Part shown: piece after piece, positions 1-64,000 of the stretch
Numbering within the stretch: position 1 is the stretch's first letter
How the letters are laid out: each line of letters begins with the position of its first letter
NCBI RefSeq assembly: GCF_037996645.1
Contig: NZ_JBBMXV010000003.1
Coordinates: forward strand, 62,001-126,000
Origin: Halalkalicoccus tibetensis
Lineage (GTDB): Archaea; Halobacteriota; Halobacteria; Halobacteriales; Halalkalicoccaceae
Reading direction: 5' to 3'
Length of the DNA: 64,000 nt
Translations under genes and position numbers: made by a program
The notes under the pieces: model-generated
What the model saw: only the letters and a program-made list of their open reading frames with translations
Database searches by the model: none
Told to the model about the DNA's origin: nothing

Positions 1-455
1 TGCCCGCACACGCGGTCGACGGCGCGGGCGTGCTCGCCGATCCCCTCCCCGAACTCGCGGATCCCGTCTTCCTCTCGCCCGACGCGGGGGCGATCGAGCT
101 CGCCGAGACCGTTCGAGAGAGCTACGGCGAGGGCGAGGCCGACTACTTCGAGAAAGTGCGCCATTCGGGCAGCGAGGTCGAGATCACGCCCAGCGACGTC
201 GACGTGGAGGATCGGGACGTCGTGATCGCCGACGACATCGTCGCGACGGGCTCGACGATGAGTGGGGCGATCGCCGCGCTCGAAGGGCCGAGGAGAGTGT
301 TCGTGACCTGCGTCCACCCGATGCTCGCGGCCAACGCCAGGACGAAGCTCGCGCGGGCGGGCGTCGAGCGGGTCTACGGCACCGACACGATCGAGCGCGC
401 CGAGAGCGAGGTCAGCGTCGCCCGGCCACTGGCCGAGGCGATCCGCTCATTCTAG
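1..455 (+). CDS. prs: Ribose-phosphate pyrophosphokinase, C-terminal part (truncated by window edge)
   Basis: Makes 5-phosphoribosyl-1-diphosphate from ribose 5-phosphate and ATP for nucleotide, histidine and tryptophan synthesis. The reading frame is open from base 3, so the N-terminal half lies outside the window. The part seen has the PRPP-binding loop DDIVATGSTM in the usual C-terminal place and ends in a short tail AEAIRSF. A GTG at position 30 is internal, not the start. The gene converges on ileS and their last 9 bases overlap, so the two transcripts must terminate inside each other. The loop and the flanking LSPD and FEK segments make the family call firm. Confidence 0.93.
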   Translation, partial: PAHAVDGAGVLADPLPELADPVFLSPDAGAIELAETVRESYGEGEADYFEKVRHSGSEVEITPSDVDVEDRDVVIADDIVATGSTMSGAIAALEGPRRVFVTCVHPMLAANARTKLARAGVERVYGTDTIERAESEVSVARPLAEAIRSF

Positions 456-3400
456 CGAGTCGATCGCGATCTCCATCCCGATCCCTTCGACCTCCCACTC
501 GCGGCGGTGGCCGTCCTCGACGGTCCCCAGCTCCTCCGCGCGGACCTCATCGGTGATCAGCTCCTCGTGCTCCGTGACGAGCCTCGCGACCCGATCGTCC
601 GCGATGTCGAGGTCGAGGCGGATCGGGGCGTCGAGCGGGAGGTCCAGTTCCTTTCGCATCTCCTGGACCCGCCGGATGACCTCGCGGGCGTAGCCCTCGC
701 TCTCGATTCCCTCGGTGAGCTCGGTGTCGACGTAGACGACGCCGTGGTCGTCGCCCTCGATGGTGACCCGCGAGCCCGAGATCCCCTCGGGAGTCTCCTC
801 GGTGAACTCGACCATCTCCTCGCGGAGCTCGACCTCCTCGCCGAGCGCCTTCGAGATGGCGGCCTCGAGGGCCTCTAAGGACGGATCCTCGACGCGAGCC
901 TCGTTGAGCGCGCCCATGACCTCTCCCGCTCGATCGCCGAATTCGGGCCCGAGCACGCTCATGTCGGCCGCGGCGCTGTAGGCGAGCTCCTCGAAACGCT
1001 CGCCGGGCGCGACCACGCGCACTTCACGGGCGTTGAGCCGGTCCTCGAGGAGTTCCTCTTGGCGGCCGACGGCCTCCGCGAGGCGGTCGTCGCCCGCCGC
1101 GACCACGACCCGAGAGACGGGCCAGCGGAGCTTGCGCTCGGCCCGCTGGCGGGCGTTCGAGCCCGCCTCCTCGACCGCGCGAACGAGCTCGATGTCGGTC
1201 TCGAGGCGCTCGTCGAGCCAGTACTCGTCGACCTCGGGCCACTCGAGCATGTGGACGGTGTCGGGCGCCGACTCGTCGGTGAGCGCGCCGTGGATCTCCT
1301 CGGTGATGAATGGGGTATACGGCGCGAGCAGCGCACAGACCCGCTGGAGGACGTGATAGAGCGTCGCATATGCGGCGTTCTTCGAGGGGCTGTCCTCCTC
1401 GTCCCACATCCGCTCGCGGACGACCTGGATGTAGAAGCGCGAGACGTCCTCGACGACGAACTCCATCAGCGCCGAGAGCGCCTGGTCCTGGCGGAACTCG
1501 TCCCAGGCCTCGGTCATCTCGCCGGTCACGGTCTGGAGCCGGGCGAGGATCCACTCGTCGACGAGTTCGAGGTCCGAATCGACCGCCTCGAGGTCCGTCT
1601 CTTCGGGGTCGAACCCGTCCATGCGCATGTACGGCAGCGGGAACCGGAAGACGTTCCAGAGGATGTTGAGGTTCCGTTCCATCGTCGCCATCTCGTCCCA
1701 CGAGAAGCGCATGTCCTCGCCCTGCGGATTGACCGAGAGCAGGAACAGGCGCATCGCGTCCGAGCCGTGTTTCCGGATCGCCTCGTGGGGCTGGACGACG
1801 TTGCCGACGGACTTGGACATCTTCTTGCCCTCGCTGTCGTTGGCGAACCCGTGCATCAACACCTCGTCGTAGGGGCTCTCGCCGAGCGCGGCGGTCCCCA
1901 TACCTAACTGCGACCAGAACCACCCGCGGGTCTGGTCGTGGGCCTCCATGATGAGGTCGGCGGGCCAGAGCTCGTCGAAGCGCTCCTCGTCGCCGGGGTA
2001 GTCGAGGGTGCCCCAGGAGGCCACTGAGGAGTCGAGCCAGACGTCGAAGACGTCGGGGACGCGCTCGTAGGTGGTGCCCTCCTCGGTGATCGTCAGCTCG
2101 TCGACGGTCGGGCGGTGGAGGTCCACCTCGTCGGGATCGACCCCCTGATCGACCCGTTCGGCGAGCTCCTCCCGGGAACCGATCACGATCACGTCGTCCA
2201 TCTCCCCGCTCCAGCCTTCGGGAGCCCAGATCGGGATCGGGATCCCCCAGTAGCGCTGTCGCGAGACGTTCCAGTCGGGGGCGTTCTCGACGAAGTCCCT
2301 GAATCGGTTGTCCCGTGCCCACTGGGGATGCCACTCCGAATCTTCGATGTTATCCAGAAGTTCGTCCTTGACGTCGGTGATCGTGATGAACCACTGGTCG
2401 GTCGCCATCTGGAGGATGGGGGTATCACACCGCCAGCAGTGGCCGTACGAGTGGGTCAGCGTTCCGGAGGCGACGAGCAGGCCCTTCTCGTCGAGATCGG
2501 CCGTGATCTCCTCGTCGGCGTCCTTGACGAACTGGTTCTCGTATTTGCCGCCCTCGCTCGTATACACGCCGTCGCCGCCGACCGGACAGAAGACGGGCAA
2601 GTCGAGTTCGGTGCCGCGCTCGAAGTCGACCTCACCGTGGCCCGGTGCGGAGTGCACCAGCCCGGTGTCCTCGGCCTCGACGTAGTCGGCGTGATACACC
2701 TGCCGGGTCCCCTCCTCGTCAGGGTTCGCGGGGACCTCCTCGCTCAGCGGGTGGTCGTACTCCCAGCCGAGCATCTCGGAGCCTGGAAGCTCCTCCTCGA
2801 TCTCGTAGTCCTCGTAGCGGCCCTTCGAGAGGACGTTCTCGACACAGCCCTCGGCGACGTAGAGGACGTCCTCTTCGTCGTTCCTCGTCGCGCGGACCCG
2901 CTGGTAGGTCAGCTCCTCGCCGACCGCGACGAACTCGTTCGCCGGGATGGTCCACGGCGTCGTCGTGTAGATGACGAGGCTTCCCTCGCGTTCGGCGAGC
3001 GGGAACTCGACGTAGACGGTCGGGTCCTCGCGGTCCTCGTACTCGACCTCGTTGTTCGCGATCGCGGTCTCACAGCGCGGACACTGGCTGATCGAGCGTT
3101 TTCCCCGATCGACCAATCCTCGATCCGCGACCTGCGAGAAGCCCCACCAGGCGGCCTCCATGTACTCCGGCGAGACCGTTTTGTACGGGTTCTCCCAGTC
3201 CATCCAGACGCCGAAGGACTTGAAGTCGTCCTGTAGGCCCTCCAATTGTTCGTTCGCGAAGGATTGGCACTCCTCGATGAAGTTCTCCATCCCGAACTCC
3301 TCGATGTCCTTCTTGTTCTCGAAGCCGAGTTTCTCCTCGACCTTCGTCTCGATGGGCAGCCCGTGCATGTCGTAGCCCGGGCGGTCGGTGACGTCGTGGC

Positions 3401-3674
3401 CCTGCATCCGGATCTGGCGGATGTAAGCGTCCTTCAGCGTCTTGTTCCACGTCGTGCCCATGTGGGCCGCACCCGACGTGTACGGCGGGCCGTCGACGAA
3501 GAAGAACGTCTCCTCGTCGGCGAACGCTTCTTTCGTTTTCTCGTAGGCGTCGACCTCGTCCCAGTACTCGAACACCCGCTCCTCGACCGCCTCGGGGTCG
3601 TACTGGTCGGGCACCTCCCCGAACCGCGCGCCCTCCGAGGGATGGTCCTCCTCGTCGATATCGGACCTGCTCAT
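447..3674 (-). CDS. ileS: Isoleucyl-tRNA synthetase
   Basis: Charges tRNA-Ile with isoleucine in the cytoplasm. The 1075-residue protein has the class I signature as HMGT near residue 70 (just after GPPYTSGA), a CP1 editing domain, the KMSKS loop in KKMSKSVGN, an anticodon-binding domain, and the C-terminal extension usual in archaeal and eukaryal-type IleRS. Cysteine pairs around the middle (CPRC and CWRCDTP) could bind zinc. The ATG at 3674 gives the expected acidic haloarchaeal leader before the Rossmann fold. It is followed convergently by prs and preceded by a hairpin-rich spacer shared with the glycosylase gene. Confidence 0.97.
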   Translation of the reverse strand: MSRSDIDEEDHPSEGARFGEVPDQYDPEAVEERVFEYWDEVDAYEKTKEAFADEETFFFVDGPPYTSGAAHMGTTWNKTLKDAYIRQIRMQGHDVTDRPGYDMHGLPIETKVEEKLGFENKKDIEEFGMENFIEECQSFANEQLEGLQDDFKSFGVWMDWENPYKTVSPEYMEAAWWGFSQVADRGLVDRGKRSISQCPRCETAIANNEVEYEDREDPTVYVEFPLAEREGSLVIYTTTPWTIPANEFVAVGEELTYQRVRATRNDEEDVLYVAEGCVENVLSKGRYEDYEIEEELPGSEMLGWEYDHPLSEEVPANPDEEGTRQVYHADYVEAEDTGLVHSAPGHGEVDFERGTELDLPVFCPVGGDGVYTSEGGKYENQFVKDADEEITADLDEKGLLVASGTLTHSYGHCWRCDTPILQMATDQWFITITDVKDELLDNIEDSEWHPQWARDNRFRDFVENAPDWNVSRQRYWGIPIPIWAPEGWSGEMDDVIVIGSREELAERVDQGVDPDEVDLHRPTVDELTITEEGTTYERVPDVFDVWLDSSVASWGTLDYPGDEERFDELWPADLIMEAHDQTRGWFWSQLGMGTAALGESPYDEVLMHGFANDSEGKKMSKSVGNVVQPHEAIRKHGSDAMRLFLLSVNPQGEDMRFSWDEMATMERNLNILWNVFRFPLPYMRMDGFDPEETDLEAVDSDLELVDEWILARLQTVTGEMTEAWDEFRQDQALSALMEFVVEDVSRFYIQVVRERMWDEEDSPSKNAAYATLYHVLQRVCALLAPYTPFITEEIHGALTDESAPDTVHMLEWPEVDEYWLDERLETDIELVRAVEEAGSNARQRAERKLRWPVSRVVVAAGDDRLAEAVGRQEELLEDRLNAREVRVVAPGERFEELAYSAAADMSVLGPEFGDRAGEVMGALNEARVEDPSLEALEAAISKALGEEVELREEMVEFTEETPEGISGSRVTIEGDDHGVVYVDTELTEGIESEGYAREVIRRVQEMRKELDLPLDAPIRLDLDIADDRVARLVTEHEELITDEVRAEELGTVEDGHRREWEVEGIGMEIAIDSLE

Positions 3675-3724
3675 ACCAGTAGGAATCCGACGGGGCGGTA
3701 AAGAGCGTTCGGTCGAAAGCCCTC

Positions 3725-3864
3725 GGCACGCACTGGCGTGCGTGCCTCGCCCTTTTCATTTCCGGCCAGGCCCGCCTAGTCGCGGCGCGCGATCACGCGC
3801 CGCTTCCGAGGACGCCAACCCTACCCCGTCCCGCTCGCGTGGCTGCCGAAAGTGGCAGCCACGC
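3725..3864. repeat. Cluster of three perfect long-stem hairpins in the ileS-udg spacer
   Basis: Three inverted repeats stand in line: 3725-3746 (8-bp stem GGCACGCA, loop CTGGCG), 3782-3803 (8-bp stem GCGGCGCG, loop CGATCA) and 3837-3864 (11-bp stem GCGTGGCTGCC, loop GAAAGT). All have perfect stems and 6-nt loops. The spacer separates the divergent ileS and glycosylase genes, so ordinary terminators are not expected here. They could be structured leader RNA, operator sites, or palindromic elements of the kind seen at the 3' end of hemB. No start codon with clear coding potential lies in the cluster. Confidence 0.7.
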
Positions 3865-3931
3865 TCGCGCTGGCCACCGCCTTTCGTTGCGACTCGACAC
3901 GGCTTTGGCCGGCGAACTCCTCGAATCGACC

Positions 3932-4558
3932 GTGCCCGAGTACCCTGATTCACGCAACGTCCTCGAACCGAACTGCACCCGGTGTCCCCACCTCGCCGAG
4001 ACCCGCGAGTGCATCTCGTGGGGGACCGGCCCCTTGGACGCCGACGTGCTGGTCGTCGGCGAGGCCCCCGGCGCGGGGACGCCTGAGGCCGACCGGTGGA
4101 AGGGCGGCAACTGGACCGGGATGGCCTACACCGCCCGCCATTCCGGGCGCGTGATCCGCGACCTGATGGAGGACGTCGGCTACCACGACGCCTACTACAC
4201 GAACGCCGTGAAGTGCTTCCCGCCGGACGGCGAGGGTTCCAATCGCGAGCCCACCGACGAGGAACTCGCGACCTGCCGGACCCACCTCGTGACCGAGGTC
4301 GAGCAGATCGAGCCGGACGCGATCGTCCCGACCGGGAAGCACGCCACCGAGACGCTGCTCGCGCTCGACGGGAAGAGCCTGAATGGCTTTACGGATCACG
4401 TCCTGACGCCCATCGACTGCGAGGCGCTCTCGACGCCGCTCCTGCCCGTGCTTCACCCATCCTATCAGAACATCTGGATCGCGCGGCTGGGCTACGAGCC
4501 CGAGCAGTACCGCGCGGAGCTGCGCGAGGAGCTCGACGCGCTGTGTGCAGGCGGGTAA
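3932..4558 (+). CDS. Uracil-DNA glycosylase, iron-sulfur family 4/5 type
   Basis: Removes uracil from deaminated DNA to start base-excision repair. The protein (208 aa) shows the N-terminal cluster cysteines CTRC and REC, the active-site motif GEAPG, the NAVKCFPP segment with a further cluster cysteine, and the C-terminal motif LHPSY. An open frame continues upstream to 3839, but that stretch is the hairpin spacer and encodes an Arg/Ala-rich sequence unlike the family; the GTG at 3932 (VPEYPDSRNVLEP) fits the usual N-terminus. The C-terminus approaches the HIT gene, 32 bp downstream. Which subfamily (4 or 5) is not settled by the motifs. Confidence 0.88.
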   Translation: MPEYPDSRNVLEPNCTRCPHLAETRECISWGTGPLDADVLVVGEAPGAGTPEADRWKGGNWTGMAYTARHSGRVIRDLMEDVGYHDAYYTNAVKCFPPDGEGSNREPTDEELATCRTHLVTEVEQIEPDAIVPTGKHATETLLALDGKSLNGFTDHVLTPIDCEALSTPLLPVLHPSYQNIWIARLGYEPEQYRAELREELDALCAGG

Positions 4559-4590
4559 CTTTCTTACTCCGAGCCGTCACACGTCGAGAC

Positions 4591-5016
4591 ATGGCAAGCA
4601 TCTTCAGCCAGATCATCGACGGCGACATCCCCGCGCGGGTCGTCCACGAGGACGAGACGGCGTTCGCGTTTCTCGACGCCAACCCACTGGCACCGGGCCA
4701 CACCCTCGTCATCCCCAGAGAGGAGTACGAACGACTGAACGACGTCCCCGAGGACGTCGCCGCGGACCTCTACGCGACGATCCACGAGCTGATCCCCGCG
4801 GTGGAGGAGGCCGTCGACGCCCCCGCCACGACGGTCGCGTTCAACAACGGCGAGGCCGCCGGCCAGGAGGTCCCCCACGTCCACTGTCACATCGTCCCCC
4901 GGTTCGAGGGCGACGGCGGCGGCCCGATCCACGCCGCCGCGGGCGAGTCCCCGAACCTCGACGACGACGAGCTGGACGATATTGCCGAGAGAATCTCGGC
5001 GAACAGCCAGGCATAG
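4591..5016 (+). CDS. HIT family protein (histidine triad nucleotide hydrolase)
   Basis: Small nucleotide-binding hydrolase of the HIT superfamily, 141 aa; members cleave dinucleoside polyphosphates or nucleoside phosphoramidates. The triad HVHCHIVPR is present near residue 97, along with the N-terminal IFSQIIDGDIPA and the NNGEAAGQEVPH segment typical of the family. The ATG at 4591 gives the canonical start MASIF. The substrate cannot be deduced. The last 12 codons (DIAERISANSQA) contain a perfect 7-3-7 hairpin at 4984-5000 and are repeated in diverged form immediately after the stop codon (see next entry). Confidence 0.93.
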   Translation: MASIFSQIIDGDIPARVVHEDETAFAFLDANPLAPGHTLVIPREEYERLNDVPEDVAADLYATIHELIPAVEEAVDAPATTVAFNNGEAAGQEVPHVHCHIVPRFEGDGGGPIHAAAGESPNLDDDELDDIAERISANSQA

Positions 5017-5022
5017 TCCGGC

Positions 5023-5061
5023 CATATCGCGAAGAGGATCTCCGCGAACAATCAGGCGTAG
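5023..5061 (+). pseudogene. Diverged second copy of the HIT gene 3' end
   Basis: Read in the HIT frame after its stop, 5023-5061 encodes HIAKRISANNQA plus a TAG, matching DIAERISANSQA plus TAG of the real gene exactly 45 bp upstream. Of 13 aligned codons five differ synonymously (for example ATT/ATC, GCC/GCG, AGA/AGG, TCG/TCC, GCA/GCG) and three change the residue. The segment has no start codon and cannot be translated except by readthrough of the first TAG. It looks like the 3' end of a related allele left behind by recombination. Confidence 0.75.
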
Positions 5062-5139
5062 GCCCCTTCCATTACTGACGTCGTGACTGGCGGTTCGAAG
5101 GGGGCATCCCCAAATTGATTTGCCTTTTCTAAAGGTAGA

Positions 5140-5147
5140 TTTAAATA
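5140..5147 (+). promoter_or_regulatory. TATA box of the TFB gene
   Basis: TTTAAATA lies centred about 27 bp before the ATG at 5171, the spacing expected when transcription starts at or next to the start codon. It sits in a locally AT-rich stretch in otherwise GC-rich DNA. This spacing is the reason for preferring 5171 over upstream in-frame starts at 5120 and 5147. Confidence 0.7.
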
Positions 5148-5170
5148 TGAGTCTGTTATATTATACTGAC

Positions 5171-6055
5171 ATGACAGTCGACACCCCCACCGTCTGTCCG
5201 GAATGTGATAGCGCGCTCATGACCGAGGAGATAGAGACCGTCTGCACCGAATGCGGGCTGGTCGTCAGCGAGGAGCGGATCGACCCCGGTCCGGAGTGGC
5301 GCTCGTTCGAGGACGACGATACCGACCGCCGGCGAACCGGCGCGCCGCTCTCGCGCTCCCGTCACGATTACGGGCTCTCGACGGAGATCGGCTACGGCGG
5401 GCTCAACAGGGCGACCGGGCGAAAACGTAGGCTGTACGCCCGGATGCGAAAGCAGAACCGGTGGCCCCAGTGCGAGACGAAGGCCGATCGTAACCAGCGC
5501 GACGTGTTCATGCAGATCCGCCGGCTGAGCTCGGCGCTGGCGCTTCCCGACTCGATCCGGGACCAGGCGTGTTCGCTGTTTCGCTCCGCCCAGAACGAGG
5601 AGCTCGTCACCGGGCGCTCGCTCGAGGGGTTCACCGCCGCGACGGTGTACGCGGCCTGCCGGGTCCACGGCGTCTCGCGGACCCGCGCCGAGATCCTCGA
5701 CGCCTCACGCGCCACCCGGCCGGAGCTCGACGCCGCCTACGACGCGATCAACCGCGAGCTCGGCCTTCCCGTCGGGCCGCTCGATCCCGGGGACTACATC
5801 CCCCGGTTCGGGAGCCGACTCGACCTCCCGCGGGAGGTCCGGGCCCGCGGGACCGAGCTGCTCGAATCGGCGGTCGAGGACGAGCTGATCGGCGGGCACA
5901 ACCCCGCCGGCGTCGCGGCGGCCTGCCTCTATACGGCCGCGCGGGAGCGCGAGGCAGGGGTCACCCAGAAGCAGGCCGCCGACGTCGCCGACGTGAGCCC
6001 ACCGACGATCCGAGTCACGTATCAGGCGCTGTGCGAGGCCGACCTGACCGGCTAA
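5171..6055 (+). CDS. tfb: Transcription initiation factor IIB (TFB paralogue)
   Basis: Archaeal TFIIB bridges TBP-bound promoter DNA and RNA polymerase. The 294-residue protein has an N-terminal zinc ribbon with Cys at residues 9, 12, 25 and 28, a B-reader/linker around [19 protein letters not shown], then two cyclin folds, the first with the [13 protein letters not shown] block and the second with [16 protein letters not shown]. It ends in the usual helix-turn-helix-like [13 protein letters not shown]. Haloarchaea encode several TFBs; which one this is cannot be told. It is a single gene with its own strong TATA box, 38 bp upstream of hisB. Confidence 0.95.
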
Positions 6056-6093
6056 GCGCAACCGCCATGTGCCCCCGGCGTGTTCGCTCGGCC

Positions 6094-6681
6094 ATGACCG
6101 ACCGGACGGCGGAGCGATCGAGAGGGACCGCCGAGACCGAGATCGAGTGCTCGCTCGACCTCGACGGAGACGGCGACGCGGAGATCGAGACCGGGATCGC
6201 CTTCTTCGATCACATGTTGACCGCCTTCGCGACACACGGCCTCTTCGATCTCACGCTTCAGTGCGAGGGCGACCTGGGGATCGACGACCACCACACCGTC
6301 GAGGACGTCGGGATCGTCCTCGGGGACGCTCTCAAGGAAGCCGTCGGCGACAAGTCGGGGATGGTCCGGTACGCGGATCGACGGGTGCCACTGGACGAGG
6401 CAGTCGCCTCCGTAGTAGTCGACGTCAGTGGCCGGCCCCGCTTCTACTTCGACGGCGAGTTCTCCCAGGACTCGGTGGGCGAGCTGACCAGCGATATGGC
6501 CCGGCACTTCGCGGAGTCGCTGGCGATGAACGCCGGGCTCACGCTCCACCTGGAGGTCGAGGGCGAGAACGCCCACCACGAGATCGAGGCGCTGTTCAAA
6601 TGCCTCGCTCGCGCGCTCGACGACGCGACCCGGATTGACGAGCGCCGGGGCGGGACCCCGAGCACGAAGGGCCAGCTGTGA
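6094..6681 (+). CDS. hisB: Imidazoleglycerol-phosphate dehydratase
   Basis: Converts imidazoleglycerol phosphate to imidazoleacetol phosphate in histidine synthesis. All family motifs are present in 195 aa: [18 protein letters not shown] and [11 protein letters not shown], which supply the metal-binding histidines. The ATG at 6094 gives the normal N-terminus MTDRTA; an in-frame ATG at 6067 would add nine Arg-rich residues and is less likely. Its stop TGA overlaps the start of the ACT-domain gene by one base, so the two are probably translated together. The other his genes are not in the window. Confidence 0.96.
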
Positions 6682-7184
6682 TGTTCGATGAGATCATGGC
6701 CAAGTTCGAGGGGTCGCCCAGCCAGCAGGCGGTCATTCGCCTGCTCCTCGAACGCGGCTTCTCGGTCAACGACGAGGGACGGGTCGTCTCGGGCGGGATC
6801 GAGATCCCCAACACGCAGGTCGCCCGCGAGATCGACGTCGATCGCCGGGTGGTCGACTCCACGACGGACGCGATCCTCGACGACGAGGAGCTCAGGCTCG
6901 TCTTCCAGAACATCTCCCAGATCCCGAGCCTGATGGATCTGGCGCCCGTCATCGACCTCTCGACGCTGACGATCGCGGTCCGGGACGCGGGCCAGGAGGG
7001 GATCGTCGCCTCCGTCACTGGCTTGCTCGCGGACAACGGCATCTCGATCCGCCAGACGGTGAGCGAGGACCCCGAGTTCACCGACGAACCGCGCCTCTAC
7101 ATCGTCACCGACGAGCCGGTTCCGGGGAGCGTGCTCAACGAACTGCGCGAGCTGCCGTTCGTCCGAAAACTCGAACTCCAGTAA
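6681..7184 (+). CDS. HTH and ACT domain amino-acid metabolism regulator
   Basis: A 167-residue predicted regulator: residues about 10-65 form a winged-helix-like segment (SPSQQAVIRLLLERGFSV...NTQVAREIDVDRRVV) and about 90-165 an ACT-type ligand domain (LTIAVRDAGQEGIVASVTG...LYIVTDEPV). ACT domains bind amino acids, so sensing histidine or a related ligand is a reasonable inference from its overlap with hisB, not something the sequence proves. The family is widespread in methanogens and haloarchaea as an uncharacterised regulator of amino acid metabolism. A GTG three bases upstream is an alternative start. It converges on the glutamate dehydrogenase gene with a one-base gap. Confidence 0.82.
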   Translation: MFDEIMAKFEGSPSQQAVIRLLLERGFSVNDEGRVVSGGIEIPNTQVAREIDVDRRVVDSTTDAILDDEELRLVFQNISQIPSLMDLAPVIDLSTLTIAVRDAGQEGIVASVTGLLADNGISIRQTVSEDPEFTDEPRLYIVTDEPVPGSVLNELRELPFVRKLELQ

Positions 7185-7185
7185 C

Positions 7186-8457
7186 CTACGGCCACAGCCC
7201 GCGGGCCTCGTGGGCGGCCCCGAGCCGTTCGAGCGCGAGCACGTAGGCGGCGTCGCGCCACGCCAGGTCGTGCTCCTCGACGCGATCCGCGACCGCGTTC
7301 CACGCGCGAAGCATCTCCGATTCGAGCTCCTCGTTGACGCGCTCGTGGCTCCACGAGCGCCGGTTGATGTCCTGGAGCCACTCGAAGTAGCTCACGGTGA
7401 CGCCCCCGGCGTTCGCGAGGATGTCGGGAATCACGGACACCCCGCGTTCGCGCAGGATCGAGTCGCCCGTGACCGTCGTCGGGCCGTTCGCTCCCTCGAC
7501 GACGAGATCCGCGGCGATCGCGTCGGCGTTGTCGGCGGTGATGACGTTGCCGACGGCCGCCGGCACCACCACGTCGACGTCGAGCTCCAGCAGCTCGTCG
7601 TTCCCGATCACGTGATCCGCGACTCGCGTGACCGCCTCGGGCTCCTCCTCGTGGGTCGGGATCGACGCGGTGTCGAGCCCGTCGGGGTCGTAGGCCGCGC
7701 CGTTGACGTCGCTGACAGCGACGACCGACGCGCCCCACGAGTCGAGCAGGCGCGCGGCGTTCGCGCCGACGCTGCCGTAGCCCTGGACCGCGACCGTCGC
7801 CTCCTCGATCGGGAGATCGTGGTACGCACACGCCTCCCGGACGACGATCGCCACGCTCCGGCCGGGCGCCTCCTCACGGCCGTGGCTCCCGCCGATCACC
7901 GGCGGCTTGCCGGTCACGACGCCGGGCGTGGTCTCGCCCTGCAGCACGCTGTAGGCGTCCATGAACCAGCCCATCGTCTCGGCGTCGGTCCCCATGTCGG
8001 GCGCCGGGATGTCGTGCATCGGACCGACGGTGTCGCGCAGCTCCTGGGCGAACCGGCGGGTCAGCCGCTCGGTCTCGCCGTCGCTCAGCCCCTTGGGGTC
8101 GACCACGACGCCCCCCTTCGCGCCGCCGAAGGGCAGGTCCATCACCGCGGTCTTCCATGTCATCCACATCGAGAGGCCGATGCACTCGTCCTCGGTGACG
8201 CCGGGGTGATAGCGCATCCCGCCCTTGAACGGGCCCCGAACGCTGTCGTGCTGGGCGCGATAGCCCGTGAACACCTCGAGGCTCCCGTCGTCGCGCTCGA
8301 CCGGCAGCGAGACGCGCTGGACGCGCGCGGGGTGTTTCAGCCGCTCGACGGTCGCGGGATCGATGTCGACGTGGGCTGCTGCTCGCTCAAGCTGTCGGCG
8401 CGCCGTCGCGAGCGCCGTCTCGGGCTCCTCTCGCTTCTCGGTAACGGGAACGCTCAT
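7186..8457 (-). CDS. gdhB: Glutamate dehydrogenase
   Basis: Reversible oxidative deamination of glutamate to 2-oxoglutarate and ammonium. The 423-aa protein carries the substrate and catalytic motifs [27 protein letters not shown] and PAPDMGTD in the first domain, and the dinucleotide-binding [10 protein letters not shown] motif in the second, with the typical C-terminal EGANGPTT and [16 protein letters not shown]. The open frame runs on upstream, but the ATG at 8457 gives the usual short leader, and the upstream bases encode a different small gene in another frame. The coenzyme (NAD or NADP) is not determined by what I can see. Confidence 0.95.
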
Positions 8458-8459
8458 GG

Positions 8460-8633
8460 TCACTCGATCGAGGTCGCGCAGTTCCGGAACGAGGCGTCGC
8501 AGTTCGGACACGAGCCGGGGTGTGACGTCCCGGTCACACGGGTGCCACAGTCGAGACACTCGTAGGCCGATTCGGTCTCGGCGGCGGAGGCGACGTCCCA
8601 CGTCAGGGTCGGTGAGGTACCGTTTGCTGTCAT
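8460..8633 (-). CDS. Small zinc-ribbon (rubrerythrin-like) protein
   Basis: A 57-residue protein hidden in the region upstream of gdhB. It reads [20 protein letters not shown] and continues with two cysteine pairs, CLDC and CPNC, spaced like a zinc knuckle (CxxC-x14-CxxC). The [10 protein letters not shown] and HPGSCPNC blocks resemble the small rubrerythrin-like zinc proteins common in haloarchaea (DUF7129-type, from memory). Its stop lies two bases before the gdhB start, so both are probably on one mRNA. An ATG two codons upstream at 8639 is an alternative start. No function is known to me; a redox or metal role would be a guess. Confidence 0.75.
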
Positions 8634-8699
8634 CGGCATGCAATACTTGCCGGACGGCGAAGTACGCAGGGGTTCAACTGAGAAGTCTGTTATGGTTCC

Positions 8700-11447
8700 T
8701 CATGCTTCAATAGTGAAGCCCCCGTCGAACAGCGCCCCGAAGAGCCGGCGCTGGGAGGCCCGGTTGAGCTGGTAGAACGCCGAGGCGCTGACTCCGAGCG
8801 CGTCGGCGACGGCCTCGCCCGAGCAGGCACGGGGCGACTCGAAGAAGCCGCTGTGGTAGGCCGTCCTGACGGCCTCCAGCTGGCGGTCGGTGAGCCGTTC
8901 GAGGAGCGCCGACCGGGTGTGGTCGGGCCCGCTTTCTCCGGCGCGCTCGCGCTGGGACAGCAGCGTCGCGTCGGCGTACAGCTCCGTGAGCGCCCCGTCG
9001 ACCGCGCGGACGTCGGTCGGGTTCGGGACGTCGACGATCAGTCGGGCGCTCGCGTCGTCGGCGCTCGCCCGCAGGGTTCGGAGGGTCGCGCCGTGATCGG
9101 CGAGCCGGCTCCCGACGAACGGCGAGGCGAGCCGGAGCCAGAGGACGCCGCCGTCCTCGCGTTCGGCGATGGGGGTCGCCTCCTCGATGGTGGCGACGTC
9201 GTCCGCTGACTCGCGAACCCGGTCGAGCGACGCGCCCTCGGCGGTGACGAACGCGAGCACGCCGCCCTCGACCCGCCGGACGCCGCCGTCGAGGGCGACC
9301 CCGCAGTCGGCCGCGAGCGCGAGCGCGAGCACCGGACACGACTCCGAGCGGGTCTCGTACTCGAGCTCGGTGACCGTGTCGCTCAGAAGCGCGTCGCGCT
9401 GTTTGACCGCGGTGAGCGCCGCGGCGATGGTGTCGGCGAGCTCGAGGAACACCGTTCGGGCCATCTCGTCGAAGGCGTTGGGGCGGTCGGCGTAGACCGA
9501 CAGCACGCCGTAGGAGAGTCCCTCGTGGGAGAGCGGGACGCTGAGCACCGACTGGTAGCCGCGTTCGAGCGCCGCCGTCCGCCACGGGGCCTCGCGAAAG
9601 CCCTCGGCGACGTTTCCGACGGCGACGGGCTCGCCCGCGGCCGCACGGAGCGCGGGCTCGTCGCCGTCCTCGAAGGGGAGGCCGTCGAGGTACTCGCGGC
9701 CCTCCCCCGCCCACTCGCGGGGAACGACGCCCTCGCCGTCGGGTTCACCGATCCAGGCAAAGCGGTAGCGGTCGTCGGTCGTGAGCCGGTCGCAGACCGC
9801 GCGTTCGATCTCCTCGCGGGTCTCGGCGGCGACGAGCGCCCCGTCGATTCCCCGGATCACGTCGTTGATCCGGTTGAGCCGCGAGAGCTCGCGGTTCCGC
9901 TCGCGGAGCTCCCGGTCGCGGTCGTGGAGGGCGCGCTCGCGTTCGAGGCGGTCGAGCGCCGCCTCGGCGGTCGCCGCCAGCAGATCCGCGAGCTCCTCGA
10001 GCACCGTTCCGAACTCCCCCTCGGCGTCGGCCACCAGCACGCCGTGATCGCCCAGCGGGGCCGCGAGCAGGCCGTCGTCCACGACGACCGACCCCCGGAG
10101 GAAGGCCCGGCCGATCGGGGAGTCCTCGCCGGGGCGGATCGGGTCGAGCGAGCGCCCCGCGGCGAACGCGTCGGTCGTCGCCGCCGGTTCGAGGGAGTTC
10201 TCCTCGGCGTCGAAAAGGTAACAGCCGGCCCCGGGGGCGTCGAGCACGTCCGTCGCGTCGGTCGCGACGATCCCCGCGATCTCCCCGCTCCCCTCGGCGT
10301 ACAGCAGTTCGCGGGCGGTCCCGTGTAACGTCGAGAGCGCGCGCTCGCGCTGTTTCCGGGTGGTGACGTCCCGGCAGCTGTAGAGGGTGGTGCCGCCCTG
10401 GATCGAGACGCGTTTGGCGTTGACCAACAGGGTGTGCTCCCGGCCGGCGCGGTCGGTCGCGGTACACTCGATGTTCGTCAACACGCCCTTCTCGCGGAGC
10501 TCGGCGGGGTCGAACAGGTCGGGGCCGAGCAGCTCGTCGATCGTGCCCATCTCGCGGATCTCCTCGACCGTGTAGCCGAAGATGAAGTGGACGTTGGGGC
10601 AGATATATGTGAAGTGGCCCTCCTCGTCGGTGACCAGTACCGTGTCGGTCATGTTGTTGAGCGTCACGCGGTGGAGCTCCTCCGAACGCCGGAGCTCGTC
10701 GGCGAGTTCGACACGCTCGCTGACGTCGACGGCCGTCACGAGCAGGTGCTCCGTCCCGGAGACCGGTCGAACCGCCAGCTCGACCGTCTCCGGCGTTCGC
10801 TCGTCGTCCGCACAGTCGAGGAGGACGGTCGAGGAGTCGCCGCCGGCCCCGCGCTCGATTGCGCCTCGCAGCCGGTCGCGATCCGTCTCCGCCACCCACG
10901 CGTGGTTCCAGAGCGGCTCCTCGTGGTCCGTTTCGACGGGCGAGAACGACCGGGCGGCGTCGTTCGCCCGCCGGACCGCACCCGTCGAATCGAGCAGCCA
11001 CGTCGCCGACAGCGACCCGTCGAACAGCGCGTCGAACTGCCGGGCGCGCCGATCGCGCTCCTCGCGGGCACGTCCGGCCTCGATCGCCGAGGCGACCCGC
11101 TCGCGGAGGGTGGCCGGCGCCGTCGCGTCGGCAGGGAGGTAGTCGGTCGCGCCCGCCCCGATCGCCTCGCTCGCGCGTTCCTCGTCGCCCGAGCGCGCGT
11201 AGACGACGACCGGGAGGGTCGGGCGGTCCTCGCGAACCGCCCGAAGCAGGTCGGGTGCGCTCCCGTCGGGGAACGAGAGCGCGCTGATCACGCAGTCGAT
11301 CCGGGCGTTGTCGAGGCGGTCGAGCGCCTCCGTCGCGTCCACGGCGACCGACGTCCGAGGCGTGTCGAACGCCTCGCGGACAGCCGAGAGCCACGTCTCG
11401 TTGCCGACCAGCAGGAGTCGCGGTGGACCGGTATCGGGGACTGCCAT
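8700..11447 (-). CDS. Multi-sensor HTH_10 transcriptional regulator (bacterioopsin-activator type)
   Basis: A 915-residue cytoplasmic regulator. In order: a receiver-like domain (about 8-125), two PAS domains (about 140-245 and 255-370), two GAF domains (about 385-520 and 550-700) separated by a Glu/Arg-rich coiled coil, the Bat-family middle domain (about 715-860), and a C-terminal HTH_10 (LTDRQLEAVRTAYHSGFFESP). The receiver has lost its key residues: the acidic pair is GNE, the phospho-acceptor position is Ala in ISALSFP, and the conserved Lys is missing from YLPADA. It is therefore probably not phosphorylated. Members control phototrophy, gas-vesicle or redox genes; the target here is unknown. 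It is transcribed divergently from yigZ. Confidence 0.9.
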   Translation of the reverse strand: MAVPDTGPPRLLLVGNETWLSAVREAFDTPRTSVAVDATEALDRLDNARIDCVISALSFPDGSAPDLLRAVREDRPTLPVVVYARSGDEERASEAIGAGATDYLPADATAPATLRERVASAIEAGRAREERDRRARQFDALFDGSLSATWLLDSTGAVRRANDAARSFSPVETDHEEPLWNHAWVAETDRDRLRGAIERGAGGDSSTVLLDCADDERTPETVELAVRPVSGTEHLLVTAVDVSERVELADELRRSEELHRVTLNNMTDTVLVTDEEGHFTYICPNVHFIFGYTVEEIREMGTIDELLGPDLFDPAELREKGVLTNIECTATDRAGREHTLLVNAKRVSIQGGTTLYSCRDVTTRKQRERALSTLHGTARELLYAEGSGEIAGIVATDATDVLDAPGAGCYLFDAEENSLEPAATTDAFAAGRSLDPIRPGEDSPIGRAFLRGSVVVDDGLLAAPLGDHGVLVADAEGEFGTVLEELADLLAATAEAALDRLERERALHDRDRELRERNRELSRLNRINDVIRGIDGALVAAETREEIERAVCDRLTTDDRYRFAWIGEPDGEGVVPREWAGEGREYLDGLPFEDGDEPALRAAAGEPVAVGNVAEGFREAPWRTAALERGYQSVLSVPLSHEGLSYGVLSVYADRPNAFDEMARTVFLELADTIAAALTAVKQRDALLSDTVTELEYETRSESCPVLALALAADCGVALDGGVRRVEGGVLAFVTAEGASLDRVRESADDVATIEEATPIAEREDGGVLWLRLASPFVGSRLADHGATLRTLRASADDASARLIVDVPNPTDVRAVDGALTELYADATLLSQRERAGESGPDHTRSALLERLTDRQLEAVRTAYHSGFFESPRACSGEAVADALGVSASAFYQLNRASQRRLFGALFDGGFTIEA

Positions 11448-11599
11448 CGCCGTTCGTAGCCGTCCGCGGCGGATAAGCGCCGCCCTACCGCACGGCCGTC
11501 ACCGGACCCGTATCGACCCTCTGAACCGCCGACCGGAGCCCCGACCACGTCGGCCGGAACGGTCGATACCCCTTTGGACCGACGAAGCGTAGCGCGGCC

Positions 11600-12196
11600 G
11601 TGAGCGAGACCTACCGCACCGTTTCGGGTCGGGCGAGCGCCGCCTTCGAGGTGCGGGGCTCGGAGTTCATCGGCCATATCGCGCCCGCGGAGACGGTCGA
11701 CGCCGCCGAGTCGTTCGTCGCGGAGGTCGAAGACGAGTACGCGGACGCCACCCACAACGTCCCCGCCTACCGGGTGCGGGCCGACCCCTTCCGCGAGTAC
11801 GCGAGCGACGACGGCGAGCCCTCCGGGTCGGCGGGAAAACCCGCCCTGAACGTGCTCCAGGGCGAGGGGATCGAGAACGTCGCCTGCGTCGTCACGCGCT
11901 ACTACGGTGGCACCAACCTGGGGTACGGGGGACTGGTACGAGCGTACTCGCGAGCCGTCAGCGAGGCGATCGAGGCCGCCGGAACCGTCGAGGAACGGCC
12001 CCACACCCGGCTCTCGATCACCGCCGGGTACGACGATTCGGGAACGGTGCGAGGGATCATCGAGAGCTCCGGCTGCGAGTTCGAGGCCGCCTACGACGAA
12101 CGCGTCTCCTTCGCGGTCCGGGTCCCGAGCGAGGAGCGCGAGGCGTTCTGTGATCGGCTCAGGGACGCGACGAGCGGGCGGGTCGGGATCGAGTAG
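11600..12196 (+). CDS. YigZ/IMPACT family protein
   Basis: A 198-residue protein of the YigZ family, with the IMPACT N-terminal domain (SEFIGHIAPAETV, then NVPAYRV and the block YYGGTNLGYGGLVRAYSRAV) and a C-terminal ferredoxin-like RNA-binding-type domain. Eukaryotic IMPACT regulates GCN2; the role of prokaryotic members is unsettled. The start is GTG at 11600 (MSETYRTV). It stands alone between the divergent sensor regulator and the S9 peptidase gene. Confidence 0.88.
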   Translation: MSETYRTVSGRASAAFEVRGSEFIGHIAPAETVDAAESFVAEVEDEYADATHNVPAYRVRADPFREYASDDGEPSGSAGKPALNVLQGEGIENVACVVTRYYGGTNLGYGGLVRAYSRAVSEAIEAAGTVEERPHTRLSITAGYDDSGTVRGIIESSGCEFEAAYDERVSFAVRVPSEEREAFCDRLRDATSGRVGIE

Positions 12197-12240
12197 TTTC
12201 GGATCGAAACCCTATTCGCCCCGGCTCGTGAGGTCGAACC

Positions 12241-14247
12241 ATGCAGACGATCAGTGCCAGCGACTACCATGACCTCGTTCGGGTGGGCGATCCCCGACTG
12301 TCGCCCGACGGCGAGCGCGTGGCGTTCGTGCGGACGGTTCCGAGGGACGACGAGGAGTGCGAGGCGACAATCTACACTGCCTCCCTGGGCGGGGGCGAGC
12401 CCCGGCGTTTCACGCTCGCGGAGGGGGTCGACTCGGAGCCGCGCTGGAGCCCCTCCGGCGACCGGCTGGCGTTCGTCAGCACGCGCGGCGACGACGACCG
12501 TCCCCAGCTCTGGGTCGCCCCCGTGGACGGCGGCGAGGCCCGGCCAGTCACGGACGTGGTCGGCGGCGTCTCGGGCATCGCGTGGCGCCCCGACGGCGAG
12601 GCGATCGCGTTCACCCAGTCGAGCACGGAGGAGGACCGCGAGGAGGGCCGGGACCTCGATCTCGCGGACCCCGACTACGAGCCCGAGACGTCCGACCCGC
12701 GCGTGATCGACCGGCTGGTCTACCGGGCGGGCGGGCGTTACTTCGACGGCGGACGCAGCCACGTCTACACCGTGAATCTCGCGGACGACGGGGTCACGCG
12801 GCTCACCGACGGCGACCACGACCACGTCGCACCCGAGTGGGGCGATTCCTCTACCCTCTACTACGCCGCGAAACGCACCGACGACCCCGACGACAACGCG
12901 ATCCACGACGTGATCGCCCACGATCTCGAGGACGGAAGCGAGGAGGTCGTCGTCCGGACGACCAGCTGGGCGATCGGCCTCGCGGCGACCCCCGACGGCC
13001 GGGTCGCCTACCACTACACGCCCGACGAGGGATCGACGCTCCGGCAGACCGAGATCCGGGTGTTCGATCGCGGGGCGGAAACCGAGACGACCGTCACCGA
13101 GTCGCTGGACCGAACGCTGGAAGGGATACCGAAGTGGGGCCCCGAGGGGGAGCACCTCTACTTCCTCACGCCCGACGAGGGGGACGTGGTGCTCCGACGC
13201 GTTCGTGGGGACGGAAGCGACCTCGAAACCGTCGTTCGGGGCGGCCATATCGACGGGTTCGATCCCGGCCGGGACGCGGTCGCGACGACCAAAAGCGAGT
13301 GGGACCATCCGGGCGACCTGTTCGTCTCGACGCCCGCCGGCGCGGAGACCAACCGCCTCACGCGGGTCAACAGCGACTACCTGACCGACAGGGCGGTGCC
13401 CCAGCCCGAGGAGCTGTGGTTCGAATCGGACGGCGAGGAGGTCCAAGGCTGGCTGTTGACGCCGCCCGACATGGAGGCGGGCGAGAGCTACCCGCTGGTC
13501 GTCGAGATCCACGGCGGGCCCCACGCGATGTGGAGCACGACGGGGACGATGTGGCACGAGTTCCAGACGCTCGCGGCGCGGGGCTACGTCGTCTTCTGGT
13601 GCAACCCGCGGGGCTCGACGGGCTACGGCGAGGAGCACATGGCCGCCATCGAGCGCGACTGGGGCGCGGTGACGATGCGGGACGTGCTCGCGGGCGCGGA
13701 CGCGGTCTGCGAACGGGAGTACGTCGACGCGGACCAGCAGTTCGTGACGGGAGGGAGTTTTGGAGGGTATATGACCGGCTGGATCGTCGGCCATACGGAT
13801 AGATTCGAGGGAGCCGTCGCCCAGCGCGGCGTCTACGATCTGGCCTCCTTCTACGGCTCGACGGACGCGTTCAAGCTCGTCGAGTGGGATTTCGGGGCCG
13901 AGCCGTGGGACGAGCCGGAGTTCCTCTGGGAGCAGTCACCCGTCGCCCACGCGGGCGAGGTCGAGACGCCGACGCTCGTGATCCACGCCGACGAGGACTA
14001 CCGGGTGCCCGTGAACAACGGGGAGATGTTCTACCTGTTCCTGAAGAAGAACGGCGTCGAGACACGGTTGGTGCGGTATCCCCGCGAGGGCCACGAGCTC
14101 TCCCGTTCGGGCGAGCCGGCCCACGTCGTCGACCGCATCGAGCGGATCGCGCGCTGGTTCGACGGGTATTCCGAGCGCCACGAGGTACCGAAAGCCCTCG
14201 AGCGCGGCGAGGAGGGGCTGTCCGCCGACGACCGTGAAGAGGGGTGA
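12241..14247 (+). CDS. S9 family serine peptidase (prolyl oligopeptidase/acylaminoacyl peptidase type)
   Basis: A 668-residue serine peptidase for oligopeptides. Residues 1 to about 390 form a beta-propeller of WD-like blades (LSPDGERVAFVR, WSPSGDRLAFVS, WRPDGEAIAF) and the rest an alpha/beta hydrolase. The catalytic triad is visible: Ser506 in GGSFGGYM, Asp586 in HADEDYRVP, and His618 in REGHELSR. The oxyanion region HGGPHAMW is also present. No signal peptide is seen, so it is cytoplasmic and probably recycles peptides. Its start ATG follows yigZ by 44 bp. Confidence 0.94.
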   Translation: MQTISASDYHDLVRVGDPRLSPDGERVAFVRTVPRDDEECEATIYTASLGGGEPRRFTLAEGVDSEPRWSPSGDRLAFVSTRGDDDRPQLWVAPVDGGEARPVTDVVGGVSGIAWRPDGEAIAFTQSSTEEDREEGRDLDLADPDYEPETSDPRVIDRLVYRAGGRYFDGGRSHVYTVNLADDGVTRLTDGDHDHVAPEWGDSSTLYYAAKRTDDPDDNAIHDVIAHDLEDGSEEVVVRTTSWAIGLAATPDGRVAYHYTPDEGSTLRQTEIRVFDRGAETETTVTESLDRTLEGIPKWGPEGEHLYFLTPDEGDVVLRRVRGDGSDLETVVRGGHIDGFDPGRDAVATTKSEWDHPGDLFVSTPAGAETNRLTRVNSDYLTDRAVPQPEELWFESDGEEVQGWLLTPPDMEAGESYPLVVEIHGGPHAMWSTTGTMWHEFQTLAARGYVVFWCNPRGSTGYGEEHMAAIERDWGAVTMRDVLAGADAVCEREYVDADQQFVTGGSFGGYMTGWIVGHTDRFEGAVAQRGVYDLASFYGSTDAFKLVEWDFGAEPWDEPEFLWEQSPVAHAGEVETPTLVIHADEDYRVPVNNGEMFYLFLKKNGVETRLVRYPREGHELSRSGEPAHVVDRIERIARWFDGYSERHEVPKALERGEEGLSADDREEG

Positions 14248-14291
14248 CAGGTATCTGAAGGCTCAAGGCCCCTCGCGACGTGCGGCCGGGC

Positions 14292-14510
14292 ATGGACAAG
14301 AACGTCGGCGGGATCGATCGCCGTCTCCGGATACTCGCCGGGATCGCGCTGCTCGCCTACGCCCTCCGGGCGAGGGGGCTCGGGCGCGTCGCCGCACTGA
14401 TCACGGGCGCGGACCTGCTGCTCACCGCGGCGATCCAGCGCTGTCCGGCCAACGCCCTGTTCGGGATCGATACCTGCGGACACGCCGAGCGTGCCGAGCT
14501 CGGCTGGTGA
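14292..14510 (+). CDS. DUF2892 family small membrane protein
   Basis: A 72-residue protein with the DUF2892/YgaP-like pattern: an N-terminal MDKNVGGIDRRLRI followed by two short hydrophobic helices and the C-terminal CPANALFGIDTC motif. Members sit in the membrane, sometimes fused to rhodanese domains; no activity is established for the free form. The ATG at 14292 is preferred over the GTG at 14280. The gene is monocistronic and followed by a short AT-rich stretch (GGAATATATAG). Confidence 0.85.
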   Translation: MDKNVGGIDRRLRILAGIALLAYALRARGLGRVAALITGADLLLTAAIQRCPANALFGIDTCGHAERAELGW

Positions 14511-14603
14511 GGAATATATAGCGTTCGGGGGGTGCGTTTCGCCTCAAGCGATCGGGATCGTGGGTCGCTCACGTCCGGCGGTTTCGACCCGAAGAAAGGG
14601 GGT

Positions 14604-14804
14604 TCACTCGACGAAGTCGATCCCGTCGATCGAGGGGGTAGGGTCCGAACCCATCCGGCGCTCGTAGCGTTCGATCCAATCGGCGAAACAGCCCGGACAG
14701 AGGGTCTGGGAGTCGACTTCCGAACCGTCCACCGACAGCGAGACGGTCCGCGAGAGGGGGGCCGCGACCTCCTTACCACAGTCGTCGCACGGAACGTCGG
14801 TCAT
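14604..14804 (-). CDS. Small zinc-finger protein
   Basis: A 66-residue protein with two cysteine pairs, CDDC near the N-terminus and CPGC near residue 37, which together could hold one zinc. The rest (SLSVDGSEVDSQTL, ADWIERYERRM) looks like the short haloarchaeal zinc proteins of unknown role (DUF7569-like from memory, unverified). It lies 31 bp upstream of upp on the same strand and may be co-transcribed with it. Confidence 0.7.
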   Translation of the reverse strand: MTDVPCDDCGKEVAAPLSRTVSLSVDGSEVDSQTLCPGCFADWIERYERRMGSDPTPSIDGIDFVE

Positions 14805-14835
14805 GAGCGGTCTCGAACCGCCAGCCGAATAGCCC

Positions 14836-15561
14836 TTACGTCGTCCGGAACGCGCGATCGCCCGCGTCGCCCAGCCCGGGGACGATGAAGCCGTCGTCGT
14901 TCAGGCGGTCGTCGATCGAGACGGTGAGCAGCTCGGCCTCGGGGAACTGCTCGCCGACCCTGACCAGCCCGTCGGGCGCCGAGACCGCCGAGAGGACGAA
15001 CAGGTGTTCGGGCCCGGGGGCGCCGTCGGAGCGTTGCTCCGACGAGCCTCCGGTCGTTTCACTCCCCGAGACGTTGTCGAGGATCCGGTCGAGCACGGCA
15101 CACATCGTCGAGCCGGTCGCGAGCATCGGGTCCGCGACGATCACGGTGTCGTCCTCGCGGATCTCGGGCAGCTTCACGTAGTCGATCGTGATCGGGAACT
15201 CGCCCTCGTCCATGCCGGCCTCCTCGTCGCGACCCGCCGAGATGACGCCCTGTTTCGCCCGCGGAAACGCCTTCAGAAGCCCCTCGACGAACGGCGTCGC
15301 CGCCCGCAGCACGTTGATGATCACGACGTCGTCGAGACCCTTGACGCGCTCGCCCATCGTCGTCTCCAGGGGCGTCTCGATCTCGACGTACTCGGTCTCC
15401 ATGCTGCCGTCGATGATCTCGTAGCCACAGATCCGCCCGAGCTTCACGAGCCCCTTGCGGAAGCCGACCTGTTCGGTCTCGACGTCACGGAGCCGGGAGA
15501 GGGTGTCGCGCGCCAGGGCGTGGGTGATGACGTGTGCGGTGTCGCGGTCCTCGATGGTCAT
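14836..15561 (-). CDS. upp: Uracil phosphoribosyltransferase
   Basis: Salvages uracil with PRPP to give UMP. At 241 aa it is longer than the roughly 210-225 aa usual in the family. The PRPP loop [11 protein letters not shown] and the uracil-binding C-terminus [15 protein letters not shown] are intact. The extra length is an insertion of about 20 residues near 163-182 (SGSETTGG, then [11 protein letters not shown]) in a surface loop before the strand [12 protein letters not shown]. At DNA level the insert holds a 9-bp-stem palindrome described separately. It is preceded by a divergent SRPBCC gene. Confidence 0.95.
15018..15075 (-). repeat. In-frame palindromic insert in upp
   Basis: The insert centres on 15024-15044, CGTCGGAGC-GTT-GCTCCGACG, a perfect 9-bp stem with a 3-nt loop. 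On the coding strand it encodes SSEQRSDG. The same peptide pattern (SE-x-RSDG) and the same hairpin core occur twice in the linker of the ammonium transporter fusion 27 kb away, although the proteins are unrelated. That points to a shared DNA element inserted in frame rather than protein homology. Confidence 0.65.
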
Positions 15562-15615
15562 ACTCCCAGAGGGTCGTGCCGAGGGCCTTAATGTACCGAT
15601 CCCCGAATCCCCGGC

Positions 15616-16023
15616 ATGCGCGAGGTCAGCGTCTCACGGTTCGTTCGGGCGACGACGCGGCAGGTCGAGCGGGTGCTCTCGCCCGCGGCGCTCGTCGAGT
15701 ACGAGGGGAGCTTCGAACCCCTCGAGACCGTCGAGCTCGGGGACGGGACCCGGGTGATCGCCGGGGCGAGCGGCCTCGAGATGGGGCTGTTCTTCGAGGA
15801 GCTCGAGGACGGCTATCGCTACGAGCAGGAGGGCGGGGCGGGCCCGTTCGAGCACATGGAGACGACGATCACCTACGCGCCCGAGAACGAGGGGACTCGC
15901 GTCCGGATGAGCTCGACGGTGACCCTCGACCTCTTCCCGCGGGTGCTCACCGACCGGGTGGCGGCCTGGAAGCGCGAAACCGAGCTCGAACGCGCCCTCG
16001 ACGCCATCGAGGAGGCACTATGA
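15616..16023 (+). CDS. SRPBCC superfamily protein
   Basis: A 135-residue START/Bet v1-like protein, with the ligand-cavity fold suggested by alternating strands ([17 protein letters not shown] at the start, then the central [12 protein letters not shown]) and a C-terminal helix ([22 protein letters not shown]). Such proteins bind hydrophobic ligands or act as polyketide cyclase-like enzymes; no ligand is evident. Its last six bases overlap the convergent COG0523 GTPase gene. The divergent neighbour is upp. Confidence 0.8.
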
Positions 16024-17169
16024 CTCGAACTCGACGGCCCCTTCGACGGGAAACGGTCCTCCGTCGCCGTCCTCCGCGTCGGTGAGACAGGCGTCGAGCC
16101 GGCCGATCAGGTCCCCGTGGTCGAGCTCGCGCCCGATGAACACGAGCGCCTGCTCGCGGTCGCCCCACCGCTCGTCCCACTCCAGGTCGGGGCGGTTCTC
16201 GCGGTAGAGGTCGCGCTCGACCTCGGGGCGGGCGGCGATCCAGGGCTCGCCGGCTGTCACCCGCGCGATCCGGCCCGCGTAGCTCAGCCGGAGCTTCGCG
16301 TCCCGGCCCGCGACCCAGAACGTCCCCTTCGCGCGGACCAGCTCCTCGGGCAGGTTCTCGAACAGGACGGCCAGCTTCTCGGGGTCGAACGGGCGCCGTC
16401 GCCGGTAGGTGAAGGAGGTCACGCCGTACTCCTCGGCCGGGCCGGCGTGATCGTGGTTGTGATCGGCGGAGTCGGCCGAGTGGGAGTGCTCGTGGTCGTC
16501 CGCTACCCCCGCGTCCGGATCGAACAGCCCCGTATGAAGGATCTCGCCGGGGTCGAGCGCCCCGAACTCCGTCCGGACGATTCGGGCCTCGGGCGCGAGC
16601 CGTTCCAGGACGGCTTCGACCTCGTTCAGTTCGGTGGGCGAAAGGAGGTCGCACTTGTTCAAAACGAGCACGTCACAGCACTCGGCCTGCTCGATCAGGA
16701 GATCCGAAAGGGGGCGGCTCTCCCCCCCGTCCGTCTCCGCGCGTCCGGGCTCGGCCTCGCCCGCGAACAGGTCGTGGAATCCGGCGGCGTCGACCACCGT
16801 GACGAGGGTGTCGACGTCGTAGACGGCGGCGGCCTTCGATCGGGTCGTGAACAGCCGGGCGACGGGCGCGGGTTCGGAGATGCCCGAGGACTCGACGACG
16901 AGGTGGTCGAACTCCCGCGAGCGCGCCAGGCGCATCACCGCGGTCTCGAGGTCGTCCTGCAGCTCACAGCAGATACAGCCGTTCGAGAGCTCGGCGATCC
17001 CGTCCGCGGAGCCGCCCTCGGCGATCAGCTCCGCGTCGACGTTCAGCTCGCCCATGTCGTTGACCAGCACCGCGACGCGCTCCTCGGCGTTGGCGAGGAG
17101 GTGGTTGAGCAGGGTGGTCTTCCCGGCACCCAGCGCACCCGAGAGGATCGTCACGGGGGTCGCGTCCAT
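16018..17169 (-). CDS. COG0523 family GTPase (CobW/ZNG1-like metallochaperone)
   Basis: A G3E GTPase thought to deliver metal to target enzymes. The 383-aa protein has the P-loop GALGAGKTT, the diagnostic metal-binding GCICC motif, the guanine-specificity motif NKCD, and a His/Asp-rich loop around residues 223-242 (HEHSHSADSADHNHDH) that can bind Zn, Ni or Co. The C-terminal CobW_C domain follows from about residue 250. The ATG at 17169 places the P-loop at residue 11; the longer open frame upstream is unlike the family. The metal and client cannot be told from context. Confidence 0.92.
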   Translation of the reverse strand: MDATPVTILSGALGAGKTTLLNHLLANAEERVAVLVNDMGELNVDAELIAEGGSADGIAELSNGCICCELQDDLETAVMRLARSREFDHLVVESSGISEPAPVARLFTTRSKAAAVYDVDTLVTVVDAAGFHDLFAGEAEPGRAETDGGESRPLSDLLIEQAECCDVLVLNKCDLLSPTELNEVEAVLERLAPEARIVRTEFGALDPGEILHTGLFDPDAGVADDHEHSHSADSADHNHDHAGPAEEYGVTSFTYRRRRPFDPEKLAVLFENLPEELVRAKGTFWVAGRDAKLRLSYAGRIARVTAGEPWIAARPEVERDLYRENRPDLEWDERWGDREQALVFIGRELDHGDLIGRLDACLTDAEDGDGGPFPVEGAVEFES

Positions 17170-17221
17170 ACGGGTAGAAGGGGTCCCGCGGGGCTTCAAC
17201 GCACCGCCCACGGCCGAAACT

Positions 17222-17230
17222 GATTTATCA
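17222..17230 (+). promoter_or_regulatory. TATA box for the 87-aa membrane protein gene
   Basis: GATTTATCA is centred about 28 bp before the GTG at 17254, implying a leaderless message starting at that codon. It decides the start over the TTG at 17233. Confidence 0.55.
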
Positions 17231-17253
17231 GTTTGGAGACGGGTAAGGGCACC

Positions 17254-17517
17254 GTGAGTCCGCTCGAATCCGCGATCGTCGCTGCACTCCCGCTTTCCGC
17301 AGTCGTGCTGACGGTGCTTGCCCGGTACTACGGCTGGGACAGTCAGGAGATACTCCGCAAGCAGTGGACCCTCCTGGAGGTGCTGTTCGCGCTCCTGATC
17401 GTCGGCGGATCGATCGCGCTCGGCGTACTGATCGGTGGCGTTCTCGGCGCGTTCGTCGCAGCAGGGTTCCTGTCGTATACGCTCGCCTTTCTCGCGGTGT
17501 ACTACCGACGCGGATAG
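17254..17517 (+). CDS. Small membrane protein, function unknown
   Basis: An 87-residue protein with two or three hydrophobic helices (AIVAALPLSAVVLTVLARYYG, then a long segment LFALLIVGGSIALGVLIGGV and onwards) and a short polar loop WDSQEILRKQW between them. I do not recognise a family. It begins with GTG placed by its TATA box. Its 3' end overlaps the remnant of a ring-cleaving dioxygenase on the other strand. Confidence 0.65.
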   Translation: MSPLESAIVAALPLSAVVLTVLARYYGWDSQEILRKQWTLLEVLFALLIVGGSIALGVLIGGVLGAFVAAGFLSYTLAFLAVYYRRG

Positions 17518-17693
17518 TCGACCGATGGCACTGGCAGGGACGGAAGCCGCGATTCGATCAGCGCACGGTCCTCGTGGTTGACCGTCCGCTCGAGGAAGCG
17601 CAGGCCGAGCCGCTCGACGGAGAAATCGCCGTTGACCCCCGGGTCGCCCGCGAGGCCGGTCACGTGGTGAAAGCCGGTGACGTCCCTCAGCAT
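17502..17693 (-). pseudogene. Truncated ring-cleaving dioxygenase (MhqO/PcpA-type) remnant
   Basis: The 63-codon frame begins MLRDVTGFHHVTGLAGDPG and GLRFLERTVN, which matches the first 45 or so residues of VOC-type ring-cleaving dioxygenases, proteins of roughly 300 aa. After that the similarity stops and the frame ends in PSVDYPRR. Its ATG overlaps the stop of the upstream VOC gene (ATGCTGA), so it was once part of a two-gene operon. The rest of the gene seems deleted up to the convergent membrane-protein gene. It could still be translated as a short peptide. Confidence 0.65.
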
Positions 17694-18529
17694 GCGTCCT
17701 CGACCCGAACGCGGAGTTCGATCCCGTCGGGGTCCGCGAGGGTGAGGGAGTCGGTTTCGGAGCCCGCGTCCCCGGCTCCGACCCGCTCACGGACCGCCGC
17801 CAGCGTCTCGCGATCGGGAACGCACAGCTCGAACCACGCCAGCCCGCGCCCGCTCGCCGGACTCGTCCGCCCGTTCCAGACGTTCAGCCCGACGTGGTGG
17901 TGGTAGTCGCCGGCCGCGAGAAAGAGCGCCGCGTCGCTCATCTCCTGGCGGACCCCCAGCCCGAGCCCGTCGACGTAGAACTCGCGGGCGCGCGGGAGCG
18001 AGGAGACCTCGAGGTGGACGTGCCCGACGGTCGTCCCCTCCGGAACCCCGGCGGCCCCCCGCCGGCGCTCGGCGAGGCCGTCGAGGTCCAGCGGGAGGGT
18101 GTCCATCGCGACCCGGCCGTCCTCGACCGGCCACTCCTCGCGCGGACGGTCGCGGTAGACTTCGACGCCGTTTCCCTCCGGATCGGTGAGGTAGAGCGCC
18201 TCGCTCACGCGGTGGTCGGAGGCGCCGTCGAGGCTCCAGCGCTCGCGGATCCGCCCGAGGGCGTCGCCCAGCGCCGTCCGCGTGGGGACCCGGAACGCCG
18301 TATGGAAGAGCCCCGTCTCGCCGGGCTCCCTCGCGGGCGCGTCGGGGTCGGCGAGCAGTTCGAGCAGCGGCGTCCCGCCCGTCCCAAGTGTCGTTCGCCC
18401 CTCCTCGCGGCCCATCGGGTCGAGCCCGATCACGTCCCGGTAGAACTCGGCGAGCCCGTCGGGGTCGTTCGCGCGCAGCGCGACCCTGCCGACGCGGGTC
18501 GAGGACGGAAGCGCGTTCGGTGTCGTCAT
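17687..18529 (-). CDS. VOC family protein (catechol 2,3-dioxygenase-like)
   Basis: A 280-residue extradiol dioxygenase-like protein with two vicinal-oxygen-chelate domains, the first about 10-130 (VGRVALRANDPDGLAEFYRD, LFHTAFRVP, DPEGNGVEVYRD), the second about 155-280 (GHVHLEVSSLPRAREFYVD, HHHVGLNVW, DPDGIELRV). The second holds the likely metal ligands His, His and Glu. It resembles the CatE/YfiE group. The ring substrate is unknown. Start ATG at 18529. The downstream truncated dioxygenase suggests a former aromatic or quinone detoxification operon. Confidence 0.88.
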   Translation of the reverse strand: MTTPNALPSSTRVGRVALRANDPDGLAEFYRDVIGLDPMGREEGRTTLGTGGTPLLELLADPDAPAREPGETGLFHTAFRVPTRTALGDALGRIRERWSLDGASDHRVSEALYLTDPEGNGVEVYRDRPREEWPVEDGRVAMDTLPLDLDGLAERRRGAAGVPEGTTVGHVHLEVSSLPRAREFYVDGLGLGVRQEMSDAALFLAAGDYHHHVGLNVWNGRTSPASGRGLAWFELCVPDRETLAAVRERVGAGDAGSETDSLTLADPDGIELRVRVEDAC

Positions 18530-18607
18530 GGGGGGAGTAGGTCCCGGTTCGGTATAACCCATCGCCCGAGCGACACCGTTTTGGGCGGACGGGTGGGATC
18601 GGTCACC

Positions 18608-18904
18608 ATGGACCTCGCGGAGCGGATCGCGCGCTTCCGGCGCGTCGCGGAGGAGTGGGCTCGGGGGCTCTATCACGGGATGATCAGCCACCCGGCCTAC
18701 GAGACGATCGAGAAGGAGGCAGAAGACCTCGAGGACGAGTTCATGCTCGCCTGCTTCCCCGACGCCTTCGGGATCCCCTCGCCGGTCTCGTACTACACCG
18801 CCGAGCTGCTTCCCCACCTCACCGACGAGTACGAGGCCTGGCAGCGCCGGATGTGGGATCGCGACTCGCTGATCGAGCGAAAGGGCCAGCAGTACCACTT
18901 CTGA
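18608..18904 (+). CDS. Small conserved-looking protein upstream of ArsA
   Basis: A 98-residue, mostly helical, acidic protein (LAERIARFRRVAEEWARGLYHG, then EKEAEDLEDEFMLACFPDAFG and SPVSYYTAELLPHLTDEYEA). I do not recognise the family. It has no membrane segment or metal motif. Its TGA overlaps the ATG of the ArsA-like ATPase by one base, which argues for translational coupling and perhaps a shared process. An ATG at 18608 begins the region with normal haloarchaeal composition. Confidence 0.75.
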   Translation: MDLAERIARFRRVAEEWARGLYHGMISHPAYETIEKEAEDLEDEFMLACFPDAFGIPSPVSYYTAELLPHLTDEYEAWQRRMWDRDSLIERKGQQYHF

Positions 18905-19848
18905 TGGCCGAGTTCGTCTTCTTCGGCGGCAAGGGAGGAGTGGGAAAGACCACCGTCGCCAGCGCCTACGCGCTCAAATGCGCGCGGGCGGGCCTCGATA
19001 CCCTCGTCGTCTCGACGGACCCGGCCCACAGCACGGGCGACGTCTTCGACCAGGAGTTCGGCGACGACCCCCGCCCGGTCGAGGGGATCGAGAACCTGCG
19101 GGCGATGGAGATCGACCCCGAGACCGAGGTGCAGGAACACCTCCAGGAGACCAAACGCGCATTGGGCGAGCAGCTCAGTTCGGGGATGGCCGGCGAGATC
19201 GACCTCCAGATCGAGATGGCCCACCGCACCCCAGGGGCGTACGAGGCGGCGCTGCTCGATCGCTTCATCGACGTGATGCGCGATGCGGACTGCGACCGCA
19301 TGGTCTTCGACACCTCGCCGACGGGCTCGACGCTGCGGCTGCTCTCCTTGCCCGATCTCCTCGAGAAGTGGGTCGACCGGCTCGCCCACAAGCGCGAGAA
19401 GAGCATCGACTACTTCGAGATGGCCGCCATCGGCAAGCAAGAACCGAGGAGAGTTCGCGAGGGCGATCCGATCCTGGCACGACTCCAGGGCCGGAAGGAA
19501 CGGTTCTCGTATGCCGGCGAGGCCCTCCGCGGGAGCGCGTTCTACCTCGTCTGTACCCCCGACGAGCTCTCGGTCCGGGAGACCGAGCGCTCGCTGTCGA
19601 CCCACCGCGAGTACGGCCTCTCGGTCGAGGGGGTCGTGATCAACAAGCGAACGCCCGAGCCCGAACCCCACGAGGAGGGACGGGGCGCGCGCTTCCTCCG
19701 CGAGAAGGTCGCGACCGAGCGCGAGCGGATCGACGAGATGCACGAGTCCTTCGACGCGCCGATCGTCGGCGAGATCGGGACCCGCGTCCGGGAGATCAAG
19801 GGCGACCTGCTGGCGGAGGTCGCGGCGGAGCTCGACGTCGACGTGTAG
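18904..19848 (+). CDS. ArsA/Get3 family ATPase
   Basis: A 314-residue P-loop ATPase of the ArsA/Get3 type. It has the deviant Walker A GGKGGVGKTT at residue 8, the switch motif DPAHSTGD, and the Walker B-like DTSPTGST. In archaea single-domain members are thought to target tail-anchored membrane proteins or to act as chaperones; an arsenite pump role needs ArsB, which is not here. No CxxC metal pair like that of Get3 is seen. Translation is coupled to the preceding 98-aa gene. Confidence 0.9.
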   Translation: MAEFVFFGGKGGVGKTTVASAYALKCARAGLDTLVVSTDPAHSTGDVFDQEFGDDPRPVEGIENLRAMEIDPETEVQEHLQETKRALGEQLSSGMAGEIDLQIEMAHRTPGAYEAALLDRFIDVMRDADCDRMVFDTSPTGSTLRLLSLPDLLEKWVDRLAHKREKSIDYFEMAAIGKQEPRRVREGDPILARLQGRKERFSYAGEALRGSAFYLVCTPDELSVRETERSLSTHREYGLSVEGVVINKRTPEPEPHEEGRGARFLREKVATERERIDEMHESFDAPIVGEIGTRVREIKGDLLAEVAAELDVDV

Positions 19849-19950
19849 ATCGGTCCGGTTGGCTGGGAGTCATAACAGGTCGGCTATGTCCTATATTTCG
19901 GACGGGTAACGGGGGGAACTGACCGACGTACCGGAGAAAGGATGAGTTAT

Positions 19951-19958
19951 GTTTATAA
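19951..19958 (+). promoter_or_regulatory. TATA box of cstA
   Basis: GTTTATAA is centred about 35 bp before the cstA ATG at 19990, in a short AT-rich island. Transcription would start near 19981, giving a 5' leader of roughly nine bases. Confidence 0.6.
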
Positions 19959-19989
19959 CATTCCTTAACTATTCGGGCGATAGAGTCAC

Positions 19990-21828
19990 ATGGTAGGAGT
20001 CATCTGGATCGTCGCGATCGTGCTCACGTCGTTCACGCTCGCGTACATCGGCTACGGGCGATATCTCTCACAGTTCGTCGGTCTCGACGACACGCGCGAA
20101 ACGCCCGCACACAAGTATCGGGACGGCCAGGAGTACGTCCCGGCGACCAAGCCCGTACTGCTTGGCCATCACTACTCGAGCATCGCGGGCGGGGCACCGA
20201 TCGTCGGACCGATCACCGCGGCGCTGGTCTGGGGCTGGCTGCCCGCCGTGCTGTGGGTCGCCATCGGCAACCCGCTGATGGGCGCGGTCCACGACTTCAC
20301 CTCGCTGTCGGCGAGCCTGCGCCACGAGGGCAAGTCGATCGGCTACATCATCGGCGAGTACGTCGGCGAGCGCGGCAAGAACATGCTGCTGTGGTTCGCC
20401 TTCCTGCTCATCATCCTCGTGGTCGCGGTGTTCGCGCTGGTCATCGGCGTCGTTTTCGACGCCTACCCGCAGGCGGCGACCGCGAGCGTCATCTACATCG
20501 CGCTGGCGTTCGTCTTCGGGATCTGGCTCTACCAGCTGAACCTGCCGTTCTCGATCGGGACCGTCGTCTTCGTCGCGGGCGTCTTCGGCTCGGTCTGGGC
20601 CGGCATCCAGTACCCGATCGCGCTCGTCCCCGGCGACTACCCCGCCGGGACGGCCGTGCTGTTCGACGGGTTCCCGATCGCCCTGCTCGAGAGCCAGAAC
20701 ATCGCCGCGTGGGTCGTCACGATGCTGCTCTACGGCGGCGCGGCGAGCATCCTGCCGGTCTGGACGCTGCTACAGCCCCGTGACTACCTCTCGTCGTTCC
20801 TGCTGTACACCGGCGTCGGCGGCTCGCTGCTCGCGGTGATCGCCGGGACCTTCCTCACGACGACCGCCGAGCCCCTCGAGATCCAGATCGGCGCCTGGTA
20901 CGGCTTCTTCGGACAGGGCAGCCCGCTCGCGGAGTTCCTGCCGGCACTGATGCCGCTGTTCCCCCTGCTGTTCGTCACCATCGCCTGCGGGACGATCAGT
21001 GGCTTTCACTCGCTCGTCTCCTCGGGGACGACGGCCAAACAGCTCAACAAGGAGAGCGACGCCCGGCTGATCGGCTACGGGGGGATGCTCGCGGAGGGCC
21101 TGCTCGCCGCGGTCGCGCTGTGTGCGGTCGCGCTGATCGCCCTCCCCGCGGCCGACGGCGGGATCGGCCTCGCGCTGCCGAACTTCGCGGAGGGCGGCGG
21201 GATCATCCTCACCGCGCTCGGCGTGCCGCTGCTGATCGGCGAGGTGTTCATGGCGCTCGTGCTCGCGAGCTTCCTGCTGACGAGCATGGACACCGCCGTC
21301 AGGCTGGGTCGCTACATGATGGAGGAGATCGTCGGCACGCCCGAGTCCACGGCCCAGAGCTACGCCGCGAGCAAGTACGTCAACACGAGCGTCATCGTGC
21401 TCGTGGCGTTCTTCCTGCTCGGTAGCGGTCGCTGGGAGGACCTCTGGACGCTCTTCGGTGGCGCCAACCAGCTGCTGGCGGGGCTCGCGCTCCTGACGGG
21501 GACCGTCTGGCTCGCCAACTGGGATCAGACCAAACAGCTGTTCAGTACCGGCGTCCCGACGGCGCTGATGGCGATCATCTCGGTCTCCGGGCTCCTCTGG
21601 GTCGGGGGCTATCAGGTGTTCGCGGGTCGGTTGCTCGGCATCACCGCGGAGCCCGAGACGACGCTGCTGGGACAGGCCTCGGCGGTCGTCCAGATCGTCA
21701 TCATCCTCACGCTCGTCGGACTCGCGCTGTCGCTGCTCAGGATCGGCTACGAGAACCTGCAGACGGTCCGCGGGGGTAGCGAGGCGGTCGCGGCCGACGG
21801 CGGCTCCGGGGACGACCGACCGGACTGA
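19990..21828 (+). CDS. cstA: Carbon starvation protein A (peptide/pyruvate transporter)
   Basis: A 612-residue membrane protein with at least fourteen hydrophobic helices. The family marks are present: YGRYLSQFVGLDD near the N-terminus, HYSSIAGGAPIVGP, and the central GTISGFHSLVSSGTTAKQL block. In bacteria CstA takes up peptides or pyruvate during carbon starvation. The protein ends with a short hydrophilic tail. It is monocistronic behind its own TATA box, so induction is probably by transcription factor rather than operon context. Confidence 0.94.
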   Translation: MVGVIWIVAIVLTSFTLAYIGYGRYLSQFVGLDDTRETPAHKYRDGQEYVPATKPVLLGHHYSSIAGGAPIVGPITAALVWGWLPAVLWVAIGNPLMGAVHDFTSLSASLRHEGKSIGYIIGEYVGERGKNMLLWFAFLLIILVVAVFALVIGVVFDAYPQAATASVIYIALAFVFGIWLYQLNLPFSIGTVVFVAGVFGSVWAGIQYPIALVPGDYPAGTAVLFDGFPIALLESQNIAAWVVTMLLYGGAASILPVWTLLQPRDYLSSFLLYTGVGGSLLAVIAGTFLTTTAEPLEIQIGAWYGFFGQGSPLAEFLPALMPLFPLLFVTIACGTISGFHSLVSSGTTAKQLNKESDARLIGYGGMLAEGLLAAVALCAVALIALPAADGGIGLALPNFAEGGGIILTALGVPLLIGEVFMALVLASFLLTSMDTAVRLGRYMMEEIVGTPESTAQSYAASKYVNTSVIVLVAFFLLGSGRWEDLWTLFGGANQLLAGLALLTGTVWLANWDQTKQLFSTGVPTALMAIISVSGLLWVGGYQVFAGRLLGITAEPETTLLGQASAVVQIVIILTLVGLALSLLRIGYENLQTVRGGSEAVAADGGSGDDRPD

Positions 21829-21992
21829 CCCGGCCCGCGGCCCGTCACCCGCCCCTCTCTTTTCTCACCCGTGCCGACCGCCGGGAGCGTTCGGAGACGC
21901 CGGGCGACACCGACCGCCTTCTCGGGACCTGACGCGTCGCCGTCGTCAACACGGGTGTACTGGATCGAGGCGGCGACGGAGACCGATGGCGC

Positions 21993-22586
21993 TCAGCGCA
22001 GCAGGCGACGGGCGATCCGGGCGAGCAACCCCGAACGCTCCGCTTCGATCGGCTCCCACGGTGCGAACGCCGCCGCGACGTCCGCGTTCTCGCTCGCGAG
22101 GAGGCGCTCGTCGTCGGGAACGGCGACGATCAGGTTGACCTCGTAGTGGCCGTGGTAGCCGAACTTCAACAGCGTGCGATCCGAGAAGCCCGAGACGTGC
22201 TCGCGGACCCCGTCGTCGAACGCGTCGGCCACGAGCGCGAACGTGAACTCGGTGCTGTAGTGTTCGTCGGAGGGGACGATCCACTCCTCCGCGAGCGCGT
22301 GGCCCAGCTCGACGAGGCGATCGAGCTCGTCCTCACGAACCGTTCCGACCCGCCGGGCGAACAGATGCTCCGAGGAGTCGTGGTGGGCGAAGGAGATCGA
22401 CGGGTGGAGGAACTGTTTCTGGTTGCGGACCGCGAGCTCGCCGTAGAGCTCGAACCGCTCGCCCCGGACCTCGAACCCCTTTCGGAGGTCGTAGTTGGCC
22501 GCGAGCCGGGCCGCGACCCGATCGAGATACGCGTCGTCCCACTCGGGGACCGCGGGTCGGGCGTCGGGGTCGCCCTCGGCGCTCAT
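21993..22586 (-). CDS. Conserved-looking protein of unknown function
   Basis: A 197-residue soluble acidic protein. Features are DDAYLDRVAARLAANYDLRKG, a region of charged and aromatic residues (SISFAHHDSSEHLFARRVG) and KFGYHGHYEVNLIVAVPDDE. It ends with a basic amphipathic tail (LLARIARRLLR) that could touch membrane or nucleic acid. I do not recognise a family. Its ATG overlaps the cupin stop (ATGA), so the two are an operon. Confidence 0.75.
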   Translation of the reverse strand: MSAEGDPDARPAVPEWDDAYLDRVAARLAANYDLRKGFEVRGERFELYGELAVRNQKQFLHPSISFAHHDSSEHLFARRVGTVREDELDRLVELGHALAEEWIVPSDEHYSTEFTFALVADAFDDGVREHVSGFSDRTLLKFGYHGHYEVNLIVAVPDDERLLASENADVAAAFAPWEPIEAERSGLLARIARRLLR

Positions 22587-22960
22587 CGGTCGGGGTCGTA
22601 CGCGCGGGCATCGTCGTCGACCGGTGGCGCGCCGACCGCGAGCACCCGGACCGGGTCGCTCGCGCCCTCGGGGTTGTACGCGCGGTGGGGGCTGTTCGGC
22701 TCGGCGACGAACGCCTCGTCGCTTCCGACGGTGAACTCCCCCTCGGGCGTCTCGACCGAGAGCCTCCCCGAGAGGACGTAGAACGCCTCCTCCTGTTCGT
22801 CGTGGGAGTGATAGACGACCGGGAGCTGCTCGCCGGGGTCGGCCTCGTAGACGTTCATCGCGAACTCCGAGAGGGCGGCGGCGGTGCCGATCGAGCGCTG
22901 GACGCACGGCCGGTCCGGCGTGGGATCGATCGCCTCGGGGTCGATGACCTGATATCCCAT
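22583..22960 (-). CDS. Cupin domain protein
   Basis: A 125-residue single-domain cupin. The first motif YHSHDEQEEAFYVLSGRL gives His-His-Glu metal ligands and the second, PNSPHRAYNPEG, a further His. A bound metal is expected; the substrate is unknown. A TATA-like ATTTGAT lies about 27 bp upstream on the coding strand (near 22987), pointing to a leaderless start at 22960. It is translationally coupled to the 197-aa protein downstream. Confidence 0.88.
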   Translation of the reverse strand: MGYQVIDPEAIDPTPDRPCVQRSIGTAAALSEFAMNVYEADPGEQLPVVYHSHDEQEEAFYVLSGRLSVETPEGEFTVGSDEAFVAEPNSPHRAYNPEGASDPVRVLAVGAPPVDDDARAYDPDR

Positions 22961-23047
22961 ACCGGCGGGTCGTGGGCGGCGATCAAATACGTTGGCACTC
23001 CGACGGGTGACAAACTATAATCGCCTGGAGCGCGTACCGAGGCCCCG

Positions 23048-23254
23048 ATGAGCGAGAAGAAGACCGAGGCATGCGGTCGGTGTGGCATCACGACCGTGGT
23101 CGACGCGGCCGGGAGCGATCGGGACGTCCTCGGGGAGGGCCGCATCGAGGTCGAGGAGGACCGACTGCGTCGGACCTCGCTTCACCACGTCGCCGCGGGC
23201 CGTGCGAAGGGCTGGTTCGACTCGCTCGGCGAGCGGCTGATCTACGGCCGCTAA
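23048..23254 (+). CDS. Small CxxC protein
   Basis: A 68-residue protein with one cysteine pair (CGRC at residues 9-12) followed by ITTVVDAAGSDRDVLGEG and a basic C-terminal half ending GERLIYGR. One pair is too few for a lone zinc site, so it may bind metal as a dimer or simply be structural. I do not recognise a family. A TATA-like ACTATAA at 23014-23020 lies about 31 bp upstream. It is divergent from the cupin operon. Confidence 0.6.
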   Translation: MSEKKTEACGRCGITTVVDAAGSDRDVLGEGRIEVEEDRLRRTSLHHVAAGRAKGWFDSLGERLIYGR

Positions 23255-23270
23255 CGCGCGCAAGGCCAAG

Positions 23271-23280
23271 AGATATATAT
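23271..23280 (+). promoter_or_regulatory. TATA box for the 269-aa acidic protein gene
   Basis: AGATATATAT is centred 28 bp before the ATG at 23304, the spacing for a leaderless mRNA. It is one of the strongest TATA matches in the window, which suggests high expression. Confidence 0.7.
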
Positions 23281-23303
23281 TCTCCGAAGATGACATAATA
23301 CCA

Positions 23304-24113
23304 ATGGAAGAGACAATCGCGGGATTCAAACGACGCGGGCGATGGGCCGACGTCGTCGAGCACGGCGAGCGGATCACGCGCGCGCTCCGCGAGGCCGGGG
23401 CGGCGGGCCCGGCGCTGGAGGAGTGGGACGAGTGGCGTCCGAAGTCCCACGAGCGCATCGACACGGACGTCAGCGAGAAAACCGCCGCGCAGGCCAGCGT
23501 CGACGAGGGGGAGGGCGAGCGCGAGGGGAAGGATCCCGACGAGGACCTCCAGTCGGCCGGCAAGCGGCTCACCGAGTCCTACGAGAAGCTCGAGGACAAC
23601 GACGCCGACGCCGCGGTCGACAAGTGGGGCGAGTCGGTCGGTTACGTCGCGCGCGCGGCCGACTCGGCCAGCAGGAAGGCCCTTCGGGCCGTCGAGGACA
23701 CCGTCTACCAGAAGGTCATGACCCAGCTCGCGCCCTACTACTTCGACAACGAGCTGGTGAGCGCGAACCTCCAGCGCACGACCCGGGGCGAGGTCCCGGA
23801 GTTCGTCTTCGAGGTCAACGTCAACGACGACGCGACGAAGTCAGAGGTCTCGCGGCGCCTCGCGACCTACGAGGAGGACATCGACCGCTGGCACGTCGAG
23901 AGCGAGAAGGAGGTCACCACCGTTGAGGCCGCCGAGGGCGTCGAGCCGACCGACGCGGAGCTCGAGGCGACGACCGCGAACCCGGAGGACGTCGAGAACC
24001 CCGCCGACGAGCTGATCGAGCACCTCCAGTCGGCCGAGCTCGCGGAGGGCGCCGAGACGACCGAGTCCGAGCGCGAGACGGCGTCGGCCGTCGCCGAGGA
24101 CGACGAACGGTAG
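23304..24113 (+). CDS. Acidic protein resembling haloarchaeal DUF5828
   Basis: A 269-residue protein with no membrane segment. The N-terminal part (IAGFKRRGRWADVVEHGERITRAL) is helical. A central region (YEKLEDNDADAAVDKWGESVGYVARAADSASRKALR) leads to a folded stretch with YYFDNELVSANLQR and FVFEVNVNDDATKSEVSRR. The last 60 residues are low-complexity and Glu/Ala/Thr rich. I associate it with DUF5828 from memory; no function is known. The strong TATA box suggests an abundant protein. Confidence 0.75.
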   Translation: MEETIAGFKRRGRWADVVEHGERITRALREAGAAGPALEEWDEWRPKSHERIDTDVSEKTAAQASVDEGEGEREGKDPDEDLQSAGKRLTESYEKLEDNDADAAVDKWGESVGYVARAADSASRKALRAVEDTVYQKVMTQLAPYYFDNELVSANLQRTTRGEVPEFVFEVNVNDDATKSEVSRRLATYEEDIDRWHVESEKEVTTVEAAEGVEPTDAELEATTANPEDVENPADELIEHLQSAELAEGAETTESERETASAVAEDDER

Positions 24114-24145
24114 GCCTTAATGGCGGAGTCGCCGACTGGTAGTTG

Positions 24146-25345
24146 ATGGTCGACGTCGCTACCCTGCTGACCGTTCTCGTCGCCGCGTTCGCAAGCCTGT
24201 TCATGGCGTGGGCGATCGGCGCCGGCTCGAGCGGCTCGACCCCCTTCGCCCCCGCGGTCGGCGCGAACGCCATCTCGGTGATGCGGGCGGGCTTCTTCGT
24301 CGGCCTCCTCGGATTCCTCGGGGCCGTCCTCCAGGGACAGAACGTCTCCGAGACGATGGGCCGCGACCTCATCGGCGGCGTTACCCTCACCGGCGAGGGA
24401 GCGGCGATCGCTCTGATCGCCGCCGGCGGGCTCGTCGCGATCGGCGTCTTCACCGGCTATCCGATCGCGACCGCCTTCACCGCCACCGGCGCCGTCATCG
24501 GCGTCGGGCTGGCGCTCGGCGGCGATCCCGCCTGGGCGCAGTACCAGCAGATCGCGGCGCTGTGGATCCTCACTCCCTTCGTCGGCGGCGCCATCGCGTA
24601 CGGGACCGCCCGTGTACTCAGATACGAGGGGATCGCCGACCGGACGAGCGTCCCGCTCTGTGCGGGAGTGATCGGCGCGCTCGTCGCGAACCTCGAGTTC
24701 GCGCTGCTGGGGCCCGACGACGGGGCCGGGACGATCGCGGGGTCGATCTCGGCGAGCCTCGACGTCGGGCCGGTCGCCGGGGTCGACGCCGTGTCGATCC
24801 TCACGACGCTCGCGATCGCGGCGGCCTGTACCGCCGCGCTGTACCGGGAGATGGGTCACGACGTCGAGCGCGGCGAACGGCGGTTCCTGCTCGTGCTCGG
24901 CGGGCTGGTCGCCTTCTCGGCGGGCGGGAGCCAAGTCGGGCTCGCGATCGGGCCGCTGCTCCCGTTGCTCGACCCCTACGAGATCTCGGTGACGGCGGTG
25001 CTGGTCGGCGGCGGGCTCGGGCTGCTCGCGGGCTCGTGGACCGGCGCACCGCGCATGATCAAGGCGATCGCACAGGACTACTCCTCGCTGGGGCCGCGGC
25101 GCTCGATCGCCGCGCTCATCCCGTCGTTCATGATCGCCCAGACCGCGGTCCTGTTCGGCATCCCCGTCTCGTTCAACGAGATCATCGTCAGCGCGGTCGT
25201 CGGCGCGGGCGCCGCCGCGAGCACCGGCGGGGCGGGCGTCAGCAAGTCGAAGATGGGCTACACCGTCCTGGCGTGGGCCGGCTCGCTCGCGCTCTCGCTC
25301 GCGCTCGGCTACGGCGTCATGACGCTCGTTTCCCTGGTTCTGTAG
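24146..25345 (+). CDS. Inorganic phosphate transporter, PiT family
   Basis: A 399-residue membrane protein with about ten helices. PiT hallmarks appear in both halves: the N-terminal GANAISVMRAGFFVG region after AWAIGAGSSGS, and the C-terminal GAGAAASTGGAGVSKSK repeat. It moves phosphate with a cation (H+ or Na+). The ATG at 24146 directly follows a TTG, also in frame. It ends one base before the stop of the convergent CNNM gene. No phoU or pst genes are adjacent. Confidence 0.92.
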   Translation: MVDVATLLTVLVAAFASLFMAWAIGAGSSGSTPFAPAVGANAISVMRAGFFVGLLGFLGAVLQGQNVSETMGRDLIGGVTLTGEGAAIALIAAGGLVAIGVFTGYPIATAFTATGAVIGVGLALGGDPAWAQYQQIAALWILTPFVGGAIAYGTARVLRYEGIADRTSVPLCAGVIGALVANLEFALLGPDDGAGTIAGSISASLDVGPVAGVDAVSILTTLAIAAACTAALYREMGHDVERGERRFLLVLGGLVAFSAGGSQVGLAIGPLLPLLDPYEISVTAVLVGGGLGLLAGSWTGAPRMIKAIAQDYSSLGPRRSIAALIPSFMIAQTAVLFGIPVSFNEIIVSAVVGAGAAASTGGAGVSKSKMGYTVLAWAGSLALSLALGYGVMTLVSLVL

Positions 25346-26704
25346 CTACCCGTCGAGCTCCGGGTCGACCGCTTCGGCCTCCTCGTCGGGCTCCTCGATC
25401 GCGTCCCGCTGGATGCGGGCCTTCATGATCCGGGTGTTCTCGACGGCCTCGACCGTGATCTCGACCGTCCCGTAGGCGATCGACTCGCCCTCCTCGACGA
25501 GCCGGCCCGCGCGGTTGAAGATGAACCCCGCGATGGTCTCGAACTCCTCGCCCTCCGGGAGCTCGATCTCCAGGGCCTCGTTGACCTCGTCGATGTTGAC
25601 CTCGCCGCGGACGACGACGGTGTCCTCGTCGATCCGCTCGATGGGCTCGTCCTCGCCGCCCTCGAGGATCTCGCCGACGACCTCCTCGACGAGGTCCTCC
25701 ATCGTGACCAGCCCCTCGGTGGTGCCGAACTCGTCGATGACGATCACCATGTTCAGGCGGTCCTCGCGCATCTCAGCGAGCAGCTCGTCGACGTTCTTCG
25801 ACTCGGGGACGTGCAGCGTCGGCGTCGTCAGGTCCGACAGCGTGAGGTCGCCCTCGCCGTACTGTGAGTGGCGCACCAGGTCGCGGATGGTGACGATCCC
25901 GATGACGTTGTCGAGGTTCCCCTCGTAGACCGGAACGCGCTCGTGGCCGCTCTGGACGCAGGTATCGATCGCCTCCTCGACCGAGGTGTCGGCGGTGACG
26001 GCGGTCATGTCCAGTCGCGGGGTCATCACCTCCTTGGCGATGGTATCGGTGAAGCGGAAGATCCGCTGGAGCATCTCGTGTTCGTCCTCCTCGATGACGC
26101 CCTCGCGCTCGCCGGTCTCGAGCATGTCCTGGATCTCGCCGCGGGTGACGTAGGGCTCCTCGATGGCGCCGCCCTCGCTGCCCGTCAGGCGGTTGATCTG
26201 GCGGGTGAGGTAGTCGAACAGCACCACGAGGGGGTACATCGTGTACTCGGCGAGCTTCAGCGGGCGGGCGATCCGCCGGGCCCACGACTCGGTGTGCTCG
26301 ACGGCGTAGGACTTGGGCGCGCTCTCGCCGAACAACAGCACGAGCGCGGTGATGCCGAACGTCGAGATGACCGCGGCGGTCGCCCCGCCGAAGTAGAGGC
26401 CCAGAAGGCTCGTCGTGATCGCGGTCATGGCGATGTTGACGATGTTGTTGCCGACGAGGATCGTCACCAGCAGCCGGTGGGGGTCCTCCTTGAGCGAGCG
26501 GACCATCTCCGCGCCCGGGAGCCCCTCCTCGGCCATCGCGTCGACGCGGTGTTCGGCCAGCGAGAACATCGCGATCTCCGAGGAGGAGAAGAAGCCCGAG
26601 AGGACGATCAGCAGGACGATCGTCGCGATCCCGAGGATCGTCACCATCTGGGTGGTGAGCTCGATCCCGAGAGCGTCGACCTGGGCGAGAAGGGAGGCGT
26701 CCAT
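25346..26704 (-). CDS. CNNM/CorC (hemolysin C-like) membrane protein with CBS pair
   Basis: A 452-residue protein. Residues about 15-190 are the CNNM transmembrane domain (LSGFFSSSEIAMFSL, LVGNNIVNIAMTAI). Two CBS repeats span about 215-335 (MTPRLDMTAV, NVIGIVTIRDLVR, MVIVIDEFGTTEGLVTMEDLVEEVVG), and a CorC_HlyC domain follows to about 430 (EIELPEGEEFETIAGFIF). The family exports or regulates Mg2+ or Co2+, with the CBS pair sensing nucleotide. A TATA-like GTTTAAT on the minus strand near 26731 fits a leaderless start. Confidence 0.93.
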   Translation of the reverse strand: MDASLLAQVDALGIELTTQMVTILGIATIVLLIVLSGFFSSSEIAMFSLAEHRVDAMAEEGLPGAEMVRSLKEDPHRLLVTILVGNNIVNIAMTAITTSLLGLYFGGATAAVISTFGITALVLLFGESAPKSYAVEHTESWARRIARPLKLAEYTMYPLVVLFDYLTRQINRLTGSEGGAIEEPYVTRGEIQDMLETGEREGVIEEDEHEMLQRIFRFTDTIAKEVMTPRLDMTAVTADTSVEEAIDTCVQSGHERVPVYEGNLDNVIGIVTIRDLVRHSQYGEGDLTLSDLTTPTLHVPESKNVDELLAEMREDRLNMVIVIDEFGTTEGLVTMEDLVEEVVGEILEGGEDEPIERIDEDTVVVRGEVNIDEVNEALEIELPEGEEFETIAGFIFNRAGRLVEEGESIAYGTVEITVEAVENTRIMKARIQRDAIEEPDEEAEAVDPELDG

Positions 26705-26786
26705 TCAGTACCTCCCTTTCAAAGGCGCCGGGATTAAACGTTTCCGCCCCGCCGGATTTAGGCCGTCAGGGCACGTAGTCCCGCCC

Positions 26787-27077
26787 ATGGGCGAGACACC
26801 GATCACGTTCTACCGGCTCCAGGCGTGTCCGTACTGCGAGCGCGTCACCCGCACGCTCGACGAGCTCGGCCTCGAGTACCGCTCGCGGTTCGTCGAGCCG
26901 CTGCACTCGAAACGGGACGTCGTCAAGCGGATCAGCGGGAAGCGTTCGGTCCCCGCGATCGTCGACCACGGGACGGGCGTGACGATGTCCGAGAGCGCGA
27001 ACATCGTCGAGTACCTCGAACGGACCTACGGCGACGACGCCGACGGCAGCGAGGCCGAAACGGGAGGTGCGGCCTGA
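26787..27077 (+). CDS. Glutaredoxin/GST N-terminal-like thioredoxin-fold protein
   Basis: A 96-residue protein with the thioredoxin fold of glutaredoxins and GST N-domains. It has the redox pair CPYC at residues 14-17, the cis-proline in RSVPAI, and the GST-like ESANIVEYLERTYG. Haloarchaea lack glutathione but have gamma-glutamylcysteine, so the thiol partner is uncertain. Its stop overlaps the start of the redoxin gene by one base, and the two probably act in one pathway. A TATA-like GATTTAGG lies about 30 bp upstream. Confidence 0.9.
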   Translation: MGETPITFYRLQACPYCERVTRTLDELGLEYRSRFVEPLHSKRDVVKRISGKRSVPAIVDHGTGVTMSESANIVEYLERTYGDDADGSEAETGGAA

Positions 27078-27583
27078 TGGTCGAGTTCGACGTCGTCGAG
27101 CTCGGGCCCGCCGACCACCCCGAGGTCGGCGATACCGCTCCAGACTTCACCCGGCCGCTGGTGGGTCCCGAGTTCTGGGAGGACGTCTCGCTGTCGGCGC
27201 TGGCCGAGGAGGGGCCCGTCCTGCTCGTCTTCACCCCGATGGACGGCGCGTTCCCGGCGACCTACGTCTGGAACGAGATCCGCGACCGCGAGTGGGAGGA
27301 GTCGGTGCGGGTCGTCGGGCTCTCGATCTCGACGCCCTACGAGCACGCGGACCTGCTCACCGAGCGCGGGATCGACTACGAACTCTTCAGCGACCCCGGA
27401 AACGGCGTCGCCCGCGAGTACGGCATCGAGCACGCGCTCGACGGGATGACCGGGATCAGCGAGCCCCGGCCCGCGGTGTTCCTGCTCGATACGGATCGGA
27501 CGATCGAGTACGCCTGGGTCGCCGAGGAGTGGCCCGACTTCCCGCCCTACGACGCGGTCGAGGACGCGATCGAATCGCTATAG
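27077..27583 (+). CDS. Peroxiredoxin-like redoxin lacking the peroxidatic cysteine
   Basis: A 168-residue AhpC/TSA-fold protein. The N-terminal VGDTAPDFTRPL and the block VLLVFTPMDGAFPATY align with the peroxiredoxin active site, where PxxxTxxC is expected, but no cysteine is there or anywhere in the protein. The C-terminal PRPAVFLLDTDRTIEYAWVA is typical. It therefore cannot act as a normal thiol peroxidase and may be a binding or scaffold partner of the coupled glutaredoxin-like protein. Cys-less redoxins of this kind occur in other haloarchaea. Confidence 0.85.
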   Translation: MVEFDVVELGPADHPEVGDTAPDFTRPLVGPEFWEDVSLSALAEEGPVLLVFTPMDGAFPATYVWNEIRDREWEESVRVVGLSISTPYEHADLLTERGIDYELFSDPGNGVAREYGIEHALDGMTGISEPRPAVFLLDTDRTIEYAWVAEEWPDFPPYDAVEDAIESL

Positions 27584-27607
27584 GGGCCCGCGAACCGAGG
27601 GCCACGC

Positions 27608-28192
27608 ATGGAGATCGAACGGGCGGTACGCGCGATCCGCGAGGGTGAACTCGTCGTCTACCCCACCGAGACGGTCTACGGGCTCGGCGCCGACGCCCTG
27701 GATCCGGCGGCCGTCGAGCGGGTCTTCGAGGCGAAGGGGCGGGATCGATCGAAGCCGCTGTCGATGGCCGTCCCCGACGTCGAGATCGCCGACGAATACA
27801 CCGAGCTCACCGAGCGAGAGCGGGCGTTCATGCGCGAGTTCCTGCCGGGGCCGGTGACGGTCGTCGTCGAGGCCGGCCCCGAAACCCCTGAAGAGCTCAC
27901 CGCCGGGCGGAGTCGAGTGGGGATCCGAATCCCCGACCACGAGCTCGCGCTGGCGCTGCTTGGCGAGGTCTCGCCGATCACCGCCACGAGCGCGAACGTG
28001 AGCGGCAACCCGAGCGTCCGGCGGGCGGCGGAGCTCGACCCCGCGATCCGCGAGGCCGCCGCCCGCGTGCTCGAGGGCGATTCCGGGACCGAGGAGACCG
28101 AGAGCACCGTCGTCGACGTCGAACGCGGGGAGATCCACCGTCGGGGCGCGCTCGCGGGGCGGATCGAGGACTGGCTACAGGCCGAGCAGTGA
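27608..28192 (+). CDS. L-threonylcarbamoyladenylate synthase (Sua5/YrdC)
   Basis: Makes threonylcarbamoyl-AMP from threonine, bicarbonate and ATP, the first step of t6A modification of ANN-decoding tRNAs. The 194-aa protein has only the YrdC domain: YPTETVYGLGADA, KGRDRSKPLSM, LPGPVTVVVE, and the SANVSGNPS and ESTVVDV motifs. The Sua5 C-terminal domain is absent, as in YrdC proper. Its last codons overlap the convergent cas4-like gene by 18 bp. Confidence 0.95.
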   Translation: MEIERAVRAIREGELVVYPTETVYGLGADALDPAAVERVFEAKGRDRSKPLSMAVPDVEIADEYTELTERERAFMREFLPGPVTVVVEAGPETPEELTAGRSRVGIRIPDHELALALLGEVSPITATSANVSGNPSVRRAAELDPAIREAAARVLEGDSGTEETESTVVDVERGEIHRRGALAGRIEDWLQAEQ

Positions 28193-28831
28193 GCGGAGCG
28201 ACCGGGTCCGGGTCCCGCAGCGATCGCGGTACTCACAGGAGTCGCATTTGGCACTGTTCTTCAGGCGCGAGGGCGGGCCGTCGATCGTTTCGACGCTGCG
28301 GATCGCCCCGCGGTAGGCGGCCTTGCGGCGGGTCGTGAGGCCGATCCGCCGAACCACGCCGTAGGCCGGATATTCGACGAACGCCGTTTCAACTGCTCTC
28401 TCGCGCTCCCAGGAGAGGGCCTTCGCGAGCGCGACCGCCCGCACCGAGTGGGGCTCCCAGACCCCCTGCTCGGGCGGGGCGCCCGGCGAGACGTAGGAGG
28501 GCGCGAACGGCTTCTCGAGCACCTTCCCCGCGATCCCGCGACACTCCCGGCCCGTCAGGAGGACCTCGCGGTCGGCGGGGTCGGCGAGGGCGTCCCAGGG
28601 GTCGAGGCGATCCCGGGCGCGCCGGAGGTTCTCCCGGTACTCGTCGGGCGGGAGCTCGATCGGCCGGTCGGAGAGGGAGGCGTCGCTCGCGTCGATCAGA
28701 TCGGGGTACTCGAAGGCGAGCGCCCGGCGCTTTCCGACCGACGGCGGCGTCTCGCGGTCGTCCTCGCGGCGGCGGTAGTAGAGCTGTCGGGGGCAGTAGG
28801 CGGCGGTCGAGAGGTCGCTTGCGGCGTGCAC
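28175..28831 (-). CDS. Cas4-like iron-sulfur nuclease, solitary
   Basis: A 218-residue protein of the PD-(D/E)XK Cas4 type. The single N-terminal cysteine sits in AAYCPRQLYYRRR and three more in CDSCEYRDRC near residue 195, the 1+3 arrangement that holds a 4Fe-4S cluster. Cas4 proteins trim DNA before CRISPR spacer integration. No CRISPR repeats or other cas genes are in the window, so this is a stand-alone form, possibly in DNA repair. The nuclease residues are less clear than the cysteines. Confidence 0.8.
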   Translation of the reverse strand: MHAASDLSTAAYCPRQLYYRRREDDRETPPSVGKRRALAFEYPDLIDASDASLSDRPIELPPDEYRENLRRARDRLDPWDALADPADREVLLTGRECRGIAGKVLEKPFAPSYVSPGAPPEQGVWEPHSVRAVALAKALSWERERAVETAFVEYPAYGVVRRIGLTTRRKAAYRGAIRSVETIDGPPSRLKNSAKCDSCEYRDRCGTRTRSLRSLLGL

Positions 28832-28873
28832 GGGTCCGTTGGCCCCGTTATCCGGTAAAAACCTTGCCGGACC

Positions 28874-29467
28874 TCACATCGAGACGTCGGTCTCCATTCC
28901 TTCCGTCGCTTCCTCGAGGCCGTCCTCGCGGGCGTCGCGGGCCAGCCGCGAGGAGAGGTCGCCGTCGGTGACGATCTCCTCGAACTCGTCGCGAAAGCGG
29001 TCGTTCGCGGTGCGGGCCTCGTCCTGGGCCTCGATCACGCACAGGGCCCGTTCGATCGTTTCCTCGTCGGTCTCGAGCTCCTCGGGGAGGTCCGCGTCCT
29101 CGTCGGCGTTTCGCAGCCGGCGCAGCTCGCGCAGCTCGAAGGGGAACTCCGTGTCCTCCTCGCGAAGCAGGTGGAGGTCGAACCGGGCTCGGGCGACCGA
29201 CGCCTCCTCGACTTCGAGCTCCTCGGCCAGCTCGGCGTCGGACTCTTCGTCGAAGAACCCGCGGACGAGCCGCCGGTAGGACTCGTCGTCCCAGTCGGTC
29301 TCGAACTCGTAGCGCTCGCCCATCCGGTCGAGAACGTCGTCGAGGCGCTCGTCTTCGGGCTGCTCGTCGGTCAGTGACCCCGGGGTCTCCTCCTGCTGTT
29401 CGGTGACGGTCCCGTCATCGGCGACATCGAGGAAGAGATCCCGCAGTTCCTCCGTTTTTTCGTCCAT
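28874..29467 (-). CDS. Acidic haloarchaeal protein resembling conditioned medium-induced protein 4
   Basis: A 197-residue, strongly acidic, helical protein. It starts MDEKTEELRDLFLDVADDGT and has a central region (YRRLVRGFFDEESDAELAEE) that resembles a helix-turn-helix (LEVEEASVARARFDLHLL). From memory it matches the haloarchaeal Cmi4 family, named for induction by conditioned medium; the molecular role is not established. It stands between the cas4-like gene and the divergent bioY operon. Confidence 0.75.
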   Translation of the reverse strand: MDEKTEELRDLFLDVADDGTVTEQQEETPGSLTDEQPEDERLDDVLDRMGERYEFETDWDDESYRRLVRGFFDEESDAELAEELEVEEASVARARFDLHLLREEDTEFPFELRELRRLRNADEDADLPEELETDEETIERALCVIEAQDEARTANDRFRDEFEEIVTDGDLSSRLARDAREDGLEEATEGMETDVSM

Positions 29468-29524
29468 CGTGACCCCTCACTCACATGGGTAGCGTATAAA
29501 GCCTGTCGGCGGCACCTGCAGGCT

Positions 29525-29553
29525 CGTCAACCGAAGATTGAATGTGGTTGACG
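29525..29553 (+). promoter_or_regulatory. Probable biotin operator (BirA-type inverted repeat) upstream of bioY
   Basis: A perfect inverted repeat, CGTCAACC, 13 bases, GGTTGACG, lies 25-53 bp upstream of the bioY ATG. Its inner half-sites AACC and GGTT and the 13-nt spacing resemble the BirA operator known in bacteria and archaea (AACC-N14-16-GGTT core). Position over the promoter implies repression when biotin is plentiful. No birA gene is in the window, so the binding protein is inferred. Confidence 0.7.
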
Positions 29554-29577
29554 GAGAGTTCGGGACGTGATCCCACG

Positions 29578-30156
29578 ATGAGCACGGGGACGGAGTCGGT
29601 CGAGCTGGTCGAGGACGCGACGGTACGGAACGTGGCACGGGCGGCGTTGTTCGCCGCGCTGACCGGCGCCTTCGCCTACGTCTCGTTTCCCTACCCGCTC
29701 TCGCCCGCGCCGGTGACCCTGCAGGTGCTTGGGGTGTTCCTCGCGGGCCTCCTCTTGGGGCCGGTCTGGGGCGGGGCGGCGATGGTGCTGTATCTCACTG
29801 CGGGGGCGGTCGGCGCGCCCGTGTTCGCGGGCGGCGAAGCAGGAATAGGATCGTTGGTCGGGCCGAACGCGGGCTACCTCTGGTCGTATCCGCTCGCGGC
29901 CGGCGCGGTCGGCGCGCTCGCCCACGGACGGAGCGTGGGCCCGCTCGGTTCGATCGGCGTCCCGCGGCTGGTGGCGGCGATGGCCGCCGGCGTCGTCGCC
30001 ATCTACGGCCTCGGGGTCGTCGGCATGGCCCTCGTGTTGGACCTCTCGCTTTCGAACGCGGTGGTGGTGGGGGCGCTGGTCTTCCTGCCCGCGGAGGCGC
30101 TGAAGATGGCCGCCGCGATCGGGATCGTCCGCAGCGACCGGCTGAGCGCCGCATGA
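29578..30156 (+). CDS. bioY: Biotin transporter substrate-binding subunit BioY
   Basis: The S component of an ECF-type importer that binds biotin in the membrane. The 192-aa protein has about six helices and the BioY signatures SFPYPLSPAPVTLQVLGVFL and LYLTAGAVGAPVFAGGEAG. The ATG at 29578 follows the inverted-repeat operator; upstream in-frame starts would run through it. Its TGA overlaps the ATPase start (ATGA), giving an operon bioY-ATPase-EcfT. Confidence 0.94.
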   Translation: MSTGTESVELVEDATVRNVARAALFAALTGAFAYVSFPYPLSPAPVTLQVLGVFLAGLLLGPVWGGAAMVLYLTAGAVGAPVFAGGEAGIGSLVGPNAGYLWSYPLAAGAVGALAHGRSVGPLGSIGVPRLVAAMAAGVVAIYGLGVVGMALVLDLSLSNAVVVGALVFLPAEALKMAAAIGIVRSDRLSAA

Positions 30157-30851
30157 TCGAGACCCGGGGGCTGGTGCATCGCTACGGCGACGGCATGCCG
30201 GCACTCGACGGCGTCTCGCTGACCGTCGCCGACGGCGAGTTCCTCGTGCTCGCGGGGCCCAACGGCTCGGGCAAGAGCACGCTGATCCGCCACTGGAACG
30301 GGCTTCTGGAGCCCGACGCGGGCGAGGTGCTGGTCGACGGCCGTAAGGTACGGGAGGACCTCGTGGCCGCCCGCACGAAGATGGGGATGGTGTTCCAGAA
30401 CCCGCGCGACGGCTTCGTCGCCGCGACCGTCGGCGCGGACGTCGCCTTCGGCCCCGAGAACCTCGGGCTCGCTCGCGAGGAGATCGACCGCCGGGTCGGA
30501 GAGGCGCTTTCGGCGGTGAGCCTGGGGGGACGACGCGAGGAGCGGATCGAGACGCTCTCAGGGGGTGAGCAGGAGCGCCTCGCGATCGCGGGCGCGCTCG
30601 CGATGGAGCCCGATCACTTGGTGCTCGACGAGCCCTTCACCGGCCTCGACGAGCCCGCACGGCGGGCGGTGCTCGACCGGCTCGAATCGCTCTCGCGGGC
30701 GGGGACGGGCGTGATCGTCGTCACCCACGACCTGCGTGACGTCTTCCCGCTCGCCGACCGACTGGTCGTGCTCTCGGACGGCCGGGTGGTCCGGGACGGT
30801 GCTCCGGAAACGGTCGACCTGTCGGGGCTGGGCGTCCGGGCGCCATGCTGA
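30153..30851 (+). CDS. bioM: ECF transporter ATPase subunit (BioM/EcfA/CbiO type)
   Basis: Powers the biotin importer by ATP hydrolysis at the inner membrane face. The 232-aa ABC protein has Walker A GPNGSGKST at about residue 38, the Q-loop MVFQNPRDGF, the signature LSGGEQERLAIAGAL and Walker B LVLDEPF. Sequence alone does not separate biotin from cobalt ATPases; the bioY neighbour and the operator make biotin the best assignment. Its last seven bases overlap the EcfT gene. Confidence 0.9.
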   Translation: MIETRGLVHRYGDGMPALDGVSLTVADGEFLVLAGPNGSGKSTLIRHWNGLLEPDAGEVLVDGRKVREDLVAARTKMGMVFQNPRDGFVAATVGADVAFGPENLGLAREEIDRRVGEALSAVSLGGRREERIETLSGGEQERLAIAGALAMEPDHLVLDEPFTGLDEPARRAVLDRLESLSRAGTGVIVVTHDLRDVFPLADRLVVLSDGRVVRDGAPETVDLSGLGVRAPC

Positions 30852-31543
30852 GCTACTCCTCGGGGGACTCGCTCGCCCATCGCCTCGACCCGCGGACGAA
30901 GCTCGCCGTCCAGATCGGGTTCGTCGTCGCGGCGTTCGCTCACACCACGCCACGGGGGCTCGCTCTGCTGACCGTACTGGCGCTCGCGATCCTCGCGGGC
31001 GCGCGTCTCTCCCCGCTCTCGGCGCTGTACGCCTACCGATTCGCGCTGCCGTTTCTCGCGGTCGGCCCGCTGATCGAGGGGGTCACGCTCTCGGGGTTTG
31101 ATCCCGTCACCGCGCGGGAGACGGCGCTCGCGAGCTATCGCGTTCTGCTCATTCTGCTCGTCTCCGCAGTCTACGTCCGCTCGACGCCGGTGAGGGAGTC
31201 GCGGGCGGCGATCCAGTGGACGATCCCCGGGAAACCGGGCGCCTTCCTCGGGATGGGGGCCGCCTTCGTCTTCCGGCTGTTCCCTCTTCTGGTCACGGAC
31301 CTGAAACGGGCCCGGGAGGCGATGGCCATCCGGCTGGCGAGCGAGCGTCCGGTCCACGAACGCATGGCGCTGCTGGCGGTGACGGGCGTGGATCGGGCAC
31401 TCTCGCGGGCGGACGACTTCTCGCTGGCGCTTCGCGCGCGGTGTTTCGTGTGGAACCCGACGCTGCCGCGGCTCGCGTTCGCCCGGCTCGATACGCCGGC
31501 GCTCGGGTTCGCGGCCGCGCTGGTCGTCTGGGCGCTCGTCTAA
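30845..31543 (+). CDS. bioN: ECF transporter transmembrane subunit (BioN/EcfT)
   Basis: The membrane coupling subunit of the biotin ECF importer. The 232-aa protein starts MLSYSSGDSLAHRLDPRTKL, which is the EcfT opening, and has four or five helices. The cytoplasmic coupling helices carry the Ala-x-Arg motifs in KRAREAMAIRLASERP and LALRARCF. It ends the operon and overlaps the convergent 69-aa gene by four bases. Confidence 0.9.
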   Translation: MLSYSSGDSLAHRLDPRTKLAVQIGFVVAAFAHTTPRGLALLTVLALAILAGARLSPLSALYAYRFALPFLAVGPLIEGVTLSGFDPVTARETALASYRVLLILLVSAVYVRSTPVRESRAAIQWTIPGKPGAFLGMGAAFVFRLFPLLVTDLKRAREAMAIRLASERPVHERMALLAVTGVDRALSRADDFSLALRARCFVWNPTLPRLAFARLDTPALGFAAALVVWALV

Positions 31544-31749
31544 GTGCTTCGGACGATGACGACCGTCCCGTCGGTGATCTCCTCGATGTCGCCGGCGTGG
31601 ATCTCCTGCTGGCGCTCCTTCTCCATCTCCGTGTCGGTGAAGTTGACGTAGAACTGCTCGCCCTCGATGTCGGTCACGGTGCCGACGTGCTGGCCGTCCT
31701 GAGTCTCGACGTCCTTGCCGATCAGGTCGTCGGTGAGTTCGGCTGCCAT
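31540..31749 (-). CDS. Small PRC-barrel-like protein
   Basis: A 69-residue protein of beta-barrel character (LIGKDVETQDGQHVGTVTDI, then EQFYVNFTD and a C-terminal EITDGTVVIV). The GKDV..DG..VGTVTDI pattern is typical of PRC-barrel domains, which bind RNA or proteins in several processes. It is alone on its strand between the biotin operon and the formate dehydrogenase genes, and could be the last gene of the fdh transcript. Confidence 0.75.
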   Translation of the reverse strand: MAAELTDDLIGKDVETQDGQHVGTVTDIEGEQFYVNFTDTEMEKERQQEIHAGDIEEITDGTVVIVRST

Positions 31750-31800
31750 GCCCGGCGGTTCACCGACGGAGTGGATAGCTCTGGTGCGTGCGATGGCCGG

Positions 31801-34800
31801 TCAGTCGTCGGCCGGTGACTCGGGCGTGCCGAGGGGCTCGGTCTCGGGGTTCGCGCCGACCGAGCGCACCCGCACGCTCGCCATCTTGTAGTCGGGGATC
31901 CGGCTGATGGGATCGAGCTCCTCCTGGGTCAGCTTGTTGACCGCGCCCTTCGCGAAGTGCATCGGGATGAACACCTTCCCCGGGGCGGTGCGGTCGGTGA
32001 CCTTCGCCTTGACGACGATCGAGCCGCGCTTGGACTCGACCTCGACGTACTCGCCGTCGGCGACGCCGATCGTGCCCGCTGTCTCGGGGTGGATCTCGGC
32101 GTAGCTCTCGCCGACGTGGCTCATCAGCCCCTCGTCGCGCCGGGTGAGCTGGCCGGTGTGCCAGTGATACAACACCCGCCCCGAAGTCAGCGCGATCGGG
32201 AACTCCTCGTTGGGCAGCTCCGTGGGATCGCCCAGATCGGCGGGGACGAACCGGGCCTTGCCGTCCTCGAAGTTGAACCCCTCGGTGTAGAGGTTCGCGG
32301 TCCCGGGGTGGTCCTCGTCGGGGCAGGGCCACTGCAGGCCCTCGCCGCGCTCCTCGAGGCGTTCGTGGGTGATCCCGCCGTAGATCGGCACCAGCTCGTT
32401 GATCTCGTCCATGATCCCGGTGGGGTTCTCGTAGCCCCAGTCGAAGCCCAGCCGTTCGGCGAGCTTCTGGACGATCTCCCAGTCGGCGTGGGCCTTCCCC
32501 GGCGGGTCGGCGACCGGCCGGACCATCTGGACGCGGCGTTCGGTGTTCGTGACGGTGCCGTACTTCTCGGTGATCGCCGCCGCCGGCAGCACGACGTCGG
32601 CGTACTCGGCGGTCTCGGTCATGAAGATGTCCTGGACCGCGAGGAACTCGAGCTCCTCCAGGCTCTCGCGGGCGTTCGTGAGGTCGGGCTCGGAGATCGC
32701 GGGGTTCTCCCCGACGACGTACATCCCGCGGAGGTTGCCCTCGTCGACCTCGTCGAACATCTCGGTCACGCGAAGGCCCGGCTCGTCCGGCGGGCGCACG
32801 CCCCACTCCTCCTCGAACCGCTCGAGGACGCCCTCGTCGGAGAGTTCCTGGTAGCCCGGCAGGTTGTCCGGGATCGGCCCCATGTCGCCGCCCCCGCCCT
32901 GGACGTTGTTCTGGCCGCGGAACGGCGAGAGCCCGGCGTTCGGCTTGCCCAGGTGGCCCGTCACGAGTGCCAGATCGGCGAGCGCCAGCACCGTCTGGGT
33001 GCCGTAGGTGTGCTGGGAGATGCCCATCGCCCAGCCGAACACGCAGGTGTCGGCCTCAGCGATCGTCTCGGCGGCGTTCGCGAGCTCCTCGGGCGAGACG
33101 TTCGTCAGCTCCTCGACCTTCTCGGGGGTGAACTCCTGAACTTTCTCCTCGACGGCCGCGAAGTTCCGGGTGCGCTCCTCGATGAACTCGTCGTCCTGGA
33201 GGTCGTTCTCGACGATGTGGCGGATCATCCCGTTGATCCACGCGATGTCATGGCCGCCCTCGGTGCGGGTGTACTGGTCGGCGTGTTCCGCGAGGTCGAT
33301 CTTCCGGGGGTCGAAGACGAACAGGTCCGCCCCGTCGCGGGCGTTCTGTTTGATCCGTGTCGCGAGCACGGGGTGGCTCTCGGTGGTGTTCGCGCCCGTG
33401 ATCAGGTAGCAGTCGGTGTTGCCGATGTCCTCGATCCGGTTGGTCATCGCGCCGTATCCCACCGTCTGTTTCAGCGCCGCGACCGTCGAGGAGTGACACA
33501 GCCGCGTACAGTTGTCGATGTTCTTCGTTCCCAGCACCTGGCGGGCGAACTTCTGGATCGCGAAGTTCTCCTCGTTGGTCGTCTTCGAGGAGGAGAGCAC
33601 CGAGACGGTGTCGGGGCCGTACTGGTCCTGAATGTCGGAGAGCCCCTCGGCGACCCGATCGAGCGCCTCCCCCCAGGTCGCCTCGCGGAACTCGCCGTCC
33701 TCCTTGACGAGCGGCTGGTCGAGACGCTCGTCGCTGTTGACGTAGTCGTAGCCGAACTTCCCCTTCACACACGTCGAGAAGTCGTTGGCGGGCGTCGCCT
33801 CGGGATCGGCCGGCCGGGCGGCCAGCACCTCGTCGTCCTTGCCGTAGAGGTCGAACCGACAGCCCACGGCGCAGTAGCCACAGGTGGTCTCGGCCTTGTC
33901 CATCCGCGAGAGGCGGGCCTTGCCGACGTTCTTCCCGATGTCGAACAGCGCGCCCTCGGGCATCGAGTTCCCGGCCGTGTACTCGGCGGCGTGCTCGACG
34001 TCCGCCATCGCCTCGTCGACGACCTCGCGGGCGCGATTCCCGGCGGCCTCGCGGGCGGCGGTGGCCTCGCGCTTCGCGCGGGCCATCATCCGCGCGACGC
34101 CCGATCTCCCCTCGACGCCCTCGTTGTCGCGTTGACGGCCCCTGAGTTGGCGGTTGGGGGCGTCGGAGGTCTCGATGGTGTCGACGGGGTCGCGCTCGAT
34201 CACCGTGCCGATGGAGTTCTTCTGGGTGAACCCCGGCAGCGGCAGCGTCGTCTGATCGACCAGCCCCTTCTCGGTGAGCGCGCCGGTCGGACAGACCGTC
34301 GCGCAGTGCCCACAGGAGACACACGTCGAGTCGTCCATCGTCTCGGCCTCGCTCTGGAAGCCGATCCGGGTGTCGGGGCCCGACCCCTCCATGCGGAGGA
34401 CGCCCTCGACCTGCACGTCGTTGCAGGCCTCGACGCAGCGATTACAGAGGATGCACTTGTTCCGGTCGATCTGGATGAACGAGGAGGTGTCGTCGATGGG
34501 CTCGTAGGCCTCGCGCTCGTCGAACACACCATAACGAGGTTCCTCGACGTCGTTCTCGATCGAGGCGTCCTGCAGTTCACAGCGGCCGTTCTGCGAGCAG
34601 GTCGTACACCGGAGGTTGTGGTCCGACAGCAGCAGGTCGAGGTTCACGTCGCGGGCCTCGGTCGCGTCGCCGGTGTCCGTGCGGACCTCCATGCCGTCCT
34701 CGACGGGCTGGCTACAGGAGGGGACGAGCCCCTCGCTGTCGGTCTCGACCATGCAGGTGCGACACTCGCTTCGCGGGCCGATCTCGTAGCGTCCGTGATC

Positions 34801-35061
34801 GCCCTCGTCGCCTTCGTCACCGCGCTCGTAGTAACAGACCGCTGGGACGTTCCCCTCGGTCTCGACGGCCTCGACCGCGTCGAGCAGGGTCGCGCCCGAC
34901 TGGACGGCGACGGACTCGCCGTCGACGGTGAGCCGGACCATCCCCCCCCCGTAGTCGAGGTTCGGGTCGTTGGCGGTGCCGGTCCTGAACTGTTCCGTCA
35001 GCGGCGTGCTCGGCTGCGGGTCCTCGATCTCGGGGACGCGTGGTGTGGGGTGTGTGCTCAT
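31801..35061 (-). CDS. fdhA: Formate dehydrogenase catalytic subunit with NuoG-like N-terminus
   Basis: Oxidises formate to CO2 at a molybdenum or tungsten bis-pterin centre in the cytoplasm. The 1086-aa protein has, in order, a 2Fe-2S ferredoxin domain, a His-Cys3 cluster, two 4Fe-4S pairs (CILCNRCVEAC and CVSCGHCATVC), an alpha-helical linker of about 70 residues (Arg/Ala rich), the bis-pterin 4Fe-4S motif CGYCAVGC, then the molybdopterin domains. The metal ligand is Cys522 in RLCHS, followed by the catalytic His. The C-terminal dinucleotide-binding domain is complete. It overlaps the NuoF-like gene by four bases (ATGA). Confidence 0.92.
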   Translation of the reverse strand: MSTHPTPRVPEIEDPQPSTPLTEQFRTGTANDPNLDYGGGMVRLTVDGESVAVQSGATLLDAVEAVETEGNVPAVCYYERGDEGDEGDHGRYEIGPRSECRTCMVETDSEGLVPSCSQPVEDGMEVRTDTGDATEARDVNLDLLLSDHNLRCTTCSQNGRCELQDASIENDVEEPRYGVFDEREAYEPIDDTSSFIQIDRNKCILCNRCVEACNDVQVEGVLRMEGSGPDTRIGFQSEAETMDDSTCVSCGHCATVCPTGALTEKGLVDQTTLPLPGFTQKNSIGTVIERDPVDTIETSDAPNRQLRGRQRDNEGVEGRSGVARMMARAKREATAAREAAGNRAREVVDEAMADVEHAAEYTAGNSMPEGALFDIGKNVGKARLSRMDKAETTCGYCAVGCRFDLYGKDDEVLAARPADPEATPANDFSTCVKGKFGYDYVNSDERLDQPLVKEDGEFREATWGEALDRVAEGLSDIQDQYGPDTVSVLSSSKTTNEENFAIQKFARQVLGTKNIDNCTRLCHSSTVAALKQTVGYGAMTNRIEDIGNTDCYLITGANTTESHPVLATRIKQNARDGADLFVFDPRKIDLAEHADQYTRTEGGHDIAWINGMIRHIVENDLQDDEFIEERTRNFAAVEEKVQEFTPEKVEELTNVSPEELANAAETIAEADTCVFGWAMGISQHTYGTQTVLALADLALVTGHLGKPNAGLSPFRGQNNVQGGGGDMGPIPDNLPGYQELSDEGVLERFEEEWGVRPPDEPGLRVTEMFDEVDEGNLRGMYVVGENPAISEPDLTNARESLEELEFLAVQDIFMTETAEYADVVLPAAAITEKYGTVTNTERRVQMVRPVADPPGKAHADWEIVQKLAERLGFDWGYENPTGIMDEINELVPIYGGITHERLEERGEGLQWPCPDEDHPGTANLYTEGFNFEDGKARFVPADLGDPTELPNEEFPIALTSGRVLYHWHTGQLTRRDEGLMSHVGESYAEIHPETAGTIGVADGEYVEVESKRGSIVVKAKVTDRTAPGKVFIPMHFAKGAVNKLTQEELDPISRIPDYKMASVRVRSVGANPETEPLGTPESPADD

Positions 35062-36608
35062 GATTCGACCGTGGATTCGGGTCGTCTGGCGGTCCGTTCG
35101 TCGATCTCGCACTCGCCGCTCGGGCAGTGGTCGCGGGCGTGGGCGGCGAACTCGGTCTCGAAGGCGTCCATCGCCGAGGTGACCGGCCGGGAGGCCGACT
35201 GCCCGAAGTAACAGATGCTCGAGCGGCGCATCACCCGCGAGAGCTCGCGGATCGCGCCGCTGTCGAAGTCGCCGTCGTAGATGTCCCGGAGGAGCTCGAC
35301 GAGCTGTTTCGAGCCGTTCCGGCAGGGGACACAGCGCCCGCAGTTGCCCTCGCGCGCGAACCGCGCGCGCTTGCCAGCGAGCGCGACGGCGCACCGCGAC
35401 CCGTCGAACAGCTCGACGACGCCGTTGGTCCCGAGGTTCGAGGAGCGAAGCGCCGGCGCGCTCATGGGGGTCTCGAGCGATCGGGTGAACCCGCCGAACC
35501 GGCCGCCGACGCACGCCAGCTTGAACTCGTCGCGCGAGACGGCCCCGAGCGCATCGGAGAGCAGCGTCCCGGTCGGGAGCTCGACGGTCGCGTGCTCGTC
35601 GCCGTCCGCGACGGTCACGACCCGGGTCCCGGGGTCGGCGTCCTCGGGGTCGAACCGGTCGGGTTCGAGCAGTGCCGTTCGGAGCTGGGCGAGGGTTCGG
35701 GGGGTGTGGATCGCCGTCGGCCGCCCGAACAGCCCGTGTTCCTCGGGGCCGGGCGGGCTCCGACGCGCCTCGATGCGGTCGCTGCCCTCGAGCGACTCGA
35801 GCGCCATCGTCCGCTCGCCGGCCTTGTACTCGTCGGGGCCCGCGGCGACCTGGATCTCGACGTCCGTTCCGTCGGCGAGCGCGCCGGCAGCCGTCTCGCA
35901 GCGCTCGGTCGCGAGGTCGTCGGTCTCGTTGGCGTAGACGACGACGTCCTCAGCGCCGACGGCCGCGGCGGCCGCCAGCGCGCCGTCGAGGACGGCCACC
36001 GGCGCGCCCTCCAGCAGCAGGCGGTCGGCGTCGGCGCTCGGGTCGGCCTCGTTTCCGTTGACGACGACCACCGGGTCGCCGTCGGCCTCGCGGACCGTCT
36101 CCCAGACGGGCGCGAGCGGCCGGTCGTGGCTCCCGTCGCCCCGGCCCCGGCCCAGCAGCCCGAGCGCCTCGCAGTCCTCGCGGAGCCCCGCGGGGTCCTC
36201 GCGGGCGTCCTCGGAGACCAGCCCGCCGTAGTCCTCGGGGAAGGCGGGGGCGAGCCAACCACAGGGCGCGAGCGCGCCGCGGCGACCGACCGAGAGCGGC
36301 CCCGTCTCGGGGACCGGCAGTCGACGGGTGTCGGGGTCGTGCTCGACGACGTGACGCGCGTCGTCGGTCGGGAGCTCGCCGCCCTCCGTTCGCTCGACCA
36401 GCTCGCGGGCCTCAGTCGGCGAGCAGTCGACGTGATACGTGGTCCGGCCCCCGTCGGTCACGAGGAGCACCGGCGCGAGCGCCGTATGGCCGAGCGATCC
36501 CACCTCGACGACCGGGAGCTCCGCCGCGGCCTCGCGCGCGGAATCCAGAACGTCGGCGTGGCGACCGTCCGCGGCGCTGCAGACGCGCACGACCGACGAG
36601 TTACCCAT
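35058..36608 (-). CDS. fdhB: NuoF-like NADH-binding subunit of formate dehydrogenase
   Basis: A 516-residue diaphorase-type subunit that would pass electrons from formate to NAD. The C-terminal half has the NuoF block: CGRCVPCRNGSKQL and a later cysteine in SSICYFGQSASRPV form the 4Fe-4S site. The N-terminal half is divergent and rich in Ala and Glu; FMN and NADH motifs are not clear to me, so the electron acceptor is inferred. Start 36608 (MGNSSVV) is chosen; an ATG at 36629 is possible and would be about 26 bp from a T-rich tract. Overlap with fdhA shows one operon. Confidence 0.85.
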   Translation of the reverse strand: MGNSSVVRVCSAADGRHADVLDSAREAAAELPVVEVGSLGHTALAPVLLVTDGGRTTYHVDCSPTEARELVERTEGGELPTDDARHVVEHDPDTRRLPVPETGPLSVGRRGALAPCGWLAPAFPEDYGGLVSEDAREDPAGLREDCEALGLLGRGRGDGSHDRPLAPVWETVREADGDPVVVVNGNEADPSADADRLLLEGAPVAVLDGALAAAAAVGAEDVVVYANETDDLATERCETAAGALADGTDVEIQVAAGPDEYKAGERTMALESLEGSDRIEARRSPPGPEEHGLFGRPTAIHTPRTLAQLRTALLEPDRFDPEDADPGTRVVTVADGDEHATVELPTGTLLSDALGAVSRDEFKLACVGGRFGGFTRSLETPMSAPALRSSNLGTNGVVELFDGSRCAVALAGKRARFAREGNCGRCVPCRNGSKQLVELLRDIYDGDFDSGAIRELSRVMRRSSICYFGQSASRPVTSAMDAFETEFAAHARDHCPSGECEIDERTARRPESTVES

Positions 36609-36687
36609 CGCTCCCCTGTCCAACGTCATGCACTGGCAGTCGTGACAGAGATGAAAAAAGGGACCGGACTGCAGGAGCAACCCGCGA

Positions 36688-36822
36688 TCAGAACGGCGGC
36701 GCGATCCGGCGCTGGTTGGCCGGTCGGACGGCGGCCGCGAGGGCGGCGAGGGCCATGACGGCGACGAAACCGGCGATGCGGACGAGTCGCTGCATGGGCC
36801 GACGTCCGTCCTCGCGCTCCAT
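36688..36822 (-). CDS. Possible 44-aa membrane peptide upstream of fdhB
   Basis: An open frame of 44 codons: a basic start MEREDGRRPMQRLVRIAG, one hydrophobic helix (FVAVMALAALAAAV) and a basic tail ending in APPF. It lies 80 bp before fdhB on the same strand and may open that operon. An internal ATG at 36795 is an alternative start. There is no family to compare, so the case rests on the helix and the position. Confidence 0.4.
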   Translation of the reverse strand: MEREDGRRPMQRLVRIAGFVAVMALAALAAAVRPANQRRIAPPF

Positions 36823-36900
36823 AGCCGTTCTGGATGCTCTCGCGTGCCGCCCGGGGGGTCAGTGGTAAGACTTATGCGCCAGCTACTCCGGTGAACGATC

Positions 36901-39036
36901 ATGCAGGTCCTCCAGGCGGGTGGGGAGGTCACCCGCGAGACGTTCTGGCAGATCGGCCCGCTGGGCCGGGGGATGTTCTACTTCCTCTCGGTCGTCGCCG
37001 TGCTCGTCTTCGTCTACGGGGTCTACGAGCGCTTCGCCCGCTACACGGAGGGCGAGGCCGACCCCCGCGACAGGCTCGACGACCTCGGCTCGCGGGTCGT
37101 CACGGCGGCGCGGATCGCCGGATCCAACGGGAAACAGTTCGACCGCGACCTCTACGGCGGGCTGATGCACGCCTTCGTCATGTGGGGGTTTCTCGTGTTG
37201 CTGATCGGGACGACGATCCTCTTCATCGACATCGACTTCTACAACGTCCTCACGGGCGAGTCGTTCTGGCAGGGCGACTTCTATCTCGCCTACCAGCTCG
37301 TGCTCGACGCCTTCGGTCTGCTGTTCGTCGTCGGGCTCGGGATGGCGATCTACAGGAGATACGTCGTGCGCAACGAGCGGCTGTTCGGCCCCCACTCGAG
37401 CCTGGAGGACGACGCCTTCGTCTGGACGCTCTTCCTGCTGGGCGTGGGCGGCTTCCTCGTCCAGGGCGTCTCGATGGTCGGCCAGGAGATCCGCGCCGCC
37501 GAAACCGTGAGCTTCGTCGGCGTCTTCACCGCCGGCCTGCTCGAAGCGGGGGGGCTCACCCCCGAGGGCGCGGCGGCGATCTACCCGTGGGTCTGGTGGC
37601 ACCACTCGATCCTCGCACTCGTCTTCGTCGCCTGGATCCCCTACGCCAAGCCGTTCCACATGCTCTCCTCGTTCGCGAACGTCGTCACGCGCGACGAGAA
37701 GGCGGGCAGGGTCCTGCCGAACGTTCCCGCCGACTTGGACGCGACAAACGCGGAGGACATCGACGACTTCAGCTGGAAGGAGCTGCTCGACCAGGACGCC
37801 TGCACCAAATGCGGCCGGTGTTCCGCCGTGTGCCCCGCCAAAGCCGCGAACAGGCCGCTCGACCCGCGCGACGTGATCCTCGATCTCAAGAGCTACCGCG
37901 AGGAGGTCGACGCCGGCGGGGAGACGAAGCCCATCGTCGCGGACGGAGGTGGTAGCGTCATCGACAGCGAGACGATGGAGTCCTGTATGGCCTGCATGGC
38001 CTGTATGGACGCCTGTCCCGTCGAGATCGAGCACCTCAACTCCTTCACCAGGATGAACCGCCAGCTCACCGATCAGGGCGACGTCGATTCCAACGTTCAG
38101 GGGGTCTTTCAGGACGTGATGCGGAAGGGCAACACGTTCGGCGAGCCCCAGCGAAAACGCGCCGACTGGGCCGATGAGCTCGAGTTCGACCTGGCCGATG
38201 CGCGCGAGGAGGAAGTCGAGTACCTCTGGTACGTCGGGGACTACCCGAGCTTCGACGACCGGAACAAGCGAGTGGCGCGCTCGCTCGCGAAACTGTTCGA
38301 GCAGGCGGGCGTCTCCTTTGGCATCCTCTTCGACGACGAGCGGACGGACGGCAACGACGTCCGCCGGATCGGCGAGGAGTTCCTCTACCTCGAACTGGCG
38401 GGCCACCACGTCGAGACCTTCGAGGAGTGTGCGTTCGAGCGGATCGTCTGCACCGACCCGCACTCGTACAACACGATGAAGAACGAGTATCCCGAGGTCG
38501 ACTTCGCGGAGTTCGCCGACGACCCGATGATGCCCTTCGAGTACGACGGGCGCTGGAACGCCGAGGGGGAGATCGAGGTGCTCCACTGGACGCAAGCCGT
38601 CGAGGAGCTGGTTCGGGAGAACCGTCTGGGACTGTCAGGGGATGAACTCGATTATACCGTTACGTACCACGACCCCTGTCATCTGGGGCGATACAACGAC
38701 GAGTACGAAGCCCCCCGCGACCTCGTCCGGGCGACGGGCTGCGAGCTGTACGAGATGCCGCGCAACCGCGCGGACTCGTTCTGTTGTGGCGGGGGCGGGG
38801 GCGGCCTCTGGATGGAGTTCGACGAGGAGCCAAAACCCAGCGAGGAACGACTGCGGGAGGCCCTGCAGGACACCGACGCCGGCTCGGGGGTCGAGAAGTT
38901 CGTCGTCGCCTGCCCGATCTGCACCACGATGTACGAGGACGGCAGAAAAACGGGCGGCTACGAGGACGACCTCGAGATCGTCGACGTCGCGGAGCTGCTG
39001 GTCGAGGCCGTCGACTCGAAGGGAAGGGCGGACTAA
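36901..39036 (+). CDS. Membrane-bound heterodisulfide reductase-like iron-sulfur protein (HdrD/GlpC type)
   Basis: A 711-residue electron-transfer protein. The N-terminal third has about six membrane helices like cytochrome b/nitrate reductase gamma (with His residues in GLMHAFVMWG and WVWWHHSILA). Two 4Fe-4S motifs follow, Cys301 onward (CTKCGRCSAVCP) and Cys362 onward (CMACMACMDACP). Then comes the CCG domain pair (DPCHLGRYN, SFCCGGGGGG, VACPICTTMYED). It probably exchanges electrons between quinone and a cytoplasmic thiol or redox partner. A TATA-like ACTTATG lies about 30 bp upstream. It is divergent from the formate dehydrogenase genes, which could feed it electrons. Confidence 0.88.
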   Translation: MQVLQAGGEVTRETFWQIGPLGRGMFYFLSVVAVLVFVYGVYERFARYTEGEADPRDRLDDLGSRVVTAARIAGSNGKQFDRDLYGGLMHAFVMWGFLVLLIGTTILFIDIDFYNVLTGESFWQGDFYLAYQLVLDAFGLLFVVGLGMAIYRRYVVRNERLFGPHSSLEDDAFVWTLFLLGVGGFLVQGVSMVGQEIRAAETVSFVGVFTAGLLEAGGLTPEGAAAIYPWVWWHHSILALVFVAWIPYAKPFHMLSSFANVVTRDEKAGRVLPNVPADLDATNAEDIDDFSWKELLDQDACTKCGRCSAVCPAKAANRPLDPRDVILDLKSYREEVDAGGETKPIVADGGGSVIDSETMESCMACMACMDACPVEIEHLNSFTRMNRQLTDQGDVDSNVQGVFQDVMRKGNTFGEPQRKRADWADELEFDLADAREEEVEYLWYVGDYPSFDDRNKRVARSLAKLFEQAGVSFGILFDDERTDGNDVRRIGEEFLYLELAGHHVETFEECAFERIVCTDPHSYNTMKNEYPEVDFAEFADDPMMPFEYDGRWNAEGEIEVLHWTQAVEELVRENRLGLSGDELDYTVTYHDPCHLGRYNDEYEAPRDLVRATGCELYEMPRNRADSFCCGGGGGGLWMEFDEEPKPSEERLREALQDTDAGSGVEKFVVACPICTTMYEDGRKTGGYEDDLEIVDVAELLVEAVDSKGRAD

Positions 39037-39470
39037 GCCTCCTCGACGTATCCCACGGCGGCCTCGGGCGAGGCGACGGCCTCGACGCCCGCGACGTCGT
39101 GGCTCGCGATCCCGGCGACGGGCCGCCCGAAATCCAGCGCATGGGCGATCTCCGAGAGCGTTCCATACTTCCCGTCGATGGCGATCACCCCCTCGCCGTT
39201 GAGCGCGACCAGTACGTTACGGGCGTTGCCGATCCCGGTGGCGATCGGCACGTCGACGTAGTCGTTCGCCTCGTTCGGATCGGTGCTCGGCAGGATCCCG
39301 ATGGTCTCCCCGCCCGCCTCCTTCGCGCCGCGGCAGGCCGCCTCCATCACGCCCGTCCGGCCGCCACAGACCAGCGTGTGGCCGCGCTCGCCGAGCAGTT
39401 CCCCGACCCGGTAGGCGACCTCGGTGTCCTCGTCGCCGACCGTCCCGCCGCCGATGACGCTGACGCGCAT
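39033..39470 (-). CDS. TIGR00725 family Rossmann protein (LOG/DprA-like)
   Basis: A 145-residue nucleotide-binding protein. It has the N-terminal VIGGGTVGDEDTEVAY, the GGRTGVMEAACRGA motif and the Mg-site-like GKYGTLSEIAHALDFG, the marks of TIGR00725/YvdD-LOG proteins. Related LOG enzymes hydrolyse nucleoside 5'-monophosphates; this subgroup is uncharacterised. Its 3' end overlaps the convergent iron-sulfur protein gene by four bases. Confidence 0.85.
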   Translation of the reverse strand: MRVSVIGGGTVGDEDTEVAYRVGELLGERGHTLVCGGRTGVMEAACRGAKEAGGETIGILPSTDPNEANDYVDVPIATGIGNARNVLVALNGEGVIAIDGKYGTLSEIAHALDFGRPVAGIASHDVAGVEAVASPEAAVGYVEEA

Positions 39471-39536
39471 GCCGGACGTTCGTGCGCGTGACTACATACT
39501 CGACACGCCTTTGGACCGTCCGGCCCGAGGACCGGT

Positions 39537-40586
39537 ATGGACATCACGAAGCGCCCGCGCCGACTGCGGAGCGACGGCGTGCGCCCGCTGGTCAGCGAGA
39601 CCGCCCTTTCCCCCTCGGACCTGATCGCGCCCGTCTTCGTCGACGCGACCGCCGACGAGCGCGTGCCGATCGAGTCGATGCCCGGCCATGAGCGCGTGCC
39701 CGTCGAGGGGATCGCAGAGCGGGTGCGGGAAGTACGGGAAACCGGCGTCGAGGCCGTCATGCTGTTCGGGATCCCCGAGGAGAAGGACGAGCGGGGGACC
39801 CGCGCGTGGGCCGACAACGGCGTCGTCCAGCGTGCGCTGCGGCGGATCTCCGAGGAGACCGACGCCTACGTCATCACCGACCTCTGTTTCTGCGAGTACA
39901 CCTCCCACGGCCACTGCGGGATCCTCACGAGCGAAGCGAGGGAGGGCTGGGAAGAACTCCGCTCTTCCGACGGTATCGAGGAGGGAGCAGAGGAGGACCC
40001 CCACATGACCGTCGACAACGACGCGACGCTCGAACTCATCGAGCGCACCGCCCTCTCGCAGGCCGAGGCCGGCGCGGACATGATCGCGCCCAGCGGGATG
40101 ATGGACGGGATGGTCGCGACCATTCGGGACACGCTGGATCGCGAGGGGTTCACCGAGGTGCCGATCATGAGCTACGCCGTGAAGTACGAGTCGGCCTTCT
40201 ACGGACCGTTCCGGGACGCAGCCGACGGCGCACCCAGCTTCGGGGATCGTCGACACTACCAGATGGACCCCGCCAACCGACGGGAAGCGATCCGGGAGGC
40301 CCGCCTCGACGCCGAGCAGGGCGCCGACGCCCTGATGGTCAAGCCCGCGCTGCCCTATCTCGATATCGTCCGGGACGTCCGGGAGACGACCGACCTGCCG
40401 GTCGCCGCCTACAACGTCTCCGGGGAGTACGCGATGCTCCACGCCGCCGCGGGGAAGGGCTGGCTCGACCTCGAGGCGGTGGCCGCCGAGTCGCTGCTCT
40501 CGATCAAGCGCGCGGGTGCGGACCTGATCCTGACGTATTTCGCCGAAAGTGTTGCTGAGACACTTTCGGCTGACCATCGGACGTAG
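39537..40586 (+). CDS. hemB: Porphobilinogen synthase (5-aminolevulinate dehydratase)
   Basis: Condenses two 5-aminolevulinates to porphobilinogen, the second step from glutamyl-tRNA. The 349-aa protein has the zinc-site cysteines LCFCEYTSHGHC and the two active-site lysines in YAVKYESAF and LMVKPALPYLDI. There is a loop of about 25 residues after HGHCGILTS (AREGWEELRSSDG and on) that looks inserted. The C-terminus FAESVAETLSADHRT runs about four residues beyond the normal end and stops at a TAG lying partly in the loop of a hairpin. Two further diverged copies of the C-terminal codons follow in frame (next entry). Confidence 0.95.
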   Translation: MDITKRPRRLRSDGVRPLVSETALSPSDLIAPVFVDATADERVPIESMPGHERVPVEGIAERVREVRETGVEAVMLFGIPEEKDERGTRAWADNGVVQRALRRISEETDAYVITDLCFCEYTSHGHCGILTSEAREGWEELRSSDGIEEGAEEDPHMTVDNDATLELIERTALSQAEAGADMIAPSGMMDGMVATIRDTLDREGFTEVPIMSYAVKYESAFYGPFRDAADGAPSFGDRRHYQMDPANRREAIREARLDAEQGADALMVKPALPYLDIVRDVRETTDLPVAAYNVSGEYAMLHAAAGKGWLDLEAVAAESLLSIKRAGADLILTYFAESVAETLSADHRT

Positions 40587-40688
40587 TCCGATGACTTCGC
40601 GGAAAGCATCACGGGCGAGCTTTCCGCGGACAGCCGGATGCAATCCGGCGACTTCGCCGAGGAGGTCGCGAGCGAGCTCCCCGGCTGA
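40587..40688 (+). pseudogene. Two extra in-frame copies of the hemB C-terminal codons, with covarying hairpins
   Basis: Units of 57 bp begin at 40539 (inside hemB), 40596 and 40653. They encode FAESVAETLSAD, FAESITGELSAD and FAEEVASELPG, the last ended by TGA at 40686. Each of the first two has two hairpins: a long one in the helix codons (11-bp stem 40542-40570; 10-bp stem 40598-40628) and a 7-3-7 spacer hairpin (40576-40592, 40633-40649). Stem bases differ between units in compensating pairs. Because of TAG at 40584 these copies are untranslated unless it is read through. Confidence 0.8.
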
Positions 40689-40854
40689 TCGGGCCGACAG
40701 CGTCCGTTTCGCGGGCGCGTCCGGGGTATCGCGCCGTCGGGGCGCCCGCCGAGCGCCGGCCGACGTCCGGTCGGTTTCCCGGCAACGATTGTCGCGGAAC
40801 CGGACGAAGAACGACCTTATATAGCTATTATCCCATTGTGTATCGTACGTTTGT

Positions 40855-40881
40855 ATACTATATGCGTTGAAAATATAGTAT
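40855..40881. promoter_or_regulatory. AT-rich inverted repeat in the promoter region of the ammonium transporter gene
   Basis: ATACTATAT, nine bases, ATATAGTAT forms a perfect 9-bp inverted repeat about 120 bp before the amt start. The spacer 40689-40999 is otherwise free of genes I can support; 40810-40960 is strikingly AT-rich and holds several TATA-like sequences (TTATATAG near 40818, CTATATAC near 40896). Such a symmetric site is a candidate operator for nitrogen control. It does not match the GGAA-N6-TTCC of NrpR. Confidence 0.5.
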
Positions 40882-40999
40882 CACGAAGGCAACATCTATA
40901 TACTACGGATTCCATCCCTTGAACCGTGATTCGGAGTACATCCATACTCGAAATCGGTTTGAACAGTAACGATCGTCCATTCGTCGGGGGTGATCGGTC

Positions 41000-42829
41000 G
41001 TGATCGATCCGGTGATGCTGCAGGTCGAGACGGCCGACCTGGAGGCGCTCGCGACGGGGATGAACCTGATGTGGGCGCTGACGGTCACCTTCCTGATCTT
41101 CTTCATGCACGCCGGCTTCGCGATGCTCGAGGCGGGGCAGGTCCGCTCGAAGAACGTCGCGAACCAGCTCACGAAGAACATGCTGACCTGGGCGGTCGGC
41201 ATCGGCGTCTTCTTCGTGGTCGGGATGGGGATCTCGAACAACGTCGGTTCCCTGCTGGGCGGGGGCGAATCGAGCCCCCTGACCATGTTCGGCGAGGGCT
41301 CGTTTGACTGGGCGATGTGGCTCTTCAGCGCGGTGTTCGCGATGACCGCCGCCACGATCGTCTCCGGTGCGGTGGCGGGTCGCGCGAAGCTCCGCGCGTA
41401 CGTCACCTACACGTTCGTGCTCGCGGCAGTGATCTACCCGGTCGTCGCCGGCATGGTCTGGTACGCCCCCGGCGGCGAGCCGATCCTCGCGGCGTTCGGC
41501 TTCGCCGACTTCGCGGGCGGGATGGTCGTCCACGGCGTCGGCGGCGTCGCCGGCCTCACGGCGGCCTGGATCATCGGCGCGCGCATGGACCGGTACAACG
41601 AGGACGGCTCGGTGAACATCATCCCCGGCCACTCGCTGACCTTTGCAGTTCTCGGGACGCTGATCCTCTGTTTCGGCTGGTTCGGGTTCAACGTCGGGAC
41701 GGCCGCGACGGTGGTCGACCCGGCGACGCTCGAGCTCGCCGACTTCGACTACGTCGGCAGCGTCGCGATGGTCACCGCGCTGGGCATGGGGCTGGGCGCG
41801 ATCGGCGCGTCGGTCGCCTCGCTCGGCATGAACGGCAAGGTCGACACGCTCTACGTCGCGAACGGCATGCTCGCCGGCCTCGTCGGCGTGACCGGCCCGA
41901 CGGATCTCATCACGCCGATGGGCGCGATCGCGATCGGCTTCATCGCCAGCGCGCAGCTCCCGCTGGTCTTCCGGTTCGTCGAACAGACGCTCAAGATCGA
42001 CGACGTCTGTGCGGTCTTCCCGGTCCACGGCAGCGCCGGGATGCTCGGGCTGATCCTCTACCCGCTGTGGTCGATCGAGGGCACCGCCATCGGCGGTGGC
42101 GTCATCGCGGGCGGGATCCTCTCGATCGAGGCGGGCGCGTTCGTCCCGCAGATCGTCGGCGTTGCCGTCATCACCGTCTGGACCGTCGTCGCCACCGGCG
42201 CGGTCTGGGGCGCGTTCAAGGCGGTCGGCCAGGCGCGGGTCACCCCCGAACACGAGCGTGACGGGCTCGACCTCGCCGAACACGGCGTCGACACCTACCC
42301 CGAGTTCGGCAAGCCCGACGTCGCGGCCGCGACCGACGGCGGCCACGAGGTCGTTCGGACAGACGGCGGTGAGCGTTCCGAAGGACAGCGAGATACGTCA
42401 GAACCTCGTTCTGATGGTAGTGAGCGTTCCGAAGGATCGCGATCCTCGTCGGAGCTTCGGTCCGACGGCGGTGAGGCGATCGACGGCGAGATCAAGATGG
42501 TCAGCGCCATCATCCGGCCCGATCGGCTGGGTGAGGTCAAACGCGAGCTCGCGGCCGCCGGCGCCCCCTCGCTGACGGTGACGAACGTCTCGGGTCGGGG
42601 CTCGCAGCCCGCGAAGAAGGGCCAGTGGCGTGGCGAGGAGTACACCGTCGACCTCCACCAGAAGGTGAAGGTCGAGTGCGTCGTCGCCGACGCACCCCTC
42701 GAGGACGTGATCGGCGCGATCCGCGAGGGCGCGAACACCGGCGAGCCCGGCGACGGCAAGATCTTCGTGACCCCCGTCGAGGACGCGCTGCAGGTCCGCA
42801 CCGGCAAGCGCGGCCCCGACGCGGTCTGA
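41000..42829 (+). CDS. Ammonium transporter fused to a P-II (GlnK) domain
   Basis: A 609-residue fusion. Residues 1 to about 430 are an Amt/Rh channel with eleven helices, the pore histidines in VHGVGG and VHGSAG, and the signature FGWFGFNVG. Residues 498-609 are a complete P-II protein: [14 protein letters not shown], the T-loop with Tyr548 in EEYTVDL, and [22 protein letters not shown] normally is a separate protein that plugs Amt when ATP/2-oxoglutarate is low; here it is tethered. The linker (about 440-497) is made of 17-residue repeats. GTG at 41000 is the start since a stop lies at 40991. Confidence 0.93.
42362..42475 (+). repeat. 51-bp tandem repeats with 7-3-7 hairpins in the Amt-GlnK linker
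   Basis: Units begin at 42362, 42413 and (first 12 bases only) 42464. They encode [34 protein letters not shown] and DGGE. Each full unit ends with a hairpin: TCAGAAC-CTC-GTTCTGA (42398-42414) and TCGGAGC-TTC-GGTCCGA (42449-42465, one mismatch). Two A-T pairs of the first correspond to G-C positions in the second. The core equals the palindrome inserted in upp. Most codon differences between units are synonymous. Confidence 0.8.
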
Positions 42830-42837
42830 GACCCGGC

Positions 42838-42858
42838 CGAGGGAATCACCGTCCCTCG
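42838..42858 (+). terminator. Hairpin terminator after the amt fusion
   Basis: CGAGGGA-N7-TCCCTCG forms a 7-bp stem nine bases after the stop codon, followed by T-rich DNA (TGTTTTCCCGCTTTTTC, about 42872-42890). Archaeal termination needs mainly the T-tracts, so the stem may instead protect the 3' end. Confidence 0.55.
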
Positions 42859-42967
42859 CGGTCGCACCAATCGCTGTTTTCCCGCTTTTTCACGCCCCGC
42901 GAGCCCGTGGTTCGGGCGGGGACGGGTTCGTCGATGGATTGATCGGCCGGGCCCGGAGTACAACGGT

Positions 42968-43669
42968 ATGGGAAGCGACGAGGTGCGCGGGGCGGTCGAG
43001 ACGCGGCTCGCCGTCGGCGACCTGTCGGTGACCGCCCGCGACGTCGAGCTGCTCCGCGCGATCGCCGAGCACGGCTCGATCCACGCCGCGGCGAGCGCGC
43101 TCGAGCGCTCCTACGCCCACGCCCAGCGCCGGGTGGTCGAGCTCGAGGAGGCCGCGGGCCCGCTGGTCGAGCGGACCCGTGGCGGCTCGGGCGGCGGCGG
43201 GAGCACGCTCACCGAGAACGCCCGGGAGCTGCTGGCGCGCTTCGAGCGCCTCCGGACCGCCGCGGACGGCCTGACGGCGGTCGTCGAGAACGTCCTTCCC
43301 GGGCGGGTCGTCGAGCGTGACGGCGAGCTCGGGGTCGTCGACTGCCCGCCGGGGCGGGTGCGCGCGCTCGTTCCGGCAGAGGGCGAGGCGGTCGAGGCGA
43401 CGATCCGCTCGGACGCGATCACGCTGAGCCCGCCCGATGGAGCGCCCGCCCCGGGGGAGACCAGCGCGCGAAACCGGTTTCCCGCGACCGTCGAGGCCGT
43501 CGAGCGTGGCGAGGCGGTCGCGCGCGTCCGGCTCGCCGTGGACGGGACGCCGCTGGTCGCGCTGGTGACGCGGACGAGCGTCGAGCGCCTGGGGCTCGAG
43601 CCCGGCCGGGAGGTGGTCGCCTCGTTCAAGGCGACGGCGACGCGGGCGACGCCGACACACCCCGATTAA
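42968..43669 (+). CDS. ModE-like molybdate-responsive regulator
   Basis: A 233-residue regulator. Residues about 20-110 are a LysR-type winged helix (ARDVELLRAIAEHGSIHAAASALERSYAHAQRRVVELE) as in ModE, with a Gly-rich turn in the wing (GGSGGGGST). The C-terminal region about 165-225 (RFPATVEAVERGEAVARVRLAVDG) is a TOBE-type oxyanion domain. It would control molybdate uptake or molybdoenzyme genes; the formate dehydrogenase operon 6 kb away is a plausible target, by inference only. Its stop TAA lies in the TATA region of hemL. Confidence 0.85.
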   Translation: MGSDEVRGAVETRLAVGDLSVTARDVELLRAIAEHGSIHAAASALERSYAHAQRRVVELEEAAGPLVERTRGGSGGGGSTLTENARELLARFERLRTAADGLTAVVENVLPGRVVERDGELGVVDCPPGRVRALVPAEGEAVEATIRSDAITLSPPDGAPAPGETSARNRFPATVEAVERGEAVARVRLAVDGTPLVALVTRTSVERLGLEPGREVVASFKATATRATPTHPD

Positions 43670-43693
43670 GTAGCCCGACGCGCAAGCAGGGAT

Positions 43694-45034
43694 ATGACGC
43701 TTGAGAACTCGCGGGAGCTCTACGACCGGGCACTGTCGGTGCTTCCCGGGGGGGTGAACTCCTCGGTGCGCGCGGCGATCCAGCCGTATCCCTTCTTCGT
43801 CGAGCGCGGCGACGGCGGCCACGTGATCGACGCCGACGGCAACCGCTACATCGACTGGGTGATGGGGCTCGGCCCTCTCCTTCTGGGCCACGACCTTCCC
43901 CAGTCGGTCGAGTCAGCAGTGCAAAAGCAGGCCAGCGCCGGCCCGATGTACGGCGCGCCCACCGAGATCGAGGTCGAGCTCGCGGAGTTCGTCGCGCGCC
44001 ACGTCCCGAGCGTCGAGTCGGTCCGGTTCGTCAACTCGGGGACGGAGGCGACCGTTTCCGCCGTGCGCCTCGCGCGTGGCTACACGGGCCGCGAGAAGAT
44101 CGTCGTCATGCAGGGCGGCTATCACGGCGCCCAGGAGTCGACGCTGGTCGAGGGCGACGCCGACAGCCCGGCGCCGAGCACGAAGGGGGTTCCCCAGTCC
44201 TTTGCCGAGCACACCATCCCGGTGCCGTTCAACGACACCGAGGCCGTCGAACGGGTCTTCGAGGAGCGCGGCGAGGAGATCGCGGGCGTGCTCGTCGAGC
44301 CGATCCTCGCGAACAAGGGGATCGTCTCCCCGGTCGACGGCTACCACGAGACCCTCAGGAAGCTCACCCGCGAGCACGGCTCGCTTCTGATCTTCGACGA
44401 GGTCATCACCGGCTTCCGGGTGGGCGGGCTCGCCTGCGCCCAGGGGAAGTTCGGCATCACTCCGGACGTGACGACGTTCGGCAAGATCGTCGGCGGGGGC
44501 TTTCCCGTCGGCGCGATCGGCGGGCGTTCGGAGGTCATCGAGTCGTTCACCCCCTCGGGCGACGTCTTCCAGGCGGGCACCTTCTCGGGCCACCCCGTGA
44601 CGATGGCCGCCGGATTGGAGACGCTGAAGTACGCCGCCGAGAACGACGTCTACGACCACGTGAACGGGCTGGGCGAGCGGATGCGATCGGGGCTGACGGA
44701 CATCTGTGCGGACCAGGCCCCCGAGTACACGGTCGTGGGGACCGACAGCCTGTTCAAGGTGATCTTCACGCGCGAGGCACCCGTCGAGGGCGGGAGCCAC
44801 TGCGGGTCGGGCTGCGAGCAGCGCACCGACTGCTCGCGCTACACCCACTGTCCGAAGACCGGCGCGGACGTCGCGAGCGCGGAGGTCGATCGCTGGAACC
44901 GGCTGCTGTGGCCCGCGATGCGCGAGCAGGGGGTCTTCCTCAGCCAGAACCAGTTCGAGTCCCAGTTCGTGAGCGACGCCCATACCGAGGAGGACGTCGA
45001 GGAGACCCTCGAGGCGTACAAGCACGCCCTGTAG
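43694..45034 (+). CDS. hemL: Glutamate-1-semialdehyde 2,1-aminomutase
   Basis: PLP enzyme that converts glutamate-1-semialdehyde to 5-aminolevulinate. The 446-aa protein has GGVNSSVRA, the PLP phosphate contacts [18 protein letters not shown], and the catalytic Lys264 in [13 protein letters not shown] cysteine-rich insert near residue 375 ([18 protein letters not shown]) could bind zinc; similar inserts occur in other haloarchaeal HemL. A TATA-like GATTAAGT at 43664-43671 sits about 27 bp upstream, so the mRNA is probably leaderless. The next gene starts directly after its stop. Confidence 0.96.
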
Positions 45035-45694
45035 ATGGCCGGCGGGCCGTGGTACCGGCTGCTCGAGAGCCTGCTGTTCGCGCTCCCCCCGGTGATCGGG
45101 GTCGGGATCGTCGGCGTTCTTCAGGGCCACCCCGACCCGTTGGTCGGGCGGGTGCTGGTCGCCGTCGCGAGCGTCGGGAGCGTCCTGATCCGGGTCGGCG
45201 TTCCGCTTTCGATCCTGTTCGACGGCCGCGAGCTCCGCCGCCGCGGGGAATGGTCGCCGAACGCTCCCCTCTACGCGCTGGGGGCGCTCCTGGTCTCGGC
45301 ACCCGCGGTCGGGCTACTCTACCTCTACCGGCGTCACGACCGGGTGGCCGTCTCGCCCGGCTGGAACGGCTGGTGGGTCGTCGTCGCCGCCTCGCTTGGC
45401 GGGGCGCTCTCGGGAATCCCGATCGCCCTGCTCGCGTACGTCCTCGCGCTGCCCGCGCCCGTCGTCGCCATCCCGGCCGTGCTGGGAAGCCTCGCGCTGG
45501 CGGCGTTCCCGGTGGGGATCTACCGGGACGCGGTCTACCTGCGCAACTCCGATTCGAGCTGGCGGCCGAACCCGGCGCTCTACCTGGCGCTCGCGTTCGT
45601 GAGCCTGCTTGTTGCGCTCCTCCAGCCCCCGGTGGCGGCCTACTACCTCTACCGACGCGAGACGGACCTGCCGACGGCCCGAGGAGGTGGATAA
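45035..45694 (+). CDS. Six-helix membrane protein with an internal duplication, function unknown
   Basis: A 219-residue protein with about six hydrophobic helices. Two halves look alike: the first has GRELRRRGEWSPNAPLYALG and later LLYLYRRHDRV, the second VYLRNSDSSWRPNPALYLAL and later YYLYRRETDL. That suggests an ancient three-helix duplication. I do not know the family. Its ATG immediately follows the hemL stop, so it is the second gene of that transcript; a link to haem precursors is only positional. Confidence 0.75.
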   Translation: MAGGPWYRLLESLLFALPPVIGVGIVGVLQGHPDPLVGRVLVAVASVGSVLIRVGVPLSILFDGRELRRRGEWSPNAPLYALGALLVSAPAVGLLYLYRRHDRVAVSPGWNGWWVVVAASLGGALSGIPIALLAYVLALPAPVVAIPAVLGSLALAAFPVGIYRDAVYLRNSDSSWRPNPALYLALAFVSLLVALLQPPVAAYYLYRRETDLPTARGGG

Positions 45695-45753
45695 ACGGGC
45701 TGCCCATGCAAGCATCGTCAGGAAGCCGAACCCGGGAGTATCTACGTGTTGCA

Positions 45754-46482
45754 ATGGCACATAGCTTCACCGAGGACGACGAGGGCAAGACCGTCGTCAA
45801 CGACCAGGGCGATGAGGTCGGTATCATCGCGGACGTCGAGCACGGAACGGCCTACGTCGACCCCGATCCCGGGGTAACCGACAAGATCAAGTCGAAACTC
45901 GGGTGGGACGACCGGGGCGAGGACACCTACCCGCTGCAGGAGGAGTCCGTCGACTCGGTCACCGACGACGAGATCCGGCTCGGGTCGGCGACCACGACCG
46001 GCTCCGGCGTCGATGCCGGGACCGGCGGCTCCGACACCACGACCGGATCCGGTGCCAACACGCCGACGGGCGACGCCGGCACGGCCGGCGCCGGCACCAC
46101 CGGCGGGACGACCGGTGCCGCCGGCAACGCCGACAGCGGCGTCACCGACGACGATGACGGCCTCATCGGCGACGACGACGATACCGTCGGGAGCGACGAC
46201 GGACTCACCGACGACGACGACGGAATCATCGGTGACGACGACGACACCATCGGTAGCGACGACGATGGGTTCACCGACGATGACGACACCATCGGCGACG
46301 ATGACGACGGACTGCTGGACGACGACGATGACACCATCGGCGACGACGACGATGGGATCATCGGCGACGACGACGATACGATCGGCGATGACGACGACGG
46401 ACTGCTGGACGATGACGATGATACGATCGGTGACGACGACGATGGTCTGCTGGACGACGATGACGACGACACGCGTCGGTAG
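45754..46482 (+). CDS. PRC-barrel protein with a long Asp-rich repeat tail
   Basis: A 242-residue protein in three parts. Residues 1-80 are a PRC-barrel-like domain (FTEDDEGKTVVNDQGDEVGI, GTAYVDPDPG, DEIRLGS). About 80-130 is a Gly/Thr/Ala linker. The last 110 residues are runs of four or five Asp separated by two- or three-residue steps such as GLL, TIG, GII and GFT. The period is about 7-8 residues, and GAC and GAT codons alternate. Such runs could bind divalent cations or keep the protein soluble in high salt. No signal peptide is seen. It faces a convergent HTH_10 gene. Confidence 0.8.
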   Translation: MAHSFTEDDEGKTVVNDQGDEVGIIADVEHGTAYVDPDPGVTDKIKSKLGWDDRGEDTYPLQEESVDSVTDDEIRLGSATTTGSGVDAGTGGSDTTTGSGANTPTGDAGTAGAGTTGGTTGAAGNADSGVTDDDDGLIGDDDDTVGSDDGLTDDDDGIIGDDDDTIGSDDDGFTDDDDTIGDDDDGLLDDDDDTIGDDDDGIIGDDDDTIGDDDDGLLDDDDDTIGDDDDGLLDDDDDDTRR

Positions 46483-46496
46483 GCCGTTCGCAGTTC

Positions 46497-47153
46497 CTAC
46501 AATTCTTCGGGCGCACCCGTGGTGAGTGCCGACTCGATCAGGTTCCGGTGGCCCCGGCGCAGCCGCTCGGAGAGCGCCTGGTGTGAGATGCCGAGGGCTG
46601 CGGCGAACTCGCCGAGCGTGATCTCCCGCGGGACGCTGTAGTAGCCCCGCTCGACGCCCCCCACGAGCGTGTCGTGTTGCTCCTCCGTGAGGCCGTAGCG
46701 GCTGTGGCGCTCCCCGGCGAGGTCGTAGACGCTCGCTACCTCGAACTCGAAGCCCGCCTCCCGACAGCGGCCATAGGTCGCCGAGAGCGACGCCCGATCG
46801 GAGAAGAGCACCCGGAGGCGCCACCGCCCATCGCTGCCGGTCGCCGAGAGGACCGTCGAGTCGCCGTCGAGGATCGTTCGGATCGGATCGATCGAGTCCA
46901 CCCAGTCCATCCGATAGAGCCGTTCGTCGTCGAGCTCGGAGAGGCACTCGACCCCGTCGACGGTCGGGTCGTCGGACAGCGCCGCCTCCAGGGTCTCGAA
47001 CTCGTCGGTCCGGGCCCACACGAACGGGATCAGGCGCTCCTCGCGGTGGGCCGCGACGCGTTCGATCTCGAACTCGACGTCGGGGACGCCCACGAGGGCG
47101 TCCCGCAGCGCGAACTCCGCGGCCGGCATCGTGAGCTCCGCGATCGTTCCCAT
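46497..47153 (-). CDS. HTH_10 family transcriptional regulator
   Basis: A 218-residue regulator of the bacterioopsin-activator type. The N-terminal 150 residues are the Bat-like sensor domain (FALRDALVGVPDVEFEIERVAAH, WRLRVLFSDRASLSATYGRC) and the C-terminus is HTH_10 (YGLTEEQHDTLVGGVERGYY, then LGISHQALSERLRRGHRNL). It is divergent from hemC; the start at 47153 follows a TATA-like CTTATCC near 47180 on the minus strand. It may control the hemC operon, by position. A close paralogue lies at 53207-53872. Confidence 0.88.
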   Translation of the reverse strand: MGTIAELTMPAAEFALRDALVGVPDVEFEIERVAAHREERLIPFVWARTDEFETLEAALSDDPTVDGVECLSELDDERLYRMDWVDSIDPIRTILDGDSTVLSATGSDGRWRLRVLFSDRASLSATYGRCREAGFEFEVASVYDLAGERHSRYGLTEEQHDTLVGGVERGYYSVPREITLGEFAAALGISHQALSERLRRGHRNLIESALTTGAPEEL

Positions 47154-47235
47154 GCAACGACCAAAAGGGCCGACAGGATAAGGATGCGCACCCGTCGCAT
47201 GGTTGTCACGTCGACCGACGATACCGACAACAGGC

Positions 47236-47243
47236 AGTATATG
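47236..47243 (+). promoter_or_regulatory. TATA box of the hemC operon
   Basis: AGTATATG is centred 28 bp before the hemC ATG at 47268, implying a leaderless hemC-sumT-hemD message. It lies in the 114-bp gap shared with the divergent HTH_10 regulator gene. Confidence 0.65.
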
Positions 47244-47267
47244 TGCCTCGGGGGCCGACGTGGCGGT

Positions 47268-48413
47268 ATGACCACGCGATCGAACCCGATCCGGCTGGCG
47301 ACGCGCGGATCGGACCTCGCGCTCGCCCAGGCCGAGTCGGTCAAGCGGGCGCTCTCGGGACGCCGGCGGGAGGTCGAGCTCGTCGAGGTCGAGACGACCG
47401 GCGACCGGATCCGCGACGAGCTCATCCACCGGCTGGGCAAGACCGGCGCGTTCGTCCGCAGCCTCGACGAGAAGGTACTAGAGGGGGAGGTCGACGGCGC
47501 GATCCACTCGATGAAGGACATGCCCACCGAGGACGCCGAGCTGGTCGTCGCCGCGATCCCCCAGCGCGGCCCGCCCGGCGACCGCCTCGTGACCCCCGAC
47601 GGGGCCACGCTAGAGGGGCTCCCCGAGGGCGCCGTCGTCGGCACGGGGAGCCTCCGTCGGAAGGCCCAGCTGCTGGCGGAGCGGCCCGACCTGACCGTCG
47701 AGCCGCTGCGGGGCAACGTCGACACCCGCGTCGAGAAACTGCTCTCGAAGCCGCTCAACGAGGAGTACGACCGCCGGGTGGCCGCCGACGAGGAACGAAA
47801 GGCAAGCACCGACGACGAGTTCGAGCCGGAGTTCGACCAACGGCCCGAGGAGTGGGTCGAGGAGCTCTCGGAACGCGAGCGGGCGGCCTTCGAGCGAAGC
47901 GAGTCCTTCGACGCGATCGTGCTCGCGGGTGCCGGCCTCGAGCGCTCGGGGCTGGATCGGGAGGTCCCCACGAGGGAGCTGCCCACGGAGTCGTTCGTCC
48001 CCGCGGCGGGCCAGGGCGCGATCGCGGTCGCGATGGCCGACGGCGAGCTCGCCCGCGAGGTCAACGACGCGATCGACCACCCCCGGAGCCGCGTCGAGAC
48101 GACCGTCGAGCGCTCGATTCTGGCGGCGCTGGGTGGCGGCTGCGTCGCGCCGATCGGGATCCACGCCGTGATCCAGGGCGAGTACGTCCGCACGCGGGTG
48201 CAGGTGCTCGCCCGCGAGGGCGATCCGACCATCTCGGTGACCCGCGACCTGCCCGTCGAGCGCCACGCCGAGGCCGCCCGCGAGCTCGCCGAGGAGCTCG
48301 CCGACCGGGGCGCGCGCGAGCTGATCGACGAGGCCAAACGCGAGGCGAGCGAGGAGGAGGTCGACACCGAGCGCACGGACGAAGAGGAGGGCGGCGACGA
48401 GGGCGGAAAATGA
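47268..48413 (+). CDS. hemC: Hydroxymethylbilane synthase (porphobilinogen deaminase)
   Basis: Polymerises four porphobilinogens into hydroxymethylbilane. The 381-aa protein has LATRGSDLALAQA, the active-site stretch GAIHSMKDMP, GTGSLRRKAQL, and the dipyrromethane-binding Cys292 in GGGCVAPIG. About 50 acidic residues are inserted between the second substrate motif and the strand DAIVLAGAGLERSG, as in other haloarchaeal HemC. The tail ends in a Glu/Asp-rich stretch. Its stop overlaps the sumT start (ATGA). Confidence 0.96.
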   Translation: MTTRSNPIRLATRGSDLALAQAESVKRALSGRRREVELVEVETTGDRIRDELIHRLGKTGAFVRSLDEKVLEGEVDGAIHSMKDMPTEDAELVVAAIPQRGPPGDRLVTPDGATLEGLPEGAVVGTGSLRRKAQLLAERPDLTVEPLRGNVDTRVEKLLSKPLNEEYDRRVAADEERKASTDDEFEPEFDQRPEEWVEELSERERAAFERSESFDAIVLAGAGLERSGLDREVPTRELPTESFVPAAGQGAIAVAMADGELAREVNDAIDHPRSRVETTVERSILAALGGGCVAPIGIHAVIQGEYVRTRVQVLAREGDPTISVTRDLPVERHAEAARELAEELADRGARELIDEAKREASEEEVDTERTDEEEGGDEGGK

Positions 48414-49186
48414 CGGGCACGGTCCATCTGGTGGGAAGCGGGCCCGGCGATCCGGAACTGCTGACGGTGAAGGCCAAGCGGCTGATCGAGGAGGGCGACG
48501 TCGTGCTCCACGACAAGCTGCCCGGCCCGGAGATCATCGACTCGATTCCGGAGGAGAGACGCGAGGACGTCGGCAAGCGCGCGGGCGGCGAGCGAACCAG
48601 CCAGGCGGAGATCAACGACCGGCTCGTCGAGCTCGCCCGCGAGGGCAAGCAGGTGGTGCGGCTGAAGGGCGGCGACCCGTTCGTCTTCGGCCGCGGCGGC
48701 GAGGAGATGGAGTACCTCCGCGAGCGGGGCATCGAGGTCGAGGTCGTCCCCGGGATCAGCTCCGCGATCGCCGCGCCGGCGGTCTTCGGGATCCCGGCGA
48801 CCCACCGCGAGCACGCGTCGAGCGTCTCCTTCGTCACCGGCCACGAGGACCCCACCAAGGAGGACTCGGCGATCGACTGGGGGGCGCTCGCGGCGACCGG
48901 CGGAACCATCGTCGTCCTGATGGGCGTCGGGAAGCTGCCCGACTACACCCGGGCACTGCGCGAGGCCGGGATGGACCCCGAGACGCCCGTCGCGCTGATC
49001 GAACGGGGCACCTGGCCCGAGGGGCGGGCGGTCGCTGGCACCCTCGAGACCATCGTCTCCGTGCGCGACGAGGAAGGGATCGAGCCGCCCGCGGTGACGG
49101 TGATCGGCGGGGTCGCGGGGCTCTACGCGGGTTCGGAGGGCAACGGAAGCGAAGACCCATTAGCAGGCGCTGAGGGGGAACCATGA
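48410..49186 (+). CDS. cobA: Uroporphyrinogen-III C-methyltransferase
   Basis: Methylates uroporphyrinogen III at C2 and C7 with SAM to give precorrin-2, for siroheme, cobalamin and alternative haem. The 258-aa protein has the SAM-binding GSGPGDPELLT at the N-terminus, RLKGGDPFVFGRGGEE, VVPGISSAIAAPA and VVLMGVGKL, the standard family motifs. It lies between hemC and hemD with four-base overlaps on both sides, so all three are co-translated. This placement is common in archaea that make siroheme-derived haem. Confidence 0.95.
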   Translation: MTGTVHLVGSGPGDPELLTVKAKRLIEEGDVVLHDKLPGPEIIDSIPEERREDVGKRAGGERTSQAEINDRLVELAREGKQVVRLKGGDPFVFGRGGEEMEYLRERGIEVEVVPGISSAIAAPAVFGIPATHREHASSVSFVTGHEDPTKEDSAIDWGALAATGGTIVVLMGVGKLPDYTRALREAGMDPETPVALIERGTWPEGRAVAGTLETIVSVRDEEGIEPPAVTVIGGVAGLYAGSEGNGSEDPLAGAEGEP

Positions 49187-49926
49187 CCCAGGAGACCCGA
49201 GTCGCGGTCTTCCGACCGGACGACGAACGGCTCTCGGAGGCCGTCGAGCTGCTCGAATCGCTCGGCGCGGACCCGGTAGCCGACCCGATGCTCGCGGTCG
49301 AGCCCACCGGCGCCGGGCCGCGCGAGGACGCCGACTACACTGTCCTCACGAGCAAGACCGGGGTCGAGCTCGCCCGAGCGGAGGGGTGGGAGCCCTCGGG
49401 AACGACCTGCGCGATCGGCAATCGAACGGCGAGAGCGCTGCGGGAGGCCGGCTACGAGGTGGACCTCGTTCCTGAAGAGTTCTCCTCGACCGGGCTGGTT
49501 CGCGCCCTCGAAGGGGAGGTAGGAGGTGCGCGCGTCGAGGTCGCTCGCTCCGATCACGGCAGCCCGGTTCTCACCGACGGACTGAACGACGCCGGCGCGT
49601 ACGTCCACGAGACGGTTCTCTACGAGCTGGTTCGCCCGCCCGAATCGGGCGTCTCGGCCGAGCGGGCCGCCGCCGGCGAGCTCGAGGGGGCGCTGTTCAC
49701 CTCCTCGCTGACGGTCGAGCACTTCCTCGCGGCCGCCGCGGAGCGGGGCCTGCGCGAGGAGGCGGTCGCGGGCCTTTCATCGGGAATCGTCGGCGCGATC
49801 GGCGAGCCGACCCGTGTGACCGCCGAGCGCGAAGGGATCGCTGTCGACGTCGTCCCCGACGCGGCGAGCTTCGACGAGCTGGCCTGCGACGTCGTCGAGC
49901 GGGCGGCGCCGAGCCACCACGAGTGA
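49183..49926 (+). CDS. hemD: Uroporphyrinogen-III synthase
   Basis: Closes hydroxymethylbilane to uroporphyrinogen III with inversion of ring D. The family is poorly conserved. The 247-aa protein shows the expected two-lobe pattern (VAVFRPDDERLSEAVELLES at the start, VLTSKTGVELARAEG, and the second-lobe ALFTSSLTVEHFLAAAAERG) and its operon position after hemC and cobA makes the call. The end is convergent with the S66 peptidase gene. Confidence 0.9.
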   Translation: MTQETRVAVFRPDDERLSEAVELLESLGADPVADPMLAVEPTGAGPREDADYTVLTSKTGVELARAEGWEPSGTTCAIGNRTARALREAGYEVDLVPEEFSSTGLVRALEGEVGGARVEVARSDHGSPVLTDGLNDAGAYVHETVLYELVRPPESGVSAERAAAGELEGALFTSSLTVEHFLAAAAERGLREEAVAGLSSGIVGAIGEPTRVTAEREGIAVDVVPDAASFDELACDVVERAAPSHHE

Positions 49927-49932
49927 GGCCGA

Positions 49933-50955
49933 TCAGGGCCGGGTGAAGCGGATCTCCCGTGCGCCCGCGTCGATCGTCATGGGTGCGCCCAGCGGCAGGG
50001 GAAGGTCCGGCGCGGCGTGGCCGAAGTCCAGATCGAAGACGACCGGCAGGTCGGGCTCGTACTCGCCGACGGTCCCCGCGATGACCCGGCGCTGGCGGCT
50101 GCGGTACTTCTCGCGTTCGTTGAGCGTCGAGCCGGGAGTCTCGGGCTTGCCGACGACCAGCGCCTCGCAGGCCTCGAGGATGCCCCGTTCGCCCAGCGCC
50201 ATGACGAAGCGCTCGACCATCGCGGCCTCGGGGGTCTCCCCGGAGGTCTCGACCGCGAGGACCCGCCCCTCGCAGGCCTCGCGGTCGAAGTAGGGCGTGT
50301 CGGTCAGCAGTTGGGACTCGAGCATCGCGAGACAGCCGCCGGTGACGGGCGCGGTGAGGACCTCCTCGCCGGCGTTGTGCCAGCGCCAGCCGTCATTCTC
50401 GAACCAGGTCCGGGGGGAGTTCGCCTCGAGGTCGTAGTACTCGTCGGTCCATTCCTCGGCCGGTGCGATCGGGCCGAACGGCGTCTCGAAGAGCGCGCGC
50501 TCGACCTGCTCGCGGGTGTAAGGATGCATTCGCGGGTCGGCGACGAGCGCGGGGAACAGCTGGGCGCCGTAGAAGGAGACGATCCCCAGCCCGTTGAGGA
50601 ACAGATGCAGGTGAGTGTTGTCGCTCGCGCCGTAGAACCGCGTCGGGCTGTCCCGGAGGCGCTCGGGCTCGAGATGGGGGAGCATCTGGAGCTCGCGGTT
50701 GCCGCCCATCGCGGCGACGACCCCTCGAACGTCCTCGCGCTCGAAGGCGCGGTGGACGTCCTCGGCGCGTGCCTCGGGGTTGGCCCGGAGCCACTCGGTG
50801 GTTCGGGTGGCGGTATCGAACACCTCGACCTCGAGGTCGAACGAGCGGAGGCGCTCGACGCCCCGCGAGAGCGCGCCGTTCGGAGGGGCATGCGAAGGGG
50901 CGACGACGGCGACGGTGTCGCCGCGGGAGATCGGCGGCGGGTAGGCGGCGTCCAT
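49933..50955 (-). CDS. S66 family LD-carboxypeptidase (MccF-like)
   Basis: A 340-residue serine peptidase of family S66. The N-terminal ISRGDTVAVVAPSHAPP, the AMGGNRELQMLPHL segment, and the nucleophile region FYGASDNTHLHL (Ser followed by Asp) are seen, with the Glu in AVETSGETPE and the His in DLDFGHAAPDLPLP completing the triad. Archaea lack peptidoglycan; in this family MccF members instead cleave aminoacyl-nucleotide toxins such as microcin C. Self-protection against such compounds is possible but not shown. Confidence 0.9.
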   Translation of the reverse strand: MDAAYPPPISRGDTVAVVAPSHAPPNGALSRGVERLRSFDLEVEVFDTATRTTEWLRANPEARAEDVHRAFEREDVRGVVAAMGGNRELQMLPHLEPERLRDSPTRFYGASDNTHLHLFLNGLGIVSFYGAQLFPALVADPRMHPYTREQVERALFETPFGPIAPAEEWTDEYYDLEANSPRTWFENDGWRWHNAGEEVLTAPVTGGCLAMLESQLLTDTPYFDREACEGRVLAVETSGETPEAAMVERFVMALGERGILEACEALVVGKPETPGSTLNEREKYRSRQRRVIAGTVGEYEPDLPVVFDLDFGHAAPDLPLPLGAPMTIDAGAREIRFTRP

Positions 50956-50991
50956 ACCGGCCCCACGCGGATGGGACGCTTTTCGGTTTCG

Positions 50992-51321
50992 CTATGTAGC
51001 GAGCTCCCGGCCCTTGGTTCCCAGCACGAAGAGGCCGACGACCAGGAGGAAAGCGCCGATGAGGGCGCTGCCGGTGAAGTAGAGCGACGCGCCGAGCGCC
51101 GTCAGCCCGAGCGCGAACGCGACCTGAAAGCGTGGGTCGAGCAGGCTCGTGACGAAGAGGCCGACCGCCAGCGTGAGCGTGACGTAGACGCCGATCAGGC
51201 TCGGCAGCGCGGCGACGGGGCCGACCCGTCGACTCGTGAGATACGTCGAGACGAGCGCCACCGCGAGCAGTCCGATCACGAGCAGCTTCAGCAAGGTTCC
51301 GACGCTCGAATCGGAGGCCAT
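50992..51321 (-). CDS. Four-helix membrane protein, function unknown
   Basis: A 109-residue protein with four hydrophobic segments (LLKLLVIGLLAVALVSTYL, AALPSLIGVYVTLTLAVGLF, and two in the second half) and almost no polar loops. I do not recognise a family. It lies 36 bp upstream of the S66 peptidase gene on the same strand... its own ATG at 51321 is divergent from the RecJ-like gene. Confidence 0.6.
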   Translation of the reverse strand: MASDSSVGTLLKLLVIGLLAVALVSTYLTSRRVGPVAALPSLIGVYVTLTLAVGLFVTSLLDPRFQVAFALGLTALGASLYFTGSALIGAFLLVVGLFVLGTKGRELAT

Positions 51322-51370
51322 ATCCCGGCTACGGCGGAACGGAACTAAACCTCCCCGTTTCGCTCCGGAA

Positions 51371-51378
51371 CTTTATAC
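51371..51378 (+). promoter_or_regulatory. TATA box of the DHH exonuclease gene
   Basis: CTTTATAC is centred about 28 bp before the ATG at 51403, so the mRNA is probably leaderless from that codon. This selects 51403 over the in-frame GTG at 51382. Confidence 0.65.
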
Positions 51379-51402
51379 CCGGTGACGGGCCAATCGGTGG
51401 TA

Positions 51403-52809
51403 ATGACCGGACCGGTCCCCGAACTCGACGCGCGCGCGGACGCCTGTGCGGAGCGGATCGCCGGGTCCGAGGCGGTGCTGCTCGCCTCCCACATCGACGC
51501 CGACGGGCTGACCAGCGCCGGGATCGCGGCGAGCGCGCTCGAACGCGCGGGGATCCCATGCGAGGCGACGTTCGCCAAGCAGCTCGACGGCGAGGAGCTC
51601 GAACGGATCGCCGCGACCGACTTCGAGACGGTGCTCTTCACGGACTTCGGCAGCGGCCAGCTCGACCTGATCGCGGACCACGAGGAGCGGGGCGCGTTCA
51701 CGCCCGTGATCTGCGACCACCACCAACCCGCGGAGGCGGAGACGCAGTTCCACTGCAACCCCCTTCTGGAGGGGCTGAACGGGGCGAGCGAGCTCTCCGG
51801 GGCGGGGACGACGTACCTCCTCGCGCGCGCGTTGGGTGGCGAAGGGAACACGGACCTCGCGGCGCTGGCGGTCGTCGGCGCGGTCGGGGACATGCAGTCG
51901 AGCGACGGCGAGCTCGTCGGCGCGAACCGGGCGATCGTCGAGGAGGGCGTCGAGGCCGGCGTGCTGGAGGCCGGAACGGACCTCGCGCTCTACGGCACCC
52001 AGACCCGCCCGCTGCCCAAGCTCCTGGAGTACACGAGCGACGTCGGCATCCCCGGGATCTCCGACGACGCCAACGGGACGCTGCGCTTTCTGAACGACCT
52101 GGAGCTCGAGCTGCGCGAGGACGGCGAGTGGCGCTGCTGGGCCGACCTCATGGATGAGGAAAAGCGGACGGTCGTGAACGCGCTGGTCCGGAGAGCGGTC
52201 GCCAGCGGCGTCCCCAGCGAGCGGATCGACGGGCTGGTCGGGACGACCTACACGCTCGCGCGCGAGGAGCCGGGCACCGAGCTCCGGGACGCGAGCGAGT
52301 TCTCGACCCTGTTGAACGCTACGGCGCGCTACGAGCGCGCGGACGTCGGGCTCGCGGTCTGTCTGGGTGATCGCGAAGGCGCCCTCGATGCGGCACGCGA
52401 CCTGCTGGGGAACCACCGGCGTAACCTCTCGGAGGGGCTGCGGTTGGTGAAGGAGGCCGGCGTCACCGGCGAGGAGAACCTCCAGTGGTTCGACGTCGGC
52501 GATCGGATCCCCGAGACGATCGTCGGCATCGTCGCGGGCATGGCGCTGGGCTCCGAGGGGGTCAGCCCGGAGAAGCCGATCGTCGCCTTCGCGGAGAAGG
52601 ACGACGAGCACGCGAAGGTCTCGGCCCGCGGGACGCACGTCCTCGTTCGCCGGGGGCTCGACCTCTCGGCGGTACTGGGGACCGCCGCACATGCCGTCGA
52701 CGGCGACGGCGGCGGCCACGACGTCGCGGCCGGCGCGACGGTGCCCAAAGCGGGCAAGGAGGAGTTCATCGCCCACGCCGACCGGCTCGTCGCCGAGCAG
52801 CTGGGGTGA
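51403..52809 (+). CDS. RecJ-like DHH family single-strand exonuclease
   Basis: A 468-residue phosphoesterase of the DHH superfamily related to RecJ and the archaeal GINS-associated nuclease. Motif I SHIDADGLTSAG, motif II FTDFGSG, motif III CDHHQPAE and motif IV VGAVGDMQ give the metal-binding aspartates and histidines. The C-terminal DHHA1 domain has the GGGHDVAAGA nucleic-acid motif. It would degrade single-stranded DNA or RNA in replication and repair. Haloarchaea have several such genes; whether this one binds CMG cannot be told. Confidence 0.88.
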   Translation: MTGPVPELDARADACAERIAGSEAVLLASHIDADGLTSAGIAASALERAGIPCEATFAKQLDGEELERIAATDFETVLFTDFGSGQLDLIADHEERGAFTPVICDHHQPAEAETQFHCNPLLEGLNGASELSGAGTTYLLARALGGEGNTDLAALAVVGAVGDMQSSDGELVGANRAIVEEGVEAGVLEAGTDLALYGTQTRPLPKLLEYTSDVGIPGISDDANGTLRFLNDLELELREDGEWRCWADLMDEEKRTVVNALVRRAVASGVPSERIDGLVGTTYTLAREEPGTELRDASEFSTLLNATARYERADVGLAVCLGDREGALDAARDLLGNHRRNLSEGLRLVKEAGVTGEENLQWFDVGDRIPETIVGIVAGMALGSEGVSPEKPIVAFAEKDDEHAKVSARGTHVLVRRGLDLSAVLGTAAHAVDGDGGGHDVAAGATVPKAGKEEFIAHADRLVAEQLG

Positions 52810-52840
52810 AAACGAAGTCGGTTGGGGTCTTGATGGCGGT

Positions 52841-53197
52841 ATGGAACGCTTCGAGACGGGGTCACTGACCGCGATCCACTGGCTCGCGATCGGGCTGGCG
52901 GGACTGAGCGGCGCGATCCACCTGCTGCTTGCGGCGATCGTCCCCGCCTTCGCGCTCCGGGCGAGCTTTCTCGTCGCTGGGGTCGGGTTCTTCGTCGGGA
53001 TCGGGCTCGTGATGGCCGACCACGAACGCACGTGGATCTACCTGCTCGGGCTCCCGTTCACCGGAGGTCAGGTGGTCCTCTGGTATCTGATCATCGGGCC
53101 GACACCCGGGTCGATCGGGGTGATCGACGCGGTCGATAAGTCCGCACAGCTCGTCCTCGTCGTGCTGCTCGTCGTCCTGTACGCCCGCGAGCGGTGA
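52841..53197 (+). CDS. Small membrane protein (DUF7475-like)
   Basis: A 118-residue protein with four hydrophobic helices (AIHWLAIGLAGLSGAIHLLL is the first) and a short cytoplasmic tail ARER. His residues in the first helix (IHW, GAIHLLL) are notable. I relate it from memory to a haloarchaeal DUF7475; no function is known. It starts at ATG 52841, 31 bp after the RecJ-like gene. Confidence 0.7.
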   Translation: MERFETGSLTAIHWLAIGLAGLSGAIHLLLAAIVPAFALRASFLVAGVGFFVGIGLVMADHERTWIYLLGLPFTGGQVVLWYLIIGPTPGSIGVIDAVDKSAQLVLVVLLVVLYARER

Positions 53198-53206
53198 GGC
53201 GCGAGG

Positions 53207-53872
53207 TCAGTCCTCCCGGTCCTCGTCGCCGATGATCACCGTGTTCTTGAGGACGCTCTTCTGTCCCCGACGCAGACGTTCGGAGAGGGCCTGATGGGAG
53301 ATGTCGAGATCCGCCGCGAGGTCCGTGAGGGTGATCGACCGCGGGACGTCGAAGTAGCCGCTGTCGAAGGCGGCGACGAGCGTGTCCTGCTGTTCGTCGG
53401 TGAGGCCGAATCGACCCTCGCGGCCATCGTCGAGCCGGTAGACGCTGCGGATGTCGATCGTGAGACCCGCGTCCTGACAGTAGTCGTAGGTCCGCGAGAG
53501 AGCGTCGCGCTGGGCGAAGAGAACGCGGAGCTGCCAGCCCGACTCGTCGCCGAACGCGGCGAGGATCGAGCCCTGCTCCTCAACGAGGATCTGGACGACC
53601 GTCTGGATCCGCTCGACCCACTCCATCCGGTAGAGCCACTCCCCCTCGAGCTCCGAGAGACGTTCGAGGCTGTCCACGGACTCGTCGCGTTCGAGACACT
53701 CCTTGATCGCCTCCCCGTCGTTGCCCGTCACCCAGACGAACGGCATGACGTGGTCCATGTCCTGGGCGACGAACCGTTCGATCTCGAACTCGACGTTCTC
53801 GAGCTCCGACAGCGTCCGCGAAAGGGCGAACTCGTCGGCAGGGAGCTCGATTTCGACTATCGTGGCGCTCAT
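53207..53872 (-). CDS. HTH_10 family transcriptional regulator (paralogue)
   Basis: A 221-residue Bat-type regulator closely parallel to the one at 46497-47153: both begin with a hydrophobic I-x-E-L/M-x-x-P-A-x-EFALxxxL pattern and share the sensor WxLRVLFxxRxxLSxTYxxC and the HTH ISHQALSERLRRG. The DNA-binding ends differ only after that (QKSVLKNTVIIGDEDRED). A TATA-like TGTATTAC on the minus strand at 53897-53904 gives a leaderless start at 53872. The target genes are unknown. Confidence 0.88.
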   Translation of the reverse strand: MSATIVEIELPADEFALSRTLSELENVEFEIERFVAQDMDHVMPFVWVTGNDGEAIKECLERDESVDSLERLSELEGEWLYRMEWVERIQTVVQILVEEQGSILAAFGDESGWQLRVLFAQRDALSRTYDYCQDAGLTIDIRSVYRLDDGREGRFGLTDEQQDTLVAAFDSGYFDVPRSITLTDLAADLDISHQALSERLRRGQKSVLKNTVIIGDEDRED

Positions 53873-54230
53873 GGGGGCTGTACGAACGGGCACGGTAATA
53901 CACCCCCGGAAATCGCATGCCGACCACAGCCGAGACGGTACTTTCGTATCGTCCCATGGGATATATCGTGCGGGGATCGTTCGAAGTAGCGGTCGGTCGG
54001 ATCGGGTGCCGGTCTTTCCGAGCGCTCGATCACCGAGTCGTCGGACGGGACCGATCGCGATGTCGGTCGTCGGCATCGCTACGGTCCGCGGTGTGAGCAA
54101 GCAGGGGGTTCGCACGCAGTCGGCTACTGGTGGGCGATAAAACCTGCAATAAACCACTGGTAGCGATATCAAACGGATCGAACCGCGCGACACCGGCCCG
54201 TTTTTACTCGCGCCGTTCCTCGTGGCGAGT
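53873..54230. other. 358-bp intergenic region with divergent promoters
   Basis: No gene can be supported here. It carries the minus-strand TATA of the HTH_10 gene (53897-53904) and, near 54201-54206, TTTTTA about 27 bp before the ATG at 54231 for a leaderless plus-strand gene. A second TATA-like GATATATC sits at 53961-53968. Between them is a 6-bp-stem repeat GCGATG...CATCGC (about 54056-54078). Unusually long for this window, it may hold regulatory sites for the HTH_10 protein itself. Confidence 0.5.
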
Positions 54231-54548
54231 ATGGCCGAGTTCGATCCCGAGAAGTTCGAGGACAAGTACGTACACTACTTCAACGAGCTCCAGCGTGCGT
54301 ACAAGAACGCCTTCGAACACATGAACGAACGCTACGACTCCGAGCTGGTCCACGCGATCGACCAGCAGGTGTTGAACGAGAGCGAGCCACAGTACGAGGA
54401 CGGCGAGTTCTCGGTCGAACTCCCCCCGGAGCCGTACGATCGGGTCGAGGGGGTGATCGTCGAGCGGGAGCGGTTCGAGGAGGTCCTCGACGTCTACACC
54501 GACCGGATCGAGACGGAGCTCCACGACGTGCTCGGCGTTGATCGTTGA
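54231..54548 (+). CDS. DUF5783-like haloarchaeal protein
   Basis: A 105-residue acidic protein beginning MAEFDPEKFEDKYVHYFNEL and containing KNAFEHMNERYDSELVHAID and FSVELPPEPYDRVEGVIV. From memory this pattern is very well conserved across haloarchaea as DUF5783, which suggests an important but unknown role. It is helical with no metal motif or membrane helix. Its own TATA gives a leaderless start at 54231; nfu follows 41 bp later. Confidence 0.8.
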   Translation: MAEFDPEKFEDKYVHYFNELQRAYKNAFEHMNERYDSELVHAIDQQVLNESEPQYEDGEFSVELPPEPYDRVEGVIVERERFEEVLDVYTDRIETELHDVLGVDR

Positions 54549-54589
54549 CAGTCCAAAGGTCTAAGAACGGTCGCACCCTATCCGAGGAC

Positions 54590-54949
54590 ATGAGCACCGA
54601 AACGCAGGGAGCGGACGACCTCGATGACCGCGTCATGAACTTCCTGCGGCGCAACTTCCCGCAGATCCAGATGCACGGCGGCAGCGCCGCCATTCAGGAC
54701 CTCGACCGCGAGAACGGCGAGGTGACGATCCAGCTCGGCGGGGCCTGCAGCGGCTGTGGCATCTCCCCGATGACGATCCAAGCGATCAAGAGCCGAATGG
54801 TCAAGGAGATCCCCGAGATCAACCAGGTCCACGCCGAGACCGGCATGGACGACGGCGGGATGGGCGGTGGCGGCGGCATGAGCCCCTCGTTCCCCGGCGA
54901 GACCACCGACGACGAGTCGAGCGACGAAGGCCCACAGGCCCCCTTCTAA
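54590..54949 (+). CDS. NifU/Nfu iron-sulfur scaffold protein
   Basis: A 119-residue Nfu-domain protein that carries Fe-S clusters to apo-proteins. The cluster-binding pair is in GGACSGCGISPMT (CxxC). The domain spans residues about 12-85 (VMNFLRRNFPQIQMHGG, VTIQLGG, IKSRMVKEIPEI). A Met/Gly-rich linker (DDGGMGGGGGMSPS) and an acidic tail follow. Its last four bases overlap the convergent panE gene. Many Fe-S clients lie in this window (formate dehydrogenase, HdrD-like protein). Confidence 0.93.
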   Translation: MSTETQGADDLDDRVMNFLRRNFPQIQMHGGSAAIQDLDRENGEVTIQLGGACSGCGISPMTIQAIKSRMVKEIPEINQVHAETGMDDGGMGGGGGMSPSFPGETTDDESSDEGPQAPF

Positions 54950-55836
54950 CGCAGCCCGCGCGAGCTCTCCCACGTTTTCACCACCCCCGCTAGCAGCGCG
55001 TTCGTCGGGGCCGGTTCGAGCGCGTGCTCGGCGACGTAGCCGTTGATCGCGTCGATCTCCGTTCGACTCCCCCGTTCGACGTCCCGAGCCATCGAGGAGG
55101 TGTTCGGTGCCGTGGCCCGCGCGACCCGTCGAAGCGAGGAGACCGCCGTTTCGTCGGTCAGGTCCACCCCGTTCTCCCGAGCGACGCGGGCGGTCTCGCG
55201 GGCCGCCTCGCTAGCGATCGGCCAGGCCGAGTCCTTAAGGATCGCGCCGTTCTCGACGCGTGCCAACGCCGTCAGGGGGTTGATCGCCGCGTTGACCGCA
55301 CACTTCTCCCAGAGGCGCCGGGGCATGTCGGGGGCGACCGTCGTTTCGATCCCGACAGCCTCGAAGGCTTCACCGATGCGCTCGGCGCGAGCGCTCTCCC
55401 CGCCGTCGGGGTCGCCGAGGACGACCTCGCCGGTTCCGGTACATTCGACGCGGCCCGGTTCTTCGAGCCGTGCCCCGTAGGTTGCGGTGCCGGCGAGCAC
55501 CGGGGCGTCGAGCTCGGCCGCGAGGCGTTCCTCATTGCCGAGCCCGTTCTGTAACGAGAGTACGGCCCCGAACTCGCCGGTCGCGAGGGTTCGGGCGGCC
55601 TCGGCGGTGTCGTAGCTCTTGACGGCGACGCAGGCGAGGTCCGCAGCGAGGTCGGTCCCGTCGGTCGTCACGTGGGGGGTCGTGCGAAAGGGGAGCTCGC
55701 CGGAGATCCGGAGGCCGTCCTCTCGAGCTGCCCCGACGTGGGGGTCGCGGCCGACGAGCGTGACGCGGTGTTCGCGCGCGAGCATGCCGCCGAGGAGGCT
55801 GCCCAGGCTGCCCGCGCCGAAGACGACGACCTCCAT
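54946..55836 (-). CDS. panE: 2-dehydropantoate 2-reductase
   Basis: NADPH-dependent reduction of ketopantoate to pantoate in coenzyme A synthesis. The 296-aa protein begins with the Rossmann motif GAGSLGSLLGG and has the catalytic region AVKSYDT, LQNGLGNEE, and the KCAVNAAINPLTAL helix with the key Lys and Asn, then ERGSRTEIDAINGYV. Archaea make pantoate by this route, then use pantoate kinase. It is co-directional with the 107-aa gene at 55847, which lies upstream of it. Confidence 0.94.
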   Translation of the reverse strand: MEVVVFGAGSLGSLLGGMLAREHRVTLVGRDPHVGAAREDGLRISGELPFRTTPHVTTDGTDLAADLACVAVKSYDTAEAARTLATGEFGAVLSLQNGLGNEERLAAELDAPVLAGTATYGARLEEPGRVECTGTGEVVLGDPDGGESARAERIGEAFEAVGIETTVAPDMPRRLWEKCAVNAAINPLTALARVENGAILKDSAWPIASEAARETARVARENGVDLTDETAVSSLRRVARATAPNTSSMARDVERGSRTEIDAINGYVAEHALEPAPTNALLAGVVKTWESSRGLR

Positions 55837-55846
55837 TGTGCTCGTG

Positions 55847-56170
55847 CTAGTCTTCGGTCCAGTACATCAGCGCTTCCCTCGACTCCCCACAGCTGGGACA
55901 GTCGTCGGGGAGCCCGTCCTCGATGCGGCCCATCTCGCCACACTCCATGCAGCGCCACATCAGCTCGGCCTCGCCGAACTCCGCGTTCGAGCGGACGTGT
56001 TCGACGCTCATGGCCTCGTAGCCCTCGTGCATCGTGACGTAGAAGCCACCCTCGTCGAACCCACGGACCTTCCCCAGCCGATTGCCCTCGCCGTCGAAGA
56101 CCGGCTGGCCGAAGCCGATCCGGGTCAGCTCCTCCTCGTCGACTCCGTCGGTTGGCTCTCCAGTGTTCAT
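55847..56170 (-). CDS. Rubredoxin-like zinc protein (DUF7130-like)
   Basis: A 107-residue protein with a PRC-barrel-like first half (GFGQPVFDGEGNRLGKVRGF, FYVTMHEG) and a rubredoxin-like second half with two cysteine pairs, CMEC and CPSC. The cysteine spacing fits a metal knuckle (Fe or Zn). Function unknown; I recall the family as haloarchaeal DUF7130. It is 10 bp upstream of panE and probably on the same mRNA. Confidence 0.8.
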   Translation of the reverse strand: MNTGEPTDGVDEEELTRIGFGQPVFDGEGNRLGKVRGFDEGGFYVTMHEGYEAMSVEHVRSNAEFGEAELMWRCMECGEMGRIEDGLPDDCPSCGESREALMYWTED

Positions 56171-56245
56171 GAGAGTGATACGACGGCGAGCGATAAGATC
56201 CTGTCTGCGGCGGGAACCGATTTAGTTGAGATTATTGGCAGTAAA

Positions 56246-56255
56246 TTTTATATAC
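56246..56255 (+). promoter_or_regulatory. TATA box for the 62-aa membrane protein gene
   Basis: TTTTATATAC is centred about 27 bp before the ATG at 56277 within a very AT-rich stretch (56238-56276). It implies a leaderless and probably strong transcript. Confidence 0.7.
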
Positions 56256-56276
56256 ATATACTCATATACACATATC

Positions 56277-56465
56277 ATGAACCGAGTATTCAGTACACTG
56301 AAAGGTGGGCTCGAGTGGGGGTTGTTCGCGGGGCTGGTGGTCGGGTACTACGGAGCGATCGCGATCGTGACGACCGGGCGGGAGGCCTATTCGAGGACGG
56401 TGGACGTCCGGAACCGTTCGCGCCGGCGGCCCTCGGTGTCGCTCGCCACCCCGCGGGAGGAGTAG
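56277..56465 (+). CDS. Tiny membrane protein, first of a related pair
   Basis: A 62-residue protein: a short basic start, one long hydrophobic helix (GLEWGLFAGLVVGYYGAIAIV), then a TTGREAY turn and a strongly basic, Arg-rich tail. The motif LEWG-h-F-x-G-L and a following TTG are shared with the 69-aa protein encoded 81 bp downstream, so the two are probably paralogues. I do not recognise a characterised family. The strong TATA argues that it is really expressed. Confidence 0.65.
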   Translation: MNRVFSTLKGGLEWGLFAGLVVGYYGAIAIVTTGREAYSRTVDVRNRSRRRPSVSLATPREE

Positions 56466-56546
56466 TAATGGTCGGCGGACGGCGTCCGAGGGGGAGTCGG
56501 CCCGAAGGAGTATCGGTTCTCATATGATCGGGGTCCTGTCAGTAGC

Positions 56547-56756
56547 ATGACCCCGGAGGTCAGCGCGCCGAGGACGCGGCTCGAATGGGGGATCTTCGTG
56601 GGACTGCTGCTCGCGTTCTACGCGATCGCCATGTTCCTCACGACGGGCGACGTCCCCTCCTCGCTGGCGATGGCCGTCATCGCCGGCCTGCCGCTTACGG
56701 GCGTCATCATCGTGGTGGTCGCCGCATGGCGGACCGTGACGGGGCAAACGGACTGA
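56547..56756 (+). CDS. Tiny membrane protein, second of a related pair
   Basis: A 69-residue protein with two hydrophobic helices: LEWGIFVGLLLAFYAIAMFL, then SLAMAVIAGLPLTGVIIVVV. The first matches the helix of the 62-aa neighbour (LEWG, GLL/GLV, TTG), so this looks like a duplicated gene with a second helix gained, or lost from the other. A TATA-like CTCATATGA at 56519-56527 lies about 24 bp before the start. Function unknown. Confidence 0.65.
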   Translation: MTPEVSAPRTRLEWGIFVGLLLAFYAIAMFLTTGDVPSSLAMAVIAGLPLTGVIIVVVAAWRTVTGQTD

Positions 56757-56769
56757 TCGGTCGGTTCGG

Positions 56770-56908
56770 TCACATGAAGTCCGCGATCCCGCTCTGTTTG
56801 TCCCTGTGCACCTTTTTCCACCTCGGGATTCGCACTACGTGCGAACCACTCGGTGCAAAAATCCCCTCCAAAAAGGCCCTTCACTCGTTACACTCGCCAC
56901 GGTAGAAC
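56770..56908 (-). repeat. Diverged second copy of the polC 3' end plus hairpin spacer
   Basis: Read on the minus strand, 56770-56802 encodes DKQSGIADFM and a TGA, repeating the last codons of polC (NKQSGIADFM, TGA at 56909) 139 bp downstream. Ser, Gly and Ile codons differ synonymously (TCG/AGC, GGT/GGG, ATT/ATC) and one residue changes. The spacer holds a 7-3-7 hairpin TTCGCAC-TAC-GTGCGAA (56829-56845). The copy is out of frame with polC and has no start. It repeats a PCNA-binding motif, QSGIADFM. Confidence 0.75.
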
Positions 56909-59900
56909 TCACATGAAGTCCGCAATACCCGACTGTTTGTTCTTGTCGTTCTCGAAGATGCTCTCCAGCGAGGTGTCGAGGATCTTCAGGCGCTGTTTGG
57001 TGTACTCCCGGCAGCCGTACTCGTCGGCGACCTGGATCGCGGTGTTCATGTACTTGTTCACCGAGCCCTGGTGGACGGTCAGGTTCACGTTCCCGCCACA
57101 GTCCCGGCAGTCGCCCGAGAGCGGCATTCGCCGGTATTTCTTCCCGCAGGAGAGACAGCGCGTCTCCTGGCTGGAGAACGCCCTCAGATTGCCGATCAGG
57201 TCGGGCAGGAAGTGGTACTCGATGACGCGTTCGGCGACGTCCGTCTCGTCGACCGCCCGGAGCTTTCTCGCCAGCTCGAGCTGGGCGTCCATCTTCTCCA
57301 TCATCGAGCCGAGCGTCTTGTACGCCGAGAGGTCCGGCCCGAGCGCGATGTCCGAGGTGTCGTGGGTGTGGGCGAAACCGCGGTACTGGTCGTCGGTACC
57401 CACCGATTCCTCGGCGATCGTCACGTCGACCTCGCCGGGATCAGCCATCTCCAGGGTGGCCTCGTAGAACTCCAGGGGGTACTGCTCGACGACGTCCATG
57501 TTGTGGGCCTCGTCGTCGATCTCCGCCGGGTCGATCCGCGAGGACATGACCAATGGAGCGTCCATCTGCCCCCCGCGCTTGTCGGGCAGGTACTCCTTCG
57601 AGAAGTTGAGCAGGCCGTCCATCAGCAGCATCACGCAGTCCTCGTCCCCGTCACACTGGCCGGTGAAGAGGTCGTTCGCGACCAGCGTGTGTGTGTCCGC
57701 GACCGTTACCGAGTACGTGTGATCGGTATCGGATTCCACGATCGAGACGTCGACGACCTCGTCGAGCCAGACCTCGCCGCCGTCGCCGAACAGCCGTTGT
57801 GGGCGGGCGTCGATCGACTCGACGACCTCCGAGAGCGTGGCCGATTTCCGGTCGAGGTCGAACCCGATCCGTTCGGCGAACCGGACGGCGTTTTCGGAGG
57901 TGATCTTCAGGACCCACGACTCGAACTCCGGGGTCCCGTCGTAGAACTCGGCGACGGGTCCGGTCTCGATCCGCCGGGTCTCAGTGTAGGTCTTGGACGT
58001 GATCCCGAACCGTTTCAATGCGGCGATCAGGTCCTCCTTGAGCTCGTCACTGATCGTGTGTGCCCGGATATCGAGGCGGTCGTTCGAGACGCTACCATCG
58101 CCGCTGAAGTACGCGGCGAGATACGCCGCAAGGACGCCATCGCTCCCGCCGAGAACGGGGTCGGGAACCCGTTTGTCCTCCGCGATCGATCCGGCATCGA
58201 GCACGTCGGCGAACAGCGCGGCGACCAGCCGGCTAGAGACGGTGACCTTCCACTCGTTCTCCTCGTAGGCCGTGGTCCCGAGGGCTTCCTCGAAGGTGTC
58301 GATGATCCGCCTTCGAACTGGATCATCGGGCGTACAGATCGTCGTCTGATAGAAACACCCGTCCTCGCGTCTGGTGAACCCCTCGGCCGCGTAGTAGCCG
58401 AGCAGCGTTCCCACCTCCTCGTCGATGCGGAGAATGCGGTCGACCGAAACGGAATCGCGCTTGACGCCGAGCTCGACGTCGTCGGGGAGGCGTTCGACGA
58501 TCGTCTCCTCGTCGAAGAGGGCAAGGAGAACCGCCGCCGGAACGCTATCGCGGCTCACCCAGTTGTAGACGGTCGAGTCAGCGACGTCCAGGCGATCCGC
58601 GACGCGGTCGAGATAGGTGTCGCCGGAGGTGGCCTCGTCGAACAGCCCGCGGACCCGATCGGAGCCCAACCCTCGGATCACGAGGTCCTCGTTCGGGATC
58701 GCGTCGCCCGCGAGCAGTTCCGCGAGCAGGTCGATTTCGCTCTCCCGCCCCTCCATCGGAAGCCGTTTCGGGCTCGGAACCGTATCGCCGGGTTCGAGCT
58801 CGCTCGCCGCGATCCGTTCGACCTCTCCGTTCCATCGGCGCATCGAGTGGTCGGGCGTGACGCGGAGCCGTCGACCGCTTCGCGTCTCGATCTCGAGCAG
58901 GTGATCGGGAGCGGGATGTTTCGAGACCGCCTCGATCGGGCGCGTCGTCACCGAACCGTCGCCGGCGATCGACGGAACCGATAGCTCCCCGTCGAGCTCC
59001 TCGACGAGCGTTCCGAAGTCGTCGGTTCGTGGATCCTCGAGGTGCTCCTCGACGAGGTCCTCGATCGAGCCGTGCCGCCAGCGATCGCCCTCCTCCGCGT
59101 ACCAGACTTTCGTCGACGGATGGAAGCAGTTCCTCCGCTTCGACGCGTGGAAATACGGATGAGCATAACCCACAGCGGCGCTCGTGAAGCCGACCACGCG
59201 ACCCACCACGGCGGCGCTGGTGTGGGGCGCCATCCCGAAGACGAGCTCGCCGACGAGCTCCTCGCGTTCGGAGACGTCGTAGAAGGCCTCGAGGCCGTAG
59301 TAGCGCTCCAGGAGGTCGTCGACGAAGTCCGCCGTCTTCAGCATGTGCTCGGCCGCGCCGTCCGAGAGGACGACGTCCTGGACCTTGAGCTCGACCAGCT
59401 GGTCGGCGTGTTCGAGGGGCTCGCCTCGGACGTCCTCGTGATAGCCCAGCCGGCGGAACTCGTCGACCGGGACGTCGAGCTCCTCGGGGCGGACGCTCGT
59501 GACGGGCAGGTCGGTCATGTCGTAGCGGACGGTGCCGTCCTTGAACGCGCTGACCCCGTGTTTCGCCCGGAGGACCCCCTTCTCCATGGGCTCGGGCGTC
59601 TTGTGCGAGGAAGTCAGCCCCTTGACCCCCTTGAGCGTCTCGAACGAGCCTCCGCGCTCGCCGAGGCCCGAGAGCGCGTCGTGATAGATCCCGTCGAGGT
59701 CGATCGTTCGGCGCTCGACGTTCGTTCCCTCGGCCTCGCAGCGCGGACACCCCACGCGGCCGGCCTCGTCGGGCTCGAGCTCGCGCCCGCAGTCGGGACA
59801 CTCGTAATGGGGGAAGGTGTTTCCCCCGCAGTCGGGACAGTCCCCGCGGAAGGTGCGGATTTCGCAGTCCTCGCACTCCCGGCGGCCGATGCTCACCTCG

Positions 59901-61888
59901 ACCTCGCCGGGCGTGTCGCGCATCCCGGGGGCGTGGCGGGCGGCCTTCGCGACGTCGCGCTGGGCGCCGCCGGCCTCGCCGATGGGAAAGAGGGTGTGGA
60001 CCGCGGGTGAGAGGTCGCGGCTCTCGGACTTCTCGGGCCGCCCCATCCGGTTGCCGATCCGGGTCGGGGCCCGTTCCCGGACGGCGAAGGGTGCGACCTC
60101 CGCGACGGCCTTCATCGCGTTGTTCCCGCCGTCCCACGCGCGGGCCTCGCCCGAGAGGGAGTCCCACTCCCGCGAGAGCTCCTCGGAGAAGCCCATCGTC
60201 GCGACGAGCGCGCGCCACTCCGGTACCGAGAGGGTTTCGGCGGTCTGTCGGTGTTCGACCAGCAGCGTCTCGAGGGCCTCGCGGGTCGTCTCGGTCCGGG
60301 TGAGCTCGAGCTCGCCCGCAGTGATCTCCCCCTCGTCGATCGCTTCCGCGAGCGCCTCGAACTGGGTGGTAGAGAGGTCGTGCCAGAGGTAGGTGTAGTC
60401 GGGGTGCAGGGGGGCGTCGTACTCGGCCGCCCACTCGAGGGCCTCCCCGACGGAGGGTGACTCGAGGTCCACTCGGGGGGAGTCCACCAGCGCCTGGACG
60501 TCCGCCGCGCTCTTCTCGAACTCCTGGATCCACCACTCGAAGGTGTAGGAGGCCGGGGCCAGCGGGTGGTTGTTCTCGACGAACTCGCCGTAGTTGACGA
60601 GGTACTCGCCGGCGTCGATGATCCGCTCGACGCCGTTCTGTATCTCGAGTGCCTCCGCGGGGTCGTCGATCCGGCGCACCTCGCCGTTGGCGAGGCGGAC
60701 GGTCGGGCCCTCGATGGTGTCGACGGGGACGATCCCGTGGGCCTTGCCCGGGCGCTCGGTCTTGATCTGGGTGCCCGCCGCGAGGAAGTCGTCGACGATA
60801 TGCATCGTCGCCGGATGGACCCCGCCGGTCGCGAAGCCGTGGTTGCGCGCCCGCCCGTAGCGAAGCCGGAACCCCCCGACTTCAGAGGGATGGGAGAAGA
60901 CCGGCCGGCCCGCGATCAGGTCACGGAGGAACTTCTCGGAGGGGGCGGCCCGCGGCGGGCCGGCGGGCTCCTCGGGCCCGTCGTCGGCCTCGGCGTCGTC
61001 GTCCTCCTCGCTCGTCTCGGCCTCGCTTTCCTCGCTTCCCTCGTCCTCGCCGATCGTGCCGTCGATCAGGTCCTGGAGCCACGGCCAGTCAACCTCGTCG
61101 AGCTCGCGGGTGTAGCGCTGGATCTTCGGCGCCTTGAGCGCGATCCCCTCCGCGAGCACGAGACACATCCCGCCCCGCGGGTTGTTCGTCCCCACCCGTT
61201 CGAGATCCCGAAAGCCCGAGACCTCGGCGTCGCCCGTCGACTCCCCGTCGAGCATGATCGGGCAGTTCCGGGCGATGAACTTCGTCTCTTTATCTTTGGG
61301 CGAGTACTGCAACCCCGTGGTCTTGTCGTAGAGGCCCACCTCCTCGGCGTAGCGCTCGACCTCGTCGTCGCGGGCCTGGTACTCCGAGACGTCGAGCAGC
61401 GCGCGGGTGTAGTCGGCGACGAGCACGGAGAGCGCCTGGGCGGTCCCGCCTGCTGACCGAATGGGACCGGCGTAGAAGACCCGCACGCACTCCGTCCCGT
61501 CGTCGTTTTCCAATAACTCGACCCGGTCGATCCCCTCGATGGGGGCGGCGACCACGCCCTCGGTGAGCAGCGCGACCGCCGTTCGGACTGCGCCTTCGAT
61601 CTTCCCGTCCTTGGTCTCGTACTCACCCACGCGACCTTCGGCGAAGTCCTCGGCCAGCGCCAGCGCGGCCTCCTCGCGGCTCATCTCCTCCTCGAGTTCC
61701 CGAACTCGCTCGGCGACCCCCGGGATGCCGAGGATGTTCTCGACCCTGTCGGCCATGTCCTTCGCGACGGGGATCTCGACCTCGGGTCGGGGGTCGCCGC
61801 CCCGCTTGCGGGCTCGCTCGGCGCGGTTGAACGCCTCGTCGAGGCGGGACTCGATCCGCTCGAAGTAGCGTTCGTCCTCCCCGCGCAT
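56909..61888 (-). CDS. polC: DNA polymerase II (PolD) large subunit with intein
   Basis: The catalytic DP2 subunit of the archaeal replicative polymerase D. The 1659-aa precursor contains a 491-aa intein (residues 921-1411), leaving about 1168 aa of polymerase. Polymerase features are GPIRSAGGTAQALSVLVADY, CPDCG-type zinc motifs before residue 780 (CEDCE, CPDCGGN, CPDCGRE), the catalytic-site segment DGDEDCVMLLMDGLLNFS right after the intein, and a C-terminal zinc pair (CLSCGKKYRR, CRDCGG). The end QSGIADFM is a PIP-box for PCNA. An acidic low-complexity stretch lies near residue 290. Confidence 0.96.
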   Translation of the reverse strand: MRGEDERYFERIESRLDEAFNRAERARKRGGDPRPEVEIPVAKDMADRVENILGIPGVAERVRELEEEMSREEAALALAEDFAEGRVGEYETKDGKIEGAVRTAVALLTEGVVAAPIEGIDRVELLENDDGTECVRVFYAGPIRSAGGTAQALSVLVADYTRALLDVSEYQARDDEVERYAEEVGLYDKTTGLQYSPKDKETKFIARNCPIMLDGESTGDAEVSGFRDLERVGTNNPRGGMCLVLAEGIALKAPKIQRYTRELDEVDWPWLQDLIDGTIGEDEGSEESEAETSEEDDDAEADDGPEEPAGPPRAAPSEKFLRDLIAGRPVFSHPSEVGGFRLRYGRARNHGFATGGVHPATMHIVDDFLAAGTQIKTERPGKAHGIVPVDTIEGPTVRLANGEVRRIDDPAEALEIQNGVERIIDAGEYLVNYGEFVENNHPLAPASYTFEWWIQEFEKSAADVQALVDSPRVDLESPSVGEALEWAAEYDAPLHPDYTYLWHDLSTTQFEALAEAIDEGEITAGELELTRTETTREALETLLVEHRQTAETLSVPEWRALVATMGFSEELSREWDSLSGEARAWDGGNNAMKAVAEVAPFAVRERAPTRIGNRMGRPEKSESRDLSPAVHTLFPIGEAGGAQRDVAKAARHAPGMRDTPGEVEVSIGRRECEDCEIRTFRGDCPDCGGNTFPHYECPDCGRELEPDEAGRVGCPRCEAEGTNVERRTIDLDGIYHDALSGLGERGGSFETLKGVKGLTSSHKTPEPMEKGVLRAKHGVSAFKDGTVRYDMTDLPVTSVRPEELDVPVDEFRRLGYHEDVRGEPLEHADQLVELKVQDVVLSDGAAEHMLKTADFVDDLLERYYGLEAFYDVSEREELVGELVFGMAPHTSAAVVGRVVGFTSAAVGYAHPYFHASKRRNCFHPSTKVWYAEEGDRWRHGSIEDLVEEHLEDPRTDDFGTLVEELDGELSVPSIAGDGSVTTRPIEAVSKHPAPDHLLEIETRSGRRLRVTPDHSMRRWNGEVERIAASELEPGDTVPSPKRLPMEGRESEIDLLAELLAGDAIPNEDLVIRGLGSDRVRGLFDEATSGDTYLDRVADRLDVADSTVYNWVSRDSVPAAVLLALFDEETIVERLPDDVELGVKRDSVSVDRILRIDEEVGTLLGYYAAEGFTRREDGCFYQTTICTPDDPVRRRIIDTFEEALGTTAYEENEWKVTVSSRLVAALFADVLDAGSIAEDKRVPDPVLGGSDGVLAAYLAAYFSGDGSVSNDRLDIRAHTISDELKEDLIAALKRFGITSKTYTETRRIETGPVAEFYDGTPEFESWVLKITSENAVRFAERIGFDLDRKSATLSEVVESIDARPQRLFGDGGEVWLDEVVDVSIVESDTDHTYSVTVADTHTLVANDLFTGQCDGDEDCVMLLMDGLLNFSKEYLPDKRGGQMDAPLVMSSRIDPAEIDDEAHNMDVVEQYPLEFYEATLEMADPGEVDVTIAEESVGTDDQYRGFAHTHDTSDIALGPDLSAYKTLGSMMEKMDAQLELARKLRAVDETDVAERVIEYHFLPDLIGNLRAFSSQETRCLSCGKKYRRMPLSGDCRDCGGNVNLTVHQGSVNKYMNTAIQVADEYGCREYTKQRLKILDTSLESIFENDKNKQSGIADFM
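57656..59128 (-). other. Intein with LAGLIDADG homing endonuclease in polC
   Basis: A 491-residue protein-splicing element between RRN and CDGDED of the polymerase. It begins with Cys921 (CFHPSTKVW), has block B RVTPDH, and ends VADTHTLVANDLFTGQ with C-terminal Gln1411, followed by Cys. The core endonuclease has two LAGLIDADG-type motifs, LLGYYAAEG (about 1160) and YLAAYFSGDGS (about 1255). Before them a helix-turn-helix-like insert (DRVADRLDVADSTVYNWVSR, about 1095-1115) may help DNA recognition. The terminal Gln instead of Asn is a known variant at this polC site. Confidence 0.92.
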
Positions 61889-62308
61889 TTACAGCCAGAG
61901 GTCGAGCCCGGTCGTCTCGTCGAACTCCCTGACGAGCTCGCCCTCGAACTCGCGCATGTAACACTCGCCGGCGAAGACGGTGCCCGAATCGAGGTGGCCC
62001 GCGATCGCCTGGCCGCTCGGCCGCGAGAGCACCGCGTGGGTGTGGGCGAAGCGCTCTGCGTTCAGCCACGAGACGTTGCCCATGCAGGCGGCGACCTCGA
62101 GGGGCTCCTCGAAGCTGACGGACTCGTACTCCTTCTCGCGCTGGTCGTAGAACAGGACCTCCGCGTCCTGGACCGCGCCGAGCGCGTAGAAGAAGCCCGC
62201 GTCGATCTCGGCCGCCTCGGCGAGGGTCTCGATCTCCTCGCGCCAGTCGGCACCCGTCTCCATCCGAGCAACGAACTCCCGTCGCGTCTCGACCTCGCGG
62301 TAGTGCAT
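61889..62308 (-). CDS. PPC domain (DUF296) protein
   Basis: A 139-residue single-domain PPC/DUF296 protein. The marks are MHYREVETRREFVARME, the central DAGFFYALGAVQDAEV, and the ligand-pocket GNVSWLNAERFAHTHAVLS. Stand-alone PPC proteins form trimers; in plants the domain is fused to AT-hooks and binds DNA-associated factors, but here no AT-hook is present. The ATG at 62308 is chosen over a TTG at 62320. Its stop is directly before the polC start, so the two are co-transcribed. Confidence 0.9.
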   Translation of the reverse strand: MHYREVETRREFVARMETGADWREEIETLAEAAEIDAGFFYALGAVQDAEVLFYDQREKEYESVSFEEPLEVAACMGNVSWLNAERFAHTHAVLSRPSGQAIAGHLDSGTVFAGECYMREFEGELVREFDETTGLDLWL

Positions 62309-62346
62309 GCGGAAGGGCAACGAACGGGAGCGGCAAAAACGTATCC

Positions 62347-62517
62347 TTACCGCCAGTCCGAAAGCGACGACGCGTCACGAAGTGGCATGGCGAGCCACGC
62401 GTCGTCGGTGGTAACGTCGGCAATAACCACGCGCTCCCCGTCGGGCGCGTCGTCTATCGAGGCCATGACCTCGCTCTCGCCATCCACAGCGGACGCAGGG
62501 GTCGCTTTCGTGGACAT
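62347..62517 (-). CDS. 56-aa haloarchaeal small protein (DUF7556-like)
   Basis: A short gene of 56 codons: MSTKATPASAVDGESEVMAS, then IDDAPDGERVVIADVTTDDA and a conserved-looking end WLAMPLRDASSLSDWR. It has a clear TATA box at the leaderless spacing, which strongly supports it. From memory such proteins (ADI/V-x-x-DDAWLxMP...WR) occur in many haloarchaea without known function (DUF7556-like, unverified). It is upstream of the PPC and polC genes on the same strand. Confidence 0.75.
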   Translation of the reverse strand: MSTKATPASAVDGESEVMASIDDAPDGERVVIADVTTDDAWLAMPLRDASSLSDWR

Positions 62518-62540
62518 GATATGACAATCGATAGCGTGGC

Positions 62541-62550
62541 TTATAAACTT
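62541..62550 (-). promoter_or_regulatory. TATA box of the 56-aa small protein gene
   Basis: On the minus strand AAGTTTATAA is centred about 28 bp before the ATG at 62517, the leaderless spacing. The gap 62518-62690 also serves the divergent CBS gene. Confidence 0.65.
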
Positions 62551-62690
62551 CTCGGAGTCGGCGACGGATTTATCCCCCCGATGTCAACGACATGCAGGTG
62601 CAGGGTGGCCCTACGGGCGGCTATTGTGGGGAACGCGGCCGACGGGTCGGATCGGGGGGTACAAGGCCTCGGAGGTCGTACGCGGCGAGC

Positions 62691-63545
62691 ATGAAAGTCG
62701 CAGACGCGATGACGCCGCGCGCGGAGCTCGTGACCGTCGAGCTGCCGGGGTCGCGCGACGACGCGCTCGAGTACCTCCAGGAGCGTGGGTTCTCCTCGGT
62801 GCCGGTGGTCAAGGAGGAGGACGGCTCCGAGGAGTTCCGCGGACTGGTCTCCCGGGAGGGGCTGATCGAGCGGCCCGACGAGGACCAGCTCGCGCTGCTG
62901 CTGGAGGAGGTGCCGACGACGACCGAGGACGCCTCGATCGAGGAGCTCGCGGGGCTGATGGTCCGCGAGGGTGCGCGCCGTATCCCCGTCGTTGACGGCC
63001 ATCTCGAGGGGATCGTGACGGTCACCGACGTGATCCGTGCGATCGCCGAGGGGAACGTCGCGGGCGACGCCGAAGTCGGCGAAATCGCCGCCAGACACGT
63101 CAACGGCGTCTACGCCGGGACACCGCTGCCGGTCGCCGAGCGCGAGCTCCACTACGCGAACGAGCCCTACGGCGTCGTCCTCGACGACGACGCCGACCCC
63201 TGTGGGATCCTCACCGAGGTCGACGTCCTCGACGTCGCGGAGGTCGTCGAGGGCGAGGAGCGCACCGGCGACAGCATGGCCAGCGACGACAGCGACTGGA
63301 AGTGGGAGAGCATCAAGGCCGTCGGCAACCGGTATCTCCCGACCCGGAACGTCGAGATCCCGGCCGCCCCCGTGAGCGAGTTCATGACCGAGGACGTCGT
63401 GACGGTGACGAAACGCAAGACGGCACAGGACGCCGCCCAGCTCATGATCCGCAACGACATCGAGCAGATCCCGCTGATGAGCGGCGACGAGCTGAGCGGA
63501 ATCGTCCAGGACACCCACCTCTTGGAGGCGCTCGATGAGCGATAG
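62691..63545 (+). CDS. CBS-domain protein with four CBS-like motifs
   Basis: A 284-residue cytoplasmic protein of repeated CBS motifs, the first about 1-60 (MKVADAMTPRAELVTVE, SSVPVVKE), the second about 78-125 (EELAGLMVREGARRIPVVDG, VTVTDVIRAI), the third about 140-190 and the fourth about 220-284 (VSEFMTEDVVTVTKRKTAQD). Such four-CBS proteins sense adenosyl nucleotides or SAM and regulate other proteins. The upstream in-frame extension to 62592 is unlike the family; ATG 62691 starts the motif. Its last 11 bases overlap glyS. Confidence 0.88.
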   Translation: MKVADAMTPRAELVTVELPGSRDDALEYLQERGFSSVPVVKEEDGSEEFRGLVSREGLIERPDEDQLALLLEEVPTTTEDASIEELAGLMVREGARRIPVVDGHLEGIVTVTDVIRAIAEGNVAGDAEVGEIAARHVNGVYAGTPLPVAERELHYANEPYGVVLDDDADPCGILTEVDVLDVAEVVEGEERTGDSMASDDSDWKWESIKAVGNRYLPTRNVEIPAAPVSEFMTEDVVTVTKRKTAQDAAQLMIRNDIEQIPLMSGDELSGIVQDTHLLEALDER

Positions 63546-64000
63546 CGAGAACGAGAATGAAAGCGAGGGCCGTACGCTCGCCGAACTCGCGAAACGGCGG
63601 GGCTTCTTCTTCCCCTCGAACGGCGTCTATGGGGGGACCGCCGGCTTCTACACCTACGGCCCCGAGGGCGCGGCGCTCAAACGCCACCTCGAGGACGCCT
63701 GGCGCGACCGTTTTACGGTGAAGGAGGGCAATCAGGAGATCGAGGCGCCGACGGTGATGCCCGAGGCGGTCTTCGAGGCCTCCGGGCATCTCGACGGGTT
63801 CGACGACATGCTCGTCGAGTGTGCCGACTGTGGCGAGAGCCACCGGGCGGACCACCTGATCGAGGACGACACCGCGATCGAGGACGCCGAAGCCCTGGAG
63901 ATCGCGGAGGTCGAGGAGCTGATCCGCGAGCACGAGCTGGTCTGTCCGTCGTGTGGGACCGCGCTGGCCGGCCAGCCCGTCGAGGACTTCAACCTCATGT
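63535..64000 (+). CDS. glyS: Glycyl-tRNA synthetase, N-terminal part (truncated by window edge)
   Basis: Class II alpha-2 type GlyRS of archaea, cut by the window end; no stop is reached. The visible 155 codons begin MSDSENENESEGRTLAEL and continue with the motif 1 region RRGFFFPSNGVYGGTAGFYT and YGPEGAALK, then the zinc-ribbon insertion CADC and CPSC. The ATG at 63535 overlaps the CBS gene by 11 bp, so translation is probably coupled. Charges tRNA-Gly. Confidence 0.93.
   Translation, partial: MSDSENENESEGRTLAELAKRRGFFFPSNGVYGGTAGFYTYGPEGAALKRHLEDAWRDRFTVKEGNQEIEAPTVMPEAVFEASGHLDGFDDMLVECADCGESHRADHLIEDDTAIEDAEALEIAEVEELIREHELVCPSCGTALAGQPVEDFNLM

What the first reader, a model, noticed from the sequence alone, without database searches (positions are those of the whole stretch)
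4978..5061. HIT gene 3' end is echoed downstream by a synonymously diverged copy
Directly seen: the last 12 codons and stop of the HIT gene (DIAERISANSQA) recur 45 bp on as HIAKRISANNQA and TAG. Five codon changes are synonymous and three are not, which is what two selected alleles would look like, not a decaying duplicate. Inference: the second copy is the 3' end of a related allele left by homeologous recombination, or a scar of an element that inserted at the 3' end and restored it. With hemB and polC this makes three cases in 64 kb.
Basis: partly seen in the sequence, partly recalled or inferred. Interest (0 to 1): 0.78.

Follow-up and report, generated by a model that had tools for sequence, protein, structure and literature searches.

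The report
Hairpin insert repeated at gene end
The repeated gene ending is a tandem copy of a small DNA hairpin insert, part of a family that has been slipped in frame into many proteins across salt-loving archaea, and here its loop codon is a stop, so the insert itself ends the protein.

Summary
In detail: the last 12 codons plus stop of the HIT gene recur exactly 45 bp downstream, with 5 synonymous and 3 non-synonymous codon differences. The "two selected alleles" reading is wrong. The 45-bp unit is two mini-hairpins (17 nt, 5-nt spacer, 17 nt, then 6 nt) whose arms change together across seven congeneric species; 3 of the 5 synonymous changes are hairpin-pair changes. Copy number varies (four in one relative); about 80 HIT genes outside the genus lack it.

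hemB in the same window carries the same thing. A covariance model built only from inserts in other genes finds exactly three sites in the window: HIT once, hemB twice. Elsewhere the element is an in-frame insert in unrelated proteins, with clean empty sites for prephenate dehydratase (39 bp) and an MBL-fold protein (45 bp). A related model hits 144 of 190 genomes of the order; the best hit in each of 30 genomes reads in the same frame (SRTQSGD-like). The loop codon is mostly CAG or GAG inside proteins, TAG in HIT and hemB.

The polC echo is a different event. The kind is known (Rickettsia, Wolbachia, Methanocaldococcus); I found no description of this haloarchaeal family. How it moves is unknown.

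The parts
4591..5016 (+). HIT-domain protein gene; its last 13 codons (stop included) lie in unit 1
   Evidence: Pfam PF01230 E=4.7e-27; HIT genes outside the genus end normally
4978..5022 (+). unit 1 of the double-hairpin element (45 bp): hairpin A 4984-5000, spacer 5001-5005, hairpin B 5006-5022 with stop TAG 5014-5016 at its loop
   Evidence: R3 model built without HIT or hemB hits 4981-5028 at 27.8 bits, E=2.4e-5; covariation
5023..5067 (+). unit 2 (the 'echo'): hairpin A 5029-5045 with one mismatch, hairpin B 5051-5067 decayed on its 3' side, stop TAG 5059-5061
40542..40593 (+). hemB unit 1: hairpin A 40542-40570 (11-bp stem), hairpin B 40575-40593 CATCGGACGTAGTCCGATG with the hemB stop TAG 40584-40586
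   Evidence: R3 hit 40551-40598, E=1.8e-6; same hairpin B as HIT unit 2 of relative G004
40598..40649 (+). hemB unit 2, loop codon CAA (Gln; SRMQSGD, no stop): hairpins A 40598-40628 and B 40633-40649
   Evidence: R3 hit 40608-40655, E=1e-6; fold z-score -6.0 for 40510-40700
40650..40688 (+). displaced original hemB 3' end (DFAEEVASELPG*), still in frame with the gene
   Evidence: G006, G007 and G009 hemB end YFAEQVARDLPG*, YFAEEVAERL*, YFAEEIAERL*

Best explanation
The HIT echo is a tandem array of a protein-coding palindromic insertion element. The element is hairpin A (7-bp stem, 3-nt loop), a 5-nt spacer, hairpin B (near-constant NNCGGAC-GNA-GTCCGNN), then about 6 nt, so one unit is usually 45 bp or 15 codons and keeps the frame. 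Shown: it sits in frame as an insert in unrelated haloarchaeal proteins, in one orientation and frame in the loci examined; arms covary; in HIT and hemB the loop triplet reads TAG where other copies mostly read CAG or GAG; units are tandemly repeated; the old hemB end lies downstream in frame. Inferred: copies once read through, and a change in the loop codon (such as CAG to TAG) made the element end the protein, leaving the second unit or the old end as an untranslated echo. Inferred: arms stay complementary because hairpin formation in single-stranded DNA or RNA is selected or mechanistically re-templated, and the element spreads by an unidentified hairpin-recognising activity plus local tandem duplication.
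For: Seven congeneric genomes carry the unit at HIT, with 4 copies in G004; about 80 other HIT loci and sister genus G007 do not. Covariation at HIT: 10 of 16 pairs changed on both sides, 23 cells against 10.3 shuffled, slid controls 1-5 cells. Empty sites: PheA +39 bp in G000 and G002 only; MBL protein +45 bp in G005 and G006 only; hemB empty in G006, G007, G009. Independent model R3 (no HIT or hemB in training) finds HIT and hemB as the only significant sites in the window. R2 hits in 144/190 genomes, 56/66 genera; 30 of 30 best-per-genome loci read in the same forward frame although most other frames are open too. Past the hemB TAG the G000 frame stays open through a Gln-type unit to the old C-terminus; similar in G002 and G005. 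Named examples: merA of Natrinema zhouii, cobN of Natronococcus occultus.
Against: The HIT array of the window itself is partly decayed and does not fold better than shuffles (z -0.26), so a present RNA role there is not supported. HIT units share at most 28-34 of 48 positions with the inserts elsewhere, so membership rests on architecture, frame, hairpin B and the R3 score. A HIT empty site at nucleotide level is not as clean as for PheA or MBL because hairpin A overlaps codons common in HIT C-termini. No mobility has been seen directly; target duplications are not evident. R2 was trained partly on HIT and on coding copies, and the 30 loci are top hits, not a random sample. E-values of the models are rough.
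Confidence: 0.82

Rival explanations
1. Homeologous recombination: the second block is the 3' end of a related HIT allele left beside the resident one.
For: Unit 2 shares GAACAATCAGGCGTAG with unit 1 of G005; at polC the downstream copy does match relatives' own ends.
Against: Repeat period is exactly 45 bp in several species and there are 4 copies in G004; arms covary; the same unit occurs in unrelated genes.
Confidence: 0.04
2. A local tandem duplication of an ordinary HIT 3' end that happens to be palindromic, with no wider element; arm complementarity is kept by template switching between arms.
For: The unit sequence with HIT flanks is found only at HIT in each genome; tandem copies are adjacent and in register.
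Against: hemB carries a nearly identical hairpin B and spacer; R3 trained on other genes detects HIT.
Confidence: 0.1
3. The hairpins at HIT and hemB are transcription-termination or mRNA 3'-end signals kept by selection; the insert family is incidental. (Could also be a secondary role of the element.)
For: They straddle stop codons in seven species; hairpin arrays occur downstream of genes; a hairpin terminated 59% of transcripts in Haloferax volcanii (PMC7237163).
Against: No fold signal at HIT in the window; the same hairpins sit inside proteins.
Confidence: 0.15
4. Stop-codon read-through: the downstream units are translated as an extended C-terminus.
For: Frame is kept past the stop in hemB of G000, G002, G005 and in the HIT array of G004.
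Against: Elements are multiples of three and nearly stop-free in most frames, so open frames are expected; several HIT units each carry their own stop.
Confidence: 0.03

Closest known systems
Rickettsia palindromic elements (RPE) and Wolbachia equivalents
   Same: Palindromic DNA inserted in frame in unrelated protein-coding genes, giving a conserved extra peptide (as described in PMC10969869 and PMC2996958)
   Different: RPEs are about 150 bp; this one is 39-57 bp, two adjacent mini-hairpins mostly with 3-nt loops, in haloarchaea, and can carry the stop codon
Protein-coding palindromic repeats of Methanocaldococcus jannaschii
   Same: Archaeal precedent for in-frame palindromic coding inserts (cited in PMC2996958, its reference 49; original not read)
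   Different: Different archaeal lineage; sequence not compared here
PATE, MITE and SMR elements of Haloquadratum walsbyi
   Same: Short transposase-free haloarchaeal repeats; PATEs have palindromes and no target duplication, and a terminal-only form is 52 bp (PMC3119063)
   Different: Described as IS605-related mobile repeats; in the passages read, no in-frame coding inserts with a fixed frame. Origin of the present element from IS605 ends is untested
REP / GTAG-tagged palindromes and RAYT
   Same: Short palindromes, often downstream of genes, sometimes in arrays (PMC3733652)
   Different: No GTAG or CGTC tag at one end; here GTAG lies at the loop; top hits are intragenic; RAYT link untested
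PARCEL repeats
   Same: Palindromic, coding, tandem-capable units spread between genes
   Different: Reported as absent from archaeal genomes then available (PMC2996958); described as amphipathic repeats; sequence not compared here

Membership tests
Haloarchaeal 45-bp double-hairpin coding element (defined here) | 17-nt hairpin, 5-nt spacer, 17-nt hairpin architecture | tested here: met
   HIT units fit with no gap; hemB has a longer hairpin A (29 nt) giving a 57-bp unit
Haloarchaeal 45-bp double-hairpin coding element (defined here) | Detected by a model built without it | tested here: met
   R3: HIT E=2.4e-5, hemB 1e-6 and 1.8e-6, next best in window 0.25
Haloarchaeal 45-bp double-hairpin coding element (defined here) | Same reading frame, SRT-x-S[GD]D peptide | tested here: met
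   HIT G004 SANHRT*SDD, hemB SADHRT*SDD, others e.g. SADSRTQSGDD
Rickettsia-type protein-coding palindromic elements | In-frame insertion in unrelated genes with empty sites in orthologs | tested here: met
   PheA and MBL, hemB
Rickettsia-type protein-coding palindromic elements | Length about 150 bp and sequence relation to RPE families | tested here: not met
   Length only: insert is 39-45 bp by empty sites; sequence relation was not tested. So it works like an RPE but is not filed as one
GTAG/CGTC REP elements | GTAG or CGTC tetranucleotide at one end of the stem-loop | tested here: not met
   Unit flanks are GAYATY/GAC and spacers such as TGGCA and GAACA
GTAG/CGTC REP elements | Associated RAYT transposase | not tested
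IS605-derived PATE | Ends match near-terminal palindromes of a resident IS605-type transposon | not tested
   No transposon ends compared

The most novel reading that the evidence does not exclude
An order-wide, previously undescribed haloarchaeal mobile coding palindrome spreads in one frame and orientation into protein loops, is kept as a hairpin by selection or arm re-templating, and by a change of its loop codon (CAG to TAG) turns from an internal peptide insert into a new protein end, so it can rewrite C-termini of core genes such as hemB and HIT.
Probability: 0.45. Interest if true: 0.85.

Novelty: new variant of a known kind. Interest (0 to 1): 0.74.

Why it matters
Protein-coding palindromes have been reported mainly from intracellular bacteria and one methanogen. 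A family present in three quarters of sampled genomes of a whole archaeal order, with clean empty sites in conserved enzymes, gives many natural experiments: what moves such elements, why one frame is used, and how proteins tolerate the insert, in a group with good genetics. It also warns that apparent C-terminal divergence and 'alleles' in haloarchaeal genes can be hairpin elements, and suggests a simple route from insert to new stop codon.

Tried and rejected
A first alignment of units used wrong coordinates and was discarded. A structure-only scan for 17-5-17 hairpins with two mismatches was too noisy to use. The exact HIT unit pattern is not dispersed, which first suggested a purely local repeat; the model searches corrected this. 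RNA fold of the HIT array in the window is not significant. Rfam has no match. No copy in phage records at the limit used (a 20-residue query is weak). Literature searches for a haloarchaeal in-frame palindromic element found none; only open-licence papers are held, so absence is weak.

Full report
Observation. The last 12 codons and stop of the HIT gene (4978-5016) recur at 5023-5061, exactly 45 bp on, in the same frame. Five codon differences are synonymous and three are not. The match is beyond chance, and an echo scan of 391 rough gene calls from the window and a 400-kb stretch of the same genome found only polC and hemB clearly above re-paired controls (HIT itself was lost by the crude gene caller).

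What the repeat is. In the seven genomes of the same genus the HIT gene ends with the same kind of unit; G004 has four tandem units, each 45 bp, the last one degenerate. About 80 HIT loci from other haloarchaea and the sister-genus genome G007 end differently and lack it. Each unit holds two palindromes, e.g. GCCGAGA-GAA-TCTCGGC and GCCGGAC-GTA-GTCCGGC, and their arms change together: 10 of 16 pairs have two-sided changes, 23 cells against a shuffled mean of 10.3, and slid controls give 1 to 5 (one-unit-per-species version). In the window, codon changes GCC to GCG and TCG to TCC are one compensated base pair, ATT to ATC repairs a T-G pair, AGA to AGG is in a loop, and GCA to GCG touches the loop of hairpin B. 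So the synonymous pattern reflects hairpin pairing, not two protein-selected alleles.

hemB is the same thing. Window 40542-40649 has four hairpins in a row, folds far better than shuffles (z -6.0), and its stop codon lies in a hairpin CATCGGACGTAGTCCGATG identical to that of HIT unit 2 of G004. G006 and the sister genus have the empty site (YFAEQVARDLPG*, YFAEEVAERL*), while G005 has a 57-bp insert followed in frame by the old end FAEQVAETL*. In G000 the frame past the TAG runs through a second unit whose loop codon is CAA (Gln) and ends at the old terminus DFAEEVASELPG*. I infer that the array first read through and that a loop codon then became TAG.

A wider family. A model of hairpin B with flanks (R1, from HIT and hemB) and a simple pattern led to copies inside unrelated genes: a prephenate dehydratase, an aminotransferase, an MBL-fold protein, MutS, a tRNA synthetase and others, giving a peptide like SRT-[QE]-S-[GD]-D (gene names from reading the sequences; only HIT, TFB and the UDG neighbour were run against Pfam). 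Orthologs prove insertion: PheA gains 39 bp in G000 and G002 only; the MBL protein gains 45 bp in G005 and G006 only. A double-hairpin model (R2) reached E <= 1e-3 in 144 of 190 genomes and 56 of 66 genera of the order, up to 25 hits in one genome although at most 32 candidates per genome were scored. In the 30 loci examined, one best hit per genome, the insert always lies in an open frame in the same forward frame, although the insert is open in most other frames as well. Named cases are merA of Natrinema zhouii and cobN of Natronococcus occultus. A third model (R3) built from 21 inserts without any HIT or hemB sequence (one row is from a congener, in a different gene) finds in the whole window only hemB (twice) and HIT as significant sites. 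Arms in these inserts also covary, 47 two-sided cells against 16 shuffled; the rows were picked partly by pairing, so the percentage paired is inflated.

Intergenic arrays. The same genome has runs of hairpins with short spacers, up to ten in a row at C1:344256-344548, starting at the end of a gene; controls gave none of three or more. R2 and R3 match several, so these may be relatives of the coding element; this was not resolved.

polC. Only G000 has the echo. The downstream copy GACAAACAGAGCGGGATCGCGGACTTCATGTGA matches the own 3' end of G005 at 32 of 33 positions by my reading, while the actual gene end reads TCGGGTATT, nearer to G001. The segment between them holds a GTA-loop hairpin and T-runs. 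This fits replacement of the gene end by an incoming allele, and is not part of the HIT phenomenon.

Mechanism and limits. Shown: in-frame insertion, fixed frame in the examined loci, tandem copies, arm covariation, stop in the loop at HIT and hemB. Inferred: origin of the stop from a sense loop codon, mobility, and the reason for hairpin conservation (selection on a DNA or RNA hairpin, or arm re-templating during replication). The loops of hairpin B are mostly G-N-A, a type known (from my own knowledge) to form very stable DNA mini-hairpins; this hints at a single-stranded DNA intermediate but was not tested. No transposase link was tested. The HIT array of the window is partly decayed and shows no fold signal.

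Comparison. Rickettsia and Wolbachia palindromic elements and a Methanocaldococcus family are the known kind (PMC10969869; PMC2996958). The present family works like them, but is shorter, built of two mini-hairpins, spread over an archaeal order, and can supply the stop codon. PATE and SMR repeats of Haloquadratum (PMC3119063) are possible sources. A hairpin can terminate transcription in Haloferax (PMC7237163), so a secondary RNA role at gene ends is plausible.

Noticed in passing
56770-56802 (minus strand, with polC ending at 56909): polC 3' end is echoed by a copy whose codons match relatives' own ends, separated by about 105 bp with a GTA-loop hairpin; looks like an allele replacement and occurs only in this genome among the ten compared.
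   Followed up: partly
G000:C1:344256-344548 (L159:4256-4548): Ten consecutive hairpins with 0-4 nt spacers, starting at the 3' end of a gene (tail ENIEELA*), with repeated sub-blocks.
   Followed up: partly
G000:C1:22848-22946 (L143:2848-2946): Four-hairpin intergenic array (TGCCGGACTACGTCCGGCA and three others) downstream of a gene; similar arrays in G004 and G006.
   Followed up: partly
L292, L310, L123, L228 (MBL-fold protein): The same loop of the MBL-fold protein carries the insert in genomes of three different families, suggesting an insertion hot spot or transfer; G004 (L303) has it at another site of the same protein.
   Followed up: no
L116 (G005:C1:877148): Downstream of what looks like a tRNA gene the hairpin CCGGACGTAGTCCGG sits inside a larger inverted repeat of the tRNA 3' end.
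   Followed up: no
window 3725-3746 and 3837-3864: Two strong hairpins between the isoleucyl-tRNA synthetase-like gene and the uracil-DNA glycosylase-like gene.
   Followed up: no

Follow-up and report, generated by a model that had tools for sequence, protein, structure and literature searches.

The upp gene of Halalkalicoccus tibetensis contains a short palindrome, CGTCGGAGC-GTT-GCTCCGACG, whose core recurs in two hairpins, TCAGAAC-CTC-GTTCTGA and TCGGAGC-TTC-GGTCCGA, in the linker of an amt-glnK fusion gene of the same window (the whole stretch of 64,000 nucleotides that was analysed), and this raises the question whether a small palindromic element has inserted itself, in frame, into unrelated genes of a haloarchaeon, as an earlier note on this DNA had proposed by analogy with Rickettsia. 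The three hairpins are present (Table 1) and translate to SEQRSDG, SEPRSDG and SELRSDG, so that the common motif SE-x-RSDG is borne out, and the host proteins are indeed unrelated, being assigned by Pfam to UPRTase in one case and to Ammonium_transp plus P-II in the other.

Table 1. Host genes, element copies and associated features in the window.
Feature	Positions	Strand	Evidence
upp (uracil phosphoribosyltransferase), carrying the insert	14836..15561	-	Pfam UPRTase 2.5e-43
In-frame insert in upp, 51 bp, encoding 17 residues; borders uncertain by ~3 bp	15022..15072	-	
Hairpin 2 of the upp copy, CGTCGGAGC-AAC-GCTCCGACG on the - strand	15024..15044	-	sequence and pattern match
amt-glnK fusion, ammonium transporter with fused P-II domain, host of the tandem insert	41000..42829	+	Pfam Ammonium_transp 3.2e-92, P-II 3.6e-26
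GACGGCGGT, DGG codon run resembling the target, immediately 5' of unit 1	42362..42370	+	
amt-glnK linker, element unit 1, 51 bp, 17 aa	42371..42421	+	R1 E 3.1e-14 in genome (C3:104362-104420)
Unit 1, hairpin 1 (imperfect)	42373-42389	+	
Unit 1, hairpin 2	42398-42414	+	
amt-glnK linker, element unit 2, 51 bp, 17 aa	42422..42472	+	R1 match 42413-42471, E 4.7e-19 (window)
Unit 2, hairpin 1	42424-42440	+	
Unit 2, hairpin 2	42449-42465	+	

The upp palindrome lies within an in-frame insert: the gene is 723 bp long, exactly 51 bp (17 codons) longer than its orthologues of ~672 bp, those of the same genus included, and the insert is absent from all of the ~40 matched relatives and the 80 named haloarchaea compared (overlapping sets), the closest named relative being Halalkalicoccus paucihalophilus. 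An ancient feature of uracil phosphoribosyltransferases, shared by distant genera, is thus ruled out, as the insert is present in none of the orthologues examined. Alignments with the solved structures of this family (PDB 1vst, 1o5o) cover the stretches flanking the insert but do not run through it. In an AlphaFold2 model of modest reliability (shallow alignment; mean pLDDT 60.7), the insert (residues 167-181) forms a coil with pLDDT <50 between the helix 150-163 and the strand 186-191.

A BLAST comparison of the amt linker against all 15 contigs of the genome (3.6 Mb) brought up dispersed relatives of one 51-bp unit. An alignment of seven copies, with upp excluded, yielded two hairpins with 7-bp stems and 3-nt loops, GATCCTCG between them and a GACGGYGG frame, and from it the covariance model R1 was derived. 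The unit, ~51 bp in length, accordingly consists of hairpin 1 (7-bp stem, 3-nt loop), the linker GATCCTCG, hairpin 2 (7-3-7) and the 3' end GACGGYGG, and its peptide, approximately (DGG)ERSxGSRSSSExRSDGG, adds about 17 residues to the proteins that contain it. The palindromes encoding SE-x-RSDG in upp and amt-glnK are therefore real parts of an insert, as had been proposed, although they make up only the right (3') halves of a two-hairpin element. The model trained without upp recovers the upp copy (15021-15067 on the minus strand; E 7.3e-6 in the window, 4e-4 in the genome search). Within the window, amt and upp alone stand clear, with the next match at E 0.007; genome-wide, 11 copies at unrelated sites, that of upp included, fall below E 1e-3 (9e-18 to 4e-4).

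The frequency of the motif also speaks to coincidence, that is, to GC-rich short palindromes that by chance encode a common hydrophilic motif. In the window, the count of the palindrome pattern of the earlier note is only mildly unusual (6 matches with at most one mismatch versus 2.2 expected, a number reached by 4 of 100 shuffles), but the same pattern occurs at 7 sites per strand in the genome as compared to 0 for a reversed control, and the E-values down to 1e-18, the 51-bp difference from all upp orthologues and the covariation of the stems rule out a chance palindrome, the probability of which we consider negligible. A known RNA family was likewise set aside, given that no Rfam covariance model matched in the window at the gathering threshold.

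The stems of the element are conserved in their pairing rather than in their sequence. Among 105 copies, 236 stem cells are doubly changed versus 67 expected from shuffles, all 14 stem pairs show double changes, 89% of the stem cells pair, and the signal collapses when the partner column is slid by 1-3 positions; the alignment was fitted to R1 and so favours its structure, although most copies are gapless. The signal is seen separately in coding copies (37 rows, 62 versus 15 expected) and in noncoding copies (18 rows, 46 versus 14). In addition, a subset of copies reads the linker GATCCTCG in a different frame (RDPRR), with both ends still DGG/SDGG, which points to a nucleic acid, not a peptide, as the conserved object. 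Such drifting stems with retained pairing point to a structure-reading process that acts on coding DNA.

Comparison of filled and empty orthologues, which the earlier note had suggested as a way to define the borders of insertion, shows for Amt-GlnK, CopA, SRAP and proline dehydrogenase that the insertion, usually of +51 bp, adjoins a run of DGG codons (GACGGYGG); the upp site lacks the motif, and no GACGG is found at this position in the upp orthologues. The Amt-GlnK linker is empty in most relatives, congeners included, where it reads ...RTDGG... (20+ orthologues compared), and the DGG that precedes unit 1 is present in the orthologues with an empty linker. The element follows this DGG in G000 (twice), G001, G053, G031 (45 bp) and G049 (57 bp), with G053 versus G016/G032 and G001 versus G003/G004/G006 as filled and empty pairs. 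CopA carries inserts in four genomes and two regions, before MVGDGVND in G000 and in the loop after TDVV in G005, G006 and G052, each beside a DGG or GG run. In SRAP, +51 bp is found in G016 and G063 but no insert in G053 or G062, with no clear extra duplication; proline dehydrogenase (PRODH), by contrast, is filled in G053/G062, in a short form without hairpin 1, and empty in the rest of the genus. Two copies of GACGGYGG flank the inserts in Amt, CopA and SRAP, an arrangement compatible with either target duplication or site preference. Some shared sites, such as that of SRAP in G016/G063, were probably inherited, so that the copies are not all independent events. As a separate observation, the copA gene of G001 (L189) harbors, at the G000 insert site, a remnant-like sequence of ~20 bp (GDEGADGG), as if the element had lost its middle.

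Some copies are noncoding and reside between genes or upstream of tRNA genes. Those at L077:1501-1573 (own genome, C1:64324-64396), L120, L121, L125, L183, L187 and L182 abut the 5' ends of tRNA-Gly (CCC or TCC) genes and of one tRNA-Thr gene, and in these tRNA-linked copies the right end is made up of the initial ~10 nt of the tRNA, which are repeated at the left end. The 5' arm of hairpin 2 in the tRNA-Gly and tRNA-Thr copies is complementary to the right end, i.e., the tRNA start, which hints, from a few related sites, at target choice by base pairing.

Within coding sequences, as called from a codon-usage score rather than from an annotation, 34 of the 36 copies, upp among them, have the same orientation and frame, and a second calculation agrees; the two exceptions, L113 and L134, are an apparently orthologous pair in reverse orientation. 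Since only 49 of the 126 GACGGYGG sites in coding sequence (39%) are in the frame of the element, the target site alone is insufficient to account for this bias. With each of ~20 host proteins counted once, the bias has a binomial probability of ~1e-7. An in-frame length is found in 36 of the 41 copies with one coding flank, compared to 9 of the 25 with no coding flank. The host proteins belong to 19 distinct, unrelated Pfam families, and the parallel that the earlier note drew with the palindromic elements of Rickettsia, which also sit in frame in unrelated genes, holds in this respect.

We think it probable that each of these sequences is a copy of a small mobile element that is non-autonomous and recognised through its hairpins, and that the insertions retained in genes have been filtered for frame. 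The element would insert, in a transposition-like manner, next to GACGGYGG-like sites, giving a product flanked by two such sequences; in genes, these sites would mostly be DGG codon runs in flexible linkers or surface loops. Mobilisation would most likely be the work of an enzyme that recognises both folded hairpins together with the constant linker between them, a structure-specific recognition suggested by the free change of the stem sequences under retained pairing. In genes, the insertions that persist would have the single orientation and frame in which the element encodes a hydrophilic linker of 17 residues, the other outcomes presumably having been purged by purifying selection. A search for the mobilising gene found none: PF01797 has 0 matches in the genome of H. 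tibetensis itself and in most copy-rich genomes (it is absent from G002, G014, G025, G034, G041, G045 and G047), nor was excision or de novo insertion observed. A broader reading, in which the copies represent an order-wide archaeal class of mobile elements, with two hairpins and a fixed linker recognised by structure, pairing of the 5' arm of hairpin 2 with the target, an undescribed enzyme and the generation of 17-residue halophilic linkers, is tentative and, on the whole, doubtful.

Three other explanations deserve to be weighed. The DGG-rich linkers of haloarchaeal proteins might grow longer through slippage at, or recombination between, direct repeats of GACGGYGG, such that the peptide is selected and the palindromes simply follow from the choice of codons. 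The presence of GACGGYGG at both ends, the DGG runs already in place in empty linkers, the nearly uniform frame of the coding copies and the tandem units in amt are all compatible with such a process; nevertheless, it is distinctly unlikely given that the stems covary in noncoding as well as coding copies, that copies are found upstream of tRNA genes and between genes, that the linker may be read as RDPRR between ends that are still DGG/SDGG, and that one site (L113/L134) holds the reverse orientation. We regard as very unlikely that the hairpin pair is a regulatory RNA or DNA structure (acting in mRNA stability, translation pausing or protein binding) that was repeatedly recruited and is not selfish: the hosts have no common pathway, the presence of the insert in the same gene differs between congeners, and no Rfam family matches in the window, even if the conservation of stems at shared sites, the fixed orientation relative to the gene and the location of some copies just upstream of tRNA-Gly would fit.

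A non-autonomous element of the IS200/IS605 type, moved as a single strand by a Y1 transposase (TnpA) acting in trans, with the hairpins as left-end and right-end hairpins and GACGG as the cleavage and target site, comes to mind because of the two subterminal hairpins and the target pentamer that lies at the left flank and is repeated at the right end. The SRAP insertion, which shows no clear extra duplication, agrees with this mechanism, and so do the tRNA-linked copies, whose hairpin 2 has a 5' arm (GGCGC) that matches the altered target (GCGCC). Still, this origin appears unlikely in view of the distribution of PF01797 described above and because no complete insertion sequence with R1-like ends was detected at TnpA genes; an R1 scan of 30 TnpA loci gave weak matches only, to different two-hairpin sequences. 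A resident IS200/605 transposase or RAYT as the mover is, for the same absence of PF01797, unsupported.

Judging from the R1 matches, the element occurs through much of the order Halobacteriales. At E<=0.1, 49 of 59 genomes of the order and 26 of 30 genera match, where many of the weaker matches may be due to chance and dozens are below 1e-8. In a sample of 120 genomes from the phylum, matches at E<=0.001 come from 6 genomes, all of them Halobacteriales, a control that may be imperfect given the uncontrolled G+C content of the non-matching members. The presence is patchy: in some haloarchaeal genera (f5/g6), the best E is at least 0.002. Copies within a genome are hardly closer to each other than to copies from other families (similarity 0.70 versus 0.69), with no sign of a recent within-genome burst, which suggests that the activity of the element is slow, old or shared via gene exchange. 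A strict exact pattern gave no match in viral contigs, weak evidence against viral carriage.

In its behavior the element resembles the Rickettsia palindromic elements (RPE), for which we know of no dedicated transposase. As described in PMC10969869 (citing Ogata 2000 and 2002), RPE are small bacterial palindromic repeats of ~150 bp that are found in frame in many unrelated genes, encode a conserved peptide and also occur in intergenic regions. The archaeal element similarly occupies unrelated, intact genes in frame, with empty orthologues for comparison; unlike RPE, it is ~51 bp long, belongs to Halobacteriales, consists of two separate 7-3-7 hairpins, prefers GACGGYGG and encodes a peptide of Ser, Arg, Asp and Gly. 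Length and host thus place it outside the RPE, and the likeness would be one of mode of action, with no homology of sequence claimed. Bacterial REP families tagged GTAG or CGTC are short, often paired hairpins whose intragenic units add 20-30 aa, and the CGTC families have no known transposase (PMC3733652, which reports on bacterial phyla and in which both text matches to 'archaea' are in the reference list). CGTC is present at the 5' foot of hairpin 2 of the archaeal element, too; however, the REP tags are described as unpaired whereas in the majority of copies the archaeal CGTC is paired to GACG (columns 66-68 with 106-108), the consensus has no GTAG tag, and no RAYT (Y1) transposase accompanies the element in the genomes lacking PF01797. 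Elements derived from IS200/IS605 (PATE-like MITEs) have hairpins near both ends and a short target motif, with little or no target duplication. The archaeal element shares the hairpins, may share the reliance on a short target motif, and differs in having no Y1 transposase in its own or most copy-rich genomes and no autonomous partner found. Classical MITEs are longer and possess terminal inverted repeats with target-site duplication. The element described here, by contrast, has direct GACGGYGG-like ends, two internal hairpins and an in-frame location in genes. MITEs have been reported in Halobacterium and Haloquadratum (named in PMC10969869), and these, like the present element, are small non-autonomous repeats of haloarchaea. 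A search of the open-access literature, with subscription papers outside its scope, revealed no description of an archaeal counterpart; the supposition that it is new is likely, not proven. In-frame insertion of palindromes into working genes has been presented as peculiar to Rickettsia and to a few REP families of bacteria. An independent, order-wide archaeal case in genetically tractable hosts makes testable the movement of such elements, the retention of their hairpins and their possible contribution of new protein segments.

Several additional observations concern variants of the unit. In genus g24, the usual form is a noncoding variety of 58 bp whose hairpin 2 is shorter, seen in G034 (L173/L174, L161, L164) and G045 (L169/L170, L172); it includes identical copies, and the flanks that they share appear to be longer. 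Another left end that recurs, TCCGGAARTGAG (SSGSE), is found in L110, L119, L129, L143, L154 and at the left end of the upp insert; together with a neighbouring 'RRTSEDE..SSGSE' module, it suggests that haloarchaeal linkers contain mosaics assembled from several repeat units. Close to the 3' side of IS605-type tnpA/tnpB units lie two-hairpin sequences (L392:3166-3208, L407:3285-3327, L396:62-101, L410:1516-1560) that might be right ends of the IS or additional inserts. Finally, IS200/605 tnpA genes of other haloarchaea themselves contain in-frame two-hairpin inserts (L408:1953-1995, L409:1860-1902 and L399:1823-1863, all on the minus strand) with the same anatomy, 7-3-7, short linker and 7-3-7, and a different sequence (FVWC..PK[SSKSKICVPRGISDPAQ]YRH), and the tnpA gene of L408 appears to hold two of these close together.
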